Below are positions 1 through 64,000 of a stretch of 64,000 bases of DNA, piece after piece. Each line of letters begins with the position of its first letter. Position 1 is the stretch's first letter. The notes beneath the pieces are model-generated. The model was not told the origin of the DNA, did not search any database, and saw only the letters and a list, made by a program, of their open reading frames with translations. Both the position numbers and the translations under genes were made by a program. Source of the DNA: Hydrogenophaga sp. (GTDB lineage Bacteria; Pseudomonadota; Gammaproteobacteria; Burkholderiales; Burkholderiaceae_C). The stretch lies in the NCBI RefSeq assembly GCF_011390835.1, contig NZ_JAABRQ010000021.1:1-64000 (forward strand). The letters run 5' to 3'.

Positions 1-10
1 GCTGGGGGCC

Positions 11-319
11 GTGGGCCAGCTGCAATTCGAGGTGGTGGCGCACCGGCTGGAGCACGAGTATGGCGTCAAGGCCCGCATCATGAACAGCCCCTATCAGGTG
101 GCGCGCTGGGTGACTTGTGCGCCGGAAGACGGCGGCGAGATTGAGCTCAAGAAGTTCATCGATGCAAACAGTCACCGGGTGGCGCTGGATGCGGTAGACG
201 CGCCAACGTTGCTGGTCGACCACGCCGCCACCCTGCGTGCGGTGGAGGCCAACTGGCCGAAGATCAAATTCCACGCGATGCGCGAGCATGCGGGGCTGGT
301 ATTTCAAAAGAGCATGTGA
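11..319 (+). CDS. prfC: Peptide chain release factor 3, C-terminal part (gene starts before the window)
   Basis: ORF open at the left edge; GQLQFEVVAHRLEHEYGVKA and HAGLVFQKSM resemble the RF3 C-terminal domain. Confidence 0.9.
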   Translation: MGQLQFEVVAHRLEHEYGVKARIMNSPYQVARWVTCAPEDGGEIELKKFIDANSHRVALDAVDAPTLLVDHAATLRAVEANWPKIKFHAMREHAGLVFQKSM

Positions 320-320
320 C

Positions 321-425
321 CCCCCCGCGCCGAAGGATTGAACCACCCCCCGCACCGGGCTTCGCCCGTCACCCTCTCAAGGGGGCTATGCCTGCGGCCT
401 GGCAGAGCCAGTTCCGCGACATTCG
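321..425 (+). repeat. Dispersed intergenic palindromic repeat, subtype 2 (copy C), directly after the prfC stop
   Basis: CCCCCGCACCG...CACCCTCTCAAGGGGGC...CCTGCGGCCTGGCAGAGCCAGTTCCGCGACATTCGG aligns by eye with the reverse complement of 60998-61080. Confidence 0.7.
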
Positions 426-438
426 GAAGTGCTCCCCT

Positions 439-1035
439 TCACGGCAAAGTTATCAGTCGCTCCACCACCCTGGGGTAAATCAAATGCTCTTGCGTGAGCA
501 CACGCGCCGCAAGCGATTCGGCCGTGTCGCTCGGCAGCACGGGCACCACCGCCTGCTCGAGTATTTCGCCATAGTCGAGCTCGCCGGTCACCCGGTGCAC
601 GGTGCAGCCCGCCACATGGCAACCGGCGTCGATGGCGCGCTGGTGGGTTTTGAGCCCGGTGAACGCGGGCAGCAGACTGGGGTGGATGTTGATCAGGCGG
701 TCTGCATAGTGGGACACAAAGAGCGGCGTGAGAATGCGCATGAAGCCTGCCAGCACCACCAAGGCGGGTTGGTGCTGATCGATTTGTGCGATGAGCGCGG
801 CGTCGAAACCCTCGCGAGTCGGGTAGGCTGTGTGATCGATCACGCCGGTCTGCAGACCCAGCTCGCGCGCCAGGGAAAGTCCTGGCGCCTCAGTCTTGTT
901 GCTGAACACAGCCACCACCTGGGCACCATGGCGCTGGCGCCAGTGGCAGCGGCGAGACGCATCGACAATGGCCGCCATGTTGGAGCCACTGCCCGAGATC
1001 AGAATCACAATGTTTTTGTTCACGCCAGCCCGCAC
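439..1035 (-). CDS. purN: Phosphoribosylglycinamide formyltransferase
   Basis: [70 protein letters not shown]. Confidence 0.95.
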
Positions 1036-1076
1036 GCGCCGGCGTGCATGTTCTTCCAGAGGCCCGAAGTGTAATG

Positions 1077-1796
1077 ACCCCTGAATCCACCACCCCAGAC
1101 CCGCACCGGCACGACGTCGCTCAACACCCCTTCACTGCGGTCGAGGCGCGCGTCCTGGGCACGCTGATGGAAAAGGCCCGAACCGTGCCCGACAGCTACC
1201 CGCTCACGCTCAATGCGCTTGTGACCGGCTGCAACCAGAAATCGAGCCGAGAGCCGGTGATGCAGCTGCCCGACGCCGCGGTGATCGAAGCTCTGGACGA
1301 CTTGCGCCAGCTCAACCTTGTGTTCGAGACCAGCGGGGGTCGAGTGGCCCGCTACGAACACAACTTCCTGCGCGTCATGGGCGTGCCGGAGCAGTCGGCA
1401 GTGTTGCTGGGTATGCTGGTTCTGCGCGGTCCGCAGACCGCGGGCGAGCTGCGGCTGAACACCGAGCGCTGGTACAAGTTTCTCGACATCGCCTCGGTCG
1501 ATGCGTTTCTGGAGGAAATGCAGGCCCGCTCGGCGGACAAGGGAGGCCCGCTGGTGGTGAAGCTGCCACGCGCACCCGGCGCGCGCGAGCAACGCTGGGC
1601 GCACCTGCTGTGTGGGCCAGTGGACCTGAGCGCAGCCCAAGTCATGGCCAGCGCCCCCGGCACCAGCGCCACCGAAGACGATGTCATCAGGCTCACCCGT
1701 CGCGTGGCCACTTTGGAAGAGACAGTCGCCACACTACAGGACCAGCTGGAAAACCTGTGCGAGCAGCTCGGTCTGTCGCAGCCCGGACAGGACTGA
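1077..1796 (+). CDS. YceH/DUF480 family protein
   Basis: [44 protein letters not shown] is the YceH family signature. Confidence 0.85.
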
Positions 1797-1868
1797 AACA
1801 AACGGTCGTGCGAAACTAAATTGAACTTCCGGCGATCGCTTGCCGGCCACCGAACAAGGAGACCCCCC

Positions 1869-3050
1869 ATGGACTTGGCATTCACGCCCGACGAACAGGC
1901 GTTTCGCGAAGAGATTCGCTCGTGGGTCAAGGCCAACCTGCCCGCCGATATTGCCCAGAAGGTGCACAACGCGCTGCGCCTCTCGCGCGACGACATGCAG
2001 CGCTGGGCCAAGATCCTCGGCAAGAAAGGCTGGTTGGGTCATGGCTGGCCCAAGGAATTTGGCGGCCCAGGATGGAACGCGGTGCAAAAGCACCTGTTCG
2101 AAGAAGAATGTGCGCTGGCCGGCGCACCCCGAGTGGTGCCGTTTGGCCCGGTGATGGTGGCGCCGGTAATCATGGCCTTTGGCAACAAGGAGCAGCAAGA
2201 GCGCTTCCTGCCCGGCATCGCCAGCGGCGAAGTCTGGTGGAGCCAGGGCTACAGCGAGCCTGGCTCAGGCTCGGACCTTGCCTCGCTCAAATGCAAGGCC
2301 GAACGCCAGGGCGATCACTTCGTCGTCAACGGCCAGAAAACCTGGACAACTCTCGGCCAGTACGGCGAATGGATCTTCTGCCTGGTGCGCACCAGCAGCG
2401 AGGGCAAGCCCCAGACCGGCATCAGCTTTCTACTGATCGACATGAAGTCGCCCGGCGTGAGCGTGCGGCCGATCAAGCTGCTCGATGGCGAATGTGAAGT
2501 CAACGAAGTCTGGTTCGACAACGTCAAGGTGCCGGCCGAAAACCTCATCGGCGAAGAGAACAAGGGCTGGACTTACGCCAAGCACCTGCTCAGCCACGAA
2601 CGCACCAACATCGCCGATGTGAACCGCGCCAAGCGCGAGCTGGAGCGGCTCAAGCGCATTGCCAAGGCGGAGGGTGTCTGGGACGACATCCGTTTCCGCG
2701 ACCAGATCGCGCTACTGGAGGTCGACGTGGTGGCGCTGGAGATGCTGGTGCTGCGCGTCTTGTCGGCCGAGAAATCGGGCAAGAATTCGCTCGACATCGC
2801 CGGTCTGCTCAAGATTCGCGGTAGCGAAATCCAGCAACGCTACAGCGAGCTGATGATGCTGGCGGCCGGCCCTTACAGCCTGCCCTTCATCGAGGAAGCC
2901 ATGGACGCTGGCTGGCAGGGCGACTTCCCCGGCGGCGTAGTCGCCAATGCACCGCTGGCCTCGACCTACTTCAACATGCGCAAGACCACGATTTACGGCG
3001 GCAGCAACGAAGTGCAACGCAACATCGTCGCCCAGACTGTTCTGGGTTGA
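1869..3050 (+). CDS. Acyl-CoA dehydrogenase
   Basis: ACAD fold: YSEPGSGSDLASLKC, GQKTWTT, TTIYGGSNEVQRNIVAQTVLG; ATG at 1869 after AAGGAG. Confidence 0.93.
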   Translation: MDLAFTPDEQAFREEIRSWVKANLPADIAQKVHNALRLSRDDMQRWAKILGKKGWLGHGWPKEFGGPGWNAVQKHLFEEECALAGAPRVVPFGPVMVAPVIMAFGNKEQQERFLPGIASGEVWWSQGYSEPGSGSDLASLKCKAERQGDHFVVNGQKTWTTLGQYGEWIFCLVRTSSEGKPQTGISFLLIDMKSPGVSVRPIKLLDGECEVNEVWFDNVKVPAENLIGEENKGWTYAKHLLSHERTNIADVNRAKRELERLKRIAKAEGVWDDIRFRDQIALLEVDVVALEMLVLRVLSAEKSGKNSLDIAGLLKIRGSEIQQRYSELMMLAAGPYSLPFIEEAMDAGWQGDFPGGVVANAPLASTYFNMRKTTIYGGSNEVQRNIVAQTVLG

Positions 3051-3065
3051 CCACAAGGAGCTGAG

Positions 3066-4181
3066 ATGGACTTCGACTTTTCTGACGACCAAGAACAACT
3101 GCGCGACGCTTGCACCAAGTGGGTGGAGAAGGGCTACAGCTTCGATCGCCGGCGCGCCATCGTGGCCGCCGGTGGCTTTGACCGCGCGGCCTACTGCGAG
3201 CTGGCCGAACTCGGGCTGACCGGCCTGTACATCCCGGAAGCCCTCGGCGGCATGGGCATGGGCCCGATCGAAGCCATGGTGACGCTAGAGGGCCTGGGCC
3301 AGGGCATTGTGCTCGAACCCCTCGCGCAGGCGCTCATCAGCGGGGCGGTGCTGGCAGGCTACGCCCCCGAAGTCGTGCAGACCGACTGGTGCCCACGCAT
3401 CGCAAGCGGCGAGGCGCTGGTGGTGCTGGCGCATCAGGAGCGGGGCTCGCGGTATCGACTCGATGCCTGCTCCGCACAGGCACAGACCAGTGGCGACGCG
3501 TGGACGCTCACCGGCCACAAACACCTGGTGCCCGCCGGCGACCAGGCCAATGGCTACCTGGTTCCGGCCCAGATCAAGGACAAGATGGCGCTGTTTATGG
3601 TCGCCAGTAAGGACCAAGGCGTCACCGCCCAGGGATATCTCACCCAGGATGGCAGCCGTGCGGCCGACATCAGCTTCGACAAGGCGAGCGCCACCCTCGT
3701 GACCCTGGATGGTCAAACCGCGCTGGATCACGCCGTGGACATCGGCATCGCCGCCACCTGCGCCGAGGCGGTGGGCGTGATGGACAAGACCCTCGCCATT
3801 ACGGTCGAGTACATGAACACCCGCAAGCAATTCGGCGTGGCGATCGCCAGCTTCCAGGCTTTGCGCCACCGGGCGGCCGACATGAAGATGCAGCTGGAGC
3901 TGGCGCGCTGCATGAGCTACTACGCGTCGCTCAAACTCAACGCCCCTGCCCCGGAGCGCCGCGCCGCCATGGCGCGCGCCAAGGTGCAGCTCGGCCAGTC
4001 CATGCGCTTTGTCGGACAACAGAGTGTGCAACTGCACGGCGGCATTGGGGTGACCGACGAGTACATCGCCAGCCACTACTTCAAGAAGCTCACCCAGATG
4101 GAAATGAGCTTCGGCGACACGCTGCACCACCTGGGCGAGGTCAGCGCCCGCATGCAAGACACTGCTGGCGTCTTCGCCTGA
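3066..4181 (+). CDS. Acyl-CoA dehydrogenase (second subunit/paralogue)
   Basis: MDFDFSDDQEQLRDACTKWV, YMNTRKQFGVAIASFQALRHR, QLHGGIGVTDEYIASHYFKKLT; SD AAGGAG just upstream. Confidence 0.93.
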   Translation: MDFDFSDDQEQLRDACTKWVEKGYSFDRRRAIVAAGGFDRAAYCELAELGLTGLYIPEALGGMGMGPIEAMVTLEGLGQGIVLEPLAQALISGAVLAGYAPEVVQTDWCPRIASGEALVVLAHQERGSRYRLDACSAQAQTSGDAWTLTGHKHLVPAGDQANGYLVPAQIKDKMALFMVASKDQGVTAQGYLTQDGSRAADISFDKASATLVTLDGQTALDHAVDIGIAATCAEAVGVMDKTLAITVEYMNTRKQFGVAIASFQALRHRAADMKMQLELARCMSYYASLKLNAPAPERRAAMARAKVQLGQSMRFVGQQSVQLHGGIGVTDEYIASHYFKKLTQMEMSFGDTLHHLGEVSARMQDTAGVFA

Positions 4182-4238
4182 GCGTCCGCCAGGATGTGCT
4201 CTGCAGCTGAGCCTGACGAGATCCTGAGAAATACTGCT

Positions 4239-4270
4239 CACCTGGCGTAACCCGCCATGTAAGCCAGGTG
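4239..4270. other. Inverted repeat CACCTGGC...GCCAGGTG downstream of the ACAD pair
   Basis: 8-bp perfect stem with a 16-nt loop; no U-tract. Confidence 0.45.
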
Positions 4271-4331
4271 GGGTCAAGCGGTGGGGTAGACCTACAATGC
4301 GAACTTAAGTTCAACGTTGGTTCCGCTGGCC

Positions 4332-5864
4332 ATGACTCCTTTGCGACTGATCTTGTCTCGCGTTCGTATTCTCGCGACCACCTTAGCATTGGGGGTGGCT
4401 TCCACCACCAGTTGGGCCCAATCCAGCGCGTGTGGGCCCAACGAAGACGCTGTCACCTTCAACTTCGCCGCCGCATCCAGCACCTCCGCCACTGGAAGCT
4501 CCCGAACGTGGACCGCCTCGGCCACCAGCGCCACGTTCGGTGTGGCTACGCCCGGCACACTGCGCAGCAACACGATCAACTTCAGCATTTCCATTACTGG
4601 CGCAGTATGGGTTACCGGTTTTCCCGCGCTCAATCAGCAAGGCGGAGTTCCGAACAGCCTCGACCTCAACATGGACTCCGGCGCTCCCGGCGACAGCGTC
4701 AACATGCTCATGACCTTCAACCGTCCGATGAGCAAGGTGCGCTTCAACATGTACGACGTCGACAGACAGAATGGCAGTTGGCAAGACGTGCTTCGCATCT
4801 CTGGCTCGTTGAATGGCGCGACGGTTCCGATTCCGGTGCTTGTGCCGACCACGCCCGGCAATTACTCCACAGCGACCATCGCCGGCGGCAACCAGATCAC
4901 AACCAACGTCAGCAGTAATTGCGCCAGCACCATTGGCAACTGCAATGTACAAATCAACTTCGACAATCCAGTTAACCAGATCAGCGTGCTCTTTTTGGCA
5001 GGCCCCGCGGTGGCCAGTCCAACGAGCCAGCGTGTCGGATTCAACGATTTCTCTTACTGCGTCATCAAGCGCGATCTCAGCCTAAGCAAGGTCGGCGTGG
5101 CGCCCACCTTTGTGGCCGGGCAGAGCGGGTCCTATACCCTTACCGTGACCAACCGGGGCGGCGCCGCCACCACAGGCAACGTCACGGTGAGCGACATCTT
5201 GACCGACAGCAGCGTCAGCTTCGTTAGCCCGCAAGTCCCTGGAGGGGGATGGGTATGCAGTCTGAGCGCCACCAGCCATGCCAACGACACCGCTACCTGC
5301 GTGCGGTCGGCCAGCATTGGCGCCGGTTCGTCGGCCCAGCTCCCACTGACTGTGACCGTCAGTCCCGACGCAAATTCTGCGAGCTTTGACAACCGGGCCA
5401 AGGTCTTTGGTGGAGGTGATGATTTCAAACCCACCCTGACGACCACCGGCCCCATTGCTGATTGCAGCAGTCTCAACGAAGGCACCTCCGGCGGCGGCTC
5501 CGGCAGCAACGCTGGATGTGCATTTGAAAACACTTTGCTCGTCCGTCAGGGCGCGCTGAGCATCAACAAGACCAATGTGCTCAACACGCTCACAGCCGGA
5601 CAGACAACAACCTACACGATCAACGCCACCAACGCCGGTCCCAGCAGCGCAAACAGCGCCATCTTGACTGATCCAGTGGCTGGTGGCCTGATCTGCACCA
5701 GCGTGACCTGTTCGGCTGCGAGTGGTGGGGCGGCCTGTCCACCGAGTGGCTCTGTGACGATCTCGGCGCTGCAGAACAGCGGCATCGCCCTTCCCGTGTT
5801 TCCACCAAACTCCAGCCTGGAATTCCAGGTCACCTGCACCGTCAGCGCGACCGGGGTTCCTTAG
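4332..5864 (+). CDS. Secreted DUF11 repeat-containing surface protein
   Basis: Sec-type signal ending STTSWAQ; DUF11-like repeats (LSLSKVGVAPTFVAGQSGSYTLTVTNRG; LSINKTNVLNTLTAGQTTTYTINATNAGPSSANSAILTDP). Confidence 0.8.
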   Translation: MTPLRLILSRVRILATTLALGVASTTSWAQSSACGPNEDAVTFNFAAASSTSATGSSRTWTASATSATFGVATPGTLRSNTINFSISITGAVWVTGFPALNQQGGVPNSLDLNMDSGAPGDSVNMLMTFNRPMSKVRFNMYDVDRQNGSWQDVLRISGSLNGATVPIPVLVPTTPGNYSTATIAGGNQITTNVSSNCASTIGNCNVQINFDNPVNQISVLFLAGPAVASPTSQRVGFNDFSYCVIKRDLSLSKVGVAPTFVAGQSGSYTLTVTNRGGAATTGNVTVSDILTDSSVSFVSPQVPGGGWVCSLSATSHANDTATCVRSASIGAGSSAQLPLTVTVSPDANSASFDNRAKVFGGGDDFKPTLTTTGPIADCSSLNEGTSGGGSGSNAGCAFENTLLVRQGALSINKTNVLNTLTAGQTTTYTINATNAGPSSANSAILTDPVAGGLICTSVTCSAASGGAACPPSGSVTISALQNSGIALPVFPPNSSLEFQVTCTVSATGVP

Positions 5865-5967
5865 GCGGCGTACCCGGATGGGGATCGCGGCAAAGACTGC
5901 AGGTATTTGGCCCGAGCAGGTCCTGCAGGCGGCGAGATCACGTCCATCAGATTGGTCTTAGTCAAAC

Positions 5968-6738
5968 TCAGTCTGCGGTCGGCAGCTCAACCAGCAGATA
6001 GCGCCCATTCCCTTGTATCGGCGACGAGAGGACATAGCTTGTCCCATCGAGCCGACTGGTCGCCGGGATGCATGCCCAAGCATCGCCCGCTCCCAGTATG
6101 CACAGGGACATGTTGTCGGGGCGTGGGACAACACTGACATCCAAAGTGAAGTAGATAGTTGGGTTGCCGGGTTCAAAGTTGCCGAAGAGCTCGATGCCCG
6201 CCACGGGCACCCCCGGCAGCGAATTCACCGGCAGATGCGGTAGCGCATCGCTGAACCACTGCACCTCGGTCTGGCCCTCCACCACGTTCACGCGGGCCAA
6301 GCCTTTCACACAGGCCAGAGCACCGACCAGAAATGGGCCATTCATCGCCACGCCCATCCGGTTGACACCATGTCCCAAGTCGAGGCTGCCCATCCGGAAG
6401 TCGGTCTGAGGAATCGCGATGTCCATGCGCACAGATGTGTCGAAGTAATCAGCGGAAGCCAGATAGCCCACCACCTGTGAGAACCCGCCAAATGTCGCGA
6501 GAAAGCTGCCGCTGTTGATGGTTGTGGCACCAAAGTCTTCAAAACTGCTTTGGCCACAGCGGCTGGATACCGAACCCAGCTGGCGAGCGTCGGCGGAGGG
6601 CCGTGAGTCAATCGAGGTCGGTGCGCTACCGACCAAGGGCGCGAGGTCGTCACCCCCGCCGCCGCAGCCTACCAGCAGCGTGGCCGCGACCGTCACAGAG
6701 ACACCCACCATCCGTACGTCCCTGAGCGATACCGACAT
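5968..6738 (-). CDS. Predicted lipoprotein of unknown function
   Basis: Lipobox-like VAATLLVGCGGGGDD; ATG at 6738 fits the signal peptide better than the upstream start at 6882. Confidence 0.6.
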   Translation of the reverse strand: MSVSLRDVRMVGVSVTVAATLLVGCGGGGDDLAPLVGSAPTSIDSRPSADARQLGSVSSRCGQSSFEDFGATTINSGSFLATFGGFSQVVGYLASADYFDTSVRMDIAIPQTDFRMGSLDLGHGVNRMGVAMNGPFLVGALACVKGLARVNVVEGQTEVQWFSDALPHLPVNSLPGVPVAGIELFGNFEPGNPTIYFTLDVSVVPRPDNMSLCILGAGDAWACIPATSRLDGTSYVLSSPIQGNGRYLLVELPTAD

Positions 6739-6997
6739 GAAGTTCCCCTTGTTCAGATTTCGAGATACCGCAGAGACAGCGTCGAGATGGACGGGCCGCA
6801 ACTGAGATTCATTCTGTTTTCGGTCATCGCTCAGCTTTCTTGAGCGCTTTGATCGGTACTTTTCCTCGGAGACCGAGGCCAACGGACAGGCTCCTTTGCT
6901 GAACCAGCTAAACTCCCATTAGTACTTTTTTCGCCCTTTCCGGTGACGTTTCGCGTACCCGCTTTGTGACGTGCCTGATCGACTCCAAGAGCTCAAG

Positions 6998-9418
6998 ATG
7001 CACCGCCTATTGAAATATTTGTGCCTAGGCGTGTTGACGCTCACCCTGATCGGACTGGTCAGTCCAGCCTGGGCGCAGGTCTGCGGCGCGCCGGGCAAGG
7101 ACGGTGTCAGCTTTTCCCGTAACAGCTACTTCCCTGGTAGCGGCACCGCTGGCGCCGGGTCAAGCGTGGTGAACTTTGGTGCTGCACGAATCGACGCCAA
7201 CGCGGTATCGACGGCATTTGGGGCAGGGGACCTGGCCCTGGTGATTCAGATGCAGGACGCGCTGGTCAATAACGCCGACTCGGGCGCCTATGGCGACGGC
7301 GTCGCCGGGGACCCTGCCACCGGCTCGACCAACCTGCGCAGCACGGGCTTCTACGAATTCAGACGTGTGGTGGCCGCCAGCGGCGGTTCGATCACGCTGG
7401 ACACCCCCCTAGTCAACACCTACACCACCGCCAACGCCGACACCACTTCTGGCAACCGCCGCTTCCAGGTTGTGCGCGTGCCCCAGTTCGCCTCCGTCAC
7501 ACTACCGGGCGGCATCCTGAATGTCACACCCTGGAACGGCAGCACCGGGGGCCTGATGGTGATCGATGCGTCGGGCCTACTGAACCTCAACAGCACCACA
7601 ATCAACGCCAATGCCGTCGGCTTTCGCGGCGGTGGCTCTCAAAATGCCACCGTCATCTCTGGTAGCAACGTCACCACCTATGCCAGCGCCCAGGTAGCTG
7701 GAACACCACCCGCTAATCTTGGTGCAGCCAAAGGTGAAGGCATCGCGGGTACGCCCCGCTTCGTGCGCTCCGACACGGTCATCAGCAACGGCTACAGCGG
7801 TATCAACCTCGGCACATCGGGCTACGCGAACGGATTCGATCTCGCCCGCGGTGCGGCAGGCAACGCCGGCGGCGGCGGCACACAACACAACGCCGGTGGC
7901 GGCGGCGGAGGCAATGCAGGTACTGGCGGTCGGGGCGGCAATACCTATGCCAACTTCAGCGGCACCAACACAGGCAGCTGCGTTCAATTCGGTCCTGGCT
8001 TTTTCGCTTGTGGCGGCGATGGCGCTCGAGCCATGGGTGGCTTTGGCGGACTGGGTGTGACGCCCACCGCTGCCCGCCTGTTCCTTGGCGGCGGCGGCGG
8101 CGCTGGCGAAAGCAACAACGCCAACGACAACCCCACCGTGGCGCAAGGCAGCGGCGGCAACGGCGGTGGTCTGATCTTTGTCCGGGCCCGAAGTGTCTCG
8201 GGCAGTGGTGTGTTCAACGCCAACGGTGGCATTGGACAGCCGGGCGGGCGCGACGCGGCGGGTGGCGGCGGCGCCGGGGGAACGGTGGTGCTGATCACTG
8301 AATCGACTTCGGTGCCAGGCCTTCAGGTCAACGTCTCAGGCGGTGCGGGCGGCAACACGGGTCTACCGCTTCGAGGCAACGAAACTCAGGGTACGGGCGC
8401 CGGTGGCGGTGGTGGCGCCTTCATCCGCTCGACCGGGGTGACCGTCGGTGCGACCCAGATCGCAGGCGGCGCTTCCGGCGTCAACGTACCGGTGAATGGC
8501 GTGTCCAACACCTTTGGTGCCTCTGGTGGCGCAGGCGGTGTGGCGAACGTCAATTTCTCCGGCACCCAGTTTCCCAATCCCACCAGCTGCTTCCCGCAGC
8601 TCACCGTGCTCAAGAGCACGACAACGCCCACGCGCACCGTGCCCACCGACAGCACGGCAGGTTATGTGGTCTCGGTTCGCAACGCCGTGGGTGTCGGTGT
8701 GGCGGTGGGCGTAGCCGTAACCGACGTGCTGCCCGCACCGTTCACCTTACAAAGTAGCACCGCCACGGTGGCGCTGGGCGCAGGCTCTCTAGGCCCTTCG
8801 CCTGCCCCGGCCACAGGCACCTCCACCGTGACCATCGCCACACCTGGCAGCAGCACTGCCACCAGCTTTTTCATCCCGCCAGGTGGCGAGGTCACACTCA
8901 CCTTCAATGTCAGCCTGAACGGGGCTGCACCCGGCACCTACCAGAACCCGGCCGACACCCTGTACAGCGATCCCACGCGATCGGTGGCGGCGGGCGTCGT
9001 CACGCCCGGTGGCGGCTACGCCAACGGCGGCGGCACAGCAGGCGGCTCCAACTACGCCTCGGGGGCCAGCATCCAGGAAGACGTGTCGATCACCGCGTCC
9101 ACCTTGCTGACCATCACCAAAACCAATGCCGTCGGCACCGTGACCGCCGGCACCACCACCAGCTACACCATCACGGTGGCCAACGGTGGACCGTCTGCCG
9201 CAGCCAACGCCGTGCTCAGAGACCCGGCCGCCACTGGCCTCAACTGCACGGCTGTGAGCTGCTCCGTCAGCGGCGGAGCAGCGGTCTGCCCGGTAGCACC
9301 CGCGCTGAGCCTCGCCAACCTGCAGTCGCCTGTCGGCGTGACCATTTCAAGCTTCCCGGCCAACTCCAGCCTGAGCTTTGTGGTGACTTGCGGCGTGACC
9401 GCCACCGGCGTGCCGTGA
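6998..9418 (+). CDS. Secreted glycine-rich DUF11 repeat protein (large)
   Basis: Signal peptide MHRLLKYLCLGVLTLTLIGLVSPAWAQ; Gly-rich core; DUF11-like repeats at the C-terminus; similar C-terminus to 4332-5864. Confidence 0.8.
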   Translation: MHRLLKYLCLGVLTLTLIGLVSPAWAQVCGAPGKDGVSFSRNSYFPGSGTAGAGSSVVNFGAARIDANAVSTAFGAGDLALVIQMQDALVNNADSGAYGDGVAGDPATGSTNLRSTGFYEFRRVVAASGGSITLDTPLVNTYTTANADTTSGNRRFQVVRVPQFASVTLPGGILNVTPWNGSTGGLMVIDASGLLNLNSTTINANAVGFRGGGSQNATVISGSNVTTYASAQVAGTPPANLGAAKGEGIAGTPRFVRSDTVISNGYSGINLGTSGYANGFDLARGAAGNAGGGGTQHNAGGGGGGNAGTGGRGGNTYANFSGTNTGSCVQFGPGFFACGGDGARAMGGFGGLGVTPTAARLFLGGGGGAGESNNANDNPTVAQGSGGNGGGLIFVRARSVSGSGVFNANGGIGQPGGRDAAGGGGAGGTVVLITESTSVPGLQVNVSGGAGGNTGLPLRGNETQGTGAGGGGGAFIRSTGVTVGATQIAGGASGVNVPVNGVSNTFGASGGAGGVANVNFSGTQFPNPTSCFPQLTVLKSTTTPTRTVPTDSTAGYVVSVRNAVGVGVAVGVAVTDVLPAPFTLQSSTATVALGAGSLGPSPAPATGTSTVTIATPGSSTATSFFIPPGGEVTLTFNVSLNGAAPGTYQNPADTLYSDPTRSVAAGVVTPGGGYANGGGTAGGSNYASGASIQEDVSITASTLLTITKTNAVGTVTAGTTTSYTITVANGGPSAAANAVLRDPAATGLNCTAVSCSVSGGAAVCPVAPALSLANLQSPVGVTISSFPANSSLSFVVTCGVTATGVP

Positions 9419-9448
9419 CGGCCCATCGATGCCGCTTATCAACAAAAA

Positions 9449-9469
9449 GCCCGCCTCGGCGGGTTTTTT
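9449..9469 (+). terminator. Rho-independent terminator
   Basis: GCCCGCCTCGGCGGGTTTTTT, 31 nt after the DUF11 stop. Confidence 0.9.
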
Positions 9470-9490
9470 CATGGCCTCCGAACGAAGGGA

Positions 9491-10048
9491 TCAGGCATGC
9501 AGCCGCGAAGTCTTGGGCAGGTGCGACATCAGGAACTCCATCTGGTCTGCCAGGATGCGGCGGTTGCGCAGGATGAAATCCTCCCACAGGCTGGGCACGT
9601 ACGGCGCGTACAGCAGCGGCATGTGGGCCTGCTCGGGTGTGCGGTTGCCCTTGCGGTGGTTGCACGATTTGCAGGCCGTGACCACGTTCATCCAAAGGTC
9701 GCGCCCACTCTGGCCCAGCGGCACGATGTGCTCGCGCGTCAGTTCGTCTTCGTGGAAATGACCACCGCAGTAGGCACACAGGCTCCTGTCACGGGAAAAC
9801 AGCTTACTGTTGGTGAGCGAGGGCCGCAGGTCAAACGGGTTGATGCGCGGTACACCGTGGGTGCCGATGATGGAGTTGACCGTGATGATGGATTGAAGGC
9901 CGGTGACCGCGTTGTGCCCGCCGTGAAACACGGCAACCTCGGCGCCCATCTCCCAGCGCACCTCCTGCGCCGCGTAGTGCAGCACCGCTTCTTCGAGGCT
10001 GATCCACGACTGTGGCAACCCCTGGGCGGACAACTTCAAGACCTTCAA
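9491..10048 (-). CDS. HNH endonuclease
   Basis: CAYCGGHFHEDELTREHIVPLGQSGRDLWMNVVTACKSCNHRKGNRT; likely TTG start at 10048 after GGGAGG. Confidence 0.85.
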   Translation of the reverse strand: MKVLKLSAQGLPQSWISLEEAVLHYAAQEVRWEMGAEVAVFHGGHNAVTGLQSIITVNSIIGTHGVPRINPFDLRPSLTNSKLFSRDRSLCAYCGGHFHEDELTREHIVPLGQSGRDLWMNVVTACKSCNHRKGNRTPEQAHMPLLYAPYVPSLWEDFILRNRRILADQMEFLMSHLPKTSRLHA

Positions 10049-10192
10049 GACCCACCTCCCTGTTGAATTCCAACCGGACAATCTGTCTTCGCAATCGAAC
10101 GCGCCCCATATTACGGGGAGCAACCATACGCGTATGTCAATATACCGTGCTTCCAAGCCAATCCGCCTGACGCTGGCGATTCCCATCTCGTC

Positions 10193-11266
10193 ATGAACAT
10201 CATCCGAGGCCTCCGAGGCCTACCCTCTTCAGGTGGCGCCGGCTGCGCCCTCATCATCGGCAATTTTGATGGTGTGCACCGGGGCCACCAGGCCATGCTG
10301 GCCCTGCTCAACAACGAGGCTCGGCACCGCGGCGTGCCCAGCTGCGTGATGACCTTCGAGCCCCATCCGCGCGACCACTTCGCCGCCGTGCACCAGAAGC
10401 CAGAACTGGCACCTGCGCGCATCGCCACTTTGCGCGACAAGCTGGAAGAGCTGGCTCGCTGCGGCGTTGACCAATGTGTGGTCATGCCGTTCAATGCCGC
10501 GCTCGCCGCCCAGTCGCCGCAGGCCTTCATCGAAGACATCCTGGTGGGGCAGCTTGGCGTTCGCTACGTGCTGGTGGGCGACGACTTCCGTTTCGGCGCC
10601 AAGCGGGCTGGCGACTACGCCATGCTCGATGCTGCCGGCCAGCGCCTGGGGTTCGACGTGGCGCGCATGCAGAGCTACGAGGTGCACGGCACACGGGTCT
10701 CCAGCTCGGCGGTGCGCGCGGCCCTGGCCGGTGGCGACATGGAGCGGGTCGCTGCCCTGCTCGGTCGGCACTACGCCATCAGCGGCCACGTGGTACACGG
10801 CCGCAAGCTCGGCCGCGAACTGGGCGCCACCGCGGCCGGTGCGGGTGACGGCTTTCGCACCCTCAACCTGCGCTTCGCCCACTGGAAGCCTGCGGCCAGC
10901 GGCATTTTTGCGGTACTGGTGCACGGGCTGCTGCCTAACGGACCAGCCTTGCCTGGCGTGGCCAACCTGGGCGTTCGCCCCTCGCTGGACCCGCAAGACG
11001 TCAACGGTGGCCGGGTGCTGCTAGAGACCCACTGCCTCGACTGGCCGGCGGCCCTGACGCTGCACCTGGGCGGCAGGGAGGCCTACGGTAAAATCATCCG
11101 CGTGGAACTGCTGCACAAACTGCATGACGAGCTGAAGTACGACAGCCTGGACGCCCTCACCCGGGGCATTGCCCAGGATTGCGACGCCGCGCGGCAGTTT
11201 TTTGCCACCCTGCCCGAGCAAGCCTACGGCCAGACACACCGCCAGACCACGCGCGACCGAATTTAG
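10193..11266 (+). CDS. ribF: Bifunctional riboflavin kinase/FAD synthetase
   Basis: IIGNFDGVHRGHQAML, VLVGDDFRFGAKRAGD, RVSSSAVRAAL, GVANLGVRPSLD. Confidence 0.93.
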   Translation: MNIIRGLRGLPSSGGAGCALIIGNFDGVHRGHQAMLALLNNEARHRGVPSCVMTFEPHPRDHFAAVHQKPELAPARIATLRDKLEELARCGVDQCVVMPFNAALAAQSPQAFIEDILVGQLGVRYVLVGDDFRFGAKRAGDYAMLDAAGQRLGFDVARMQSYEVHGTRVSSSAVRAALAGGDMERVAALLGRHYAISGHVVHGRKLGRELGATAAGAGDGFRTLNLRFAHWKPAASGIFAVLVHGLLPNGPALPGVANLGVRPSLDPQDVNGGRVLLETHCLDWPAALTLHLGGREAYGKIIRVELLHKLHDELKYDSLDALTRGIAQDCDAARQFFATLPEQAYGQTHRQTTRDRI

Positions 11267-11292
11267 ACCGGTTGGTCCGCCCGGTCGCCGCC

Positions 11293-11373
11293 CTCGACAG
11301 GCTCAGGGCGAACGGTTCACCCCTTTCCCACTTGCCCGCCCGAGCCCAGCGCCCGGGCTGAGCCTGTCAAAGT
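11293..11373. repeat. Inverted intergenic repeat (CGACAGGCTCAGGGCGAACGG / GGGCTGAGCCTGTCAAAG)
   Basis: Arms 11295-11314 and 11353-11372 share GACAGGCTCAG/CTGAGCCTGTC between ribF and ileS. Confidence 0.75.
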
Positions 11374-11391
11374 CTTCACCGAGCCGAGCCC

Positions 11392-14319
11392 ATGTCAGAC
11401 ACACCACACACCGCGGGTGCATCGCCCGCCAGCAAGCCCGAAGCGAGCGCCTACCGCGCCACGCTCAACATGCCCGACACAGCCTTCCCCATGCGCGGAG
11501 ACCTGCCCAAGCGCGAGCCGGCCTGGGTCACCGAGTGGAACGCCAGCGGTGACAACCAGGGCCTCTACATGCGCCTGCGCGAGGCGCGCAAGGGCGCGCC
11601 GCTGTTTGTGCTGCACGATGGCCCCCCCTACGCCAACGGCAAGCTGCACATCGGTCACGCGCTAAACAAGATCCTGAAGGACATGATCGTGAAGTCCAGG
11701 CAGCTTGCTGGCTTCGATGCGCAGTACATTCCCGGCTGGGACTGCCACGGCCTGCCGATCGAAAACGCGATCGAGAAGCTGCACGGTCGCAATCTGAGCC
11801 GCGATGACATGCAGGCAAAGAGCCGCGCTTTCGCCACCGAACAGATTGACCAGCAGCGCGAAGACTTCAAGCGCCTGGGTGTGCTGGGCGACTGGGAGCG
11901 GCCTTACCGCACCATGGACTTCGCCAACGAAGCCGGTGAAATCCGCGCCTTCAAGCGCGTGATCGAGCGCGGCTTTGTCTACCGTGGCCTCAAACCCGTC
12001 TACTGGTGCTTCGACTGCGGCTCGTCGCTGGCCGAGTTTGAGATCGAATACGCCGACAAAAAGAGCGACACGCTGGACGTGGCCTTTGAAACCGACGATG
12101 CATCGAAGCTGGCCAACGCATTCGACCTGGCCTCATTGCCCGCTGGCAAGAGCGCCTTCGCTGTGATCTGGACCACCACCGCCTGGACCATCCCCGCCAA
12201 CCAGGCGCTCAACGCCCATCCCGAGTTCACCTACGCCCTGGTTGAGACGCCCATGGGCTGCCTGGTGCTGGCCGAAACGCTGGTGGAGAAATGCCTGGAG
12301 CGCTTCGGCCTAACCGGCAACGTGCTGGCCACCGCCACCGGTGACAAGCTCGGCGGGCTCAATTTCCGCCATCCACTGTTCGACGCCGACGCGGGCTACC
12401 GCCGACTCTCGCCGGTCTACCTGGCCGAGTACGTTAGCGACGCCGACGGAACCGGCATCGTGCACTCTTCGCCCGCTTATGGCGTAGACGACTTCAACTC
12501 CTGCGTCGCCAACGGCCTGGCCTACGACGACATCCTGAACCCGGTGCAAGGCAACGGCACCTACGCGGCCGATTTCCCGCTGTTCGGCGGATTGCACATC
12601 TGGAAGGCCGTTTCGGTCATCCTAGAGGCGTTGAAAACCGCTGGGCGCCTGATGGCCACCGTCTCCATCACTCACAGCTACCCCCATTGCTGGCGCCACA
12701 AGACGCCGGTGATCTACCGCGCCGCCGCGCAGTGGTTCATCCGCATGGACGAAGGCGAAGGGGTGTTCACTAAAGACAAAGCCTCTAAGTCCCTGCGCCA
12801 GCTCGCGCTTGACGCGATCGACCACACCCACTTTTACCCTGAAAACGGCAAGACCCGACTGCGCGACATGATCGCCAACCGGCCCGACTGGTGCATCAGC
12901 CGCCAGCGCAGCTGGGGCGTGCCCGTGCCCTTTTTCCTTCACAAGGATTCGGGCGAACTGCACCCGCGCACCATGGCCATCCTGGACCAGGCAGCCGACA
13001 TCGTGGAGCAAGGTGGCATCGAGGCCTGGAGCCGCGTGACCGCCGAAGAGATCTTGGGCGCCGAGGACGCGCCGCACTACACCAAGAGCACCGACATCCT
13101 GGAAGTCTGGTTCGACTCGGGCTCCACCTTCCAGCACGTGCTACGCGGCAGCCACGCCCAAGCCTACCCCAACGGCGCCTTCCACGCTCAAGGTCCGGAA
13201 GCCGATCTCTACCTTGAAGGACACGACCAGCACCGAGGCTGGTTCCACAGCTCGCTGCTGCTGGGCTGCGCGCTGCACGACCGGGCGCCGTACAAAGGTT
13301 TGCTGACCCACGGCTTCGCCACCGACGGCCAGGGCCGCAAAATGAGCAAGAGCCTGGGCAACACGGTGGAGCCACAAAGCGTGACCAGCAAGCTCGGCGC
13401 GGAAATCGTACGCCTTTGGGTCGCGAGCACCGACTACTCGGGCGACCTCAACATCGACGACAAGATCCTCGCCCGCGTGGTCGACAGCTACCGCCGCATC
13501 CGCAACACGCTGCGCTTCCTGATGGCCAACATCAGCGACTTTGATCCTGCGACCGACGCGGTGCCGCTGGATCAGATGCTGGAGATCGACCGCTATGCCT
13601 TGGCGCGCGCCGCTGAGCTGCAGGCCGACATCCTGAAACACTTCGACGCCTACGAATTTCACCCAGTGGTGAGCAAGCTGCAGGTGTACTGCTCGGAGGA
13701 CCTAGGGGCGTTTTACCTCGACGTGCTCAAGGACCGGCTCTACACCACCGCACCCAAAAGTCTGGCGCGCCGCAGCGCCCAGACCGCGCTGCACCAGATC
13801 AGTCACGCCATGCTGCGCTGGATGGCGCCCTTCCTCAGCTTCACGGCCGAAGAAGCCTGGCCGGTGCTGGCGGGTGACAAGACCCAGGGGTCGATCTTTT
13901 TCGAGACCTTCTCGCCGCTGCCCTCTCCGAACGAGGCGCTGCTGGCCAAGTGGTCGCGCATCCGCGCCATCCGCGATCTGGCCAACAAAGAAATCGAAGC
14001 CGTGCGCACCACCGGTAGCGTCGGCGCCTCACTGCAGGCCACGCTGACTATCACAGCAGGTGCCGACGACGCGTCGCTGTTGCGCTCATTGGGCGACGAT
14101 CTGCGCTTTGTCACCATCACCTCGGCGGTGAAGGTGAACGACGGGACCGAGCTGGCCGTGACCGTCACGCCCAGCACCGCCACCAAGTGCGAGCGCTGCT
14201 GGCACTACCTTGGCGACGTTGGCAGCGACCCCGCCCACCCCACCATTTGCGGCCGCTGCGTGAGCAACCTCGCTGAAGCGGCGGGCAGCGGCGCGGGCGA
14301 AGCCCGAAAGGTCGCTTGA
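11392..14319 (+). CDS. ileS: Isoleucyl-tRNA synthetase
   Basis: [43 protein letters not shown]-terminal Zn motif CERCWHYLG...CGRCV. Confidence 0.98.
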
Positions 14320-14828
14320 TGGCCGCGCACCGCAACGCCAGTTTCTGGCCCTGGATCGGCCTGGCGGCGTTGATCCTCCTGGCTGACCTCTTCACCAAGG
14401 CGCTGATCCTGGGTTATTACCGACTGGGCGACAGCACCTACGTGACCTCGTTCTTCAACGTGGTCCGGGTGCACAACTCGGGTGCTGCGTTCTCCTTTCT
14501 GGCAGGCGCCGGCGGCTGGCAACGCTGGTTTTTCACCGCCATCGGCATCGGTGCAGCCATCTTCATCGTCTGGATGCTGCGCTCACACAGTGGTCAGAAG
14601 CTGTTTTCGTTCGCCCTGGCCTGCATCCTGGGCGGCGCGATCGGCAATGTGATCGACCGGGTGGTGCACGGCTACGTGGTCGACTGGCTTGACTTCCACT
14701 TCAGCTTTCTATCGGGTATCTTTCACGGTGGGCATTTCCCGTCGTTCAACATCGCCGATGTGGGCATTTCCATCGGCGCGATGTGCCTCATCCTGGACGA
14801 AATACTGAGGGTTCGGCGAAGCCGCTGA
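14316..14828 (+). CDS. lspA: Lipoprotein signal peptidase
   Basis: [47 protein letters not shown]-type overlap with ileS. Confidence 0.97.
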
Positions 14829-14925
14829 GCGGGTCGCTGCCCACGCACCGGGAGGGACCCGGTGCCTTCCGAGTCCAGGGGCTGATCCGGCTTGGTGCTG
14901 CCTGGCGCCGGATCGATCGTCGCAG
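14829..14925 (+). repeat. Dispersed intergenic repeat, subtype 1 (copy E), directly after the lspA stop
   Basis: GCGGGTCGCTGCCC...GGGGCTGATCCGGCTTGG...GGCGCCGGATCG matches the minus strand of 26654-26740, with an inserted segment. Confidence 0.65.
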
Positions 14926-15004
14926 CGCTCTGCCGCTTCGTGGGTTGCTGCCCCTGTGCTAATCTGATTGACCCGCTGCCGTCCGGGCAGCTGAAGGAGA
15001 CACC

Positions 15005-16150
15005 ATGCCCGCCCTGCTGCCCAACATCGATCCTGAAGGCCTGCTCGAATTTTCGGTGGTCTACACCGATCGCGCGCTCAACCACATGTCCAAGCGCTTC
15101 CAGGGCGTGATGACCGACATCTCGGACATGCTCAAGCGCGTCTACGGCGCTCACTCTGCCGTGCTGGTGCCGGGCAGCGGCACCTTTGGTATGGAGTCGG
15201 TGGCGCGTCAGTTTGCTCACGGAAAACACGTGCTTGTGATCCGCAATGGCTGGTTCAGCTACCGCTGGACGCAAATCTTCGACATGGGTTCGATCCCTGC
15301 CAGCCACACCGTGATGAAAGCGCGCCGCACCAGCGAGGGCTCGCAGGCCCCATGGGCACCCGCGCCGATCGACGAAGTGAAGGCCGTAATTGCCAAGGAG
15401 AAGCCCGCGCTGGTGTTTGCACCGCACGTGGAAACCTCGGCTGGCATGATCCTGCCCGACGACTACCTGAGCGCGGTGGCCGACGCGGCGCACGCAGTGG
15501 ATGGTCTGTTTGTCCTCGACTGCATCGCCTCGGGCGCGATGTGGGTCGACATGGCCGCCACTGGTGTGGACGTATTGATCTCAGCGCCTCAAAAGGGCTG
15601 GAGCAGCTCGCCTTGCTGCGCCATGGTGATGCTGAGCGAGCGCGCCAGGAAAGCCATCGACAGCACCCAGAGCACCACCTTCGCGATGGACTTGAAGAAG
15701 TGGTTGCAGATCATGGAAACCTACGAAGGCGGCGGTCACGCGTATCACACCACGCTGCCGACCGATGCGCTGGTCCGGCTGCGCGACACCATGAACGAGA
15801 CCGAAGACTATGGTTACGCCCGGGTACGCGAGGAGCAGGTGGCGCTCGGGCAAGGGGTGCGCGATCTGGTGGAGCGCCACGGCTTCCCCAGCGTGGCCGC
15901 GAAAGGGTTCCAGGCGCCAGGCGTGGTGGTGAGCTACACAACCGATCCTGACATCCAGTCGAGCAAGAAGTTTCTCGCCGTGGGCCTGCAGACCGCCTCG
16001 GGCGTGCCGCTGCAGTGCGACGAGCCAGCGGATTTCCGCAGCTTTCGAATCGGGCTGTTCGGTCTGGACAAGTGGCACGATGTGCCGACCACGCTGCAAC
16101 ACCTGGAGACGGCTCTGGCTGAGGTGGCTCCTGCTACCGTGTCTGCCTGA
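15005..16150 (+). CDS. Class V aminotransferase (alanine/serine--glyoxylate aminotransferase family)
   Basis: VLVPGSGTFGMESVARQF, PHVETSAGMILPDDYL, DCIASGAMWVDMAATGVDVLISAPQKGWSS (PLP-Lys region). Confidence 0.85.
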   Translation: MPALLPNIDPEGLLEFSVVYTDRALNHMSKRFQGVMTDISDMLKRVYGAHSAVLVPGSGTFGMESVARQFAHGKHVLVIRNGWFSYRWTQIFDMGSIPASHTVMKARRTSEGSQAPWAPAPIDEVKAVIAKEKPALVFAPHVETSAGMILPDDYLSAVADAAHAVDGLFVLDCIASGAMWVDMAATGVDVLISAPQKGWSSSPCCAMVMLSERARKAIDSTQSTTFAMDLKKWLQIMETYEGGGHAYHTTLPTDALVRLRDTMNETEDYGYARVREEQVALGQGVRDLVERHGFPSVAAKGFQAPGVVVSYTTDPDIQSSKKFLAVGLQTASGVPLQCDEPADFRSFRIGLFGLDKWHDVPTTLQHLETALAEVAPATVSA

Positions 16151-16172
16151 GAGCGTCGACAACCAGCCCATA

Positions 16173-16209
16173 AATAGGCCCCGCTGCAGCCGCAGCGGGG
16201 CCTATTTTT
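16173..16209 (+). terminator. Rho-independent terminator
   Basis: AATAGGCCCCGCTGCAGCCGCAGCGGGGCCTATTTTT. Confidence 0.93.
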
Positions 16210-16224
16210 CAGAGCACGGCGAGG

Positions 16225-17217
16225 TCAGGGCAGCAACACTGTGCACCCCGTAGTGGCACGCGCCTCCAGGCTCTTGTGCGCGGCCTGCACCTCGGTCAGC
16301 GGGAAGCGCTGATCAATCCGGATCTTGACCTGACCGTTCAGCACCACCGCAAACAGATCGTCGGCCATGGCCTGCGTGCGCTCGCGGCTGGTGATGTGGG
16401 AAAACAGCGTCTGGCGCGTCACGTAGATCGATCCCTTGGGACCCAGGATGCCAGGCGCAAACGGCGCCACCGGACCGCTCGCATTGCCAAAGCTCACCAT
16501 CAGGCCAAAGGGCATGAGGCAGTCGAGCGATTTGTCAAAGGTGTCCTTGCCCACCGAGTCGTACACCACCTTCACGCCTTTGCCGCTTGTAATCTCCTTG
16601 ACCCGGGCAGCAAAATCTTCGCTGCGGTAATTGATGGTGAACTCGGCGCCGTGCTCCCGGGCCAGCGCGCACTTTTCGTCTGAACCGGCCGTGCCAATCA
16701 GGCGCAGGCCCAGGGCCTTGGCCCACTGGCAGGCGATCAGGCCCACGCCGCCGGCAGCCGCGTGGAACAGCACGAAGTCGCCGGCCTTCAGGCCTTCCAC
16801 CGGCGGGCAACGCTTGAGCAGGTACTGGACCGTCAGGCCCTTGAGCATCATGGCCGCGCCAGTTTCAAAATCGATGCCGTCGGGCAGCTTGCAGACGTTC
16901 ATGGCCGGCATCACCCGCACATCGCAGTAGCTGCCGGGCGGGTTGGCGGCGTAGGCCGCGCGGTCACCGACCTGCAGGTGGGTCACGCCCGCGCCCACCG
17001 CCTCGATCACACCCGCGCCCTCCATGCCCAAGGCCAGCGGCATGCTGTTGGGGTAGAGGCCACTGCGCTGGTACACATCGATGTAGTTCAAGCCAATGGC
17101 TTGGTGGCGGATGCGCACCTCACCTGCACCAGGCTCGCCCACGGGCACGTTATCGATTACCAACTGCTCGGGGCCACCGGTGGCATGGATGCGCACAGCG
17201 CGACTGGTCTGGGTCAT
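16225..17217 (-). CDS. NADPH:quinone oxidoreductase (zinc-less MDR family)
   Basis: AVRIHATGGPEQLVIDNVPVGEPGAGEVRIRHQAIGLNYIDVYQRSGLYP, HAAAGGVGLIACQWAKALG. Confidence 0.9.
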   Translation of the reverse strand: MTQTSRAVRIHATGGPEQLVIDNVPVGEPGAGEVRIRHQAIGLNYIDVYQRSGLYPNSMPLALGMEGAGVIEAVGAGVTHLQVGDRAAYAANPPGSYCDVRVMPAMNVCKLPDGIDFETGAAMMLKGLTVQYLLKRCPPVEGLKAGDFVLFHAAAGGVGLIACQWAKALGLRLIGTAGSDEKCALAREHGAEFTINYRSEDFAARVKEITSGKGVKVVYDSVGKDTFDKSLDCLMPFGLMVSFGNASGPVAPFAPGILGPKGSIYVTRQTLFSHITSRERTQAMADDLFAVVLNGQVKIRIDQRFPLTEVQAAHKSLEARATTGCTVLLP

Positions 17218-17354
17218 GGGGTCTCCTGGCCGGTGATCCGGCATCGTGTTGTTGGGAAAGGGCCCACATGCTGCCACGAAATCGCCGCGCCTGTGCGACA
17301 GGCGAGATCGCCCACGACGCAGTCGTGCAGCGCAGCATTGTTAAAGTGCCGGCC

Positions 17355-18293
17355 ATGTCCTCACCTTCTTCCGGTCAGCTCACCGCCAGCACCGCCGCCC
17401 TCTTGCTGATTCCACCAATGATGTGGGCGGGCAATGCGGTGGTAGGCCGGATGATGCAGGGCGTGATCCCGCCGATCACGCTCAACTTCGCGCGCTGGTC
17501 ACTTGCCCTGCTGCTCTTGCTGCCGCTGGCGGGCTGGGTGCTGCGGCGCGACAGCGACATGTGGCACCACTGGCGCCGCTTCGCCTGGCTAGGTCTGCTC
17601 GGTGCGGGCCTCTACAACGCGCTGCTGTATTTGGCGCTCAAGACCTCTACCCCCATCAACGTGACCCTGGTCGCAGCGGCCACGCCGATCTGGATGCTGC
17701 TGCTGGGTCGGGTGTTCTACAGCGTGGCGATTTCGCGCCGCGCCGCCTTTGGTGCCGCGCTGTCGCTCAGCGGCGTAGCGGTGGTGCTGTCGCGTGGCGA
17801 TGTGGCGCAGTTGCTTGGAGTCAAGCTGGTGCCGGGTGACGCCTGGATGCTGCTGGCCTCACTGGTCTGGGCCACCTACAGCTGGCAGCTTGCCAAGCCG
17901 CCACCCGGCTCGGAGCCCCCGGCCATCAAGGCCGACTGGGCGGCGTTTTTGCTCGCTCAGGTGGTTTTTGGTGTGGCTTGGTCGGGCATGCTGAGCGCCG
18001 GCGAATGGCTGACGCTGCCGGCTGCCCCAGCTGGACAGCCTCATATCGTCTGGGGCTGGCCGCTGTTGCTGGCGCTGGTTTACGTTGCAGTCGGGCCTTC
18101 CTTGCTGGCCTACCGCGCCTGGGGGGCCGGCGTGGGCCGGGTGGGTCCGACCATCGCCGGCTTTTTCTCCAACCTCACACCGGTGTTTGCGGCGGTGCTG
18201 TCGACGGCCTTGCTGGGTGAGCCGCCGCATCTGTACCACGCGCTGGGTTTTGCACTCATAGTGGGCGGCATCCTGATCAACGCGCGGCGCTGA
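17355..18293 (+). CDS. EamA/DMT family transporter
   Basis: Multi-TM; MMWAGNAVVGRMMQGVIPPITLNFARW, LTPVFAAVLSTALLGE. Confidence 0.87.
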   Translation: MSSPSSGQLTASTAALLLIPPMMWAGNAVVGRMMQGVIPPITLNFARWSLALLLLLPLAGWVLRRDSDMWHHWRRFAWLGLLGAGLYNALLYLALKTSTPINVTLVAAATPIWMLLLGRVFYSVAISRRAAFGAALSLSGVAVVLSRGDVAQLLGVKLVPGDAWMLLASLVWATYSWQLAKPPPGSEPPAIKADWAAFLLAQVVFGVAWSGMLSAGEWLTLPAAPAGQPHIVWGWPLLLALVYVAVGPSLLAYRAWGAGVGRVGPTIAGFFSNLTPVFAAVLSTALLGEPPHLYHALGFALIVGGILINARR

Positions 18294-18312
18294 ACAACCA
18301 ACCCGCACGATT

Positions 18313-19110
18313 TCAATACGTACCCGGGTAGGCGCCACCATCGGCCAGCACATTTTGGCCCGTCATGTAACCCGCGTGCACGCTGCAGAGGAACGCGCAA
18401 ATGGCGCCGAACTCCTGCGGCGTGCCGAAACGGCGGGCGGGAATGGTCTGGCGCCGCGCGTCCATCACCGCATCCAACGGCTTGCCGGTCTTGGCAGCCG
18501 CGCCTTCCATCGTGGCTTTGAGACGATCGGTGTCAAAGGCACCGGGTAGCAAATTGTTGATGGTCACGCCCTGCGCCGCCAGGCCGCTGCGCGAGACGCC
18601 GGCCACAAAACCGGTGAGGCCACTGCGCGCGCCGTTCGACAGCCCCAAGATGTCGATCGGCGCCTTCACCGCGCTGCTGGTGATGTTGACGATGCGGCCA
18701 AAGCCGCGCTGGGCCATGCCGTCCACCGTGGCCTTGATGAGCTCGATAGGTGTGATCATGTTGGCGTCCACTGCTTTGAGCCAGATCTCGCGGTCCCAGC
18801 CGCGGAAGTCGCCCGGCGGCGGGCCGCCCGCATTGGTCACCACCATGTCGAAATGCTTGCCCGGCCCTCCCGCCACCGAAAAAGCCGCCGCACGACCCGC
18901 CTCGGTGGTGATGTCGGCCGCCACTGGCAGCACCTGCACGCCGGGCGAAACTTGGCGAATGACCTCTGCCGCGGCGTTCAGCGCATCGACCCCACGTGCC
19001 ACGATCACCAGGTTGACGCCCTCGCCCGCCAGCGCCTGCGCGCAGCCCAGGCCAAGCCCTTTGCTGGCGCCACACACCAGCGCCCACTTGCCTGAAATAC
19101 CCATGTCCAT
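18313..19110 (-). CDS. SDR family oxidoreductase
   Basis: GKWALVCGASKGLGLGCAQALAGEG, VTNAGGPPPGDF, RIVNITSSAVKAP. Confidence 0.9.
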   Translation of the reverse strand: MDMGISGKWALVCGASKGLGLGCAQALAGEGVNLVIVARGVDALNAAAEVIRQVSPGVQVLPVAADITTEAGRAAAFSVAGGPGKHFDMVVTNAGGPPPGDFRGWDREIWLKAVDANMITPIELIKATVDGMAQRGFGRIVNITSSAVKAPIDILGLSNGARSGLTGFVAGVSRSGLAAQGVTINNLLPGAFDTDRLKATMEGAAAKTGKPLDAVMDARRQTIPARRFGTPQEFGAICAFLCSVHAGYMTGQNVLADGGAYPGTY

Positions 19111-19126
19111 TCAAGTCTCCTGAAAA

Positions 19127-20050
19127 TTATTTGGCGCCCGCCTGGGCTCTACCATAGCGGGTCACCAGAAATACACCTGTGACCACCAGCACCGTGCCAG
19201 CGACGATCCAGGCGTTGAACGGTTCACCAAGAATCACCACGCCCATGGCAATGGTGGACATGGGTCCGATCATGCCAGTCTGCGCAGCCAGCCCCGCTCC
19301 CAGCCGCTCAATGCCCATCATCACCATGAGCACCGGCGCAAAGGTGCACAACGTGGCATTGAGCACCGAGAGCCAGATCACCTCGGGCGCCACCACCGCT
19401 GCGCTCATGGGCCTCAACAGCACGAATTGCAGAAGCACCAGCAGGCAGGCCACGCTGGTGGCCAGCCCAACCAGACGGAGCGAGCCAAGCCGCTTGACCA
19501 GTTCGCCGCTGTAGACGATGTAAATCGCGTAGCTGATCGCACTGCCGAACACCAGCAGCGCGCCAACAGCCGCGTCCGGCCCTTGCAGCCCGGCCTCGTG
19601 TCCGAACACCAGCAACACGCCGGCATAGCTCACCGCCATGGCCACCGCCTGCAGCCGCGTGATGCGCCGCTGGTACAGCACCCAGCCTAGCACCAGCACC
19701 AGCGTAGGGTTGAGGTAAAGAATCAACCGCTCAAGGCTGGCGGTGATGTACTGCAGACCCCAGAAATCCAGAAAGCTCGCTAGGTAATACCCGGTAAAAC
19801 CCAGGCCCAGAATGCCCAGCCAGTCGCTGCGCGTGAGCGCCTCCTTGCCTCGGCTGGCCCACCACGCCAGCGCCAGAAACAGTGGCAGCGCAAACAGCAT
19901 GCGGTACATGATGAGCGTGACCGCATCCACCCCGTACTGGTAAGCCAGCTTCACGATGATGGCCTTGCCGCTGAACGCGATTGACCCCAGGCCGGCCAGC
20001 AGCAGGCCGCTGGCGAGGTGGGTGGGCGGCACGTGCACGGCGGAGGTCAT
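19127..20050 (-). CDS. EamA/DMT family transporter
   Basis: Ten-TM EamA pattern; SIAFSGKAIIVKLAYQYGVDAVTLIMYRMLFALP. Confidence 0.87.
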   Translation of the reverse strand: MTSAVHVPPTHLASGLLLAGLGSIAFSGKAIIVKLAYQYGVDAVTLIMYRMLFALPLFLALAWWASRGKEALTRSDWLGILGLGFTGYYLASFLDFWGLQYITASLERLILYLNPTLVLVLGWVLYQRRITRLQAVAMAVSYAGVLLVFGHEAGLQGPDAAVGALLVFGSAISYAIYIVYSGELVKRLGSLRLVGLATSVACLLVLLQFVLLRPMSAAVVAPEVIWLSVLNATLCTFAPVLMVMMGIERLGAGLAAQTGMIGPMSTIAMGVVILGEPFNAWIVAGTVLVVTGVFLVTRYGRAQAGAK

Positions 20051-20110
20051 GCGGGGATTATCCGCAGCAGACCGCGCGGCCGCTGTCGCCCGGCCATCCC
20101 GCGTCAGCGT

Positions 20111-20821
20111 TCAGGGCTTAGGCGCCACCAGCGCCTCGGCATCCACCACCCGGTACACGCGGCCATGGTTGTCGAGCGGCTCGATGCAACCTTCGCGCAC
20201 GAAGGCGTTGACAGTGCGGCTCACAGTCTCCAGCTTCAGGTCGAGCATGGCGCCCATGTCTTCGCGCGAAAACAGCGTACTGACCGAGGCGTCGTGATCG
20301 GCGCGCATCTTCAAGATCAGCCCGGCGACTCGCTGGCGCGCGGTGCCGAAGTTGAGGTCGGCCAGCCAGTCGTCGGCCTCCTTGAGGCTGCGGTGCCAGC
20401 GCTCCAGCAGGCGCTGGTGCAGCCGGGGCGTTTCCCGGTTCAGCCGCTGGATCACTTGCAGCGGCAGGCGGCAGACCTTGATGCTGGTGAGGCCAATGGC
20501 GTCGGACTCGTAAGTGGGCGCCATCAGCGCTTCCAGCCCGATCACGTCGCCCGCGCGCAGCACGCGCACGATGCGCTGGCGACCATCCAACGTGTTGCGC
20601 ACCAGTTTGACGATGCCGGCGCGCAGGGTGTAGAGCGAGGTCGCGGTCTCGCCCATGCGCACCAGCGCGTGGCCCGCCGGGTATTCCAGATCGTCGATGG
20701 GCGCGTGGATGAGCTTGAAGTCTTCTTCATGCAGATCGGCAAACAGCACCATGTCTCGGATGCCGCAGCTGCGGCAGTCGGCGGTGCCGCGCCAGGCGGA
20801 TTCGGTTTTGATGGGGATCAT
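20111..20821 (-). CDS. Crp/Fnr family transcriptional regulator
   Basis: CRSCGIRDMVLFADL (FNR-like Cys), cNMP-binding domain, HTH FSREDMGAMLDLKLETVSRTVNAFVREGCI. Confidence 0.88.
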   Translation of the reverse strand: MIPIKTESAWRGTADCRSCGIRDMVLFADLHEEDFKLIHAPIDDLEYPAGHALVRMGETATSLYTLRAGIVKLVRNTLDGRQRIVRVLRAGDVIGLEALMAPTYESDAIGLTSIKVCRLPLQVIQRLNRETPRLHQRLLERWHRSLKEADDWLADLNFGTARQRVAGLILKMRADHDASVSTLFSREDMGAMLDLKLETVSRTVNAFVREGCIEPLDNHGRVYRVVDAEALVAPKP

Positions 20822-20874
20822 GCAGGTGGCGCTCGGTGTGGGTGGCCCAGTGGTCAATGTACGGCAGTGAACGC

Positions 20875-20956
20875 GATCCGACGCCGGGCCGCCCCAGGGC
20901 GGATCGGCCCCCGCGGGGGACTGCGACCCGCGAAGCAGCGGAGCGTGGGGGCGCTC
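20875..20956 (-). repeat. Dispersed intergenic repeat, subtype 1 (copy A), directly after the gspE-like stop
   Basis: CGATCCGACGCCGGGCCGCCCCAGGGCGGATCGGCCCCCGCGGGGGACTGCGACCCGCG...GTGGGGGCGCTCAATTCA aligns closely with 26654-26740. Confidence 0.85.
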
Positions 20957-22772
20957 AATTCACCGGCGGCGTGGTCGCCAGCACCTCATCGAGCGTGGTG
21001 AGGCCTTCGGCCACGCGGGCGGCGCCGGCCAGGCGCAGCGGGCGCATGCCGTCTTTCACCGCCTGCTTGCGCAAGCTCTCCAGGCGTGGCTCGCGGTTGA
21101 TCTGGTCCTTGAGGTCTTCGGTGACCACGAGCAGCTCGTACAAGCCCATGCGGCCGCGAAAGCCGGTCATGCGGCAATCGACGCAGCCCACGGGTCGATA
21201 GGGTTTGTACTTGCCGCTCACCTGCCAGGGTTTGACCAGGTCGGCCAGCGATTCGCGCGAGGACTTGGTCTCTGCTTCGTCTTCGCGTGTGCGGCAGGCC
21301 GGGCACAGGGTGCGAACCAGGCGCTGCGCGAGCACGCCGAGCACGGTCGCGTTGATAAGGTAAGGAGGAATGCCGAGTTCCATGAGCCGCATGATGGCGC
21401 TGGGGGCATCGTTGGTGTGCAGCGTGGTGAACACCAGGTGGCCGGTGAGCGCGGCCTGCACCGCCATCTCGGCGGTGGGCAGGTCGCGCACCTCGCCCAC
21501 CATGATGATGTCCGGGTCCTGCCGCATCAGGGCGCGCAGACCCTGGGCGAAGTCCAGATCCAGGTGCGCCTGAACCTGGGTCTGGTTGAAGGCTGGCTCG
21601 ATCATCTCGATCGGGTCTTCCACCGTGCTCACGTTGACCTCTTCGGTCGCCAGGCGCTTCAAGGTGGCGTAGAGCGTGGTCGTCTTGCCCGAGCCGGTCG
21701 GCCCGGTCACCAACACGATGCCGTGCGGCCGCTGCGTGAGGCCTTCCCAGCGCTGGGCATCGTGCGCCGCAAAACCGAGTGCGCTCAGGTCCTTCACCGT
21801 GGAGTCGGGGTCAAAGATGCGCATGACCAGCTTTTCGCCAAAAGCGGTGGGCAGGGTGGAGAGGCGCATTTCCACTTCGTCGCCCTTGGCCCCACCGATA
21901 CCGGGGCGCAGCGTCTTGATGCGCCCGTCCTGCGGCCGGCGTCGCTCGACCACGTCCATGCGCCCGAGCAGCTTGATGCGCGCCGTCATGGCGTTCATCA
22001 CGCCGATCGGCATCTGATACACCGGATGCAGCACACCGTCAATGCGGAACCGGATCACGCCCTGCTCGCGCCTCGGCTCCAGGTGGATGTCGCTGGCTCG
22101 CTGGTCAAACGCGTATTGCCACAGCCAGTCCACCACCTGCACCACGCTCTGGTCGTTGGCGTCAAGCTGCTTGTTGGTCTTGCCCAGCTCCACCAGCTGC
22201 TCGAAGCTGCCAAAGCCGGCCTGACCACCGCTCTTGTTGGCTGCACGAACCGACTTGGCAAGCGCAAAAAACTCGGCGGTGTAGCGCGAGATGTCTTGCG
22301 GGCTGGCCAGCACCAGGCGCACCGTCTTGCGTGTCTGGCGCTCCACCTCTTGCACCCAATCGCGGATGAAGGGCTCGGCGGTCGCCACCACCACCTCGAC
22401 CGGGCTCACCTGGACCGGCAGCACCTTGTGGCGCTCGGCGTAAGCGGCGCTCATCACATCGGCCACCCTGCCCACGTCGACCTTGAGTGGGTCGATGCGC
22501 AGGTAGGTCAGGCCTGAGCGTTCAGCCAGCCACTGGGTGAGCGACTCGGCATCGAGCACACGACCATCGGCGGCCCGCGCCATGGCCACCACGGCCAGGC
22601 GCTGCAGGGGGTGCTGGGCGCTGTGGGCAGAGGCGCAGCGGGCAATGGTGCGACGCGCCTCGTCGGCCGAGATCACCTCGTCGGCGCGCAGCCACTCGAC
22701 CAGCGTGCGCCAGTCCAGCGGACCGGGGTTGAATTCGGCTGCGGCGGCATGGGCAGAGGCTTGGTTTTTCAT
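20955..22772 (-). CDS. GspE/PulE-type secretion/pilus ATPase
   Basis: GIVLVTGPTGSGKTTTLYATLKRL, MRQDPDIIMVGEVRDLPTAEMAVQAALTGHLVFTTLHTND, zinc CPACRT...CVDCR. Confidence 0.92.
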   Translation of the reverse strand: MKNQASAHAAAAEFNPGPLDWRTLVEWLRADEVISADEARRTIARCASAHSAQHPLQRLAVVAMARAADGRVLDAESLTQWLAERSGLTYLRIDPLKVDVGRVADVMSAAYAERHKVLPVQVSPVEVVVATAEPFIRDWVQEVERQTRKTVRLVLASPQDISRYTAEFFALAKSVRAANKSGGQAGFGSFEQLVELGKTNKQLDANDQSVVQVVDWLWQYAFDQRASDIHLEPRREQGVIRFRIDGVLHPVYQMPIGVMNAMTARIKLLGRMDVVERRRPQDGRIKTLRPGIGGAKGDEVEMRLSTLPTAFGEKLVMRIFDPDSTVKDLSALGFAAHDAQRWEGLTQRPHGIVLVTGPTGSGKTTTLYATLKRLATEEVNVSTVEDPIEMIEPAFNQTQVQAHLDLDFAQGLRALMRQDPDIIMVGEVRDLPTAEMAVQAALTGHLVFTTLHTNDAPSAIMRLMELGIPPYLINATVLGVLAQRLVRTLCPACRTREDEAETKSSRESLADLVKPWQVSGKYKPYRPVGCVDCRMTGFRGRMGLYELLVVTEDLKDQINREPRLESLRKQAVKDGMRPLRLAGAARVAEGLTTLDEVLATTPPVN

Positions 22773-22779
22773 GCAGGCC

Positions 22780-23568
22780 TCAGCATACCGGTTTGAACAG
22801 CTTGAGCCATTTGACCGCCGGCAACCCCCAGCGGGCCTGCACGACTTCAGCGCGGGCCAGCAGCTCCATGCGTGTGGGTCGCTCTGGCGTGCGCTGGGCC
22901 AGCACGATGGTGTTGCCTTCGCGCGTGGGCTTGAAAGCCCACAGGGCATCGTCACCAAACGCAGCTGCCAGGCTTTGCAGCGAGCGCTCGTAGCTGGCGT
23001 CGCGACCGAACAGGTTGACGGTGAGCAGGCCGTCGTCGCTGAGCACGGTGCGGCAGTCGGCGTAGAAGTCGGGGCTGTCGAGCACAGGGGCGGCGGCTTC
23101 GTGGTCGTAGAGGTCGACCTGCAAGGCGTCGATTCTGCCGGTGTGCTCGGGCTTTCGCACTTCTTCGGCCGCATCGGCCAGCAGCACGCGCAGGCGCGGA
23201 CCATCAGCCGGCAGCTTGAACCAGCCACGGCAGGCCGCGAGCACCTGCGGGTTGATCTCCACCGCGGTGGTGTCCATGCGGCAGGCCTTGAAACAGAACT
23301 TGGTCAGTGCCGCCGAGCCCAGACCCAGCTGCATGGCGCGGCGCTTGGGCACCGAATCGGGCTCCACGAACAGCAGCCACGCCATCATGCGCTGCACATA
23401 GTCGAGCTCGATGACAAACGGCGCGCCGATCAGCATCGAGCCCTGGATCCATTCGGTGCCCAGGTGCAGAAATCGAACCACACCGTCTTCGGACAGAGTG
23501 ACCTCGGGCAAGTCCTGAGGGCCACTGCGGCGCCTGGCGGCTGCGTTGGCGCCGGCCTTCACGCCCAC
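22780..23568 (-). CDS. Spermidine synthase-like methyltransferase-fold protein
   Basis: GLGSAALTKFCFKACRMDTTAVEINPQVL, DALQVDLYDHEAAAP, DGLLTVNLFG. Confidence 0.75.
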   Translation of the reverse strand: MGVKAGANAAARRRSGPQDLPEVTLSEDGVVRFLHLGTEWIQGSMLIGAPFVIELDYVQRMMAWLLFVEPDSVPKRRAMQLGLGSAALTKFCFKACRMDTTAVEINPQVLAACRGWFKLPADGPRLRVLLADAAEEVRKPEHTGRIDALQVDLYDHEAAAPVLDSPDFYADCRTVLSDDGLLTVNLFGRDASYERSLQSLAAAFGDDALWAFKPTREGNTIVLAQRTPERPTRMELLARAEVVQARWGLPAVKWLKLFKPVC

Positions 23569-23706
23569 CTCTGCTTATGGTAGGCACGCAACACCCATGG
23601 GTACAAGGCCACGCTTGAGCCATCGAATTGGCCTGCAGGCGACCGGTGCCGAGGGGCAGGGGATGGGTCGGACATAAGGTTGAAGTTCACCATGAAAGGC
23701 TGAATT

Positions 23707-24516
23707 ATGAACACCGACGTGATCCTGAATTTTCTGACTACCCAGGGCGCCGACTTCGCGCTGAAGATCTTGGGCGCCATCGTCGCCTGGATCATCGGCC
23801 GCTGGCTCATCGGCCTGGCGACGAGGTTGATGGGCAAGGCTCTGGAGCGCGGCAACAAGTTTGACGCCACGCTCATCACCTACCTCAAGTCCATCGTCTC
23901 TGTGGCACTGACGGTCATCCTCGTCATGGCCATCCTCGGCATCTTCGGTGTCCAGACGACTTCGTTCGCCGCCTTGCTAGCAGGTGCCGGATTGGCCGTC
24001 GGCGCAGCCTGGAGCGGCATGCTGGGCAACTTTGCCGCAGGCCTTTTCCTGCAGGTGCTGCGGCCCTACAAGGTGGGTGATTTCATCAACGCCGGTGGCA
24101 CGCTGGGCACGGTCAAAGAACTGGGCCTGTTCACCACTACGGTGCTCACCATGGACAACGTGCTGACCATCGTCGGCAACAACAAGGTCTTTGGCGACAA
24201 CATCCAGAACTTCAGCGCCGAGCCCTTCCGCCGCGTGGACTGCGTAGCCAAGGTGGCCAACAGCGTGGACGTTCAGGACGCCATCGCGCGCCTGCGTCCG
24301 GTGATCACAGCGATCCCCAATGTGAAGGACAGCCCCGCGCCGGACATCGAAATCCTGGAGTTCACGCCCGAAGGCCCCAAGCTGTGCGTGCGCCCCTACA
24401 CCCACACCGACCACTACTGGCAGGTCTACTTCGACACCCACAAGGCCATCGTCAACACCTTTGGTGCGGCCGGCTACCCTGTGCCGGAGACACCGGTGGC
24501 GCACCGAACCGTGTGA
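23707..24516 (+). CDS. mscS: Small-conductance mechanosensitive channel
   Basis: LLAGAGLAVGAAWSGMLGNFAAGLFLQVLRPYKVGDFINAGG is the MscS pore/TM3 motif. Confidence 0.93.
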   Translation: MNTDVILNFLTTQGADFALKILGAIVAWIIGRWLIGLATRLMGKALERGNKFDATLITYLKSIVSVALTVILVMAILGIFGVQTTSFAALLAGAGLAVGAAWSGMLGNFAAGLFLQVLRPYKVGDFINAGGTLGTVKELGLFTTTVLTMDNVLTIVGNNKVFGDNIQNFSAEPFRRVDCVAKVANSVDVQDAIARLRPVITAIPNVKDSPAPDIEILEFTPEGPKLCVRPYTHTDHYWQVYFDTHKAIVNTFGAAGYPVPETPVAHRTV

Positions 24517-24525
24517 ATCCCAGCG

Positions 24526-24602
24526 CGGCGCATCGCGCTTGACCCTCCAGCGAGGGGCGATGCTGGCGGACCCGCCAAGCCGGTTCCGCGGTGTCCTGGA
24601 TC
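24526..24602 (+). repeat. Dispersed intergenic repeat, subtype 2 (copy F), downstream of the mscS stop
   Basis: GCGCGGCGCATCGCGCTTGACCCTCCAGCGAGGGGCGATGCTGGCGGACCCGCCAAGCCGGTTCCGCGGTGTCC resembles the reverse complement of 60998-61080. Confidence 0.55.
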
Positions 24603-25107
24603 AGGCATTTGGCGCCGCCACTCCTGCTGCTTCAAAGGCATTTCGCCACGCCTGCAGTTTTCGCTCGAAAGACCAGCTCGCGTTGGCTGGGCTGGTCGAC
24701 GGCAGCTTGTGCACGGGTAAACCCAGCACAGCCGTATGGCGAGCATGTTTGAAGCTTTCGCCGCCGTTGTGTGCGATGGCCTGCAGCTGGGGACAGCGTT
24801 GGCGCAACCCCGCAAAGTCGTTCAGTTCGCCAGCGCGGATGGCGGTATCCAGGCTGCCAACGCGCTCGCAGGCGGCGTACACGTCCCAGATGCCCAGACC
24901 GTGGACGCGCGCCGACGCGATGCGCTCGGCGTAGGAGCAAGCCATCAGGTCTTGCGACCAGAGCGATCCCAAAATCTTCCAGAACTGGTTCTGCGGATGG
25001 CCGTAGTACTGCTGCGCGCGCAGCGAGGCCACGCTGGGGAAACTGCCCAGCACCAGCATCCGCGTGTTTATATCGACCATCGGCGCCAGGCCGACCAATC
25101 GCACCAT
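24601..25107 (-). CDS. DNA-deoxyinosine glycosylase / Mug-like uracil-DNA glycosylase family
   Basis: LVLGSFPSVASLRAQQYYGHPQNQFWKILG, GLGIWDV, LPSTSPAN. Confidence 0.8.
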   Translation of the reverse strand: MVRLVGLAPMVDINTRMLVLGSFPSVASLRAQQYYGHPQNQFWKILGSLWSQDLMACSYAERIASARVHGLGIWDVYAACERVGSLDTAIRAGELNDFAGLRQRCPQLQAIAHNGGESFKHARHTAVLGLPVHKLPSTSPANASWSFERKLQAWRNAFEAAGVAAPNA

Positions 25108-25108
25108 G

Positions 25109-25957
25109 TCAGCCTGCACCGGCCTGCAGCGCTGCGAGCCGGGGCAAGGCGGCGCGGGCGTTGGCGCTGGTGGCACGGGCCAGGACCTCGGGGCCCATGC
25201 TGCGCAGGCCGGCGATCACCGCGCCAATGCGGGGCAACTCGGCTGGCGTGTTCAGGCCTTGGGCCTGGCCCGCCGCGCGCTCGGCTGCGGTGGCGTACAG
25301 CCATTGCGGCGGGATGTCGGGCGCGTCAGTTTCCAGCACCAGGGCCGTGAGCGGCAGGCTGGCCGCGAGCTCGCGCAGGCGGCGTGCTGGCTCAAAGGTG
25401 GCCGCGCCGCCAAAACCGAGCTTGAACCCGAGGTCGATGAAGGTTTGGGCCTGTTGCGCGCTGCCGTTGAAGGCGTGTGCGATGCCCCTCCCGATGGGAA
25501 GCTCGCGCAGGTGCTTGAGCAGGGCGTCGGCACTGCGGCGCACGTGCAGGATCACCGGCAGGTGGTGTTGGCGCGCCAGGCGCAACTGCTCGCGGTAGAA
25601 AAACGTCTGGCGCTCGCGCATCGCGGGCTCGCACAGCGCAGGCACAAAAAAATCCAGCCCGATCTCGCCCACTGCGACCAGGCGCGGATCGTCGCGGTGC
25701 TCGGTGAGCGCGGCGTCGAGCGCCAACAGATCGTCTTCTTGGGCCTGCGGCACGAACAGCGGGTGGATGCCCAGGGCGTAGGCGTCACCCATGCGGTGCG
25801 CCAGGCGGCGCACGGTGTCGAAATTGGCGCGTGCCACCGCGGGGATCACGCACAGGTCAACACCCAGACTCGCGGCGCGCTCGCGGGCCTGTACTGCCAG
25901 CGCGTGGTCCGGACCGAACTCGGGCGCGTCCAGGTGGCAGTGGCTGTCGATCCACAT
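25109..25957 (-). CDS. TatD family metal-dependent hydrolase
   Basis: MWIDSHCHLDAPEF, VAVGEIGLDFF, PVILHVRRS, ALVLETDAPDIPPQW. Confidence 0.92.
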   Translation of the reverse strand: MWIDSHCHLDAPEFGPDHALAVQARERAASLGVDLCVIPAVARANFDTVRRLAHRMGDAYALGIHPLFVPQAQEDDLLALDAALTEHRDDPRLVAVGEIGLDFFVPALCEPAMRERQTFFYREQLRLARQHHLPVILHVRRSADALLKHLRELPIGRGIAHAFNGSAQQAQTFIDLGFKLGFGGAATFEPARRLRELAASLPLTALVLETDAPDIPPQWLYATAAERAAGQAQGLNTPAELPRIGAVIAGLRSMGPEVLARATSANARAALPRLAALQAGAG

Positions 25958-25965
25958 GGCAGGAT

Positions 25966-26745
25966 TCAGGTCAGCACGCCGGTGGTGAGGCGCAGCACGC
26001 GGCTGCAGCGGGCGGCCAGCGTTTCGTCGTGCGTGACGACGATGAAGGCCGTGCCTTGATCGCGAGCGAGCTGCAGCATGAGTTCAAACACCCCGTCGGC
26101 GGTGGCGCGGTCAAGATTGCCCGTGGGCTCGTCGGCCAGCACGCAGGCCGGTTGCGTGACCAGGGCGCGCGCGATCGCCACGCGTTGGCGTTCACCGCCT
26201 GAGAGTTCGGCAGGCCGGTGGTGCAGCCGCTCGGCCAGGCCGACGCGGGCCAGCACCTTCGCGGCCTGCTCGCCGGCCTGGGCACGCGGCAGGCGGCGGA
26301 TCCACAGCGGCATGGCCACGTTGTCGCGCGCGCTGAACTCGGGCAGCAGGTGGTGAAACTGGTACACAAAACCCAGGTGCTGGTTACGCAGCGCGCCCTG
26401 CTTCGAGGCGCTGAGGCCATCCAGGCGCTGACCCTGCAAGGTCACATGGCCGCTGGTTGGCGCGTCCAGCCCACCCAGCAGGTGCAGCAAGGTGCTTTTG
26501 CCCGAGCCCGACGCACCAACAATGGCCACGGTTTCGCCAGCGCGCACCGTCAGATCCACACCCTGCAGCACGGTCACATCGAGCCGGCCTTCGGTGAAGC
26601 GTTTGGTGAGACCTTGAGCAGCGAGCACCACCCGGCCTTCAACCACAGACGAACGATCCGGCGCCGGGCCACCCCAAGCCAGATCAGCCCCCTCGGGGGG
26701 CAGCGACCCGCGCAGCGGTGGATCGTGGGGGCTCAATTCATTCAT
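25966..26745 (-). CDS. lolD: Lipoprotein-releasing ABC transporter ATP-binding protein (start uncertain)
   Basis: [43 protein letters not shown]; adjacent to lolC/E. Residues from about 3 to 32 are encoded by the repeat at 26654-26740. Confidence 0.92.
26654..26740 (-). repeat. Dispersed repeat, subtype 1 (copy B), after the lolC/E stop and inside the predicted lolD 5' end
   Basis: CGATCCGGCGCCGGGCCACCCCAAGCCAGATCAGCCCCCTCGGGGGGCAGCGACCCGCGCAGCGG...CGTGGGGGCTCAATTCA aligns with 20875-20956. Confidence 0.85.
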
Positions 26746-27994
26746 ACCGGAGTGCCTCCGCCGGGTTCACGCGGCTCGCGCGCCAGCTAGGGTAGATCGT
26801 GGCCACGAACGACAGCGCTAGTGAAATGATGGCTACCGGCAGGATGTCAGTACGTTGGGGATCGCTGGGCATGCGGCTGATCAGGTACACGTCCTTGGGC
26901 AGGAAACTCGCGCCCAGCACACGCTCCAGCGCCGGCACCAGGGTATCGATGTTGAAGGCCACGCCCAGGCCGAGCAGCAAGCCCAGGCCGGTGCCAATCA
27001 CGCCCACCATCGCGCCCTGCACCATGAACACGCCCATGATGCTGCGCGGGCTGGCGCCCAGCGTGCGCAGGATGGCGATGTCGGCACGCTTGTCGGTGAC
27101 CGTCATGACCAACGTGGACACCAGGTTGAACGCGGCCACCGCCACGATCAGCGTAAGGATGATGAACATCATGCGTTTCTCCAGCTGCACAGCGGCAAAC
27201 CAGGTGCGGTTCTGGCGCGTCCAGTCGCGCACCAGCAGGCCGGGATCCAAGTCGGCGGCGATCGAGATGGCCACTTCGCGCGCAGCATGCAGGTCCTCGA
27301 TCTTGATGCGCACGCCGGTCGGCCCTTCCACGCGGAAGATGCGCGCGGCATCGTCTTGGTGCAACAGTGCCAGGGCAGAGTCGTACTCGAAATGACCGGA
27401 ATCGAAGGTGCCCACCACCGTCATGCTGCGGATTCGCGGCACTACACCTGCCGGCGTGACTTGACCGCTGGGCGCGATCAGCGTCACCGTGTCGCCCGGG
27501 ATCACGCCCAGGCTGCGCGCCAGTTCACCGCCCAGAATGATGCTGAAGCTGCCCGGCACCAGGCGCTGAAGCGTGTTGGGCGCCATGTCGCGCACCAGAT
27601 CTGTCACACGCGGCTCCAGCGCCGGGTCGATGCCGCGCACCAGCGCGCCTTTCATGTCTTCGCCGCGAGCGATCAAAGCCTGTGCGCCCACAAACGGCGC
27701 GGCACCGAGCACCTCGGGATGGCGCTCGATGGTAGCCAGCGTCTGCGCGAGGTTGGGAATGGCCTGACCGCCGGGCTCAAACACCTCGATGTGCGAGAGC
27801 ACGCCCAGCATGCGGTCGCGCACCTCTTTCTGGAAGCCATTCATGACCGAGAGCACGATGATGAGCGCCGCCACGCCCAGCGCAATGCCCAGCATGGACA
27901 CGCCCGAGATGAAGGAGATGAAGCCGTTGCGCCGGGTGGCGCGGCCGGCGCGGGTGTAGCGCCAGCCGAGAATGAGTTCGTAGGGAGTTTGCAT
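26738..27994 (-). CDS. Lipoprotein-releasing ABC transporter permease (LolC/LolE family)
   Basis: [63 protein letters not shown]; FtsX-like TM segments. Confidence 0.92.
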
Positions 27995-28040
27995 AAATGG
28001 GGTTGAGCCGAGAGATTGTGGCATCCCCGACAATCGCGTC

Positions 28041-29024
28041 ATGCCCGCTTCCCACCCAGCACCTGAGTCCGCCCACCACCTGCTGGTTCCCTTCGCCACC
28101 GCCAGCGCGCCTGAATGCCGCGCCCTGCTCAGCGGTTTTGCCCTGCCCGGTCTGACCGCCCTGCTGGCCGAACTGACCCTGGTGGCCAGCGAAACAGGTG
28201 ACGATCAGGATCTGGATGCACCGCACGAGCGTGCGCTCGCGTCGGCCCTGGGTCTGCAGGCAGCCGGGGCCGACTGCCTGAGCCCCGGGCGTTTCCCCTG
28301 GGCCGCCGCGTCCAGCGAGCAGCCGCTGCAGCCCCAAGCTTGGTTCACGCCCAGCCACTTCCAGGTTGGTATGGATCAGGTAACGCTGTTGCCCGGCGAC
28401 CGGCTGGCGCTGATGGATGCCGATGCGCGCCCGCTGTTCGACGCTCTCACCCCGCTGGCGGCCGAAGATGGCATCGAACTCTTCTACGAATCGGCGACGC
28501 GCTGGCGCGCCACCGGCGAACCGCTGCGTGATCTCGTGTGCGCCAGCCTGGACCGCGTGAGCGGCCGCTCGGTGGCCGACTGGACACCCACCCAGGGGCG
28601 TCACCCGCTCATCACCCGCCTGCAGAGCGAAGCGCAGATGCTGTTCTACACGCACCCTGTGAACGACCGCCGCGAGGCCGCACACCAGCCCATCGTGAAC
28701 GGGTTCTGGGTGCACGGCGCGGGGGCACTCACGCAGCCTATCGCCGAGCCTCAAAGGCCCACCCAACCCGACACCCTGCGCCAGGCCGCGCTGCTGGGCG
28801 ACTGGCGCTCCTGGCAGCAGGCCTGGCAGGCGCTGGACAGCGGAGCCATCGCCGAGCTGCTGGCGCGCGCGCGCGCTGGCGAGCCTGTCACCCTCACCCT
28901 GTGCGGCGAACGCGGCTGGGCGCAATGGGCCTTACGGCCGCACGGCCTGGGTCAGCGCCTCATCCGCGCCCTGCCATCGTTGCGCGGCATACCGCCAGCC
29001 TGGAAACACCTCGACACCTTATGA
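28041..29024 (+). CDS. Conserved hypothetical protein encoded directly upstream of recJ
   Basis: Full-length ORF whose stop overlaps the recJ ATG (TTATGA). Confidence 0.7.
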   Translation: MPASHPAPESAHHLLVPFATASAPECRALLSGFALPGLTALLAELTLVASETGDDQDLDAPHERALASALGLQAAGADCLSPGRFPWAAASSEQPLQPQAWFTPSHFQVGMDQVTLLPGDRLALMDADARPLFDALTPLAAEDGIELFYESATRWRATGEPLRDLVCASLDRVSGRSVADWTPTQGRHPLITRLQSEAQMLFYTHPVNDRREAAHQPIVNGFWVHGAGALTQPIAEPQRPTQPDTLRQAALLGDWRSWQQAWQALDSGAIAELLARARAGEPVTLTLCGERGWAQWALRPHGLGQRLIRALPSLRGIPPAWKHLDTL

Positions 29025-30757
29025 AAATCATCACCCGCGATGTCCCCCCGCGAGCCGCCTGGGCGCTGGAACAGGCCGGCCTGCATCCGCTGCTCGCGCG
29101 CCTGTTCGCCGCCCGCGGCATCACCCACCAGGACGAGCTGGACGACGCGCTGTCCCGCCTGCTGCCACCCGCGAGCCTGCTGGGCGCTGACACTGCTGCG
29201 CGCGCCCTGGCCGACGCCATGGCCGGGCAACAGCGCATCTGCATCGTGGCCGACTACGACTGCGACGGCGCCACCGCCTGCGCCGTGGGCCTGCGCGGCC
29301 TGCGCATGCTGGGCGCGCCCATGGGCTTTGACCGGGTGAGCTACCTGGTGCCCGATCGAGTCACCGACGGCTACGGCCTCACGCCTTCGATCGCGCAGCG
29401 CGTCAAAGCGGCCGGCGCTGATGTGCTCGTCACAGTGGACAACGGCATCGCCAGCCTGGCTGGTGTGAGTGCCGCCCGCGCGCTGGGCCTGCAAGTCATC
29501 GTGACCGACCACCACCTGCCCGCGCTGCAAGACGGCGAAGTGGTGGTGCCTGCGGACTGCCTCATCGTCAACCCCAACCAGCCCGGCTGCGGCTTCGAGA
29601 GCAAGGCCATTGCCGGCGTGGGCGTGATGTTTTATGTGTTGCTCGCGCTGCGCGCCGAGTTGCGCACGCGTGGCGTGTTCGACGCCACCACGCAACCGCG
29701 CATCGACGCGCTGCTGCCACTGGTGGCGCTGGGCACCGTGGCCGACGTGGTCAAGCTCGACGCCAACAACCGCCGCCTGGTGGCGCAAGGCCTGAAGCGG
29801 GTGCGTGCCGGCGCCATGCCGCCGGGCATGAGGGCTTTGTTCAACGTGGCCGCACGCCGGCCCGAGATGGCGACCAGCTTCGACTTCGGTTTTGCGCTCG
29901 GCCCACGCCTGAACGCCGCGGGTCGCCTGGCCGACATGACGCTGGGCATCGAGTGCCTGATCACAGACGACGCGCTGCGCGCCGACGAGCTGGCCCGCAC
30001 GCTGGATGGCATCAACCGAGAGCGCAAGGCCATCGAAGGCGACATGCGCGAGCAGGCACTGGCGCTGGCCGAAGACATGTTCGACGACTCAGAAGAACCT
30101 CCGCCTGCGATGATCGTGTTCGATCCCGATTTCCACGAGGGCGTGGTCGGCATCGTGGCGTCGCGCCTGAAAGACAAGCTGCACCGCCCGACATTTGTGT
30201 TCGCCGCCAGCGGCGCCGAGGGCAAGGAACACGAGCTCAAGGGCTCGGGCCGGTCCATCCCCGGCTTTCACCTGCGCGACGCGCTCGACCTCGTGGCCAA
30301 GCGCCACCCCGGAGTGTTGCTGCGCTTCGGCGGCCATGCCATGGCCGCGGGCTGCACCATCGAAGAAGAACACCTGGAGACCTTCGAAGCAGCGCTGCAA
30401 CAGGTCGCCCACGAATGGCTGGACGCCGCCACCCTGCAGCGCCGCCTGGAGGCCGACGGCGCACTCGACAAGCAGTACCGTCGCACCGATCTGGTCGACA
30501 CCCTTCACAAAGAAGTCTGGGGCCAGGGGTTTGCGCCGCCAGTGTTCTGCGAAGAGGTGCAGATCGTCAGCCAGCGCCTGGTCGGCGAAAAACACTTGGC
30601 GCTGAAGATGAAGCACCAGGGCGAGCCGGTCGACGGCATCTGGTTCGGCCACACCGAGCCACTGCCCGAGCGGGTCAAGCTCGCTTTCCGGCTCGATGCC
30701 GATGAATGGCAAGGCCAGCGAAGGGTGCGGTTTCTGGTCGAAGCGGCGGAGCTGTAG
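29021..30757 (+). CDS. recJ: Single-stranded-DNA-specific exonuclease RecJ
   Basis: IVADYDCDGATACAVG (DHH motif), VTDHHLP, GPRLNAAGRL; ATG 29021. Confidence 0.96.
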   Translation: MKIITRDVPPRAAWALEQAGLHPLLARLFAARGITHQDELDDALSRLLPPASLLGADTAARALADAMAGQQRICIVADYDCDGATACAVGLRGLRMLGAPMGFDRVSYLVPDRVTDGYGLTPSIAQRVKAAGADVLVTVDNGIASLAGVSAARALGLQVIVTDHHLPALQDGEVVVPADCLIVNPNQPGCGFESKAIAGVGVMFYVLLALRAELRTRGVFDATTQPRIDALLPLVALGTVADVVKLDANNRRLVAQGLKRVRAGAMPPGMRALFNVAARRPEMATSFDFGFALGPRLNAAGRLADMTLGIECLITDDALRADELARTLDGINRERKAIEGDMREQALALAEDMFDDSEEPPPAMIVFDPDFHEGVVGIVASRLKDKLHRPTFVFAASGAEGKEHELKGSGRSIPGFHLRDALDLVAKRHPGVLLRFGGHAMAAGCTIEEEHLETFEAALQQVAHEWLDAATLQRRLEADGALDKQYRRTDLVDTLHKEVWGQGFAPPVFCEEVQIVSQRLVGEKHLALKMKHQGEPVDGIWFGHTEPLPERVKLAFRLDADEWQGQRRVRFLVEAAEL

Positions 30758-30772
30758 CCCAACTCGCCGCTC

Positions 30773-31303
30773 CTACCGGAACGCGGCGTTGATGGTCATG
30801 AAGCCGATGAACAGCCGCGTGGGCAGATCGAGGGTTGACGGCAGATTCACCACCAACTCCCGCTTCACGCTAAACCAACGCGGTTCCTCCACCGTTCCAA
30901 GGCACTGACCTGCCTGCTCCAATCGGTAGCGAACCCGGCCCCATCGGCCCGCGGGTTTGAGCTGAGCTGCCAGGGGATGACGCAGGTGCACCTCCTGTCG
31001 CCGCAACTTGCCTAGCGGCGACATCACATCGGCCACCGACAGCGGTTCGGCGCCTTGGTGCAGGGTGTAGCGGGTCTCGTTCAGAAAACCCCGGCTCAGG
31101 TATTCGAACCCGATGCGGTACAGACCTTGCGGCATGCGAATCTGCACGTCGCCGTCGGGTGAGTCGTTCGGGTACCAGCGCAGCCGCGCATTTTTTGCTT
31201 GCGCAAAGTTGGGCCAGACCAGGTCAGCCAACAGGGCGTTTTGGGCGTCGAAGGCCTGGTAGTGAAAACCGGAGAGCGGGGACTTCTGCCGAATGCGAAG
31301 CAT
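30773..31303 (-). CDS. Hypothetical protein, possibly operonic with the LytTR regulator
   Basis: Complete ORF with a tight 3' gap to recJ and a short gap to the response regulator. Confidence 0.55.
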   Translation of the reverse strand: MLRIRQKSPLSGFHYQAFDAQNALLADLVWPNFAQAKNARLRWYPNDSPDGDVQIRMPQGLYRIGFEYLSRGFLNETRYTLHQGAEPLSVADVMSPLGKLRRQEVHLRHPLAAQLKPAGRWGRVRYRLEQAGQCLGTVEEPRWFSVKRELVVNLPSTLDLPTRLFIGFMTINAAFR

Positions 31304-31319
31304 GCTGGCCGCGTCGCGA

Positions 31320-32063
31320 TCAGGTCATCAGTGCCTCACGCACCGCCGCCAGCTGGCGCCGCGAGACTGCGAGGCGCTCGTCCACGCCGTCGAGCCGCAC
31401 CGTCCAACCTTCGCCCTCGACCGGGTCGTTGTGCTTCTCCACCGCGCGCACGGCGCGGCGGGCCACCAGTGCGTTGCGGTGCACCCGCACGAACAGGTGA
31501 GCGTATCGCTGCTCCAGATCGTTCAGTGCGCCGTCGTAGATGTGTTCCTTGTCTGCGGTGCGCACGGTGATGTATTTGAGCTCGGCCTTGAGGTAAACCA
31601 CTTCCGACAAAGCCACGCGCTCGCTGCGACCACGTTCCTGGATGATGAGGTGCTCGGTGGCACCACCGGTGTCGACACCGCTTTCGGCCACGCTGCGCGC
31701 CCGCTGCACCTTTTGCAATGCTTGCTGCAAGCGCTCGCGGCGCACCGGCTTGGTGAGGTAATCGATCGCTTCCAGCTCGAAAGCTTCGACCGCGTGCTCG
31801 GCGTAGGCGGTCACAAACACGATGGACGGCGGCGCCCCCATTTCGCGCAGGCGGCTCGCGAGCTGCACGCCGTCCACGCCAGGCATGCGCACATCGAGCA
31901 ACAACAGGTCGCAATGCGTGCGCTGGATCTGCTCGACCGCCTGCACCGCGTTAGCGGCTTCGCCCACCACATCGGCACGCGGATCGGTGCACTCAGCCAG
32001 CAGCGTGCGCAAGCGGGATCGCGCGTGCGATTCGTCGTCAACGATCAATACCTTCAATGTCAT
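31320..32063 (-). CDS. LytTR-type response regulator (AlgR-like)
   Basis: LKVLIVDDESHARSRLRTLL, LLLDVRMPGVDG, KPVRRERLQQAL; LytTR domain HLFVRVHRNALVA. Confidence 0.93.
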   Translation of the reverse strand: MTLKVLIVDDESHARSRLRTLLAECTDPRADVVGEAANAVQAVEQIQRTHCDLLLLDVRMPGVDGVQLASRLREMGAPPSIVFVTAYAEHAVEAFELEAIDYLTKPVRRERLQQALQKVQRARSVAESGVDTGGATEHLIIQERGRSERVALSEVVYLKAELKYITVRTADKEHIYDGALNDLEQRYAHLFVRVHRNALVARRAVRAVEKHNDPVEGEGWTVRLDGVDERLAVSRRQLAAVREALMT

Positions 32064-32094
32064 ACCATGCTCCGTTGCCCTCTTACCCTGCAGC

Positions 32095-33150
32095 TTATAC
32101 CGGGATTTCCAGCCGCACCTGAAAAACGTCCTTCACCAGCGCACTCTGGAAGCGGCCTTGCACATCGTGCAACAAGGTCAGCCGCTGGCGCACATTGTCC
32201 AGCGCCAGGCCGTGGCCGCGCCGCCCGCTGCCCGCTGGCACGGTGTTGGTCACCTTGATGATCACCACGCCACCGCGTCGTTTGGTACTAATGCGTACCA
32301 TCGCGCCGCCCGGGCTGGGCTCCACGCCGTGCTTCACCGCGTTTTCCACCAGCGGCTGCAAGATCAGCGGTGGTAGCTTAGCCCGCGACGCGGCCTCGTC
32401 CACGCTCCACTCCACCTTGAGCCGGTCGCCAAAGCGCACCTGCTCGATCGCCAGGTAATGCTCGGCCAGCTCCAGCTCCTGCCACAGCGGTACCGATTCC
32501 TGGGTGTCGGCCAGCGCGTGGCGAAACAGCTCGCTCAGGTCTTCCAGCAGGCTCTCGGCCTTGGCTGGCTCCTCGCGCACCAACGCGATCGCGGTGTTGA
32601 GCGTGTTGAACAGAAAATGCGGTCGGATGCGGGCCTGCAACTCGGCCAGCTGCGCCGTCGTTCCGGCGGGCATGCGCGCCTTGGCGCGCCAGACCAGGGC
32701 GGCGACCAGCACGGCCGACAGCAGCGCACCCGCGGCCGCGCTCGCCAGCCAAGGAGCCGGCTCCACCAGACCCATCCAGCTCAGCAGCCCGCACCCGTAC
32801 AGCCCCGCCAGCATACCCAGGCCAATACCCACCGCCCACTGCATCGGCATCGACAGTCGACTGATGGGCTTTTTCACCGCGCACGCGCTCAGCAGCCAGG
32901 CCAGCGTGGCGGGCAGAGCCGCGCCGGTCAACACCGCCATCTGCGTCAGCCAGCCCCAGGCGCTCGGCGCACCAAACAGCGCGGCCACCGCCACCACAGC
33001 CTGCACGAACAGCACCGCGCGCAAGACCACGCCCACCTTGCAGGTGTCGAACACCAGCTCGCGCGTTACCTGCGGCATGTCCGACAGCGGCAAGGCGCCG
33101 AGGGTCGGATGCAGGTCCTGGTAGCTCGATAAAATCTTGGAGTCTTTCAT
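32095..33150 (-). CDS. LytS/AlgZ-family sensor histidine kinase
   Basis: LQARIRPHFLFNTLNTAIALVREEP (His_kinase PF06580 motif), PPLILQPLVENAVKHGVEP. Confidence 0.93.
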   Translation of the reverse strand: MKDSKILSSYQDLHPTLGALPLSDMPQVTRELVFDTCKVGVVLRAVLFVQAVVAVAALFGAPSAWGWLTQMAVLTGAALPATLAWLLSACAVKKPISRLSMPMQWAVGIGLGMLAGLYGCGLLSWMGLVEPAPWLASAAAGALLSAVLVAALVWRAKARMPAGTTAQLAELQARIRPHFLFNTLNTAIALVREEPAKAESLLEDLSELFRHALADTQESVPLWQELELAEHYLAIEQVRFGDRLKVEWSVDEAASRAKLPPLILQPLVENAVKHGVEPSPGGAMVRISTKRRGGVVIIKVTNTVPAGSGRRGHGLALDNVRQRLTLLHDVQGRFQSALVKDVFQVRLEIPV

Positions 33151-33306
33151 GGCTGCACACTATAGGCGCACTGCGCCGCGCGTCCACCCGCGCTGACGCA
33201 CCGTGAAACACCTCCCCTGGACCGGGCGCAGCTGCTAGATGCTGGCCTGGCGCCCAGCCCCCACCCCGATCGCCGGACCCCGCGGCGGCGAGCACCGACC
33301 CCCACC

Positions 33307-34761
33307 ATGAGCAACACTCAGCAGTTCGACCAAAAAGCCCAAGCCTGGTCCGCCTTGTTTTCCGAGCCCATGAGCGAGCTAGTCAAGCGCTACACCGCCA
33401 GTGTGTTCTTCGACCAGCGCCTCTGGTTGGCCGACATCACCGGCAGCCTGGCCCATGCCGAGATGCTGGCCGCGCAGGGCATCATCAGCGCACAGGACCG
33501 CGCCGAGATTGAGCGCGGCCTGGCCCAGGTCCGCAACGAGATCGAAGCTGGCTCTTTTGACTGGAAGCTCGACCTGGAAGATGTGCACCTCAACCTCGAA
33601 GCTCGCCTGACCCAGCTGGTGGGCGATGCCGGCAAACGCCTGCACACCGGGCGCAGCCGCAACGACCAGGTCGCCACCGACGTGCGCCTGTGGCTGCGCG
33701 ACGAGATCGACCTCATCACCCAGCTGCTGATCGAGATGCAGACCGCGCTGGTCGACGTGGCGGAAAAAAACGTGGAAGTCATCCTTCCCGGCTTCACACA
33801 CCTGCAGGTGGCGCAGCCGGTGAGCTTTGGTCACCACCTGCTAGCGTATGTGGAGATGTTTTCGCGCGACGCCGAGCGCATGAGCGATGTGCGCCGCCGC
33901 ACCAACCGCCTGCCGCTGGGCAGCGCGGCCCTGGCCGGCACCACCTACCCGCTGGACCGCGAGCGTGTAGCGCGCACCCTGGGCATGGTGAATGAGCAGG
34001 GTGAGCCCCAACTGTGCCAGAACAGCCTGGACGGCGTGAGCGACCGCGACTTCGCCATCGAATTCACCGCCGCGGCCACGCTGTGCATGGTGCACATCAG
34101 TCGCCTGAGCGAAGAGCTGATCTTGTGGATGAGCCAGAACTTCGGCTTTGTGAAGATCGCCGACCGCTTCACCACCGGCTCATCGATCATGCCGCAGAAG
34201 AAAAACCCCGACGTGCCCGAGCTCGCGCGCGGCAAGACCGGCCGCGTAGTCGGCCACCTCATGGCGCTGATCACCCTCATGAAGGGCCAGCCTCTGGCCT
34301 ACAACAAGGACAACCAGGAAGACAAAGAGCCGCTGTTCGACACGGTCGACACGCTGAAAGACACGCTGCGCATCTTCAGCGAGATGGTCGGCGGTCAGCT
34401 CAACCCGGCCACCGGCCAGAAAGAAGGCGGCATCACCGTCAACGCCATCGCGATGGAAGACGCCGCCAAAAAGGGCTATGCCACCGCCACCGACCTGGCC
34501 GACTACCTAGTGAAAAAGGGCTTGCCGTTTCGCGATGCCCACGAAACCGTGGCCCATGCGGTGAAGGCTGCGCAATCGCACCAGTGCGACCTGTCCGAGC
34601 TGCCGCTGGTGGTGCTGCAAGGTTTTCACGCGAAGATCGAAAAAGACGTGTACGAGTGCCTGAGCCTGCGCGGCTCGCTCAACGCCCGCAACACCCTGGG
34701 CGGCACCGCGCCCGCTCAGGTGCTTGCCCAGATCGCGCGCCACCGCCAGCGCCTGGCCTGA
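33307..34761 (+). CDS. argH: Argininosuccinate lyase
   Basis: [39 protein letters not shown]. Confidence 0.98.
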
Positions 34762-34896
34762 GCGCCCATTGAGGCCCCGGAGCAGGGTTCAAAACGCCCT
34801 TTTTCGGGCTCAAGATCGGGCCTTACGCGCCGATGACATGAGGACAACCGGGGGGACCCTTGCCTCGGCACTTTTTTTCGTGACGGGAGTCTTCGC

Positions 34897-36042
34897 GTGT
34901 CAACCCTGTACCTTTGGATCGCCCTGGTGCTTGCCGCTGCCTTGGGCTGGTGGGCCTGGCGGCGCCCCGCGTCGCGCCCGATGTCGGCCCCGGCCTCCAC
35001 GCTGACCGCTTTTCCCCCCCAGCCCACCCGGACACCCCGCTCCGCCCGCCCCGCACCGGTTGCGACCGTGGTCCCCGCTGCGCCGCCTGCCGAGCCGGTG
35101 CCGCCCGAGCTGGCCGCGCTGGTGTGGCAGCGCGAAACCGATCTGGAAACGTCGCGTCGCGAGGTCTTGCTGGCCACCATTCGCGGCATCCCGCGCCCAC
35201 CGGGCTCGCTGCAGCAGCTGCTGTCTCCCGAATTCGTGGCCCGCGCCAGCTCGGCCGAACTCAGCGAACTCGTCATGGCCGAACCGCTGATCGCCGCCAA
35301 GGTGCTGGGCACGGTGAATGCGCCCTTTTACGGCCTGCACCGCCCGGTGAATGGCGTCGGCCAGGCCGTGACCTTCCTGGGCATGAACACGGTGCGCAAC
35401 ATCTGCCTGCAGTACATGCTGGCCGAAGCGTTCAAACCCCGCTTGGCCTCCTCAAAGCGGGTGTTTGACGAAGTCTGGAAAGCCAGTGCCATCGCCAGCG
35501 AACTCAGCGTTCGCCTGGGCAAGGCCTTGAACCTGCCCGACCAGGGCGGCCTGGCCACCCAGGTGGTGCTCGGCTTCGTCGGCCACCTCGCCACCGCCTC
35601 GCTGATGCCGCCCGAAGCACTGGACAGCTGGTTGTCCCGCCACCGCGTGGACCGCACCGCACACGAGCAGGCGGTGATGGACCTGAGCGCCAGCGAAATC
35701 GGTGGCTTGCTGCTCAAATCGTGGTCCCTGCCTGACGCCCTCATCGCCGATGTGGGCGACATCGGCCGCCTGCTGGTCACACCGGTGGGCAGCATCGAAC
35801 CTGCGCGCGTGCCACGGCTGGCGCTGAGCTACCTGTGCTCTCGCCTGGGCGAGCGGCTGGCGCTGGGCCAGCTGCCCAGCCTGGCCGACTACGACGCCAC
35901 GCAAGACCTCGGCCCCGACACCCACCACCTGCGCAGCTGCCTCGCCCACCCCGCGCTCGCCGGGCTCAACGCCGCCCTGCAGGCGCCCGAGCTGCACACC
36001 GCGCTCCAGCTGATGCTGGACATCACTCCCCGGGCCAAATAG
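34897..36042 (+). CDS. HDOD domain protein with N-terminal membrane anchor (GTG start)
   Basis: IPRPPGSLQQLL...LSELVMAEPLIAAKVLGTVNAPFYG; N-terminal TM YLWIALVLAAALGWWAW. Confidence 0.85.
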   Translation: MSTLYLWIALVLAAALGWWAWRRPASRPMSAPASTLTAFPPQPTRTPRSARPAPVATVVPAAPPAEPVPPELAALVWQRETDLETSRREVLLATIRGIPRPPGSLQQLLSPEFVARASSAELSELVMAEPLIAAKVLGTVNAPFYGLHRPVNGVGQAVTFLGMNTVRNICLQYMLAEAFKPRLASSKRVFDEVWKASAIASELSVRLGKALNLPDQGGLATQVVLGFVGHLATASLMPPEALDSWLSRHRVDRTAHEQAVMDLSASEIGGLLLKSWSLPDALIADVGDIGRLLVTPVGSIEPARVPRLALSYLCSRLGERLALGQLPSLADYDATQDLGPDTHHLRSCLAHPALAGLNAALQAPELHTALQLMLDITPRAK

Positions 36043-36073
36043 GCCTGTTGCCCGCGCCGGCCTGCACACTGGC

Positions 36074-36112
36074 GGGCCTGTTCGCACCCAGAAAGACCGT
36101 GTGAACAGGCCC
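36074..36112. promoter_or_regulatory. Strong hairpin between the HDOD gene and the esterase-monooxygenase gene
   Basis: GGGCCTGTTCGCAC-CCAGAAAGACC-GTGTGAACAGGCCC; near-perfect 14-bp stem without a U-tract. Confidence 0.6.
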
Positions 36113-36145
36113 TAAACTGCTCCCTCGATTCACGAGGGCCGTTCC

Positions 36146-38527
36146 ATGCAGGTGTTCACCCCCCAGGGCTGGCTGGAAAAGCTGCTGGCCGGCCTGCAGC
36201 GCGCTTCGCTGCAGTTGCTGATCAAGCCGGTGTTTTCGCCGCGCTTCTCCATCGGCTTTCAGCGCCGCTGGCTTTCGCTGCTGGCCAAGCTCTCGCTGCC
36301 GGTGCCGCGTGCCGCTGTGGTCACTGCCGACCAGGTGGGCGGCGTGCCGGGCGAATGGCTGCGCCCGCGCAAACACAACCACGCCACGCCACCTGCCACC
36401 GTCCTCTACCTGCACGGCGGCGCCTTCTGCATCGGCTCACCGCGCACCCACCGCTCGCTCACCGCGCGCCTGAGCCTGGCCAGCGGCCTGCCGGTGTTTG
36501 CACTCGACTACCGGCTAGCGCCCGAGCACCCCTACCCCGCCGCGCTGAACGACGCGCTAGCCGCCTTCCGCGCGCTGCGGGTTGATGGCCCGGTGATTGT
36601 TGGTGGCGACTCGGCCGGCGGCGGCCTGGCGCTGGCGCTGGCCATGGCCTTGCGCGACGCGGGCGAGCCCGGGCCGGCCTCGTTGTTGCTGCTCTCGCCT
36701 CTGGGCGATGCGGTCACACCCGATCTGCTGCCGGTGCCACCGCCCGGCGAAGCCATGCTGAGCACCGCCTGGGCCCAAGCTTGCGTGGACTTTTACCGCG
36801 GGCAATACAGCGCGGCAGAGCCCGGCATCTCCCCGCTGCGTGGCGACCTGAGCGGCCTGCCGCCCACGCTGATCCAGGCCGGCACCGACGAGCTGCTGCA
36901 CGACCAGGCGCTGGCGCTGGAGACCGCGCTGCAGGCCGCCGGCGTGCACACCCGCGGCGAGATCACACAACACCGCTGGCATGTTTTCCAGCTGCACGGT
37001 GGCGTGCTCAAGAGTTCGGACGAAGCCATCGTGCGCCTGGCCAGCTTTGCCCATGCGCACCTGCCGCGCGAGTCTGAAGGCGTGACCGAGCATGAGGTGG
37101 TCATCCTCGGCGCCGGCATGTCGGGTCTGTGCATGGCCATGCAGCTGCAACGCGCGGGGCAACACGACTTCGTCCTGCTGGAAAAACAGCCCGGCCTGGG
37201 CGGCACCTGGTGGGACAACACCTACCCCGGCGCGCATGTGGACGTGCCCTCGCCGGTCTATTCGTTCTCCTTCGCGCCGAACCCAGGCTGGACGCGCCGC
37301 TTCGCCGGCGCCCGAGAAATCCAGACCTACATGCAGCAGCTCGCCGAGCGCCACGGCCTCACCGAACGCATCCGCTTCAGCACCCGACTCGCCGAAGCGC
37401 GTTTTGACGAAGCCAGCGGCCTCTGGCACTTCACCACCGAAGACGGCCGCCGGCTGCGCTCGCGTTTTTTCGTCTGCAGCACCGGCCCGCTCAACCAGCC
37501 GCGCTGGCCCGACATCCCCGGCCTGGACGGCTTCCAGGGCCAGCGCCTGCACTCCGCGCGCTGGGACCACAGCCTGCCGCTGGCGGGTCAGCGCGTGGCT
37601 GTCATCGGCACCGGCTCCACCGCTTCGCAGCTCATCGCCCCGGTGGCCGAGCAGGCCAAGCAACTGTTTGTGTTCCAGCGCACCGCCAACTGGGTCATGC
37701 CCCGGCTGGACCGTCGCTACGGCGCCCTCGACCGCGCGCTGGCGCAGTCCACGCTCTACAACCGCGGCGTGCGCTGGTGCTGGATGCACATCCTCGAATG
37801 GGGCCGCCGCGGCTTCGACGAAGGCACGCTGGCGCGAAAGGGCATGCTCAAGACCGCTGCCATGCACCGCCAGCGCCAGGTGCCCGATGCCACGCTGCGC
37901 GCCCAGCTCACGCCCGACTACCCGCTGGGCTGCAAGCGCATCATTTATTCCAACGACTTTTTCCCCGCGCTGGGCCAGCTCCACGTGGCGCTGGTCACCA
38001 CGCCCATCGAGCGCTTCACACCCACCGGCATCGTCACCAGCGACGGCCAGGCCCGCGAAATCGACGTGCTGGTCTGCGCCACCGGCTTCGACACCCAGCA
38101 TTTGTTGTCCAGCATCACCGTCACCGGGCGCGGCGGGCAGACGCTGGCGCAGGCCTGGCAGGCCGGCCCCGAGGCCTACCAGGGCGTGAGCGTGGCCGGT
38201 TTCCCCAACCTCTTTCTCATGCTTGGCCCCAACACCGCCACCGGCCACACCTCCACCCTGCTCTTCATCGAGCCCGAGGTGCAACACGCCATCGCCTGCA
38301 TGCAGGCGGTGCGCGCCGGCGGCCAGCGCAGCATCGAGGTCAGCGAGGACGCCATGGCCACCTACAACCGCGAGCTGCAAGCCCGCCTGGGTGGCTCGGT
38401 GTGGGGCCAGTGCCGCAGCTGGTACCGCATGAACGACGGCAAGATCGTGGCCATCTTTCCCGGCTTCACCGCCGAGTATGTGAGCGCCGTGCGCCAGCCC
38501 GACTTGAGCCGCTACCGCTTTGCATGA
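36146..38527 (+). CDS. Fused protein: alpha/beta hydrolase (HSL-type esterase) + flavin-containing Baeyer-Villiger-type monooxygenase
   Basis: Esterase: LYLHGGAFCIGSPRTH, GGDSAGGGLALALA, GTDELLHDQ, HRWHVF. FMO/BVMO: EVVILGAGMSGLCMA, GLGGTWWDNTYPGAHVDVPS, FQGQRLHSARWD, VAVIGTGSTASQL, VCATGFDT. One uninterrupted 793-aa frame. Confidence 0.93.
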   Translation: MQVFTPQGWLEKLLAGLQRASLQLLIKPVFSPRFSIGFQRRWLSLLAKLSLPVPRAAVVTADQVGGVPGEWLRPRKHNHATPPATVLYLHGGAFCIGSPRTHRSLTARLSLASGLPVFALDYRLAPEHPYPAALNDALAAFRALRVDGPVIVGGDSAGGGLALALAMALRDAGEPGPASLLLLSPLGDAVTPDLLPVPPPGEAMLSTAWAQACVDFYRGQYSAAEPGISPLRGDLSGLPPTLIQAGTDELLHDQALALETALQAAGVHTRGEITQHRWHVFQLHGGVLKSSDEAIVRLASFAHAHLPRESEGVTEHEVVILGAGMSGLCMAMQLQRAGQHDFVLLEKQPGLGGTWWDNTYPGAHVDVPSPVYSFSFAPNPGWTRRFAGAREIQTYMQQLAERHGLTERIRFSTRLAEARFDEASGLWHFTTEDGRRLRSRFFVCSTGPLNQPRWPDIPGLDGFQGQRLHSARWDHSLPLAGQRVAVIGTGSTASQLIAPVAEQAKQLFVFQRTANWVMPRLDRRYGALDRALAQSTLYNRGVRWCWMHILEWGRRGFDEGTLARKGMLKTAAMHRQRQVPDATLRAQLTPDYPLGCKRIIYSNDFFPALGQLHVALVTTPIERFTPTGIVTSDGQAREIDVLVCATGFDTQHLLSSITVTGRGGQTLAQAWQAGPEAYQGVSVAGFPNLFLMLGPNTATGHTSTLLFIEPEVQHAIACMQAVRAGGQRSIEVSEDAMATYNRELQARLGGSVWGQCRSWYRMNDGKIVAIFPGFTAEYVSAVRQPDLSRYRFA

Positions 38528-38587
38528 ACCGGCCGGCTTGACGTGCATCAAGCACCGCCCCAGGGCAGCCGGGTAAGCTCGCCCCCC

Positions 38588-39094
38588 ATGCACACCGACA
38601 GCCCCACCCTCACCGCCCCGGCCAGCGCCGGCCTGGACTGGTCGCCCGCCCTGTCAGTTGGCGACAGCCGCATGGACCACACCCACGAAGAGTTCGTGAC
38701 CATGCTCAACCGCCTGCTCGCCATCCCGCAGGATCAGCAACTGCCCCTGTACCGCGAATTCCTGGCTCACACAGTGGAACACTTCGCGCAGGAAGAGCGC
38801 TGGATGCTGGCCACCGGTTTTTCTGCCGACAACTGCCACGCCTCGCACCACGCCACGATCCTGGAAACCATGAGCGCGGTAATTCCGCACTATCAGAACG
38901 ACGACCCGGAGATCATCACCCGCCTGGCCGAGGCGCTGGCCGAGTGGTTTCCGCAACACGCCGCCAGCATGGACGCCGGCCTGGCGCAACACCTCAAAGC
39001 AGTGGGCTTCGACACCACCACCGAAACCGTGGCCGACCCTTCGGAGATCCGGCCTGCGAGCATCAGCGGGTGCGGCAGCGTGAGCTGCAGTTGA
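38588..39094 (+). CDS. Bacteriohemerythrin
   Basis: LSVGDSRMDHTHEEFVTMLNRL, HTVEHFAQEERWM, CHASHHATILE (His-rich diiron motifs). Confidence 0.9.
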   Translation: MHTDSPTLTAPASAGLDWSPALSVGDSRMDHTHEEFVTMLNRLLAIPQDQQLPLYREFLAHTVEHFAQEERWMLATGFSADNCHASHHATILETMSAVIPHYQNDDPEIITRLAEALAEWFPQHAASMDAGLAQHLKAVGFDTTTETVADPSEIRPASISGCGSVSCS

Positions 39095-39316
39095 GCGAGC
39101 CCGCGCCCAGCCAAAGAGCACCGCATTCGCTGCGCAGCAAGCAGGCTCTGCATCGGCAAACCCGCACAACTCTTTTCAAACCTGCAGGCACGCGCGGCGT
39201 TTTTTGAGGACGCTCATCAGAGCCAGCTTGCCCACGAGTGTGTTTCAATCGATCTGCCGTGCATTGCTCGCAGTCACCGACTGCGCCGTGTTGGTCCATC
39301 GAGAGGTTTCGAACAC

Positions 39317-39538
39317 ATGAACACAGCCAAACTCCTGGGCATCGCACTGCTGGTGGCGGGCGCACTTGCTCTCGTCTATGGAGGCTTCAGCTACACGAAG
39401 GACACAACCGCGGTGAAGCTTGGCCCGCTCGAACTGACCGTGAAAGAGAAGGAGTCTGTCAACGTTCCTGTCTGGGCAGGTGTCGGCGCGATCGTAGCGG
39501 GTGGCTTGCTGCTGGTGTTCGGAGGCAAGAAGGGCTGA
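39317..39538 (+). CDS. Small two-TM membrane protein (DUF3185-like)
   Basis: MNTAKLLGIALLVAGALALVYGGFSYTKDT...VPVWAGVGAIVAGGLLLVFGGKKG. Confidence 0.75.
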   Translation: MNTAKLLGIALLVAGALALVYGGFSYTKDTTAVKLGPLELTVKEKESVNVPVWAGVGAIVAGGLLLVFGGKKG

Positions 39539-39803
39539 GGCCTGGAGGAAAGCGGCGAACGGGTCGCGCTGCTCGCGGTCGGCGACAAGTCCAGCCGGCA
39601 TCGAGACCGGGAGACCGCCTTGGCGCGGGCTCGAAAGCTCGGAAAGAATAGCCATGACGCAAGCCGCCCGGCAGGCCAGGACCGCAGCCTACGGCGTGAC
39701 CGAGCCACTGCGCTCGCCGTGAGCAAGGGCCGCCAGCGTCGGCACCTCGCACAGCGGCCTGGGATCGGGCCGCGGAATCAGAACAGGGCGGGCCGCCCGG
39801 CGC

Positions 39804-40319
39804 TCACTTGCGCTGGTCGCTGATCCAGTCGGCCAGGGCGAACAGCAGGCCCGAGACCACGAAAGTCAGGTGAATTGCGATCTTCCACTTCAGTTGTTCG
39901 CTGCTGAGCGTGGTGCTGACGAGGAAGGCCTTGAGCAGCTCCACCGCCGAAATCGCCACGATCGCGCCGATCAGCTTCATCTTCAGGTCGGAAAAGCCCA
40001 CTTTGCCCATCCAGGCCGGCCGGTCCTCATGGTCGCCAATGCTCAGCTTGGAGACGAAGTTTTCATAGGAGCTGAACACGATGATCAGCAGCAGCACCGC
40101 GATCAGCGCGGTGTCCACCAGCGTCAGGATGGAAATGACCGTGTCGTGCTCGATGATGCCCAGCACACCCTGGATCAGCAGCGCCATTTCCTTGAAGAAC
40201 TTGATCAGCAGCACCGCCATGCTGACGATGAGCCCCAGAAAAAATGGCACCAGCAGCCAGCGGCTGGAGAAAATGACCTTCTCGAGCGTCAGCTCGAATT
40301 TGTTGGGGATGGAGGACAT
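39804..40319 (-). CDS. UPF0114/TIGR00645 family membrane protein
   Basis: FELTLEKVIFSSRWLLVPFFLGLIVSMAVLLIKFF; MKLIGAIVAISAVELLKAFL. Confidence 0.88.
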   Translation of the reverse strand: MSSIPNKFELTLEKVIFSSRWLLVPFFLGLIVSMAVLLIKFFKEMALLIQGVLGIIEHDTVISILTLVDTALIAVLLLIIVFSSYENFVSKLSIGDHEDRPAWMGKVGFSDLKMKLIGAIVAISAVELLKAFLVSTTLSSEQLKWKIAIHLTFVVSGLLFALADWISDQRK

Positions 40320-40520
40320 AGGAAAGGCTGGCGTTGCACAAGCGCGCAAGCATAGCGAAAGATGGGCGCGCTGGCGGGGCGGCACCCGCGCGGCACCGTT
40401 CATCGCCGCGGCACGGGCATCACACCAGGGCGTTGAACCGAGTGCCCGCCGTGACCTCGCTCGCCAGCGGCAGCTGACCCGCCACGGCATTCAGCAGCGC
40501 CGAAGCGGCTGACTTGGCGT

Positions 40521-41552
40521 TCAGCACCACAAACGCCACCAGCACGACCTCTCGCCACCCGGCTGCTCCAGCCGCCGTTCATCAGCGCTGGGGACTATCC
40601 GGCGCACGACCCTGCGGTGATCGGCACGCCGCGCCGCGGCCTCGCTCAGTCCGTAGGCGGGCAGCGCCAGGGCAAATGGCAGCAGATAGTAGGCGGCCCG
40701 ATAGGCCAGCATCGCGGCCAGCAACTCGGTCTTGGGTAGCCGGTCGCCGAGCGAGGCCACCACCAGCGCTTCGAGTACGCCAACGTTGCCGGGTACATGG
40801 GTCACGACGCCGGCCACCGCCGCCAGCAGCATCACGCCGAGTACCGAGGGGTAGTCGACGCGCATGCCGAGCAAGATCCAAACGATGGCGCCAATGAGCA
40901 GCCAGTTGGCACCGCCCGCTGCCGCCTGCCAGCTGGCCATGCGCCCGCTTGCCAGTTCCAGCCGATGCACGCGCCAGCTCAGCTGTCGCTTCGGCGAGTA
41001 CCGGCACAGCGCCAGGTAGGCGAGCGCGGCGCCGATCATCACCAGCCCGATCACACGCAGCCAGCCGGCAGAGGGCAACCCGACCAGGGCCAGCGTGGGC
41101 GGCGCCCACACCAGCACGGTGCCGCCCACCCAGAGGTAGCCCAGCCAGTTGGTCACCATGCTGTAAGCGACGATTTGCACCACGGTCTCAGTCGGGAGCC
41201 CCCAGCGCGTGTACAGCCGCAGGCGCAGGGCCAGACTGCCCACCCAGGAGCCCAGGTTGAAGTTGAAGGCGTAGCTGATGGCGGCGATGCCCAGGGTTCT
41301 CGACATCGGCAGCCGGTGGCCGGTGAGCCGGCGCCCGATGAGGTCGAAGGTGGCGTACAGGGCGTAGCTGATCAGCGACAGCGCTGCTGCGGCCACCAGC
41401 CAGCCGGGCGATTGTTGTCGCAGGGCCAGCCAGACGGCTGGCCAGTCGACCCGGCGTGCCTCGAACGCGACCAGCGTCAGCACCAGCCCCGCCAGCACCC
41501 AGGGCGCCACCCGCTTGAACCACCACCAGGCGCGCTGCGCGGCCGACCTCAC
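40521..41552 (-). CDS. YbhN-like flippase-domain membrane protein (UPF0104)
   Basis: Multi-TM; AISYAFNFNLGSWVGSLALRLRLYTRWGL, GVVTHVPGNVGVLEALVVASLG. Confidence 0.85.
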   Translation of the reverse strand: MRSAAQRAWWWFKRVAPWVLAGLVLTLVAFEARRVDWPAVWLALRQQSPGWLVAAAALSLISYALYATFDLIGRRLTGHRLPMSRTLGIAAISYAFNFNLGSWVGSLALRLRLYTRWGLPTETVVQIVAYSMVTNWLGYLWVGGTVLVWAPPTLALVGLPSAGWLRVIGLVMIGAALAYLALCRYSPKRQLSWRVHRLELASGRMASWQAAAGGANWLLIGAIVWILLGMRVDYPSVLGVMLLAAVAGVVTHVPGNVGVLEALVVASLGDRLPKTELLAAMLAYRAAYYLLPFALALPAYGLSEAAARRADHRRVVRRIVPSADERRLEQPGGERSCWWRLWC

Positions 41553-42775
41553 GGCGCGTCGCCGCGCAGCGGCACAACCCGCGGCGCACTCGCCGGAAAC
41601 ATCCGGATCCAGACGGGAAAGCGGCGCATGACGTGGAACAGGGCGAAACTGCGCAGCGCGATCCAGGCCGAGCGGAGCGGCCCCGGCGTTGGCACTTGCA
41701 CGCGCTCACAGCGTTGCTGCATCAGATGTTCGAGCCGATCGCGCAACTGCCCGGCAAAGACTGGGTCGCGTACGACGACGTTGGCCTCGAGGTTCAACCC
41801 CAGGCTGGTCGGGTCGAGGTTGCTCGAGCCGACGGTCGCCCAGTGGTCGTCGATCACCGCCACCTTGGCGTGCAACGGCCGCTCGCCGTACTCGTACACG
41901 CGCACGCCGGCACGCAGCAGGTAACCGTACAGCAGTTCCGACGCACTGCGCACCCAGGGCAGATCAGGTCGGCCCTGCAGGATGAGGTCGACCTGCACAC
42001 CGCGCCGCGCCGCATAGCGCAGATCGCGCAGCAGCCGGTGGCCGGGAAAGAAGTAGGCGTTGGCGATCAGCACGCGCTGGCGAGCACCGCGGATGGCCAC
42101 GCGGTAGTGGCGCTCGATGTCGGTGCGGTTGCCCTGGTTGTCGCGCGTGACGAAGGCGGCCAACGGGCCGCTGGCGGCGTCGGCCCGAGGGACACCGGCG
42201 GCGCCAGCGCCAGCGCCAGCACGGCCTGCACGCCAGCGCCTCAGCCACAGGAACCGGGGCGGTTGCGGCGCTTCCACACTGGCGCGGCAGAAGGCGCGGA
42301 TCTGCCCGACCAGCGGCCCCTGGACCTCGACCGCATAGTCCTGCTTGCCCAGCGGCCCGGACCCGGCCAGCTGATCGACCGAGAAGTTGATACCCCCGAC
42401 AAAGGCCAAGCGGCCGTCCACGACCACCAGCTTGCGGTGCATGCGGCGCAGCAGATTGACGCGGGTACCGAACAGGCGCTGGGCGGGCTCGTAGCTGCGC
42501 AACCGCACACCGGCTTCGAGCAGTGGCTCCGTGAACGACGGCGGCAAGTCGGGCGAGCCCCAGCCGTCGACCATCACGTGCACGGTGGCGCCACGCCCGG
42601 CGGCGCTCAGCAGGGCTTGCTGCAAAGCGCGACCGACCTCGTCGTCGAACAGGATGAAGGTCTCCAACAGCACCTCTGTCTCAGCCGCGGCGATGGCCTC
42701 AAAAACGCGTGGATAGTAGGCCTCACCGTTTTCGAGCAGTGCAATGCGGTTGTCGGGCAGCCAGTGCGAGTTCAC
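41549..42775 (-). CDS. clsB: Cardiolipin synthase B-type phospholipase D family protein (GTG start)
   Basis: Two HKD motifs: MHRKLVVVDGRLAFVGGINFS and LHAKVAVIDDHWATVGSSNLDPTSL; GTGA overlap with the upstream gene. Confidence 0.9.
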   Translation of the reverse strand: MNSHWLPDNRIALLENGEAYYPRVFEAIAAAETEVLLETFILFDDEVGRALQQALLSAAGRGATVHVMVDGWGSPDLPPSFTEPLLEAGVRLRSYEPAQRLFGTRVNLLRRMHRKLVVVDGRLAFVGGINFSVDQLAGSGPLGKQDYAVEVQGPLVGQIRAFCRASVEAPQPPRFLWLRRWRAGRAGAGAGAAGVPRADAASGPLAAFVTRDNQGNRTDIERHYRVAIRGARQRVLIANAYFFPGHRLLRDLRYAARRGVQVDLILQGRPDLPWVRSASELLYGYLLRAGVRVYEYGERPLHAKVAVIDDHWATVGSSNLDPTSLGLNLEANVVVRDPVFAGQLRDRLEHLMQQRCERVQVPTPGPLRSAWIALRSFALFHVMRRFPVWIRMFPASAPRVVPLRGDAP

Positions 42776-43545
42776 GGCAACTCCGGCAGATCGATTTCGG
42801 CCGCCAGCGGCGCGTGGTCGGACAGGCGCGCCCAGGGCTGGCGGGGCAGTCTCAGCGGCCGGTGCGCGGCGGTGCCGCGCACGTAGATACGGTCGAGCGG
42901 CAGCAGAGGCATGCGAGCCGGGAAGCTGCGCGCATGGCGCCCGTGCGCCTGACGGAAGACTTCGATCAGACCGCACGGTGCCAGCAGCGAGTCAGCGCGC
43001 GCGCGCCAGTCGTTGAAGTCGCCGGCAACGACCAGTGTCGCGTCGGCGGGCACGCTGTGGCGGATGACCTCGCACAACCGAGCCAGCTGGTGGCTCCGGT
43101 GCGCCTCGCTCAGCCCCAGGTGCACGCACATCACATGCAACTCCGGCTGGCGCGCCGGCCGGGCCAGCACACAGTGCAGCACCCCGCGCGGCTCGACGCC
43201 CGGCAACGACACATCGTGGTTGTAGCTGCGCAGCACCGGCAACCGGGACAACACGGCGTTGCCGTGGTCCTGCCCTTCCGCCACGGCATTGCGGCCGTAG
43301 GCCCGGTCGTGCCAGATCTCGTCAGCGAGAAACTCGTAGTGCGCGCCGATGTCGGCTGCGCCTGCGGGAACCGATCCGCCCCCGACCTCCTGCAGGAACA
43401 CCAGATCGCTGCCCTCCGCGCGCACCGCGTCGCGCAATTCGTGCAGGACGAATCGCCGGTTGAAGGCGTTGAAGCCCCTGTGGATGTTGAGGGTCAGCAC
43501 ACGCAAGGGCCTTGGCGATCGCTGTTCATGCATGGTGCTCAGCAT
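42772..43545 (-). CDS. Endonuclease/exonuclease/phosphatase family protein (YbhP-like)
   Basis: LRVLTLNIHRGFNAFNRRF, LVFLQEVGGG, LVVAGDFNDW, LSDHAPLAAEI. Confidence 0.88.
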   Translation of the reverse strand: MLSTMHEQRSPRPLRVLTLNIHRGFNAFNRRFVLHELRDAVRAEGSDLVFLQEVGGGSVPAGAADIGAHYEFLADEIWHDRAYGRNAVAEGQDHGNAVLSRLPVLRSYNHDVSLPGVEPRGVLHCVLARPARQPELHVMCVHLGLSEAHRSHQLARLCEVIRHSVPADATLVVAGDFNDWRARADSLLAPCGLIEVFRQAHGRHARSFPARMPLLPLDRIYVRGTAAHRPLRLPRQPWARLSDHAPLAAEIDLPELP

Positions 43546-43669
43546 GCCACATGGACAACCGCAGACCCGATGTCCGCCAGTCCCGCAAGCAACGGGTACG
43601 TCGCCCGCACCTCACGCACGCAACCGAATCCTGCAACCAATATCCAGTCTTGAGAATTTCCCAAGAGCC

Positions 43670-43980
43670 AATCTGCTTTCTTAGCACCGTCTTCAACACC
43701 TTGTCATAGTTGTTCTTCGGCAGCGCGTCCACGAACGCATAGCGCTTGGCCGCTTGAAGCGGGCGATATGGTCCAGGCAGAAGGCGTCCAGCGATCTCGA
43801 ATCCACCGTCTCTGAAGCCGCAGCATTCGCCTGCAGCACCACAAACGCCACCGCGATTTCGCCCCACTCAGGATCCGGCGCGCCGACCACAGCCAATTCG
43901 GCCACACAGGGGGCCGTGAGCAGCACCTCTTCCGCCTCGCGCGGGTCGATGTTGCCGCCGCTGATGATGATCGCCTTGCA
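43670..43980 (-). pseudogene. 3' remnant of an AMP-dependent acyl-CoA ligase with a 1-nt deletion
   Basis: CKAIIISGGNIDPREAEEVLLTAPCVAELAVVGAPDPEWGEIAVAFVVLQ...LDHIARFKRP, then a frame change to KRYAFVDALPKNNYDKVLKTVLRK. Confidence 0.88.
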
Positions 43981-44080
43981 GCGCTATGCAGAGACTGACG
44001 CTGTCAGTGGGAGTCATGCCACGAGGTACGCGCACCGCACAGGCCTTGGCGGCGCTGCCGAACCACCAATGGCAGCTGGC

Positions 44081-44656
44081 TCAGACCTGTTCGGCAACTG
44101 GCTCGAACGCAGCCGTTGGCGGGGTCAGCCCGGCGAGGTTGGTGAGGGTAGCGGCGGCGCGGCGCGGCACGATCCTGGCGGGTACACCCACCGCGACCGA
44201 GTTGGATGGCACATCGTGGGTGACCACCGAGTTGGCGCCAATGCACACGTTGTCGCCGATGGTGATGCGTCCCAGCAGCTTGGCGCCCGTGCCGATGTCC
44301 ACGTTGTCCCCGAAAACCGGGGCGCAGGGTTCGTCAACGCGGGCCAGACCCACCACCACGCCCGAACGGAGACGGCAGTTGTCACCAAATCGCGCGTAGC
44401 CACTGACCACGATGCCGCCAAAGTGGTCGATCACAAAGTTCTTCCCCACCTGGACTTCGCAGGGAAGTTCGATGCCCGTGATGACTTGAACGAATTTGTA
44501 CAACACCTTGTACAGCAACGAAAACGCCTTGCGCAGGAGGACTGGACGCACGCCATAGCGCCAGCGCCCCAGTCGATACACCAGCATGACCCAGAAACCT
44601 TGCACACCCCAATCGCGTCCATGGGCACGGTAATCAGCGCGAATGTGGTCAAACAT
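44081..44656 (-). CDS. Serine O-acetyltransferase-like hexapeptide acyltransferase
   Basis: DYRAHGRDWGVQGFWVMLVYRLGRWRY; left-handed beta-helix GDNVDIGTGAKLLGRITIGDNVCIGANSVVTHDVPSNSVAVGVPARIV. Confidence 0.85.
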   Translation of the reverse strand: MFDHIRADYRAHGRDWGVQGFWVMLVYRLGRWRYGVRPVLLRKAFSLLYKVLYKFVQVITGIELPCEVQVGKNFVIDHFGGIVVSGYARFGDNCRLRSGVVVGLARVDEPCAPVFGDNVDIGTGAKLLGRITIGDNVCIGANSVVTHDVPSNSVAVGVPARIVPRRAAATLTNLAGLTPPTAAFEPVAEQV

Positions 44657-44851
44657 GATGCATCTGCCGATCTACAGAGTGAAATTGATGCGAATCCACC
44701 ACAGGTTTCCGAAGTTGCCTGCGCCCCGAACCGAAAGTGAAGATGCCGTCTCTGGGTCCGACCGACCCTCTGCCGGCAAGAATGAAATGGCACGCTGAGC
44801 AGTGGGTCGCGCGGGCGATACCCACGCAATGTGCCCAAGACAACAGCCTGT

Positions 44852-44873
44852 CTCTGTGCGCTGGCGCACAGAG
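44852..44873. other. Perfect 9-bp hairpin CTCTGTGCG-CTGG-CGCACAGAG
   Basis: Lies in the intergenic region between the acyltransferase and the APH/AAA gene. Confidence 0.5.
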
Positions 44874-45052
44874 GAGGTGACGGAGGTGGGTATGAGGAGC
44901 CTCTGTGTGGACTGCCTGCGGCGATCTGCTGCCCGGCTGCGGCACCACCAAGACCACCACGATGCCGCCCCACTCCGCCCATACAGGCACCGAACCGACG
45001 GCGCCACAGCGCGTCAGGCTGCCAAAGGGTCTGCTGTCTTACATTGCTTGGC

Positions 45053-46618
45053 ATGACCACCGCGCTGCCGCCCCTGATCACCGCTTTGCTGGCGCCGGCG
45101 CGCTATGCGCACCCGGTGGACCGGGTGGAGCTGGTGGAGACGCACGGCGCCTGGGTGCTGCTGGCGGGCGAATTCGCCTACAAGATCAAGAAGCCAGTGC
45201 GGTTTGACTTCATGGATTTCGGCACCCTGGCGCTGCGCCGTCGCGCCTGCGAGGCCGAGATCCGGGTGAACCGGCGTTTCCAGTCGCCCGACCAGCCCGC
45301 CACCCACCTGTACCTGGGCGTGCTGCCCATCGTGGGCACGCCCGACCAGCCGCGCTGGGGCGACCTGGGCGACGCCGACGATGGCCGCGCCATCGAGTTC
45401 GCGGTGCAGATGCGCCGATTTGACGAAGCGGCCCGCCTGGACCACCTGTGCCAGCGCGGCGCGCTCACGCCAGGGCACATCACCACGCTGGCTCGGCGCA
45501 TGGCGGCGTTTCAGGCTGGCGCCGCCGCAGCCGACGCCGACAGCCGATGGGGCCATGCCGCAGCCGCCATGCGCTGGCCACGTGACAATTTCAGCACGCT
45601 GCGCACCGCGCTCCCTGACCCGACCGACGCCACCCTGCTGCAAGCACTGAGCGCCTGGACCGAGCAGCGCTTCAGCGCCATCGAGCCGCTGCTCTCGCGC
45701 CGGCGCCAGAAGGGCCGGGTTCGCGAAGGCCATGGCGATCTGCACCTGGCCAACACGGTGCTGATCAACGACGCGGTGCTGCCCTTTGACGCCATCGAGT
45801 TCAACGACGAGCTGCGCTGGATCGATGTAGCCAACGACATGGCCTTTGCGTGGATGGATTTGTTGAATCACGGCCAGCCCGGCCTGGCGAACCAGCTGCT
45901 GAGCGACTGGCTCGATGCCAGCGGCGATGTGTCGGCACCCACGGTGTGGACCTTTTTTGCCTGCTACCGCGCCGGCGTACGGGCCAAGGTGACCGCGATC
46001 CGCCTGGGGCAGCAGGGCGGCGCAGGCGCTTCGACCGAAGCCGACGCCAGCCTCGCCGAGGCGCGCCGCTACCTGACGCTGATGCGAGACATGGCCCACC
46101 CACCCGCGCCGCAACTCGTTATCACCCACGGCCTCTCGGGCAGCGGCAAAACCTGGGCTTCCAGCCGCTGGCTGCAGGCCGAGCCCAGTGGTCGCGTGAT
46201 CCGCCTGCGCTCGGACGTGGAGCGCAAACGCCTGCATGGCCTGAGCGCGCTGGCCAGCAGCGGTTCTGGCCTGAACGCCGGCCTCTACAGCGCCCAGGCC
46301 CATGGCGATACCTACGCTTCGCTGCTCTCGCGCACCCGCATGCTGCTGGGTGAAGGCTGGACGGTGCTGGTCGATGCGGCCTTTCTGCGCCACGCCGAGC
46401 GCCAGACCTTCGCCGCGCTGGCGCAGGCAGGCGGTTACCCTTTTCACATACTGGCACCCGAGGCCTCGGTAGCCGAGTTGCGCGAGCGCATCGCGGCGCG
46501 CCAGGCGAGTGGCGGAGATGCTTCAGAGGCCACGCTGGCCGTTCTGGAGCAGCAACTGGGCTGGGTGGAACCGCTGAACGAGGCCGAGCGCGCGCAACGC
46601 TGGCCCACGCCAAACTGA
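45053..46618 (+). CDS. Bifunctional aminoglycoside-phosphotransferase-like / AAA ATP-binding kinase protein
   Basis: EFAYKIKKPVRFDFMDFGTLALRRRACEAEIRVNRR, EGHGDLHLANTVL, ITHGLSGSGKTWAS. Confidence 0.85.
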   Translation: MTTALPPLITALLAPARYAHPVDRVELVETHGAWVLLAGEFAYKIKKPVRFDFMDFGTLALRRRACEAEIRVNRRFQSPDQPATHLYLGVLPIVGTPDQPRWGDLGDADDGRAIEFAVQMRRFDEAARLDHLCQRGALTPGHITTLARRMAAFQAGAAAADADSRWGHAAAAMRWPRDNFSTLRTALPDPTDATLLQALSAWTEQRFSAIEPLLSRRRQKGRVREGHGDLHLANTVLINDAVLPFDAIEFNDELRWIDVANDMAFAWMDLLNHGQPGLANQLLSDWLDASGDVSAPTVWTFFACYRAGVRAKVTAIRLGQQGGAGASTEADASLAEARRYLTLMRDMAHPPAPQLVITHGLSGSGKTWASSRWLQAEPSGRVIRLRSDVERKRLHGLSALASSGSGLNAGLYSAQAHGDTYASLLSRTRMLLGEGWTVLVDAAFLRHAERQTFAALAQAGGYPFHILAPEASVAELRERIAARQASGGDASEATLAVLEQQLGWVEPLNEAERAQRWPTPN

Positions 46619-46733
46619 CAGCGGCGAGAAGAAATTTCAATCAGCTTCGGTGGGGTTTCACAAGCCAGCGGCGCCGGCTCTCGCTACCATGGCCGCAGAT
46701 CAACACATTCCAACACCCCGGAGACAAGCCACC

Positions 46734-47885
46734 ATGCCCGTGATCACCACCGTTGAAGACCTCCGCGTCCTGGCGAAAAAGCGCGTGCCGCGCATGTTTT
46801 ACGACTACGCCGATTCCGGCTCCTGGACCGAGGGCACTTACCGCGCCAACAGCGAAGATTTCCAGCGCATCAAGCTGCGCCAGCGCGTGGCGGTCAACAT
46901 GGAAAACCGCAGCACCGCCACGAAGATGGTGGGGCAAGACGTGAAGATGCCGGTGTGCATCGCGCCGGTCGGTCTGACCGGCATGCAAAGCGCCGATGGC
47001 GAGATCAAGGCGGCGAAAGCGGCCGAGCAGTTCGGCATTCCGTTCACCCTATCGACCATGAGCATCTGCTCGATCGAGGACGTGGCCGAGCACACGACCG
47101 CACCCTTCTGGTTCCAGCTCTACATGATGCGCGACCGCGAAGCCATGGCGCGCATGATCGAGCGCTGCAAGGTCGCCAAGTGCAGCGCGCTGGTGCTCAC
47201 GCTGGATCTGCAGGTGATCGGTCAGCGCCACAAGGATCTGAAGAACAAGATGCGCGCCTCGGTGATCCCGAGCCTGGGCAACATCGTCAACATCGCCAGT
47301 AAGCCGCGCTGGGTGATGGGCATGATGGGTACTCGCCGTCACACCTTCCGCAACCTCGTCGGCCACGTCAAAGGCGTGAGCGACATGGCCTCGCTCGCCT
47401 CCTGGACCAACGAGCAGTTCGACCCGCGCCTGTCGTGGGAAGACGTGGCCTGGGTCAAGCAGCAGTGGGGCGGCAAGTTCATCCTCAAGGGCATCATGGA
47501 TGTGGAAGACGCGAAATTGGCCGTGGCCAGCGGCGCCGACGCCATCGTGGTCAGCAACCACGGCGGCCGCCAGCTCGACGGCGCGCCCAGCAGCATCGAT
47601 GCGCTGCCGGCCATCGTGGCCGCGGTGGGCGACCAGATCGAGGTCTGGATGGACGGCGGCATCCGCAGCGGGCAAGATGTGCTCAAGGCCTGGGCCCTGG
47701 GCGCTCGCGGTACCATGATCGGCCGCGCCATGGTCTACGGCCTTGGCGCCATGGGCGAACAAGGCGTGTTGAAAGCGCTGGAAATCATCCACAAGGAGCT
47801 GGACGTGACCATGGCGTTTTGCGGCCACACAGATATCCGCACGGTCGACAAAGGCATACTGCTGCCCGGCACCTACCCGACCTGA
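46734..47885 (+). CDS. lldD: FMN-dependent alpha-hydroxy acid dehydrogenase (L-lactate dehydrogenase family)
   Basis: RVPRMFYDYADSGSWTEGTYRANSEDF, LKGIMDVEDAKLAVASGADAIVVSNHGGRQLDGAPSSIDALP. Confidence 0.92.
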   Translation: MPVITTVEDLRVLAKKRVPRMFYDYADSGSWTEGTYRANSEDFQRIKLRQRVAVNMENRSTATKMVGQDVKMPVCIAPVGLTGMQSADGEIKAAKAAEQFGIPFTLSTMSICSIEDVAEHTTAPFWFQLYMMRDREAMARMIERCKVAKCSALVLTLDLQVIGQRHKDLKNKMRASVIPSLGNIVNIASKPRWVMGMMGTRRHTFRNLVGHVKGVSDMASLASWTNEQFDPRLSWEDVAWVKQQWGGKFILKGIMDVEDAKLAVASGADAIVVSNHGGRQLDGAPSSIDALPAIVAAVGDQIEVWMDGGIRSGQDVLKAWALGARGTMIGRAMVYGLGAMGEQGVLKALEIIHKELDVTMAFCGHTDIRTVDKGILLPGTYPT

Positions 47886-48436
47886 TGGACACCGTGCACC
47901 GCATGAACGAGCCTTCGACCTCTTCCGACCCTACGCCCGCCTCTGGGTTTCGCAGCGTCAGCACCTGGTGGCGTGCACTCGCCATACTGCTGCTGCTGGT
48001 GCTGCTGATCGGCTGGGCGGCAAGCGCCAGCATGTTCGAGCAGCTCAAGGCCCAGATCAGCCACCTGCAAAGCCGACTGGTCGAGGTGCCGCAGGTGCGC
48101 CAGATCGCGGTGCTGCAAGACGATGACCAGCTGCCGGCCATGCTAGTCACCTACGATCCCAAGCGGGGCGCGCTGCTGCTGCAGCGGCTCAACGAAGTGC
48201 GTGAAGGTCGCGAAGACAGCATGCAGCTTTGGGCCCTGGTCGGCGGCGCGCCACCACGCTCGCTGGGCGTGATCACCAGCAAGTACCAGACCCTGGAACT
48301 GCCGGTGAGCGAAGCGGCGCTCGAGAACGTCAGCCAGCTCGCGATCAGCGCCGAAAACAAAGGTGGTGTGGCCGCCGGCGCCAGCCCTAGCCTGCCCTAT
48401 TTGTTCAAGGGCTGGTGGGTGAAGAAGACGATTTGA
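47885..48436 (+). CDS. Anti-sigma-K factor RskA C-terminal domain-like protein
   Basis: Single TM, then DDDQLPAMLVTYDPKRGALLLQRL...EDSMQLWALVGGAPPRSLGVI (RskA-like). Confidence 0.7.
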   Translation: MDTVHRMNEPSTSSDPTPASGFRSVSTWWRALAILLLLVLLIGWAASASMFEQLKAQISHLQSRLVEVPQVRQIAVLQDDDQLPAMLVTYDPKRGALLLQRLNEVREGREDSMQLWALVGGAPPRSLGVITSKYQTLELPVSEAALENVSQLAISAENKGGVAAGASPSLPYLFKGWWVKKTI

Positions 48437-48448
48437 GCCGCAGGGCTC

Positions 48449-49174
48449 TCAGCGCAGCTCGTACTCGAAGGTGCTCACCACCCGCAGGCGCTTGCCGCGC
48501 GAGCTGCCGTCGTCGTAGTCGTTGCCGTCGTCACCGGTGATGCGGATCACGCCCTGGTTGGCGTTTTTCAGCGGGCCGAGCTGGGCACCAGCCTCGGCGG
48601 CGAATTTTTGTGCTTGCTCGCGCGCGTTGCGTGTGGCTTCGGCCAGCAACGGTGCCTTCACATCGTTGAAGCCGCGCAGCTGAAAACGCGGGCCGCTGCG
48701 CGCGCCATTGTTTTCGCCACCAAGCTGCACGCCTTCCTGGATCAGCGGGTCCACCGCCAGCGCGGCCTTCTCCACCTCGGCCACACGGGCTGACTTCACC
48801 AGCACCTGGCCAGTGCCATTGAAGCGAAACGGCACATTGCCCTGGGCGTATTCGCGCGCCAGCAGGTCTTGCACCTGCAGCGGGCGTGTCTCCAGCTCTT
48901 CGTCGGTGAAGCCGCGTGCCTTCAAGAACGCCAGCACCTTCTCGCGGTCGGCGGCCAGCGCTTGCTGAACGCCGCTGAACTCAGCGCCGGCACGGCGAAA
49001 GCTCAGCGTCCAGATAGCGAAGTCGCTCTCCACGTCCTTCTCGGCCAGGCCTTTGACGGTGACGGAGCGGTCAGCCATGCGAAAGCGCTCCAGCCCCTGG
49101 CTGACGGCAAAGCCGGCGATGGCGATACCGGCGGCGACCAGCAAGGCGGTGAGAAAACGGGCGATGTGGTTCAT
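48449..49174 (-). CDS. SIMPL (DUF541) domain protein
   Basis: RSVTVKGLAEKDVESDFAIWTLSFRRAG; ARNAREQAQKFAAEAGAQLGPLKNANQGVI. Confidence 0.88.
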   Translation of the reverse strand: MNHIARFLTALLVAAGIAIAGFAVSQGLERFRMADRSVTVKGLAEKDVESDFAIWTLSFRRAGAEFSGVQQALAADREKVLAFLKARGFTDEELETRPLQVQDLLAREYAQGNVPFRFNGTGQVLVKSARVAEVEKAALAVDPLIQEGVQLGGENNGARSGPRFQLRGFNDVKAPLLAEATRNAREQAQKFAAEAGAQLGPLKNANQGVIRITGDDGNDYDDGSSRGKRLRVVSTFEYELR

Positions 49175-49322
49175 GGTGTGGGGCTCCCGGTCTGGGCGGC
49201 GCTGCGGGAGCGAGCGCCGCTCTATTGAATGAGTTTAGCCCTCGGCATTGACGCTAGGGTGCCAAGCTGTGAACCGATGGCGTGCAACCGCCTGACGCTC
49301 GCCCGGACGCTATGCTTGTCCC

Positions 49323-50627
49323 GTGAATACCGATCCCCCGATCAAAGCCGACCTGCCCCGGCGCATTGCGCACCTGGACATGGACGCGTTTTTTGCGTCG
49401 GTCGAGCTGCTGCGCTACCCGCAGCTCAAGGGTCTGCCGGTGGTAATCGGCGGCGGGCGGCGGCACGCCGACGACCTGCTGGCGCAGTTGCGCAACACCT
49501 ACCCGGAGCGCGACTGGAGCGAGACCACGCTGGACCGTATTCCGGTCGACTTCTTTCCGCGCTTGGCCGGCTACACCGGGCGCGGCGTGGCCACCACCGC
49601 CACCTACGCGGCGCGGCAGTTTGGCGTGGGCTCGGCCATGGGTCTGATGAATGCGGCCAAGCTCTGCCCCCAGGCCATCCTGCTACCGGTCGACTTTGAC
49701 GAGGTGCGACGCATCTCGCGCCTGTTCAAAAGCACCATCATCGAAATCGCGCCCGTCATGGAAGACCGCGGCATCGACGAGGTGTACATCGACTTCACCG
49801 AGGTACCCGGCGGGCAGCGCGAACACGGCCGCGCGCTGGCGCGGCTGATCCAGCGAAGCATCCATCAGGCCACCGGCATCACCTGCTCCATCGGCGTGGC
49901 GCCGAACAAGCTCATCGCCAAGATGGCCAGCGAGTTCAACAAGCCCAACGGCATCAGCATCGTGATGCCCGACGACTTGCAGACCCTGATCTGGCCACTG
50001 CCCTGCCGCAAGATCAATGGCGTGGGCCCCAAGGCCGACGCCCGCCTGCAAAGCCACGGCATCCACACCATTGGCGAGCTCGCTGAGCGCGAGCGCAGCT
50101 GGCTGATCGAGCATTTCGGCAAGAGCTACGGCGCCTGGCTGCATGAGGTGAGCTGGGGTCGCGACGAGCGCCCGGTGGTGACCGAGAGTGAGCCGGTCAG
50201 CATGAGCCGCGAAACCACCTTCGAGCGCGACCTGCACGCGGTGCGCGACCGCACCGAGCTCGGCGCCATCTTCACCCGCCTGTGTGAGCAGGTGGCGGCC
50301 GACCTGCAGCGCAAAGGCTACGCCGGCAAGACCATCGGAATCAAGCTTCGCTACGACAACTTCCAGAGCGTGACGCGCGACGTGACCCTGACCGGCGCCA
50401 CCGATGACGCCATCACCATCCGCCGCCACGCCGGCCTGTGTTTGAAGCGCGTGGATCTCACACGGCGCATCCGCCTGCTGGGCGTACGCGTAGGCAAGCT
50501 GGTAAAGCCCGGGACAGAGGGTGTCTCGACGGCGGGCTACAGTGAAACTCAATCTTCCAACTCCCGAACCGTCCAGGAAACATCTCAAGATGACCTCACC
50601 AACCTGCTTTTCCCTGAGCTCGACTGA
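49323..50627 (+). CDS. dinB: DNA polymerase IV (Y-family; GTG start)
   Basis: IAHLDMDAFFASVELLRYP, YIDFTEV, SIGVAPNKLIAKMASEFNKPNG. Confidence 0.93.
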   Translation: MNTDPPIKADLPRRIAHLDMDAFFASVELLRYPQLKGLPVVIGGGRRHADDLLAQLRNTYPERDWSETTLDRIPVDFFPRLAGYTGRGVATTATYAARQFGVGSAMGLMNAAKLCPQAILLPVDFDEVRRISRLFKSTIIEIAPVMEDRGIDEVYIDFTEVPGGQREHGRALARLIQRSIHQATGITCSIGVAPNKLIAKMASEFNKPNGISIVMPDDLQTLIWPLPCRKINGVGPKADARLQSHGIHTIGELAERERSWLIEHFGKSYGAWLHEVSWGRDERPVVTESEPVSMSRETTFERDLHAVRDRTELGAIFTRLCEQVAADLQRKGYAGKTIGIKLRYDNFQSVTRDVTLTGATDDAITIRRHAGLCLKRVDLTRRIRLLGVRVGKLVKPGTEGVSTAGYSETQSSNSRTVQETSQDDLTNLLFPELD

Positions 50628-51441
50628 CGACTTTGTGGCCCACCTGGTGCTCAACCGGCCCGAGGTGCTGAACACCATGCACCCGACGTTCTGGCGCGAG
50701 CTCGACGAGATCCTCACGCAGCTGCACCGCGATGGTACGGCGCGCGCGCTGGTCATCAGCAGCACAGGCAAGCACTTTTCCGCCGGCATGGCGCTCGAAA
50801 CCTTCACCAGCGCCATCGCCATGGACGACCAGAGCCCCGAGGGCCGGGCTGGGGTGTTCGATCTGCTGAGCGACATGCAGACCACCTTCACCAAGATCGA
50901 GAGCCTGCGCATCCCGGTCATCTGCGCCATCCAGGGCGGCTGCATCGGCGGCGCGGTGGACATGGTCACCGCGGCTTGCATCCGCTACGCCACGGCCGAC
51001 GCGTTTTTCTGCATTCAGGAAATCAACATCGGCATGGTGGCCGACGTGGGCACGTTACAGCGCCTGCCCAAACTGATTCCGTTCGCCGTGGTCAAGGAGC
51101 TGGCCTACACCGGTCGCCGCCTGCCCGCGAGCAAGGCGCTGGCCTATGGCCTGGTCAACGAAGTGTTCGACACGCCTGAAGCCATGCTGGCCGCGGCGCT
51201 GCAGTGCGCCAAGGAAATTGCCAGCAAGCCGCCGGTGGCCATCTGGGGCACCAAACAGGCCGTGACCTACGCGCGCGACCACTCGGTGGAAGACAGCCTG
51301 CGCCAGATGGGCTGGCTGCAGGGCGCGATCTGGAGCAACCAGCATGTGCGCGAAGCCATTGCGGCCATGAAAGAAAAGCGCGCCGGCCAGTTCACGCCGC
51401 TGGCCGCGTTGCAGTCGTTCAAAGAACTCGACGCCGGTTAG
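50590..51441 (+). CDS. Enoyl-CoA hydratase/isomerase family protein
   Basis: MTSPTCFSLSSTDDFVAHLVLNRPEVLNTMHPTFWRELDEI, GKHFSAGMAL, CAIQGGCIGGAVDMV; SD CAGGAAA upstream of ATG 50590. Confidence 0.88.
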   Translation: MTSPTCFSLSSTDDFVAHLVLNRPEVLNTMHPTFWRELDEILTQLHRDGTARALVISSTGKHFSAGMALETFTSAIAMDDQSPEGRAGVFDLLSDMQTTFTKIESLRIPVICAIQGGCIGGAVDMVTAACIRYATADAFFCIQEINIGMVADVGTLQRLPKLIPFAVVKELAYTGRRLPASKALAYGLVNEVFDTPEAMLAAALQCAKEIASKPPVAIWGTKQAVTYARDHSVEDSLRQMGWLQGAIWSNQHVREAIAAMKEKRAGQFTPLAALQSFKELDAG

Positions 51442-51466
51442 GCACGAGCCTGCTGTGTGAGGCTAG

Positions 51467-52069
51467 TCAAGTCGCCAGCGAGGCGCTGATTTCGGCGAAG
51501 TTGTGGGCGTGCTCGATCACGTCGATCGGATGACCCAGCTGACGCTCGATCTGCGCCTGTGAGATCACCCCACGCAGCTCCGGGGTCTGCCCGTCCTGTC
51601 CGTGATCGACCACCAGCATGTGGCGCCGACCCAGGTGACGGATGGTGGCGATCACCTTGGCCACCGTGGCATGGCGCAGCTGCTCCATGCCCACCGCGTC
51701 GAGCGAGCTCAGCGGCGACATCACATCGCCCACCACCAGATCCTCGTAATGCACACCCCGGCTCGCAATCACCTGCATCGGCCGTTCACCATCCAGGTCG
51801 AGGGTGGTGATGAGCCCGTCCACACACGGCATTTCGCTCACCACGAACAGCAATCGCACGCCCTGGTGGATCATGTGCTCGCGCGCCATCAGCAGAGACT
51901 CTTCCGGCCGCACCGTCGCCGCACGCACCAGCGCGAGGTCGGTCATGACCGACAGCGCCGGCGAGGCCAGGGTGACGCTCTCTGCGGTCGTTGGTTTCGA
52001 CTGGGCAAAACGGGTGCCTGCGGGGAAGTGGAACGAAGGCAGGATGTCGTGGTTCATGTGGATCCTCAT
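51467..52069 (-). CDS. CBS domain-containing protein
   Basis: Paired CBS repeats: VRPEESLLMAREHMIHQGVRLLFVVSEMPCVDGLIT; HATVAKVIATIRHLGRRHMLVVDHG. Confidence 0.82.
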   Translation of the reverse strand: MRIHMNHDILPSFHFPAGTRFAQSKPTTAESVTLASPALSVMTDLALVRAATVRPEESLLMAREHMIHQGVRLLFVVSEMPCVDGLITTLDLDGERPMQVIASRGVHYEDLVVGDVMSPLSSLDAVGMEQLRHATVAKVIATIRHLGRRHMLVVDHGQDGQTPELRGVISQAQIERQLGHPIDVIEHAHNFAEISASLAT

Positions 52070-52215
52070 GCTGAGTCAAAACAGGGCTTTATTGGACGCC
52101 CAAACCCTTAGGGAGCCCTTAAGGTCCGTCCCGGGCACTGCGCTCGAATCAACGCACCCCGGGTTTGAACCACCCTCACAGTAACCGCCAAGCCGGCAAA
52201 CACAAAATCAGGCCA

Positions 52216-52614
52216 TCAGCGCTCCGCAGGCGGACATGTGCCGCCGCGCGACACGGAACCATCCTTGCACTCGGTCAGGATCTCGGTTTCGGGCGTGGGC
52301 CGCCGTACCGGTCGCACCGGCGGCGGGCTGGTCGGCCGGGCAGACTGGGCGTTGGGGGGCGCAGGGATGCCAGGCGCTTCGGCACCGACGCCGCGGGTGT
52401 ACACGATCTTCTGCTGCCCGTTGTCACACGAACCGACCACCTCGCCTGTGACCGGCGTGTCGTTCGGCACCACCGTCACGCTGAAACGCGCCACGCCGGC
52501 GTCGCGGATCTGGGCTTCGATCCTGGCGCGGATCGGCTCACAATTGTCGGCATGGGCTGCGCCGACCTGGGCGAGCAACACCAAGACGGGCAGGATGCGG
52601 TATCGAAACAACAT
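52216..52614 (-). CDS. Small secreted protein, DUF1161-like
   Basis: Signal peptide MLFRYRILPVLVLLAQVGAAHA; NCEPIRARIEAQIRDAGVARFSVTVV...VVGSCDNGQQKIVYTRG. Confidence 0.65.
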   Translation of the reverse strand: MLFRYRILPVLVLLAQVGAAHADNCEPIRARIEAQIRDAGVARFSVTVVPNDTPVTGEVVGSCDNGQQKIVYTRGVGAEAPGIPAPPNAQSARPTSPPPVRPVRRPTPETEILTECKDGSVSRGGTCPPAER

Positions 52615-52629
52615 GGGCTCAGTGTAGTT

Positions 52630-53847
52630 TCACAGAGGCTTGAGCACCTTGGGCACCGCATTGGGCCGAAGCCGGAAGGCGTCGGGCATGCGCGAACCAA
52701 GCAGCGGACGCAAGTACAGGCGAAAGGCGTCCGTCACGTCGGTGCCGTTGGCCGATATGAACTCGTCTTCCATCACGCGCGTCTTGCCCGCTACTGCGGA
52801 GAGCGGCAGCAGCTCGTAGTCGGCCGAATAAAAACCAGTGCGCTTGATCGCCACCGAGCCGTCGACTTTGCCCCACATCGCGTACTGAACCGCCTTCTCA
52901 CCCACCTCACGTGCTTCGCGCTGGTCCACATCGCTCACGCAGCCGATGAAGCTGCGCTGCAGGTAGCCAAAGGTGTCGCCGCGCACACGTTTGATGCCAA
53001 GCTTGAGCTTGATCTCTTCGCACAGCAGGTCGGCCAGCGCGCCGGTGCCCGAGAGCTGGACATTGCCATGCGCATCCTTTTCGATGTCCTTTGCCAGCTG
53101 CGTGATGATGGGCTGACCCGAGGCATCGTGAATGCCTTCGCTCACCGCGATCACGCAGCGTCCATGGCGCTCGTACACCGCCTTCACCTCAGCCAGGAAT
53201 TTCGGGATATCGAACACCCGCTCGGGCAGATAAATCAGGTGCGGACCGTCGTCGTCGAACTTCTTGCCCAAAGCGGAGGCTGCCGTGAGAAAGCCGGCGT
53301 GTCGCCCCATGACCACGCCCACGTACACGCCCGGCAGCGCCGCGTTGTCGAGGTTGGCACCTGCAAAAGCCTGGGCCACGAAGCGCGCCGCCGAAGGGAA
53401 TCCTGGCGTGTGGTCGCTGCCTACCAGATCGTTGTCGATGGTCTTGGGAATGTGGATCGAGCGCAGCGGGTAGTTGGCCTTCCGCGCTTCCTCGGACACG
53501 ATGCGCACCGTGTCTGAAGAGTCGTTGCCGCCGATGTAAAAGAAGTGCTCGATCTCATGCGCTCGCAGCACCTTGAAAATCTCCTGGCAGTAGGCCAGGT
53601 CGGGCTTGTCGCGCGTGGATCCCAATGCGGAGGATGGGGTGTTGGCCACCGCTTCCAGGTTGTGGCTCGTCTCTTGTGTGAGGTCGACAAAGTCCTCGTC
53701 CACGATGCCGCGTACGCCGTGGCGCGCGCCGTAGACCAGCCTCACATCGCGAAAGCGCCGCGCTTCCAGCGCCACGCCCACCATGGACTGGTTGATGACC
53801 GCCGTGGGCCCGCCGCCCTGGGCAACGAGGATTTTTCCGGATGACAT
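52630..53847 (-). CDS. 6-phosphofructokinase, PPi-dependent type
   Basis: ILVAQGGGPTAVINQSMVG, YIGGNDSSDTV, PKTIDNDLVGSDHTPGFPSAARF, MGRHAGFLTAASAL. Confidence 0.92.
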   Translation of the reverse strand: MSSGKILVAQGGGPTAVINQSMVGVALEARRFRDVRLVYGARHGVRGIVDEDFVDLTQETSHNLEAVANTPSSALGSTRDKPDLAYCQEIFKVLRAHEIEHFFYIGGNDSSDTVRIVSEEARKANYPLRSIHIPKTIDNDLVGSDHTPGFPSAARFVAQAFAGANLDNAALPGVYVGVVMGRHAGFLTAASALGKKFDDDGPHLIYLPERVFDIPKFLAEVKAVYERHGRCVIAVSEGIHDASGQPIITQLAKDIEKDAHGNVQLSGTGALADLLCEEIKLKLGIKRVRGDTFGYLQRSFIGCVSDVDQREAREVGEKAVQYAMWGKVDGSVAIKRTGFYSADYELLPLSAVAGKTRVMEDEFISANGTDVTDAFRLYLRPLLGSRMPDAFRLRPNAVPKVLKPL

Positions 53848-54046
53848 GGAACAGACTCCTTCAATGTTGGTTGGCCAAGTGTGGACCCAATTGCACCCAC
53901 CCTTCAACGGTCACGGCCGAAACCGCAGCGCAAGCCTGGCACCTGGAAGGTACCGAAGCGCTTCACTGCCCAAAACAAGTGTGACGCGAGGGTCTCATCG
54001 AATCCCTGGACAACTCCCCTCTCACGCAGGTGCGAAACTCTTGTCC

Positions 54047-55108
54047 ATGAAGACCTTCCACAACCCCCACCAAGCGATGCACCAAGGCCAACAGGAAATG
54101 TTCCGAGGGCGTCTGGTGCCCTGCCACGAAGTGCCAGCACGGCTCGACTTTGTGCTGAATGAGCTGCAGCGCCGGCCGCTGGGCACGCTGGAGACCCCGG
54201 CGATCACCGCCGCAGAACTGGACGCCGCGATCGCCCGCGTGCACACCCAGCGCTACACAGACTTTCTGGCGAACGCCTGGGACCATTGGGTGGCGATGGA
54301 TCCGGCGAACGCGCAGCGCGACGTCTTGCCTTCGGTCTGGCCGCTGGGCAACCAGCACGCCTTCCGTGCCGACGTCCTGCCCCTCAATTTCGCAGCCCGC
54401 CTGGGTCTGTTTGCCTTTGACGCCGGTTCACCCCTGATGGCAGGAACCTGGGTGGCCGCGCGCGGGGGCGCAGCCTGTGCACTGGCGGCGGCGCGCGAGG
54501 TGTTGGGCGGCGCGCGCTCGGCGTTTGCCCTCACCCGTCCACCGGGCCACCATGCCGGCCCCGACTTCCTGGGCGGCTACTGCTTTCTGAACAACGCCGC
54601 CATTGCCGCGCAGGCCTTGGTGGATGGCGGCGAGTCGCACGTGGCGGTGCTCGACGTGGACTACCACCACGGCAACGGCACGCAGACCATCTTCTACGAG
54701 CGCGCTGATGTGTTCACCGTCTCCGTCCACGGTGACCCCATGACCGAGTACCCGTTTTTCCTCGGTCATGCCGATGAACGGGGCGCTGGCCCGGGCGCGG
54801 GCTTCAACCTCAACCTGCCGCTGCCCCGCGGCACCGGCTTTGCCGCCTGGCGAGCCGCGCTCGATCAGGGGCTGCAAGCGGTGAAGGACTTTGGTGCCGG
54901 CGCCCTGGTGGTGCCCATGGGCCTGGACACTTTTGAAGGCGATCCGATCTCGGGCTTCACGCTCAAGACCGAGGACTACCTCGACCTCGGAGAAGCACTG
55001 GCCAGCGCCGGTCTGCCCACCGTATTCACCTTCGAGGGCGGTTACGCGGTGGACGCGGTGGGCGTGAACGCGGTCAACCTGCTCGAAGGTTTCCAGCGCG
55101 CTGGGTGA
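54047..55108 (+). CDS. Histone deacetylase-family protein (acetoin utilisation/acetylpolyamine amidohydrolase-like)
   Basis: RPPGHHAGPDFLGGYCFLNNAAIAAQAL, VAVLDVDYHHGNGTQTIFYERADVF, FEGGYAVDAVG. Confidence 0.9.
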   Translation: MKTFHNPHQAMHQGQQEMFRGRLVPCHEVPARLDFVLNELQRRPLGTLETPAITAAELDAAIARVHTQRYTDFLANAWDHWVAMDPANAQRDVLPSVWPLGNQHAFRADVLPLNFAARLGLFAFDAGSPLMAGTWVAARGGAACALAAAREVLGGARSAFALTRPPGHHAGPDFLGGYCFLNNAAIAAQALVDGGESHVAVLDVDYHHGNGTQTIFYERADVFTVSVHGDPMTEYPFFLGHADERGAGPGAGFNLNLPLPRGTGFAAWRAALDQGLQAVKDFGAGALVVPMGLDTFEGDPISGFTLKTEDYLDLGEALASAGLPTVFTFEGGYAVDAVGVNAVNLLEGFQRAG

Positions 55109-55541
55109 TCGGCAGGCCAGAGTCGGGCATGGACTTTAGGCGCTCGTGGATGGCGGTCTGGACCTCGAGGTGCAGGCGCAGCACAAACGCCAGCTCGGCC
55201 ACCAGGAACAGAGGGCCGACGAACAGGCCGACGATGTCGTCCACGAAGGCCGGTTTCCTGCCCTCGCACCAGTGACCCAGAAACTGGATCGACCAGCCGA
55301 CGATGAACGTGCCCAGGCCCACACCCAGCCACACGCCGGTGGTGTGTGCCGCCAGCACTTGACCGGCCAACAGCGCTGCACCGATCAGCACCAGCATGAC
55401 CGAACCAAGGCGCAGGTCGATCCGCGGATGGAAAACGATGGTGCCCAGACCCAGCAAGGTCGTGAGCGAAACGGGCCAGTCGCCCACCAGGAGGCTGGGA
55501 CGCGAGAGCAAGGTGGCGACGGAAGGGTCGTGACGCATCAT
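55074..55541 (-). CDS. DUF962/Mpo1-like integral membrane protein
   Basis: IVGWSIQFLGHWCEGRKPAFVDDIVGLFVGPLFLVAELAF. Confidence 0.82.
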   Translation of the reverse strand: MMRHDPSVATLLSRPSLLVGDWPVSLTTLLGLGTIVFHPRIDLRLGSVMLVLIGAALLAGQVLAAHTTGVWLGVGLGTFIVGWSIQFLGHWCEGRKPAFVDDIVGLFVGPLFLVAELAFVLRLHLEVQTAIHERLKSMPDSGLPITQRAGNLRAG

Positions 55542-55617
55542 GCGTCCCTCGCCCAACCCCGCGCGTCTGTCAGCTGACCGACACCGACCCTACTGGAAAA
55601 CCCGCAAAACACCCGCC

Positions 55618-56146
55618 ATGCTGCCCACCCCAGCCGAACTGCATCCGCTCACCCAGGGGTGCTGGTTCCAACGCCTTCCCATTGAGTCTGCCCAAGCCTT
55701 ACTGAACCTCGGTCGGCTGTACACGCTGCAGCTCGGCGAAGCGCTTTTTCTTCTCGAGGGTGCGCCCTGCGGCCTGTATGGCCTGGTGTCTAGCGCAATG
55801 CGGTTTACGGGCCACTGTGGTGGAAGCGAGTCTGCACGATCAGCCCCCACACTCGCGCGAGCTAGGGCTGCCGATGGCCGACAAGCTGCGGCTCGCTCTG
55901 GTGAGCATGAAGGCTCAGATGCTGCTGTCACCCACCCAGCGCCTGCTGCTGGCACAAGGCACTCAGGCGGGCGAGTTCCGCCGCCACATCGGCGTGACCC
56001 AGGACAAGCTGGCAGGCATGCTGGGGGTGTCGCGCCAGACCACCAACCAGATCCTGCAGGCGTTAAAGGACCAGGGCCTGATCGCACTGCAACGGGGCGA
56101 ACTGGAAGCCCTGGACATCGACGCGCTGCACGCGCTGTCGCAGTAG
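55618..56146 (+). pseudogene. Crp/Fnr family regulator with an internal deletion and frameshift
   Basis: N-terminal half of a cNMP domain in one frame (LTQGCWFQRLPIESAQALLNLGRLYTLQLGEALFLLEGAPCGLYGLVSSAMRF); C-terminal HTH in another (GEFRRHIGVTQDKLAGMLGVSRQTTNQILQALKDQGLIALQRGELEALD). Confidence 0.82.
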
Positions 56147-56180
56147 CGCTGCCGAGCACGCAGCTTGCTCGCGCACTTGC

Positions 56181-57026
56181 CTATTGCCGGGCAGTGCGCA
56201 AGTTGGGCGGTGGCAGTTGCGGGTGGCTGGTGCGCCAGGGGTTGATGTCGAGCCCGCCGCGCCGGGTGTAGCGCGCGTACACGCTGAGCTTGGCGGGCTT
56301 GCAGCGCGTCATGATGTCCATGTAGATGCGCTCGACGCACTGCTCGTGAAACTCGTTGTGGTTGCGAAAGCTCACAATGTATTGCAGCAAGCCTGCCTGA
56401 TCGATCTGCGGTCCGCTGTAGTGGATCTGCACACTGCCCCAGTCGGGTTGCCCCGTCACCAGACAATTGCTCTTGAGCAGGTGGCTCACCAGCGTTTCCT
56501 CCACTGGCTGCTCGTGCAGCGCTGCGCTCAGCAGCTGCGGTGCGGGCTGGTACAGCTCACACTCCACATCAAGCCGGTCGATGGACAGGCCTTCGAGTTC
56601 GCGCACCGCCTCGCGTCCGAATTGCTCAGGCAGCAAAAGCTGAATCCCGGCAGACGCCAGCACCGAGCCGCCGTGCCAGATTGCGGCGCTGAGGTCTTCG
56701 CGCAGCCGATTGCGCACCGCGTCGGCGCTGGCGAAGCGGCTGTTGTTGAAGCTGTTGAGGTAAAGCTTGAACGACTTGCTCTCGACGATGTGGGTGCTCT
56801 CGCAAGGCACGGTGATGTGGGCCAGCGCTACCTGGGGCTTGCCGCGCAGGTTGAGCCATGAAAGCTCAAAAGCGGTCCACAGGTCGGCCCCCAGAAATGG
56901 CAGGCGGCCCTGGATGCCGATCTCAAGGCGCTTGGTCTCGCGTGGAAGCGGAAACAGCAGCGAAGCGTCGTACTGGTCGATGTAGGCCGAGGCCTTGCCA
57001 AGCTGGGAATGTTCAGGGGTATTCAT
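56181..57026 (-). CDS. queF: NADPH-dependent 7-cyano-7-deazaguanine reductase
   Basis: [62 protein letters not shown]. Confidence 0.96.
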
Positions 57027-57033
57027 TGAGAGG

Positions 57034-57906
57034 TCACACAAACTCTCGCTCGCGCAGCCACTTGGTCGCGACCCATTTTTCGCCGACGATCACGGGCGCA
57101 CCACCGTGCAGGGTGCGAGTGGCAGGCGAGGGGCGGTCATAGCTGAAAAACACGGCGTTGCCGCGCTGCGGCGCCACTTCCAAACCGGCATCGGGAAAGG
57201 TCGTACCACCTCCCTGCTCGGGCTGGTTGAGGTACATCACCAGCGTGGCCACGCGCTGGCCGCCGCGCTTCAGGATGGTGGGTGTGCCGGGCTCGACCGG
57301 ATCGAAATAGTCGTAATGCGGCTTGTACTCAGCGCCAGGGCCGTAGTGCAGTACCTGCAGCCCTTCGCCGTTCTCCACCGGCCAGTTCAGCAGCCGCGCG
57401 ATACGTGATTCGATGCTTTTCAACAGCTCGCTTTCGCCGCGGTTGAAGAACATGCCGTTGCTGGTGCGGTCCGGGTTGAGCTCTTCACCGCCGGTCTTCG
57501 TCTGCACCGTGAGTGAGCGGGCTAGGCGCGGGCGCGCGGCGGCGATCAGCGCATCGCATTCTTCGCCCGACAACAAACCACCGAGCACCAGCACACGCGG
57601 CGACTGCAGGCTAGCCAACACCTGAATCCGGCGATCGCCCACGTCCACCTCACCCGATGAGACCGGCAGGTCCGCATCAGGTACCCGAACGCCCTGTGCG
57701 GCCGTCGGCACCACCACCGACGCCACGGGCTTGCCAGAGGCGCGCTGGCGCAGGTGATCGCGCAAGGTGTCTTCCAGCGCGACCTCTGCCACGTCTTCGG
57801 TCCAGCCGGCCTGCACCATGGCGCCGAGCACCGCTTCGGGCTGGTGACCCGCCAACGCCTGGTCCACGATCCATTGCCGCAGTTCGGGGGTGACGCTCTG
57901 GTTCAT
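57034..57906 (-). CDS. 2OG-Fe(II) oxygenase, prolyl 4-hydroxylase-like
   Basis: [70 protein letters not shown]. Confidence 0.9.
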
Positions 57907-57935
57907 GTCCGCTGCTCCTAAGGTGGCGCGTAGGG

Positions 57936-58712
57936 TCAGCTGGTCGCCTGGCGCCGAAACACCAGCCGGTCGGGACCCGACGCGCCGGGTGTGAAACGGT
58001 AACCTTCCGCATCGAAGGCCTGCAATTGCGCGGGTGTGGAGACCCGGTGCTGCACCGCGAACCGCACCATCAGGCCACGCGCGCGTTTGGCGAAAAAGCT
58101 CACCACCTTGTACTGGCCCGCCTTGCCTTCCTCGAACACACAGGTGACCACACGCGGCTTGAGCGCCTTCAGGTCGACCGACTTGAAATACTCCTCGCTC
58201 GCCAGGTTGACCACCACCGGCGACTTGTCGGCCAGGGCCCGCTGGTTCAGGTAGTCGGCAATCTGGCGACCCCAGAACTGGTACAGATTCTTGCCGCGCG
58301 CCGTGGCCAGGCGCGTGCCCATCTCCAGACGGTAGGGCTGCATCTGGTCCAGCGGCCGCAACACACCGTACAGGCCGCTAAGGATGCACAGGTGCTGCTG
58401 AAGCCAGTCTAGATCTTCTGCGCTCAGGCTCTTGGCGTCCAGGCCACCATACACGTCGCCATCAAAGGCGAGCACGGCCTGCTTGCTGTTGCGCGCGGTG
58501 AACTTGGGCGACCAGGCCTGGTACCGCGCCACGTTCAGGCCCGAGAGCGCATCCGACAGGCTCATCAGCTCGGCGACCTGATGCGGCGATTTTTCGCGCA
58601 GCACCGAAATCAGCTCGGCGGCATCGCCTGCAAACAGCGGCTTGGTGTGCGTCTTGACGGGGGCGGGCGTGGTGTAGTCCAGCGCTTTGGCGGGGGAAAT
58701 GAGGAACAGCAT
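57936..58712 (-). CDS. yaaA: Peroxide stress protein YaaA (UPF0246)
   Basis: MLFLISPAKALDYTTP, AVLAFDGDVYGGLDAKSL, LSGLYGVLRPLDQMQPYRLEMGTRL. Confidence 0.95.
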   Translation of the reverse strand: MLFLISPAKALDYTTPAPVKTHTKPLFAGDAAELISVLREKSPHQVAELMSLSDALSGLNVARYQAWSPKFTARNSKQAVLAFDGDVYGGLDAKSLSAEDLDWLQQHLCILSGLYGVLRPLDQMQPYRLEMGTRLATARGKNLYQFWGRQIADYLNQRALADKSPVVVNLASEEYFKSVDLKALKPRVVTCVFEEGKAGQYKVVSFFAKRARGLMVRFAVQHRVSTPAQLQAFDAEGYRFTPGASGPDRLVFRRQATS

Positions 58713-58745
58713 GGTGGAGTGGGCTCGGCGTGCAGGCAGATCAGG

Positions 58746-58775
58746 CAAAAAAAAGGCCTCCCGCAGGAAGCCTCG
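58746..58775 (-). terminator. Rho-independent terminator for the DUF3501-end operon (minus strand)
   Basis: Minus strand: GAGGCTTCCTGCGGGAGGCCTTTTTTTT. Confidence 0.85.
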
Positions 58776-58795
58776 ATTATGGCCAAAGCGGCGCG

Positions 58796-59386
58796 TTACC
58801 TGAGATCGCCCGCCAGGCTGGCCAAGGTCTCGGGCGCGATCTGCACATGGGCCGGGTAATGCGTGTGGTCACAGCCGAGCTTGACGGCCGCCCCGGCCTG
58901 AATCGCGGCCTTCATGGGCGGCGTGAATTCGAAGCGCACGAAGTGCACCGCGCTGGTCTTCTCGTCGTTCTCGCGGTCCAGGTCTTCGTCGGCGATCGCG
59001 TAAACGCGCTTCATGCCTTCGACCTCGACAAACAGCCGGTCTTCCACGCCGATCAGGCGGGCCAGCTCCCGCTTGCGTTCGTTGATGTCGGTGTACTCGA
59101 TCATCATCGTGGCTTTCCAGTTGCTGCCTTCGGGCACCAGCGGCGCATAGGCCTCGATCTCTTGCTGGATGCCCTCTTCCTCGAACACTTTTTCAATGCG
59201 CAGCATCTCCTGAATCTGGTAGCGGATGGTCGTCTCGCTCTCGAACTGCAGATTGATGTGCTCGCCCAGCGACACGCTTCGCAGCTTGCGATGCGCGATG
59301 ACTTCGGCTTTGTGCAGCTTGCGCCACTTGGTGTAGGCCTCCAGCGTCATCAGGCTGTCGGCGGTGATGTGTCCGGTGAGTTGCAT
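58796..59386 (-). CDS. DUF3501 family protein
   Basis: MQLTGHITADSLMTLEAYTKWRKLHKAEVIAHRKLRSVSLGEHINLQFESETTIRYQIQEMLRIEKVF. Confidence 0.88.
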   Translation of the reverse strand: MQLTGHITADSLMTLEAYTKWRKLHKAEVIAHRKLRSVSLGEHINLQFESETTIRYQIQEMLRIEKVFEEEGIQQEIEAYAPLVPEGSNWKATMMIEYTDINERKRELARLIGVEDRLFVEVEGMKRVYAIADEDLDRENDEKTSAVHFVRFEFTPPMKAAIQAGAAVKLGCDHTHYPAHVQIAPETLASLAGDLR

Positions 59387-59434
59387 GTTGATCACTCCTA
59401 TGTGGTTTCGGCCGAGTTGTTGATCTCGCCCGTG

Positions 59435-59520
59435 AAACGGGGTCAAAGCCCCATTTCGCCGTGGCGTCTCTTGCTCCGGTGGAGGAATCGTCCTGAATGG
59501 GGATCTGACCCCGATTCACT
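59435..59520. repeat. Short palindromic intergenic repeat (AACGGGGTCAAAGCCCC / GAATGGGGATCTGACCCCGATTC)
   Basis: Two related inverted GGGGTCA..CCC motifs between DUF3501 and the Fe-S gene. Confidence 0.5.
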
Positions 59521-59541
59521 CTACCTCCGCTTCGCGCCTAG

Positions 59542-60891
59542 CTACTTCAATCCGTAGGCCTTGGCCACCAGGCTTAGCGGGTGTTGCAGTTCGGGCGCGC
59601 CATGACCGTTTACTTCAAAGCCCTGCGCAATGTGGTGGCCGCCGAGCGGACAGTCCGAGCTGATGTAGTCGGGTTTGGCACCGTCTTTCATGGTGGCCAT
59701 GGCCTTGAACACCGGCTTACCGATCTTCATCGCCTGCTGGTGGGTGGCCTTCTTTACCCCGAAGGTGCCGGCGTGTCCGGAGCAGCGCTCGATCGTGTTG
59801 ATCGTGGTCTCTGGGATCATCTTGAGCATCTCTTCGGTTTTGCGACCAATGTTCTGCACCCGGCCGTGACAGGGGATCTGGTAGCTGATATTCCCCAGCT
59901 TCTGAGGAAACTCGGTCTTGAGCAGGCCATCTCGCTTGCGCGCCATGAAATACTCAAACGGGTCCCACATGTGTTCCTTGACCAGCTGGGTGTCGGCGTC
60001 ATCGGGGAACATCAGCGGGATTTCCTGCTTGAACATGAGTGCACAACTGGGCACGGCGGCGAGGATGGCATAGCCATCTTTCGCGTACTTCGCCAGCACC
60101 GGGATATTGGCTTCCTTGCTGTCCTGCACCGACTCTAGGTCACCCAGCTCCAGCTTGGGCATGCCACAGCATTTTTCCTTCTCGACCAGGGTATAAGGAA
60201 TGTCGTTGTGGTCAAGGATCTTGAGCAGATCCATGCCGATGCCCGGCTCGTTGTAGTTGATGTAACAGGTGGAGAAGATCGCCACCTTACCCGGAGTTTT
60301 CTCGCCGTCGACCACTTGTTTCGCTTGCGCATCGGGCGCGGCCGAACGAAACTTTTTGGACGCAAGCTCGGGTAGCCAAGCATCCCTGTCCACGCCAGCA
60401 AACTTCTCCATCAGACCGCGCGCCACCTGCGTCTTGTTGATGGCGTTGACTGCCTGCACCACGATGGGAATGCCAGCGAACTGGCCGTGCACATCGGTGG
60501 AAGCAAGCAGCTTCTCAGCGGTGCCGACTTCTCCCTTCTTGAACTTGATCGCCTTGGCGCGCAGCATGGTGTGCGGGAAATCCAGGTTCCACTCGTGCGG
60601 CGGGGTGTACGGACACTTGGTCATGTAGCACAGGTCGCACATGTAGCACTGATCGACCACTTTCCAGTAGTCCTTCTTGTCGACCCCGTCGACCTCCATC
60701 GTCTTGCTCTCGTCAACCAGATCGAACAGGGTGGGGAACGAGCCACATAGGCTAACGCACCGGCGGCAACCGTGGCAGATGTCGAAGATGCGCTCCAACT
60801 CATCGAAGCACTTTTCCTCGTTGTAGAAATCGGGATTTTTCCAGTCCAGCGCGTGCCGAGTGGGTGCTTGGAGGTTGCCTTCGGTGGCCAT
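59542..60891 (-). CDS. (Fe-S)-binding, GlpC/heterodisulfide-reductase-like protein
   Basis: CHGCRRCVSLCGSFPTLFDLVDE, CYMCDLCYMTKCPYTPPH, CCGMPKLELGD, CSGHAGTFG. Confidence 0.9.
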   Translation of the reverse strand: MATEGNLQAPTRHALDWKNPDFYNEEKCFDELERIFDICHGCRRCVSLCGSFPTLFDLVDESKTMEVDGVDKKDYWKVVDQCYMCDLCYMTKCPYTPPHEWNLDFPHTMLRAKAIKFKKGEVGTAEKLLASTDVHGQFAGIPIVVQAVNAINKTQVARGLMEKFAGVDRDAWLPELASKKFRSAAPDAQAKQVVDGEKTPGKVAIFSTCYINYNEPGIGMDLLKILDHNDIPYTLVEKEKCCGMPKLELGDLESVQDSKEANIPVLAKYAKDGYAILAAVPSCALMFKQEIPLMFPDDADTQLVKEHMWDPFEYFMARKRDGLLKTEFPQKLGNISYQIPCHGRVQNIGRKTEEMLKMIPETTINTIERCSGHAGTFGVKKATHQQAMKIGKPVFKAMATMKDGAKPDYISSDCPLGGHHIAQGFEVNGHGAPELQHPLSLVAKAYGLK

Positions 60892-60997
60892 GTGTGCTCC
60901 TCTTGGATGGGGATGTTGTCGTGGGCTTTTGCAAAAACTCGAAGTTCAGCACGATTCCTTGCAAGAGCCCGCTGGCGAGGGAAGTCCTCCCAGCGGA

Positions 60998-61080
60998 CAC
61001 CGCGAAACGGGCTTTGCCCGGCCGCAGGTGCCGCCCCCTTGAGGGGGTGTCGCGCCGCAGATGCGGCGCGGGGGTGGGTC
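60998..61080 (-). repeat. Dispersed intergenic repeat, subtype 2 (copy D), directly after the rubrerythrin stop
   Basis: Minus strand CCCACCCCCGCGCCGCATCTGCGGCGCGACACCCCCTCAAGGGGGCGGCACCTGCGGCCGGGCAAAGCCCGTTTCGCGGTGTCC. Confidence 0.8.
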
Positions 61081-61082
61081 AA

Positions 61083-61505
61083 TCAATCCACCAGCTCGGT
61101 GAGCGCCTTCTGATAGCGGTTAGCGTGCGATCGCTCGGCCTTGGCCAGCGTCTCGAACCAGTCGGCGACCTCGTCAAAACCTTCCTCGCGGGCGGTCTTG
61201 GCCATGCCGGGATACATGTCGGTGTACTCGTGCGTCTCGCCAGCCACCGCAGAGGCCAAGTTGTCGCGGGTCGAGCCGATCGGCATGCCGGTGGCGGGGT
61301 CACCAGACTGCTCCAGGAACTCCAGATGGCCATGCGCATGACCCGTTTCGCCTTCGGCCGTGGAGCGGAACAGGGCCGCCACGTCGTTCTGGCCTTCGAT
61401 GTCGGCCTTGTTTGCGAAATACAGGTAGCGGCGGTTGGCCTGGGATTCGCCAGCGAAGGCGTCTTTCAGGCACTGCTCGGTTTTCGAGCCTTTCAATGCG
61501 GCCAT
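61083..61505 (-). CDS. Rubrerythrin
   Basis: [74 protein letters not shown]. Confidence 0.93.
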
Positions 61506-61890
61506 GGATATCTCCTTGTCGTGGTTGAAAAAACGCTCAGACGGCCAACCGGGATGGGCAGACCCCTGAGACAAAAAACACGATACGCGCCTGAGCGAGC
61601 TGCGTCTAATTGTTCTGGCCTATGTGACAAATTGCTCGAGACTATTGGCCAGCCTCGACTGATAACCGTTCTCAGCGCCGTCGACAAGTGCGCCCGAAAG
61701 CTTCAAACTGGACCAACGCGGCGGGCGGGGAAGGCGGCTATGGCCCATCCGTTTCGTCACATCAAACCCAAGGAAACCGCATGTCCGCACCGCATTTGCC
61801 GCGCCCAAGGTCAGACCGGCGCACCATGGAGTCCACCCCGGAACGACCGCCCCGAGATGGTGGCGCACCCGCTTGACGGAGCCGACGATC

Positions 61891-63606
61891 ATGAGCCACA
61901 CGGACACCGGAACCACAAGGGAAAACGCCCAAGGATTCAGCCAGGGTGCTGGCTACGTTCTGCCTGAGTATCCGTTTGTGCCGCCGCCAGAGCTGCAGGG
62001 CGGACCCACCGTTCGCCACGCGGTCGTGATCGTGGGCGGCGGCATCACCGGGCTCACGCTGGCGTGTTCGCTGGCCAGGCTGGGTGTGAGCGCCGTGCTG
62101 CTCGACGAGGACAACACGGTGGGCGTGAAGGGAGCCGCTTCGCGTGGTATCTGCTACACGCAGAAATCGCTGGAGATCTTCGACCGGCTAGGCATTTACA
62201 AGCGCATCGCCGCCAAGGGCGTGCAATGGAGCGTGGGCCGCACCTTTGCGGGAAAGGACGAGGTCTACCACTTTGATCTGCGCCAGCAGGGCAACTTTCA
62301 GCTCTCCGAACAGCCGCCTTTCATCAACATCCAGCAGTTCTACATCGAGGCCTACCTGGTCGACCGCATCCAGGCGCTGGGCGGCGTGGACCTGCGCTGG
62401 CAGAACCGGCTGGTCGATTTTGAGCAAGTGGCCGACTTCGCCACACTCACGGTTGAGACCCCGGCCGGGCGCTACCGCATCGAAGCTGAGCACGTGGTCG
62501 ACGCCACCGGCGCGCACAGCCCGATTCGGGCCTGGCTGCAGGTGCCGTTCGACAGCCAGCGCGGGGACGACCGCTGGTGCATCGCCGACGTGCGCTTCAC
62601 CACTCGCCCGCCACTTGAGCGCCACACCTGGATAGAAGCGCCGTTCAACGACAACCGCGCCGTCTGGCAGCACTTGATGGCCGACGACGTCTGGCGGCTC
62701 GACTACCAAATGGCGCCCAACGCCGACCCCGCAGAGGTTAGCCGCGAGGACCTGGTTCGTGCCCGCCTCGAGAGGCAGTTTGGTCCCGATGTGGAGGTGG
62801 AAATCGTCTGGGTCGGCCCCTACGCCTACCGCAGCGAGTGTGTTCACGCCCTGCGCCATGGCCGGGTGCTACTGGTGGGCGACGCGGTCAAGGTGGTGAG
62901 CCCATTTGGCGCGCGCGGCGGCAACACTGGCGTGGCCGACGCCGACAACCTGGCCTGGAAACTCGCCGCCGTATTGCAAGGCAAGGCCGATGCAGCGCTG
63001 CTGGCGAGTTACCACGACGAGCGGCTGGAAGCCGCGCAGCAAAACGTCTGCATCACCAACCGCACCGCGCGTTTCCTGCGGCCGGCCGATGGCACGGAGC
63101 GCCTGTTCCGCGACGCGGTGATTCACCTGGCGCGCCAGCAGCCCTTTGCTCGTGCATTGGTCAACACCGGTCGCATGGCCGTGGCCAACTCCTATTCGCG
63201 TTCGCACGCCTGCACCTACATGCCCGGCAGCGCCGCAGGGCAGTCGGCGCAGAACGTGCACTTCGCCTGGGCAGACGGCAGCCGAGGCACCGTCAACCAG
63301 CTGCTGGACTGGGCAGACGGTGACCTGCTCCTGCTGGTGTTCGGCGACCTCTCCGCCACCGCTGTGCAGCGCCTCCGCCGCCTGTGTTTCGACACGCCGC
63401 TGCGGTGCGTACAGGTGCTGGGGCCAGAGGCGCCGGCGCAGGCCATCGAACACGTGCGCGATCCACAAGGCCACCTGCAAGGCGCCTGCCATGTGTTCGG
63501 TCACGCCTGGGCGCTGGTGCGACCCGACGGCTATCTGGCCGCCAGTGGCGAGTCAGTGGGCGCACCCCTGATCGCCGCCATCGAACGATCGCTCGGCTTG
63601 CGCTGA
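61891..63606 (+). CDS. FAD-dependent aromatic monooxygenase (PheA/TfdB/MhpA family)
   Basis: AVVIVGGGITGLTLACSLARLGVSAVLLDED, RGICYTQKSLEIFDRLG, GRVLLVGDAVKVVSPFGARGGNTGVADADNLAWKLA. Confidence 0.92.
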   Translation: MSHTDTGTTRENAQGFSQGAGYVLPEYPFVPPPELQGGPTVRHAVVIVGGGITGLTLACSLARLGVSAVLLDEDNTVGVKGAASRGICYTQKSLEIFDRLGIYKRIAAKGVQWSVGRTFAGKDEVYHFDLRQQGNFQLSEQPPFINIQQFYIEAYLVDRIQALGGVDLRWQNRLVDFEQVADFATLTVETPAGRYRIEAEHVVDATGAHSPIRAWLQVPFDSQRGDDRWCIADVRFTTRPPLERHTWIEAPFNDNRAVWQHLMADDVWRLDYQMAPNADPAEVSREDLVRARLERQFGPDVEVEIVWVGPYAYRSECVHALRHGRVLLVGDAVKVVSPFGARGGNTGVADADNLAWKLAAVLQGKADAALLASYHDERLEAAQQNVCITNRTARFLRPADGTERLFRDAVIHLARQQPFARALVNTGRMAVANSYSRSHACTYMPGSAAGQSAQNVHFAWADGSRGTVNQLLDWADGDLLLLVFGDLSATAVQRLRRLCFDTPLRCVQVLGPEAPAQAIEHVRDPQGHLQGACHVFGHAWALVRPDGYLAASGESVGAPLIAAIERSLGLR

Positions 63607-63622
63607 CCCACCTGGGACAACC

Positions 63623-63841
63623 ATGAAACAATCACCCCAATTTCAAGACGCCGACACCTTCTACGAACAGCTGCTCGATGCCCACCAGGGCCTGAGTCGA
63701 GAGGCCTCGGAAGCGCTCAACGCGCGGCTGATCCTGATCCTGGCCAACCAGGTCGGTGATGCCCGGGTGCTGGCCGAGTGCATCGCTGCAGCGAGCCAGG
63801 CAGCGCCCGCCACAGCCCGACGACCGAGCAGCGTCGAATAA
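63623..63841 (+). CDS. DUF2783 domain protein
   Basis: DADTFYEQLLDAHQGLSREASEALNARLILILANQVGD; directly follows the FAD monooxygenase. Confidence 0.85.
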   Translation: MKQSPQFQDADTFYEQLLDAHQGLSREASEALNARLILILANQVGDARVLAECIAAASQAAPATARRPSSVE

Positions 63842-63868
63842 AATCAGTCCATTCCCGAGTTTCCTTTG

Positions 63869-63890
63869 ACGGCGCCCTGCGGGGCGCCGT
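63869..63890. other. Hairpin ACGGCGCC-CTGCGG-GGCGCCGT upstream of valS
   Basis: Perfect 8-bp stem; no U-tract follows. Confidence 0.6.
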
Positions 63891-63909
63891 GTCACTTTCT
63901 GGCACCCCC

Positions 63910-64000
63910 ATGACCGAACCGCTGCAACAACCTGGCCTGTCTTCCCTGTCCAAGTCCTTCGAGCCCTCGGCGCTGGAAGCACACTGGGGTCCGGAGTGGG
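63910..64000 (+). CDS. valS: Valyl-tRNA synthetase, N-terminal start (truncated by the window)
   Basis: MTEPLQQPGLSSLSKSFEPSALEAHWGPEW matches the beta-proteobacterial ValS N-terminus. Confidence 0.82.
   Translation, partial: MTEPLQQPGLSSLSKSFEPSALEAHWGPEW

What the first reader, a model, noticed from the sequence alone, without database searches (positions are those of the whole stretch)
36146..38527. Single-chain esterase-Baeyer-Villiger monooxygenase fusion
One 793-aa frame carries a complete HSL-type esterase (HGGAF oxyanion motif, GDSAG nucleophile elbow, GTDE, HRWH) followed by a complete flavin monooxygenase (GxGxxG, GGTWWDNTYPG, second GxGxxA, ATGFD). The BVMO-type motif reads FQGQRLHSARWD, with D where the consensus FxGxxxHxxxW[P/D] allows P or D. 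BVMOs convert ketones to esters or lactones and the esterase would hydrolyse the product, so the fusion could couple both steps in one polypeptide. The domain linker (HLPRESEGVTEHEVVILG) is short. No other catabolic genes adjoin it, so the substrate is open.
Basis: partly seen in the sequence, partly recalled or inferred. Interest (0 to 1): 0.8.

Follow-up and report, generated by a model that had tools for sequence, protein, structure and literature searches.

The report
Fused ester-making and ester-cutting bacterial enzyme
A bacterial gene joins an enzyme that turns ketones into esters to one that cuts esters, in a single protein; the arrangement is real, kept in dozens of related bacteria and apparently evolved several separate times in both orders, which suggests the two steps work as a unit, though no activity has been measured.

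Summary
One 793-aa frame (36146-38527, +) encodes an HSL-type (Abhydrolase_3) esterase followed by a type I Baeyer-Villiger monooxygenase (BVMO). It is not a frameshift or missed stop: 33 other full-length copies (62-89% identical) keep the same frame. All carry the catalytic Ser and His and the two BVMO fingerprints, and both domains are under purifying selection. AlphaFold gives a confident two-domain model (pLDDT 92, pTM 0.89). It is the genome's only FMO-like protein, has no catabolic neighbours, and occurs patchily (17 of 67 congeners).

New here: esterase-BVMO linkage recurs. I found four other fusion types, in both domain orders and with several BVMO subclasses: BVMO-esterase in Burkholderia glumae plasmids (in an operon with a GMC alcohol oxidoreductase and an aldehyde dehydrogenase); esterase-PAMO-like; esterase-EtaA-like; STMO-like-esterase. 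Unfused BVMO/esterase operons also occur in both orders. This supports one pathway: ketone to ester to alcohol plus acid. Two-gene versions are known (acmA/acmB). I found no paper describing a native fusion, though B. glumae copies are already deposited, annotated only as 'alpha/beta hydrolase'.

Activity, substrate and channelling are untested. Verdict: new variant of a known kind.

The parts
36146..38527 (+). esterase-BVMO fusion CDS, 793 aa
   Evidence: single open frame; AF2 pLDDT 92.2, pTM 0.89
36146..36325 (+). aa 1-60, N-terminal helical (cap-like) part of the esterase
   Evidence: helices 9-25 and 36-49 in the model
36401..36991 (+). Abhydrolase_3 (HSL-type) esterase domain, aa 86-282
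   Evidence: Pfam PF07859 E 3.6e-48
36413..36427 (+). HGGAF, oxyanion-hole motif, aa 90-94
   Evidence: HGGA invariant in 34 aligned fusions
36605..36619 (+). GDSAG nucleophile elbow, catalytic Ser156
   Evidence: invariant in 34 fusions; aligned with EstD11 Ser144
36890..36892 (+). Glu249, likely catalytic acid (GTDE)
   Evidence: aligned with the EstD11 Glu; E, or D in two fusions
36980..36982 (+). His279, catalytic histidine (WHVFQ)
   Evidence: invariant in 34 fusions
37058..37087 (+). inter-domain linker, about aa 305-314
   Evidence: variable in sequence and length; loop in the model
37088..38524 (+). type I BVMO domain, aa 315-793
   Evidence: PDB 4ap3 E 1.7e-73; Foldseek 4aos E 7e-43, TM-score 0.80 by target length
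37109..37126 (+). GAGMSG, FAD-binding Rossmann motif
37199..37243 (+). GGTWWDNTYPGAHVD, BVMO1 fingerprint; Asp366 aligns with STMO Asp71
37532..37567 (+). FQGQRLHSARWD, BVMO2 fingerprint
37607..37624 (+). GTGSTA, NADPH-binding Rossmann motif
37937..37939 (+). Arg598, aligned with active-site Arg (STMO Arg342 / PAMO Arg337)
   Evidence: alignment; PLGCKR conserved in the fusions
38078..38092 (+). ATGFD motif

Best explanation
A bifunctional catabolic enzyme. The C-terminal FAD/NADPH type I BVMO inserts an oxygen beside a ketone carbonyl to make an ester (or lactone); the N-terminal HSL-type serine esterase (Ser156-Glu249-His279) hydrolyses it to alcohol plus acid. Fusion fixes the two activities in equal amounts and close together, removing the ester product and making the sequence irreversible. 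Domain identities and catalytic residues are shown by sequence and model; a functional link between the activities is supported by comparative genomics; the reactions, their order, channelling and the substrate (most likely a hydrophobic open-chain or simple cyclic ketone) are inferred.
For: Complete domains and catalytic residues; purifying selection on both domains, dN/dS about 0.17-0.44; confident two-domain model. Other fusions of the two activities: Burkholderia BVMO-esterase, also in another genus of the window's family; esterase-PAMO-like; STMO-like-esterase; esterase-EtaA-like. Unfused neighbours in both orders: 12 of 28 unfused BVMO loci in a phylum-wide sample had an HSL esterase right next to them on the same strand. 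Pathway context: B. glumae AraC - aldehyde dehydrogenase - GMC oxidoreductase - fusion; Pseudomonas-like AraC / BVMO / esterase / SDR. Known two-gene precedents: acmA/acmB (PMC6215540), SadD with SadA/SadB (PMC12753306), Thalassolituus BVMO plus esterase (PMC6304351).
Against: No activity data. Two BVMOs within or beside the fusion clade lack the esterase (L163, L164), so the BVMO may work alone. The window's gene has no catabolic neighbours and a patchy distribution. The solo BVMOs closest to this clade (Nitrosospira, Herminiimonas) have no esterase alongside. Operon counts include several related genomes.
Confidence: 0.62

Rival explanations
1. The fusion only fixes stoichiometry and co-expression: both domains act on the same pathway but the ester diffuses freely and there is no channelling or kinetic advantage.
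For: Linker is the least conserved segment; domain order differs between the fusions; operons achieve the same pairing without fusion.
Against: pTM 0.89 predicts a fixed domain arrangement; the gene stays fused across many genera. Neither excludes this rival.
Confidence: 0.3
2. Reverse order: the esterase first unmasks an acylated substrate, giving a keto alcohol or keto acid that the monooxygenase then oxidises.
For: Esterase is N-terminal and HSL-type, with a weak match to steryl acetyl hydrolase (PF10340); nothing in the sequence fixes the order of reactions.
Against: Order of domains varies among fusions, and known two-gene systems run BVMO first, esterase second (PMC6215540, PMC12753306).
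Confidence: 0.1
3. A broad detoxification enzyme: the flavin domain oxygenates heteroatoms (S or N) as some EtaA-like enzymes also do, and the esterase is a promiscuous hydrolase; ketone catabolism is not its role.
For: Lone accessory gene with no catabolic neighbours; the genome's only FMO-like protein; class B flavoproteins are promiscuous (own knowledge).
Against: Both BVMO fingerprints and the catalytic Asp/Arg are conserved; related fusions and operons sit with alcohol and aldehyde dehydrogenases.
Confidence: 0.15
4. Artefact: a frameshift or missed stop joins two neighbouring genes.
For: None found in the window; broken copies exist elsewhere (L040 on a contig whose name gives about 2x coverage; one in-frame TGA in L164).
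Against: 33 full-length fused copies in frame in other genomes, including 14 full-length among 67 genomes of the genus.
Confidence: 0.01

Closest known systems
Type I BVMOs: steroid monooxygenase (4ap3), phenylacetone monooxygenase (1w4x), cyclohexanone monooxygenase
   Same: Same fold (TM-score about 0.8 by target length), both fingerprints, Asp366 and Arg598 equivalents.
   Different: About 28-30% identical in the structural alignment; domain only about 478 aa, with a poorly matched mid-region (aa 520-579); carries an N-terminal esterase.
Bacterial HSL-type (family IV) esterases: 9izt, EstD11, E40
   Same: HGGA, GDSAG and Ser/Glu/His in line.
   Different: Fused to a BVMO; below cut-off for every NCBIfam HSL subfamily model.
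acmA/acmB operon, Gordonia TY-5 (PMC6215540)
   Same: BVMO plus esterase convert a ketone to alcohol and acid.
   Different: Two separate proteins.
SadD with SadA/SadB, subterminal alkane and 2-ketone degradation (PMC12753306)
   Same: BVMO and esterase act in succession on 2-ketones.
   Different: Separate proteins.
Burkholderia glumae BGR1 WP_012732758.1 (plasmid bglu_2p)
   Same: Single-chain fusion of the same two domain families, both motif sets intact.
   Different: Opposite order (BVMO-esterase), about 41% identical per domain, lies in an AraC-ALDH-GMC operon; annotated only as alpha/beta hydrolase fold protein.

Membership tests
Type I Baeyer-Villiger monooxygenase | GxGxx[GA] - [GA]GxWx4[FY]P[GM]x3D - FxGx3Hx3W[PD] - GxGxx[GA], in this order | tested here: met
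   Regex match at 322, 352, 463, 488; also in 32 of 33 other fusions; definition from PMC9044951
Type I Baeyer-Villiger monooxygenase | Active-site Asp and Arg | tested here: met
   Asp366 and Arg598 align with STMO Asp71 and Arg342
Type I Baeyer-Villiger monooxygenase | Overall fold | tested here: met
   Foldseek's 50 listed hits are all BVMOs, best E 7e-43
Type I Baeyer-Villiger monooxygenase | NADPH-dependent ketone oxygenation | not testable with these tools
   Needs assay
HSL-type (Abhydrolase_3) esterase | HGG oxyanion motif and GxSxG nucleophile | tested here: met
   HGGA and GDSAG invariant in 34 fusions; PF07859 164.6 bits against cut-off 25
HSL-type (Abhydrolase_3) esterase | Complete catalytic triad | tested here: met
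   Ser156, Glu249 (Asp in 2 fusions), His279 by alignment
NCBIfam HSL subfamilies (GESAG, GTSAG, LipP1) | Score over curated cut-off | tested here: not met
   184.5 of 430, 131.3 of 380, 114.4 of 350 bits
Neopentalenolactone D synthase (PtlE-type BVMO) | NF045818 score over cut-off | tested here: not met
   199.8 of 1100 bits
EtaA/EthA-like BVMO | Closer to EtaA than to other characterised BVMOs | not tested
   No EtaA sequence was compared; similar domain length is only a lead from memory
Two-gene BVMO/esterase ketone pathway (acmAB type) | BVMO and esterase linked genetically | tested here: met
   Linked by fusion; unfused operons in both orders in relatives

The most novel reading that the evidence does not exclude
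Esterase-BVMO fusions form a recurrent, convergently evolved class of self-contained ketone-cleaving enzymes: joined at least four to five times, in both orders and with several BVMO subclasses, because holding the ester product beside the esterase (channelling or relief of product inhibition) gives a selective benefit.
Probability: 0.35. Interest if true: 0.75.

Novelty: new variant of a known kind. Interest (0 to 1): 0.56.

Why it matters
Native roles of most BVMOs are unknown. A natural fusion names the next step of the pathway (ester hydrolysis) and narrows the substrate search to ketones whose esters the attached esterase accepts. Repeated fusion in both orders gives natural replicates for testing whether tethering helps. 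Biocatalysis groups build BVMO-hydrolase cascades by hand; these would be ready-made, one-chain versions. The PAMO-like fusion (L126/L127) is also a candidate for pathways such as progesterone degradation in which the hydrolase after the BVMO is unidentified (PMC12239570).

Tried and rejected
Artefact (frameshift or read-through): rejected, 33 in-frame homologues. Conserved catabolic neighbourhood of the window's clade: none; flanks differ from genome to genome. An operon as direct ancestor of this clade: not shown. Esterase-to-BVMO operons (L110, L112, L122) do not group with it in the BVMO tree; its BVMO sisters are solo genes, while its esterase groups with an operon esterase (L120). The esterase tree is biased because only esterases near BVMOs were collected. 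Literature for a native fusion: nine searches, none found, but subscription papers and preprints are not held. Large ORFs next to BVMO hits in actinobacteria and in other genomes were checked; only L157 was a fusion. No sigma-70-like promoter found upstream, uninformative at this GC content.

Full report
Observation. The frame at 36146-38527 (+) is open from ATG to stop, 793 aa. Pfam finds Abhydrolase_3 (aa 86-282, E 3.6e-48) and FMO-like (aa 317-522, E 6.3e-18). Against the PDB, aa 307-761 match steroid monooxygenase 4ap3 in two stretches (E 1.7e-73) and aa 35-307 match esterase 9izt (E 1.2e-51). The two Rossmann motifs and two BVMO fingerprints occur in the published order for type I BVMOs (PMC9044951).

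Not an artefact. One scan of GTDB genomes gave 68 related loci. Of these, 33 carry a full-length fusion in one frame, at 62-89% identity, in Hydrogenophaga, Methyloversatilis, Rhizobacter, Aquabacterium, Arenimonas/Lysobacteraceae and unnamed Burkholderiales. HGGA, GDSAG and the histidine of WHVFQ are invariant; position 249 is Glu, or Asp in two. The linker is the least conserved part; the gap between the two domain profiles is 8-16 aa, median 9. Both domains evolve under purifying selection against five of the nearest homologues: dN/dS 0.17-0.37 for the esterase, 0.24-0.44 for the BVMO.

Structure. AlphaFold2 on a 76-row alignment gives mean pLDDT 92.2 and pTM 0.89. A pTM this high for a two-domain chain suggests a defined relative orientation, but no coordinates were available to measure active-site distance. 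Foldseek's 50 listed PDB matches are all BVMOs, TM-score about 0.8 by target length. Alignment to 4ap3 places Asp366 on STMO Asp71 and Arg598 on STMO Arg342. PMC9044951 describes the catalytic Asp/Arg dyad of BVMOs; the STMO/PAMO residue numbers as active-site residues are my own knowledge.

Genomic setting. Neighbours are argH, an HDOD protein, a hemerythrin-domain protein 15 bp downstream, UPF0114, an LPG-synthase-like protein and a cardiolipin-synthase-like protein. None is catabolic. Only the closest relatives share them (L003, L004); elsewhere the flanks differ. The gene is present in 17 of 67 genomes of the genus, 14 of them full length, and in about 14 of 351 sampled genomes of the family: an accessory gene. 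It is the only FMO-like protein in its 3.67-Mb genome, which has several other Abhydrolase_3 proteins.

Recurrence of the pairing. (a) Burkholderia glumae plasmids, B. stagnalis and B. cenocepacia carry one-chain BVMO-esterase fusions, the reverse order. In B. glumae BGR1 the fusion (WP_012732758.1) follows an AraC regulator, an aldehyde dehydrogenase and a GMC oxidoreductase, the last overlapping the fusion start by 14 bases in the annotation. Two genomes of the window's own family carry the same order (L166, L167). (b) L126/L127 join an HSL esterase to a full-length PAMO-like BVMO (phmmer 650 bits to 1w4x over aa 312-837). (c) L157 (genome of Paraconexibacter antarcticus) joins an STMO-like BVMO to an esterase, BVMO first. 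In (b) and (c) the strict BVMO2 fingerprint is not matched. (d) L101 joins an esterase to a BVMO with all four elements whose sequence resembles EtaA (the EtaA resemblance is my reading). (e) Unfused pairs: in a phylum-wide sample, 12 of 28 unfused BVMO loci had an HSL esterase immediately adjacent on the same strand, nine BVMO-first and three esterase-first. Several of these are related genomes, so the count is not of independent events.

Phylogeny. The window-type fusions form one clade in the esterase tree (100/99) and in the BVMO trees (100; with L163 and L164 inside it). Their nearest BVMOs are solo genes of Nitrosospira, Herminiimonas and other betaproteobacteria. The Burkholderia fusions' BVMOs lie within or beside the BVMO-to-esterase operon clade, consistent with fusion of such an operon. 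The PAMO/STMO-like fusions lie far away, and have opposite orders. I therefore infer at least four, probably five, separate joinings; the exact number depends on unsampled relatives. L163 and L164 have a close BVMO without the esterase; L164 groups with two fusions (98/91), so the esterase was lost or separated there, on a short contig of an incomplete genome. The place of L163 near the base of the clade is weakly supported (93/60).

Mechanism. Shown: two complete domains with their catalytic residues, selection on both, and repeated genetic linkage. Inferred: NADPH reduces FAD, the peroxyflavin oxygenates a ketone to an ester, and Ser156 hydrolyses the ester. This is the order in acmA/acmB (PMC6215540), in the SadD/SadA/SadB route (PMC12753306) and proposed for Thalassolituus (PMC6304351). 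Neighbouring alcohol or aldehyde dehydrogenases in the Burkholderia and Pseudomonas-like operons fit a secondary alcohol - ketone - ester - alcohol plus acid - aldehyde - acid route. The substrate for the window's enzyme is open.

Novelty. The chemistry and both families are known, and the Burkholderia fusions are already in RefSeq under a generic name. Nine literature searches found no description of a native esterase-BVMO fusion; subscription papers and preprints were not covered. I file it as a new variant of a known kind.

Noticed in passing
L160 4812-10412 (Burkholderia glumae BGR1 plasmid bglu_2p): Reverse-order BVMO-esterase fusion in an AraC / aldehyde dehydrogenase / GMC oxidoreductase operon, present on dozens of B. 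glumae plasmid records and annotated only as alpha/beta hydrolase.
   Followed up: partly
L126 6647-9199 and L127 6316-8868: HSL esterase fused to a full-length PAMO-like BVMO; a candidate one-protein ketone-to-alcohol step. The BVMO2 His is replaced (FEGPTYITGRWP).
   Followed up: partly
L157 1648-4215 (minus; Paraconexibacter antarcticus): STMO-like BVMO fused upstream of a GESAG-type esterase; BVMO2 fingerprint degenerate (FRGEIHRTSSWP). The same genome has over 20 BVMO or esterase hits.
   Followed up: partly
L163 7010-8509: BVMO 61% identical to the fusion's domain but without the HSL esterase; a different alpha/beta-hydrolase-like gene lies convergently downstream (8500-9294, minus).
   Followed up: partly
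L164 2963-4402: BVMO nested in the fusion clade with only a remnant of the esterase (query aa 252 onward) and an in-frame TGA; apparent loss of the esterase domain.
   Followed up: partly
window 38543-39094: Hemerythrin-domain gene 15 bp downstream of the fusion, kept beside it only in the two nearest relatives (L003, L004); an oxygen-binding protein next to an oxygen-using enzyme.
   Followed up: partly
L005 5776-5949 and L038 5695-5964: A fragment similar to argH just upstream of the fusion start, although full argH is not there; may mark how the gene moved.
   Followed up: no
L045, L046, L047, L051 (Nitrosospira): Solo BVMO 44-47% identical to the fusion domain in an ammonia oxidiser; role unexplained.
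   Followed up: no
L040 4079-5910 (Methylibium MAG): Fusion broken into several frames on a contig with coverage 2.36 in its name; probably an assembly error.
   Followed up: no
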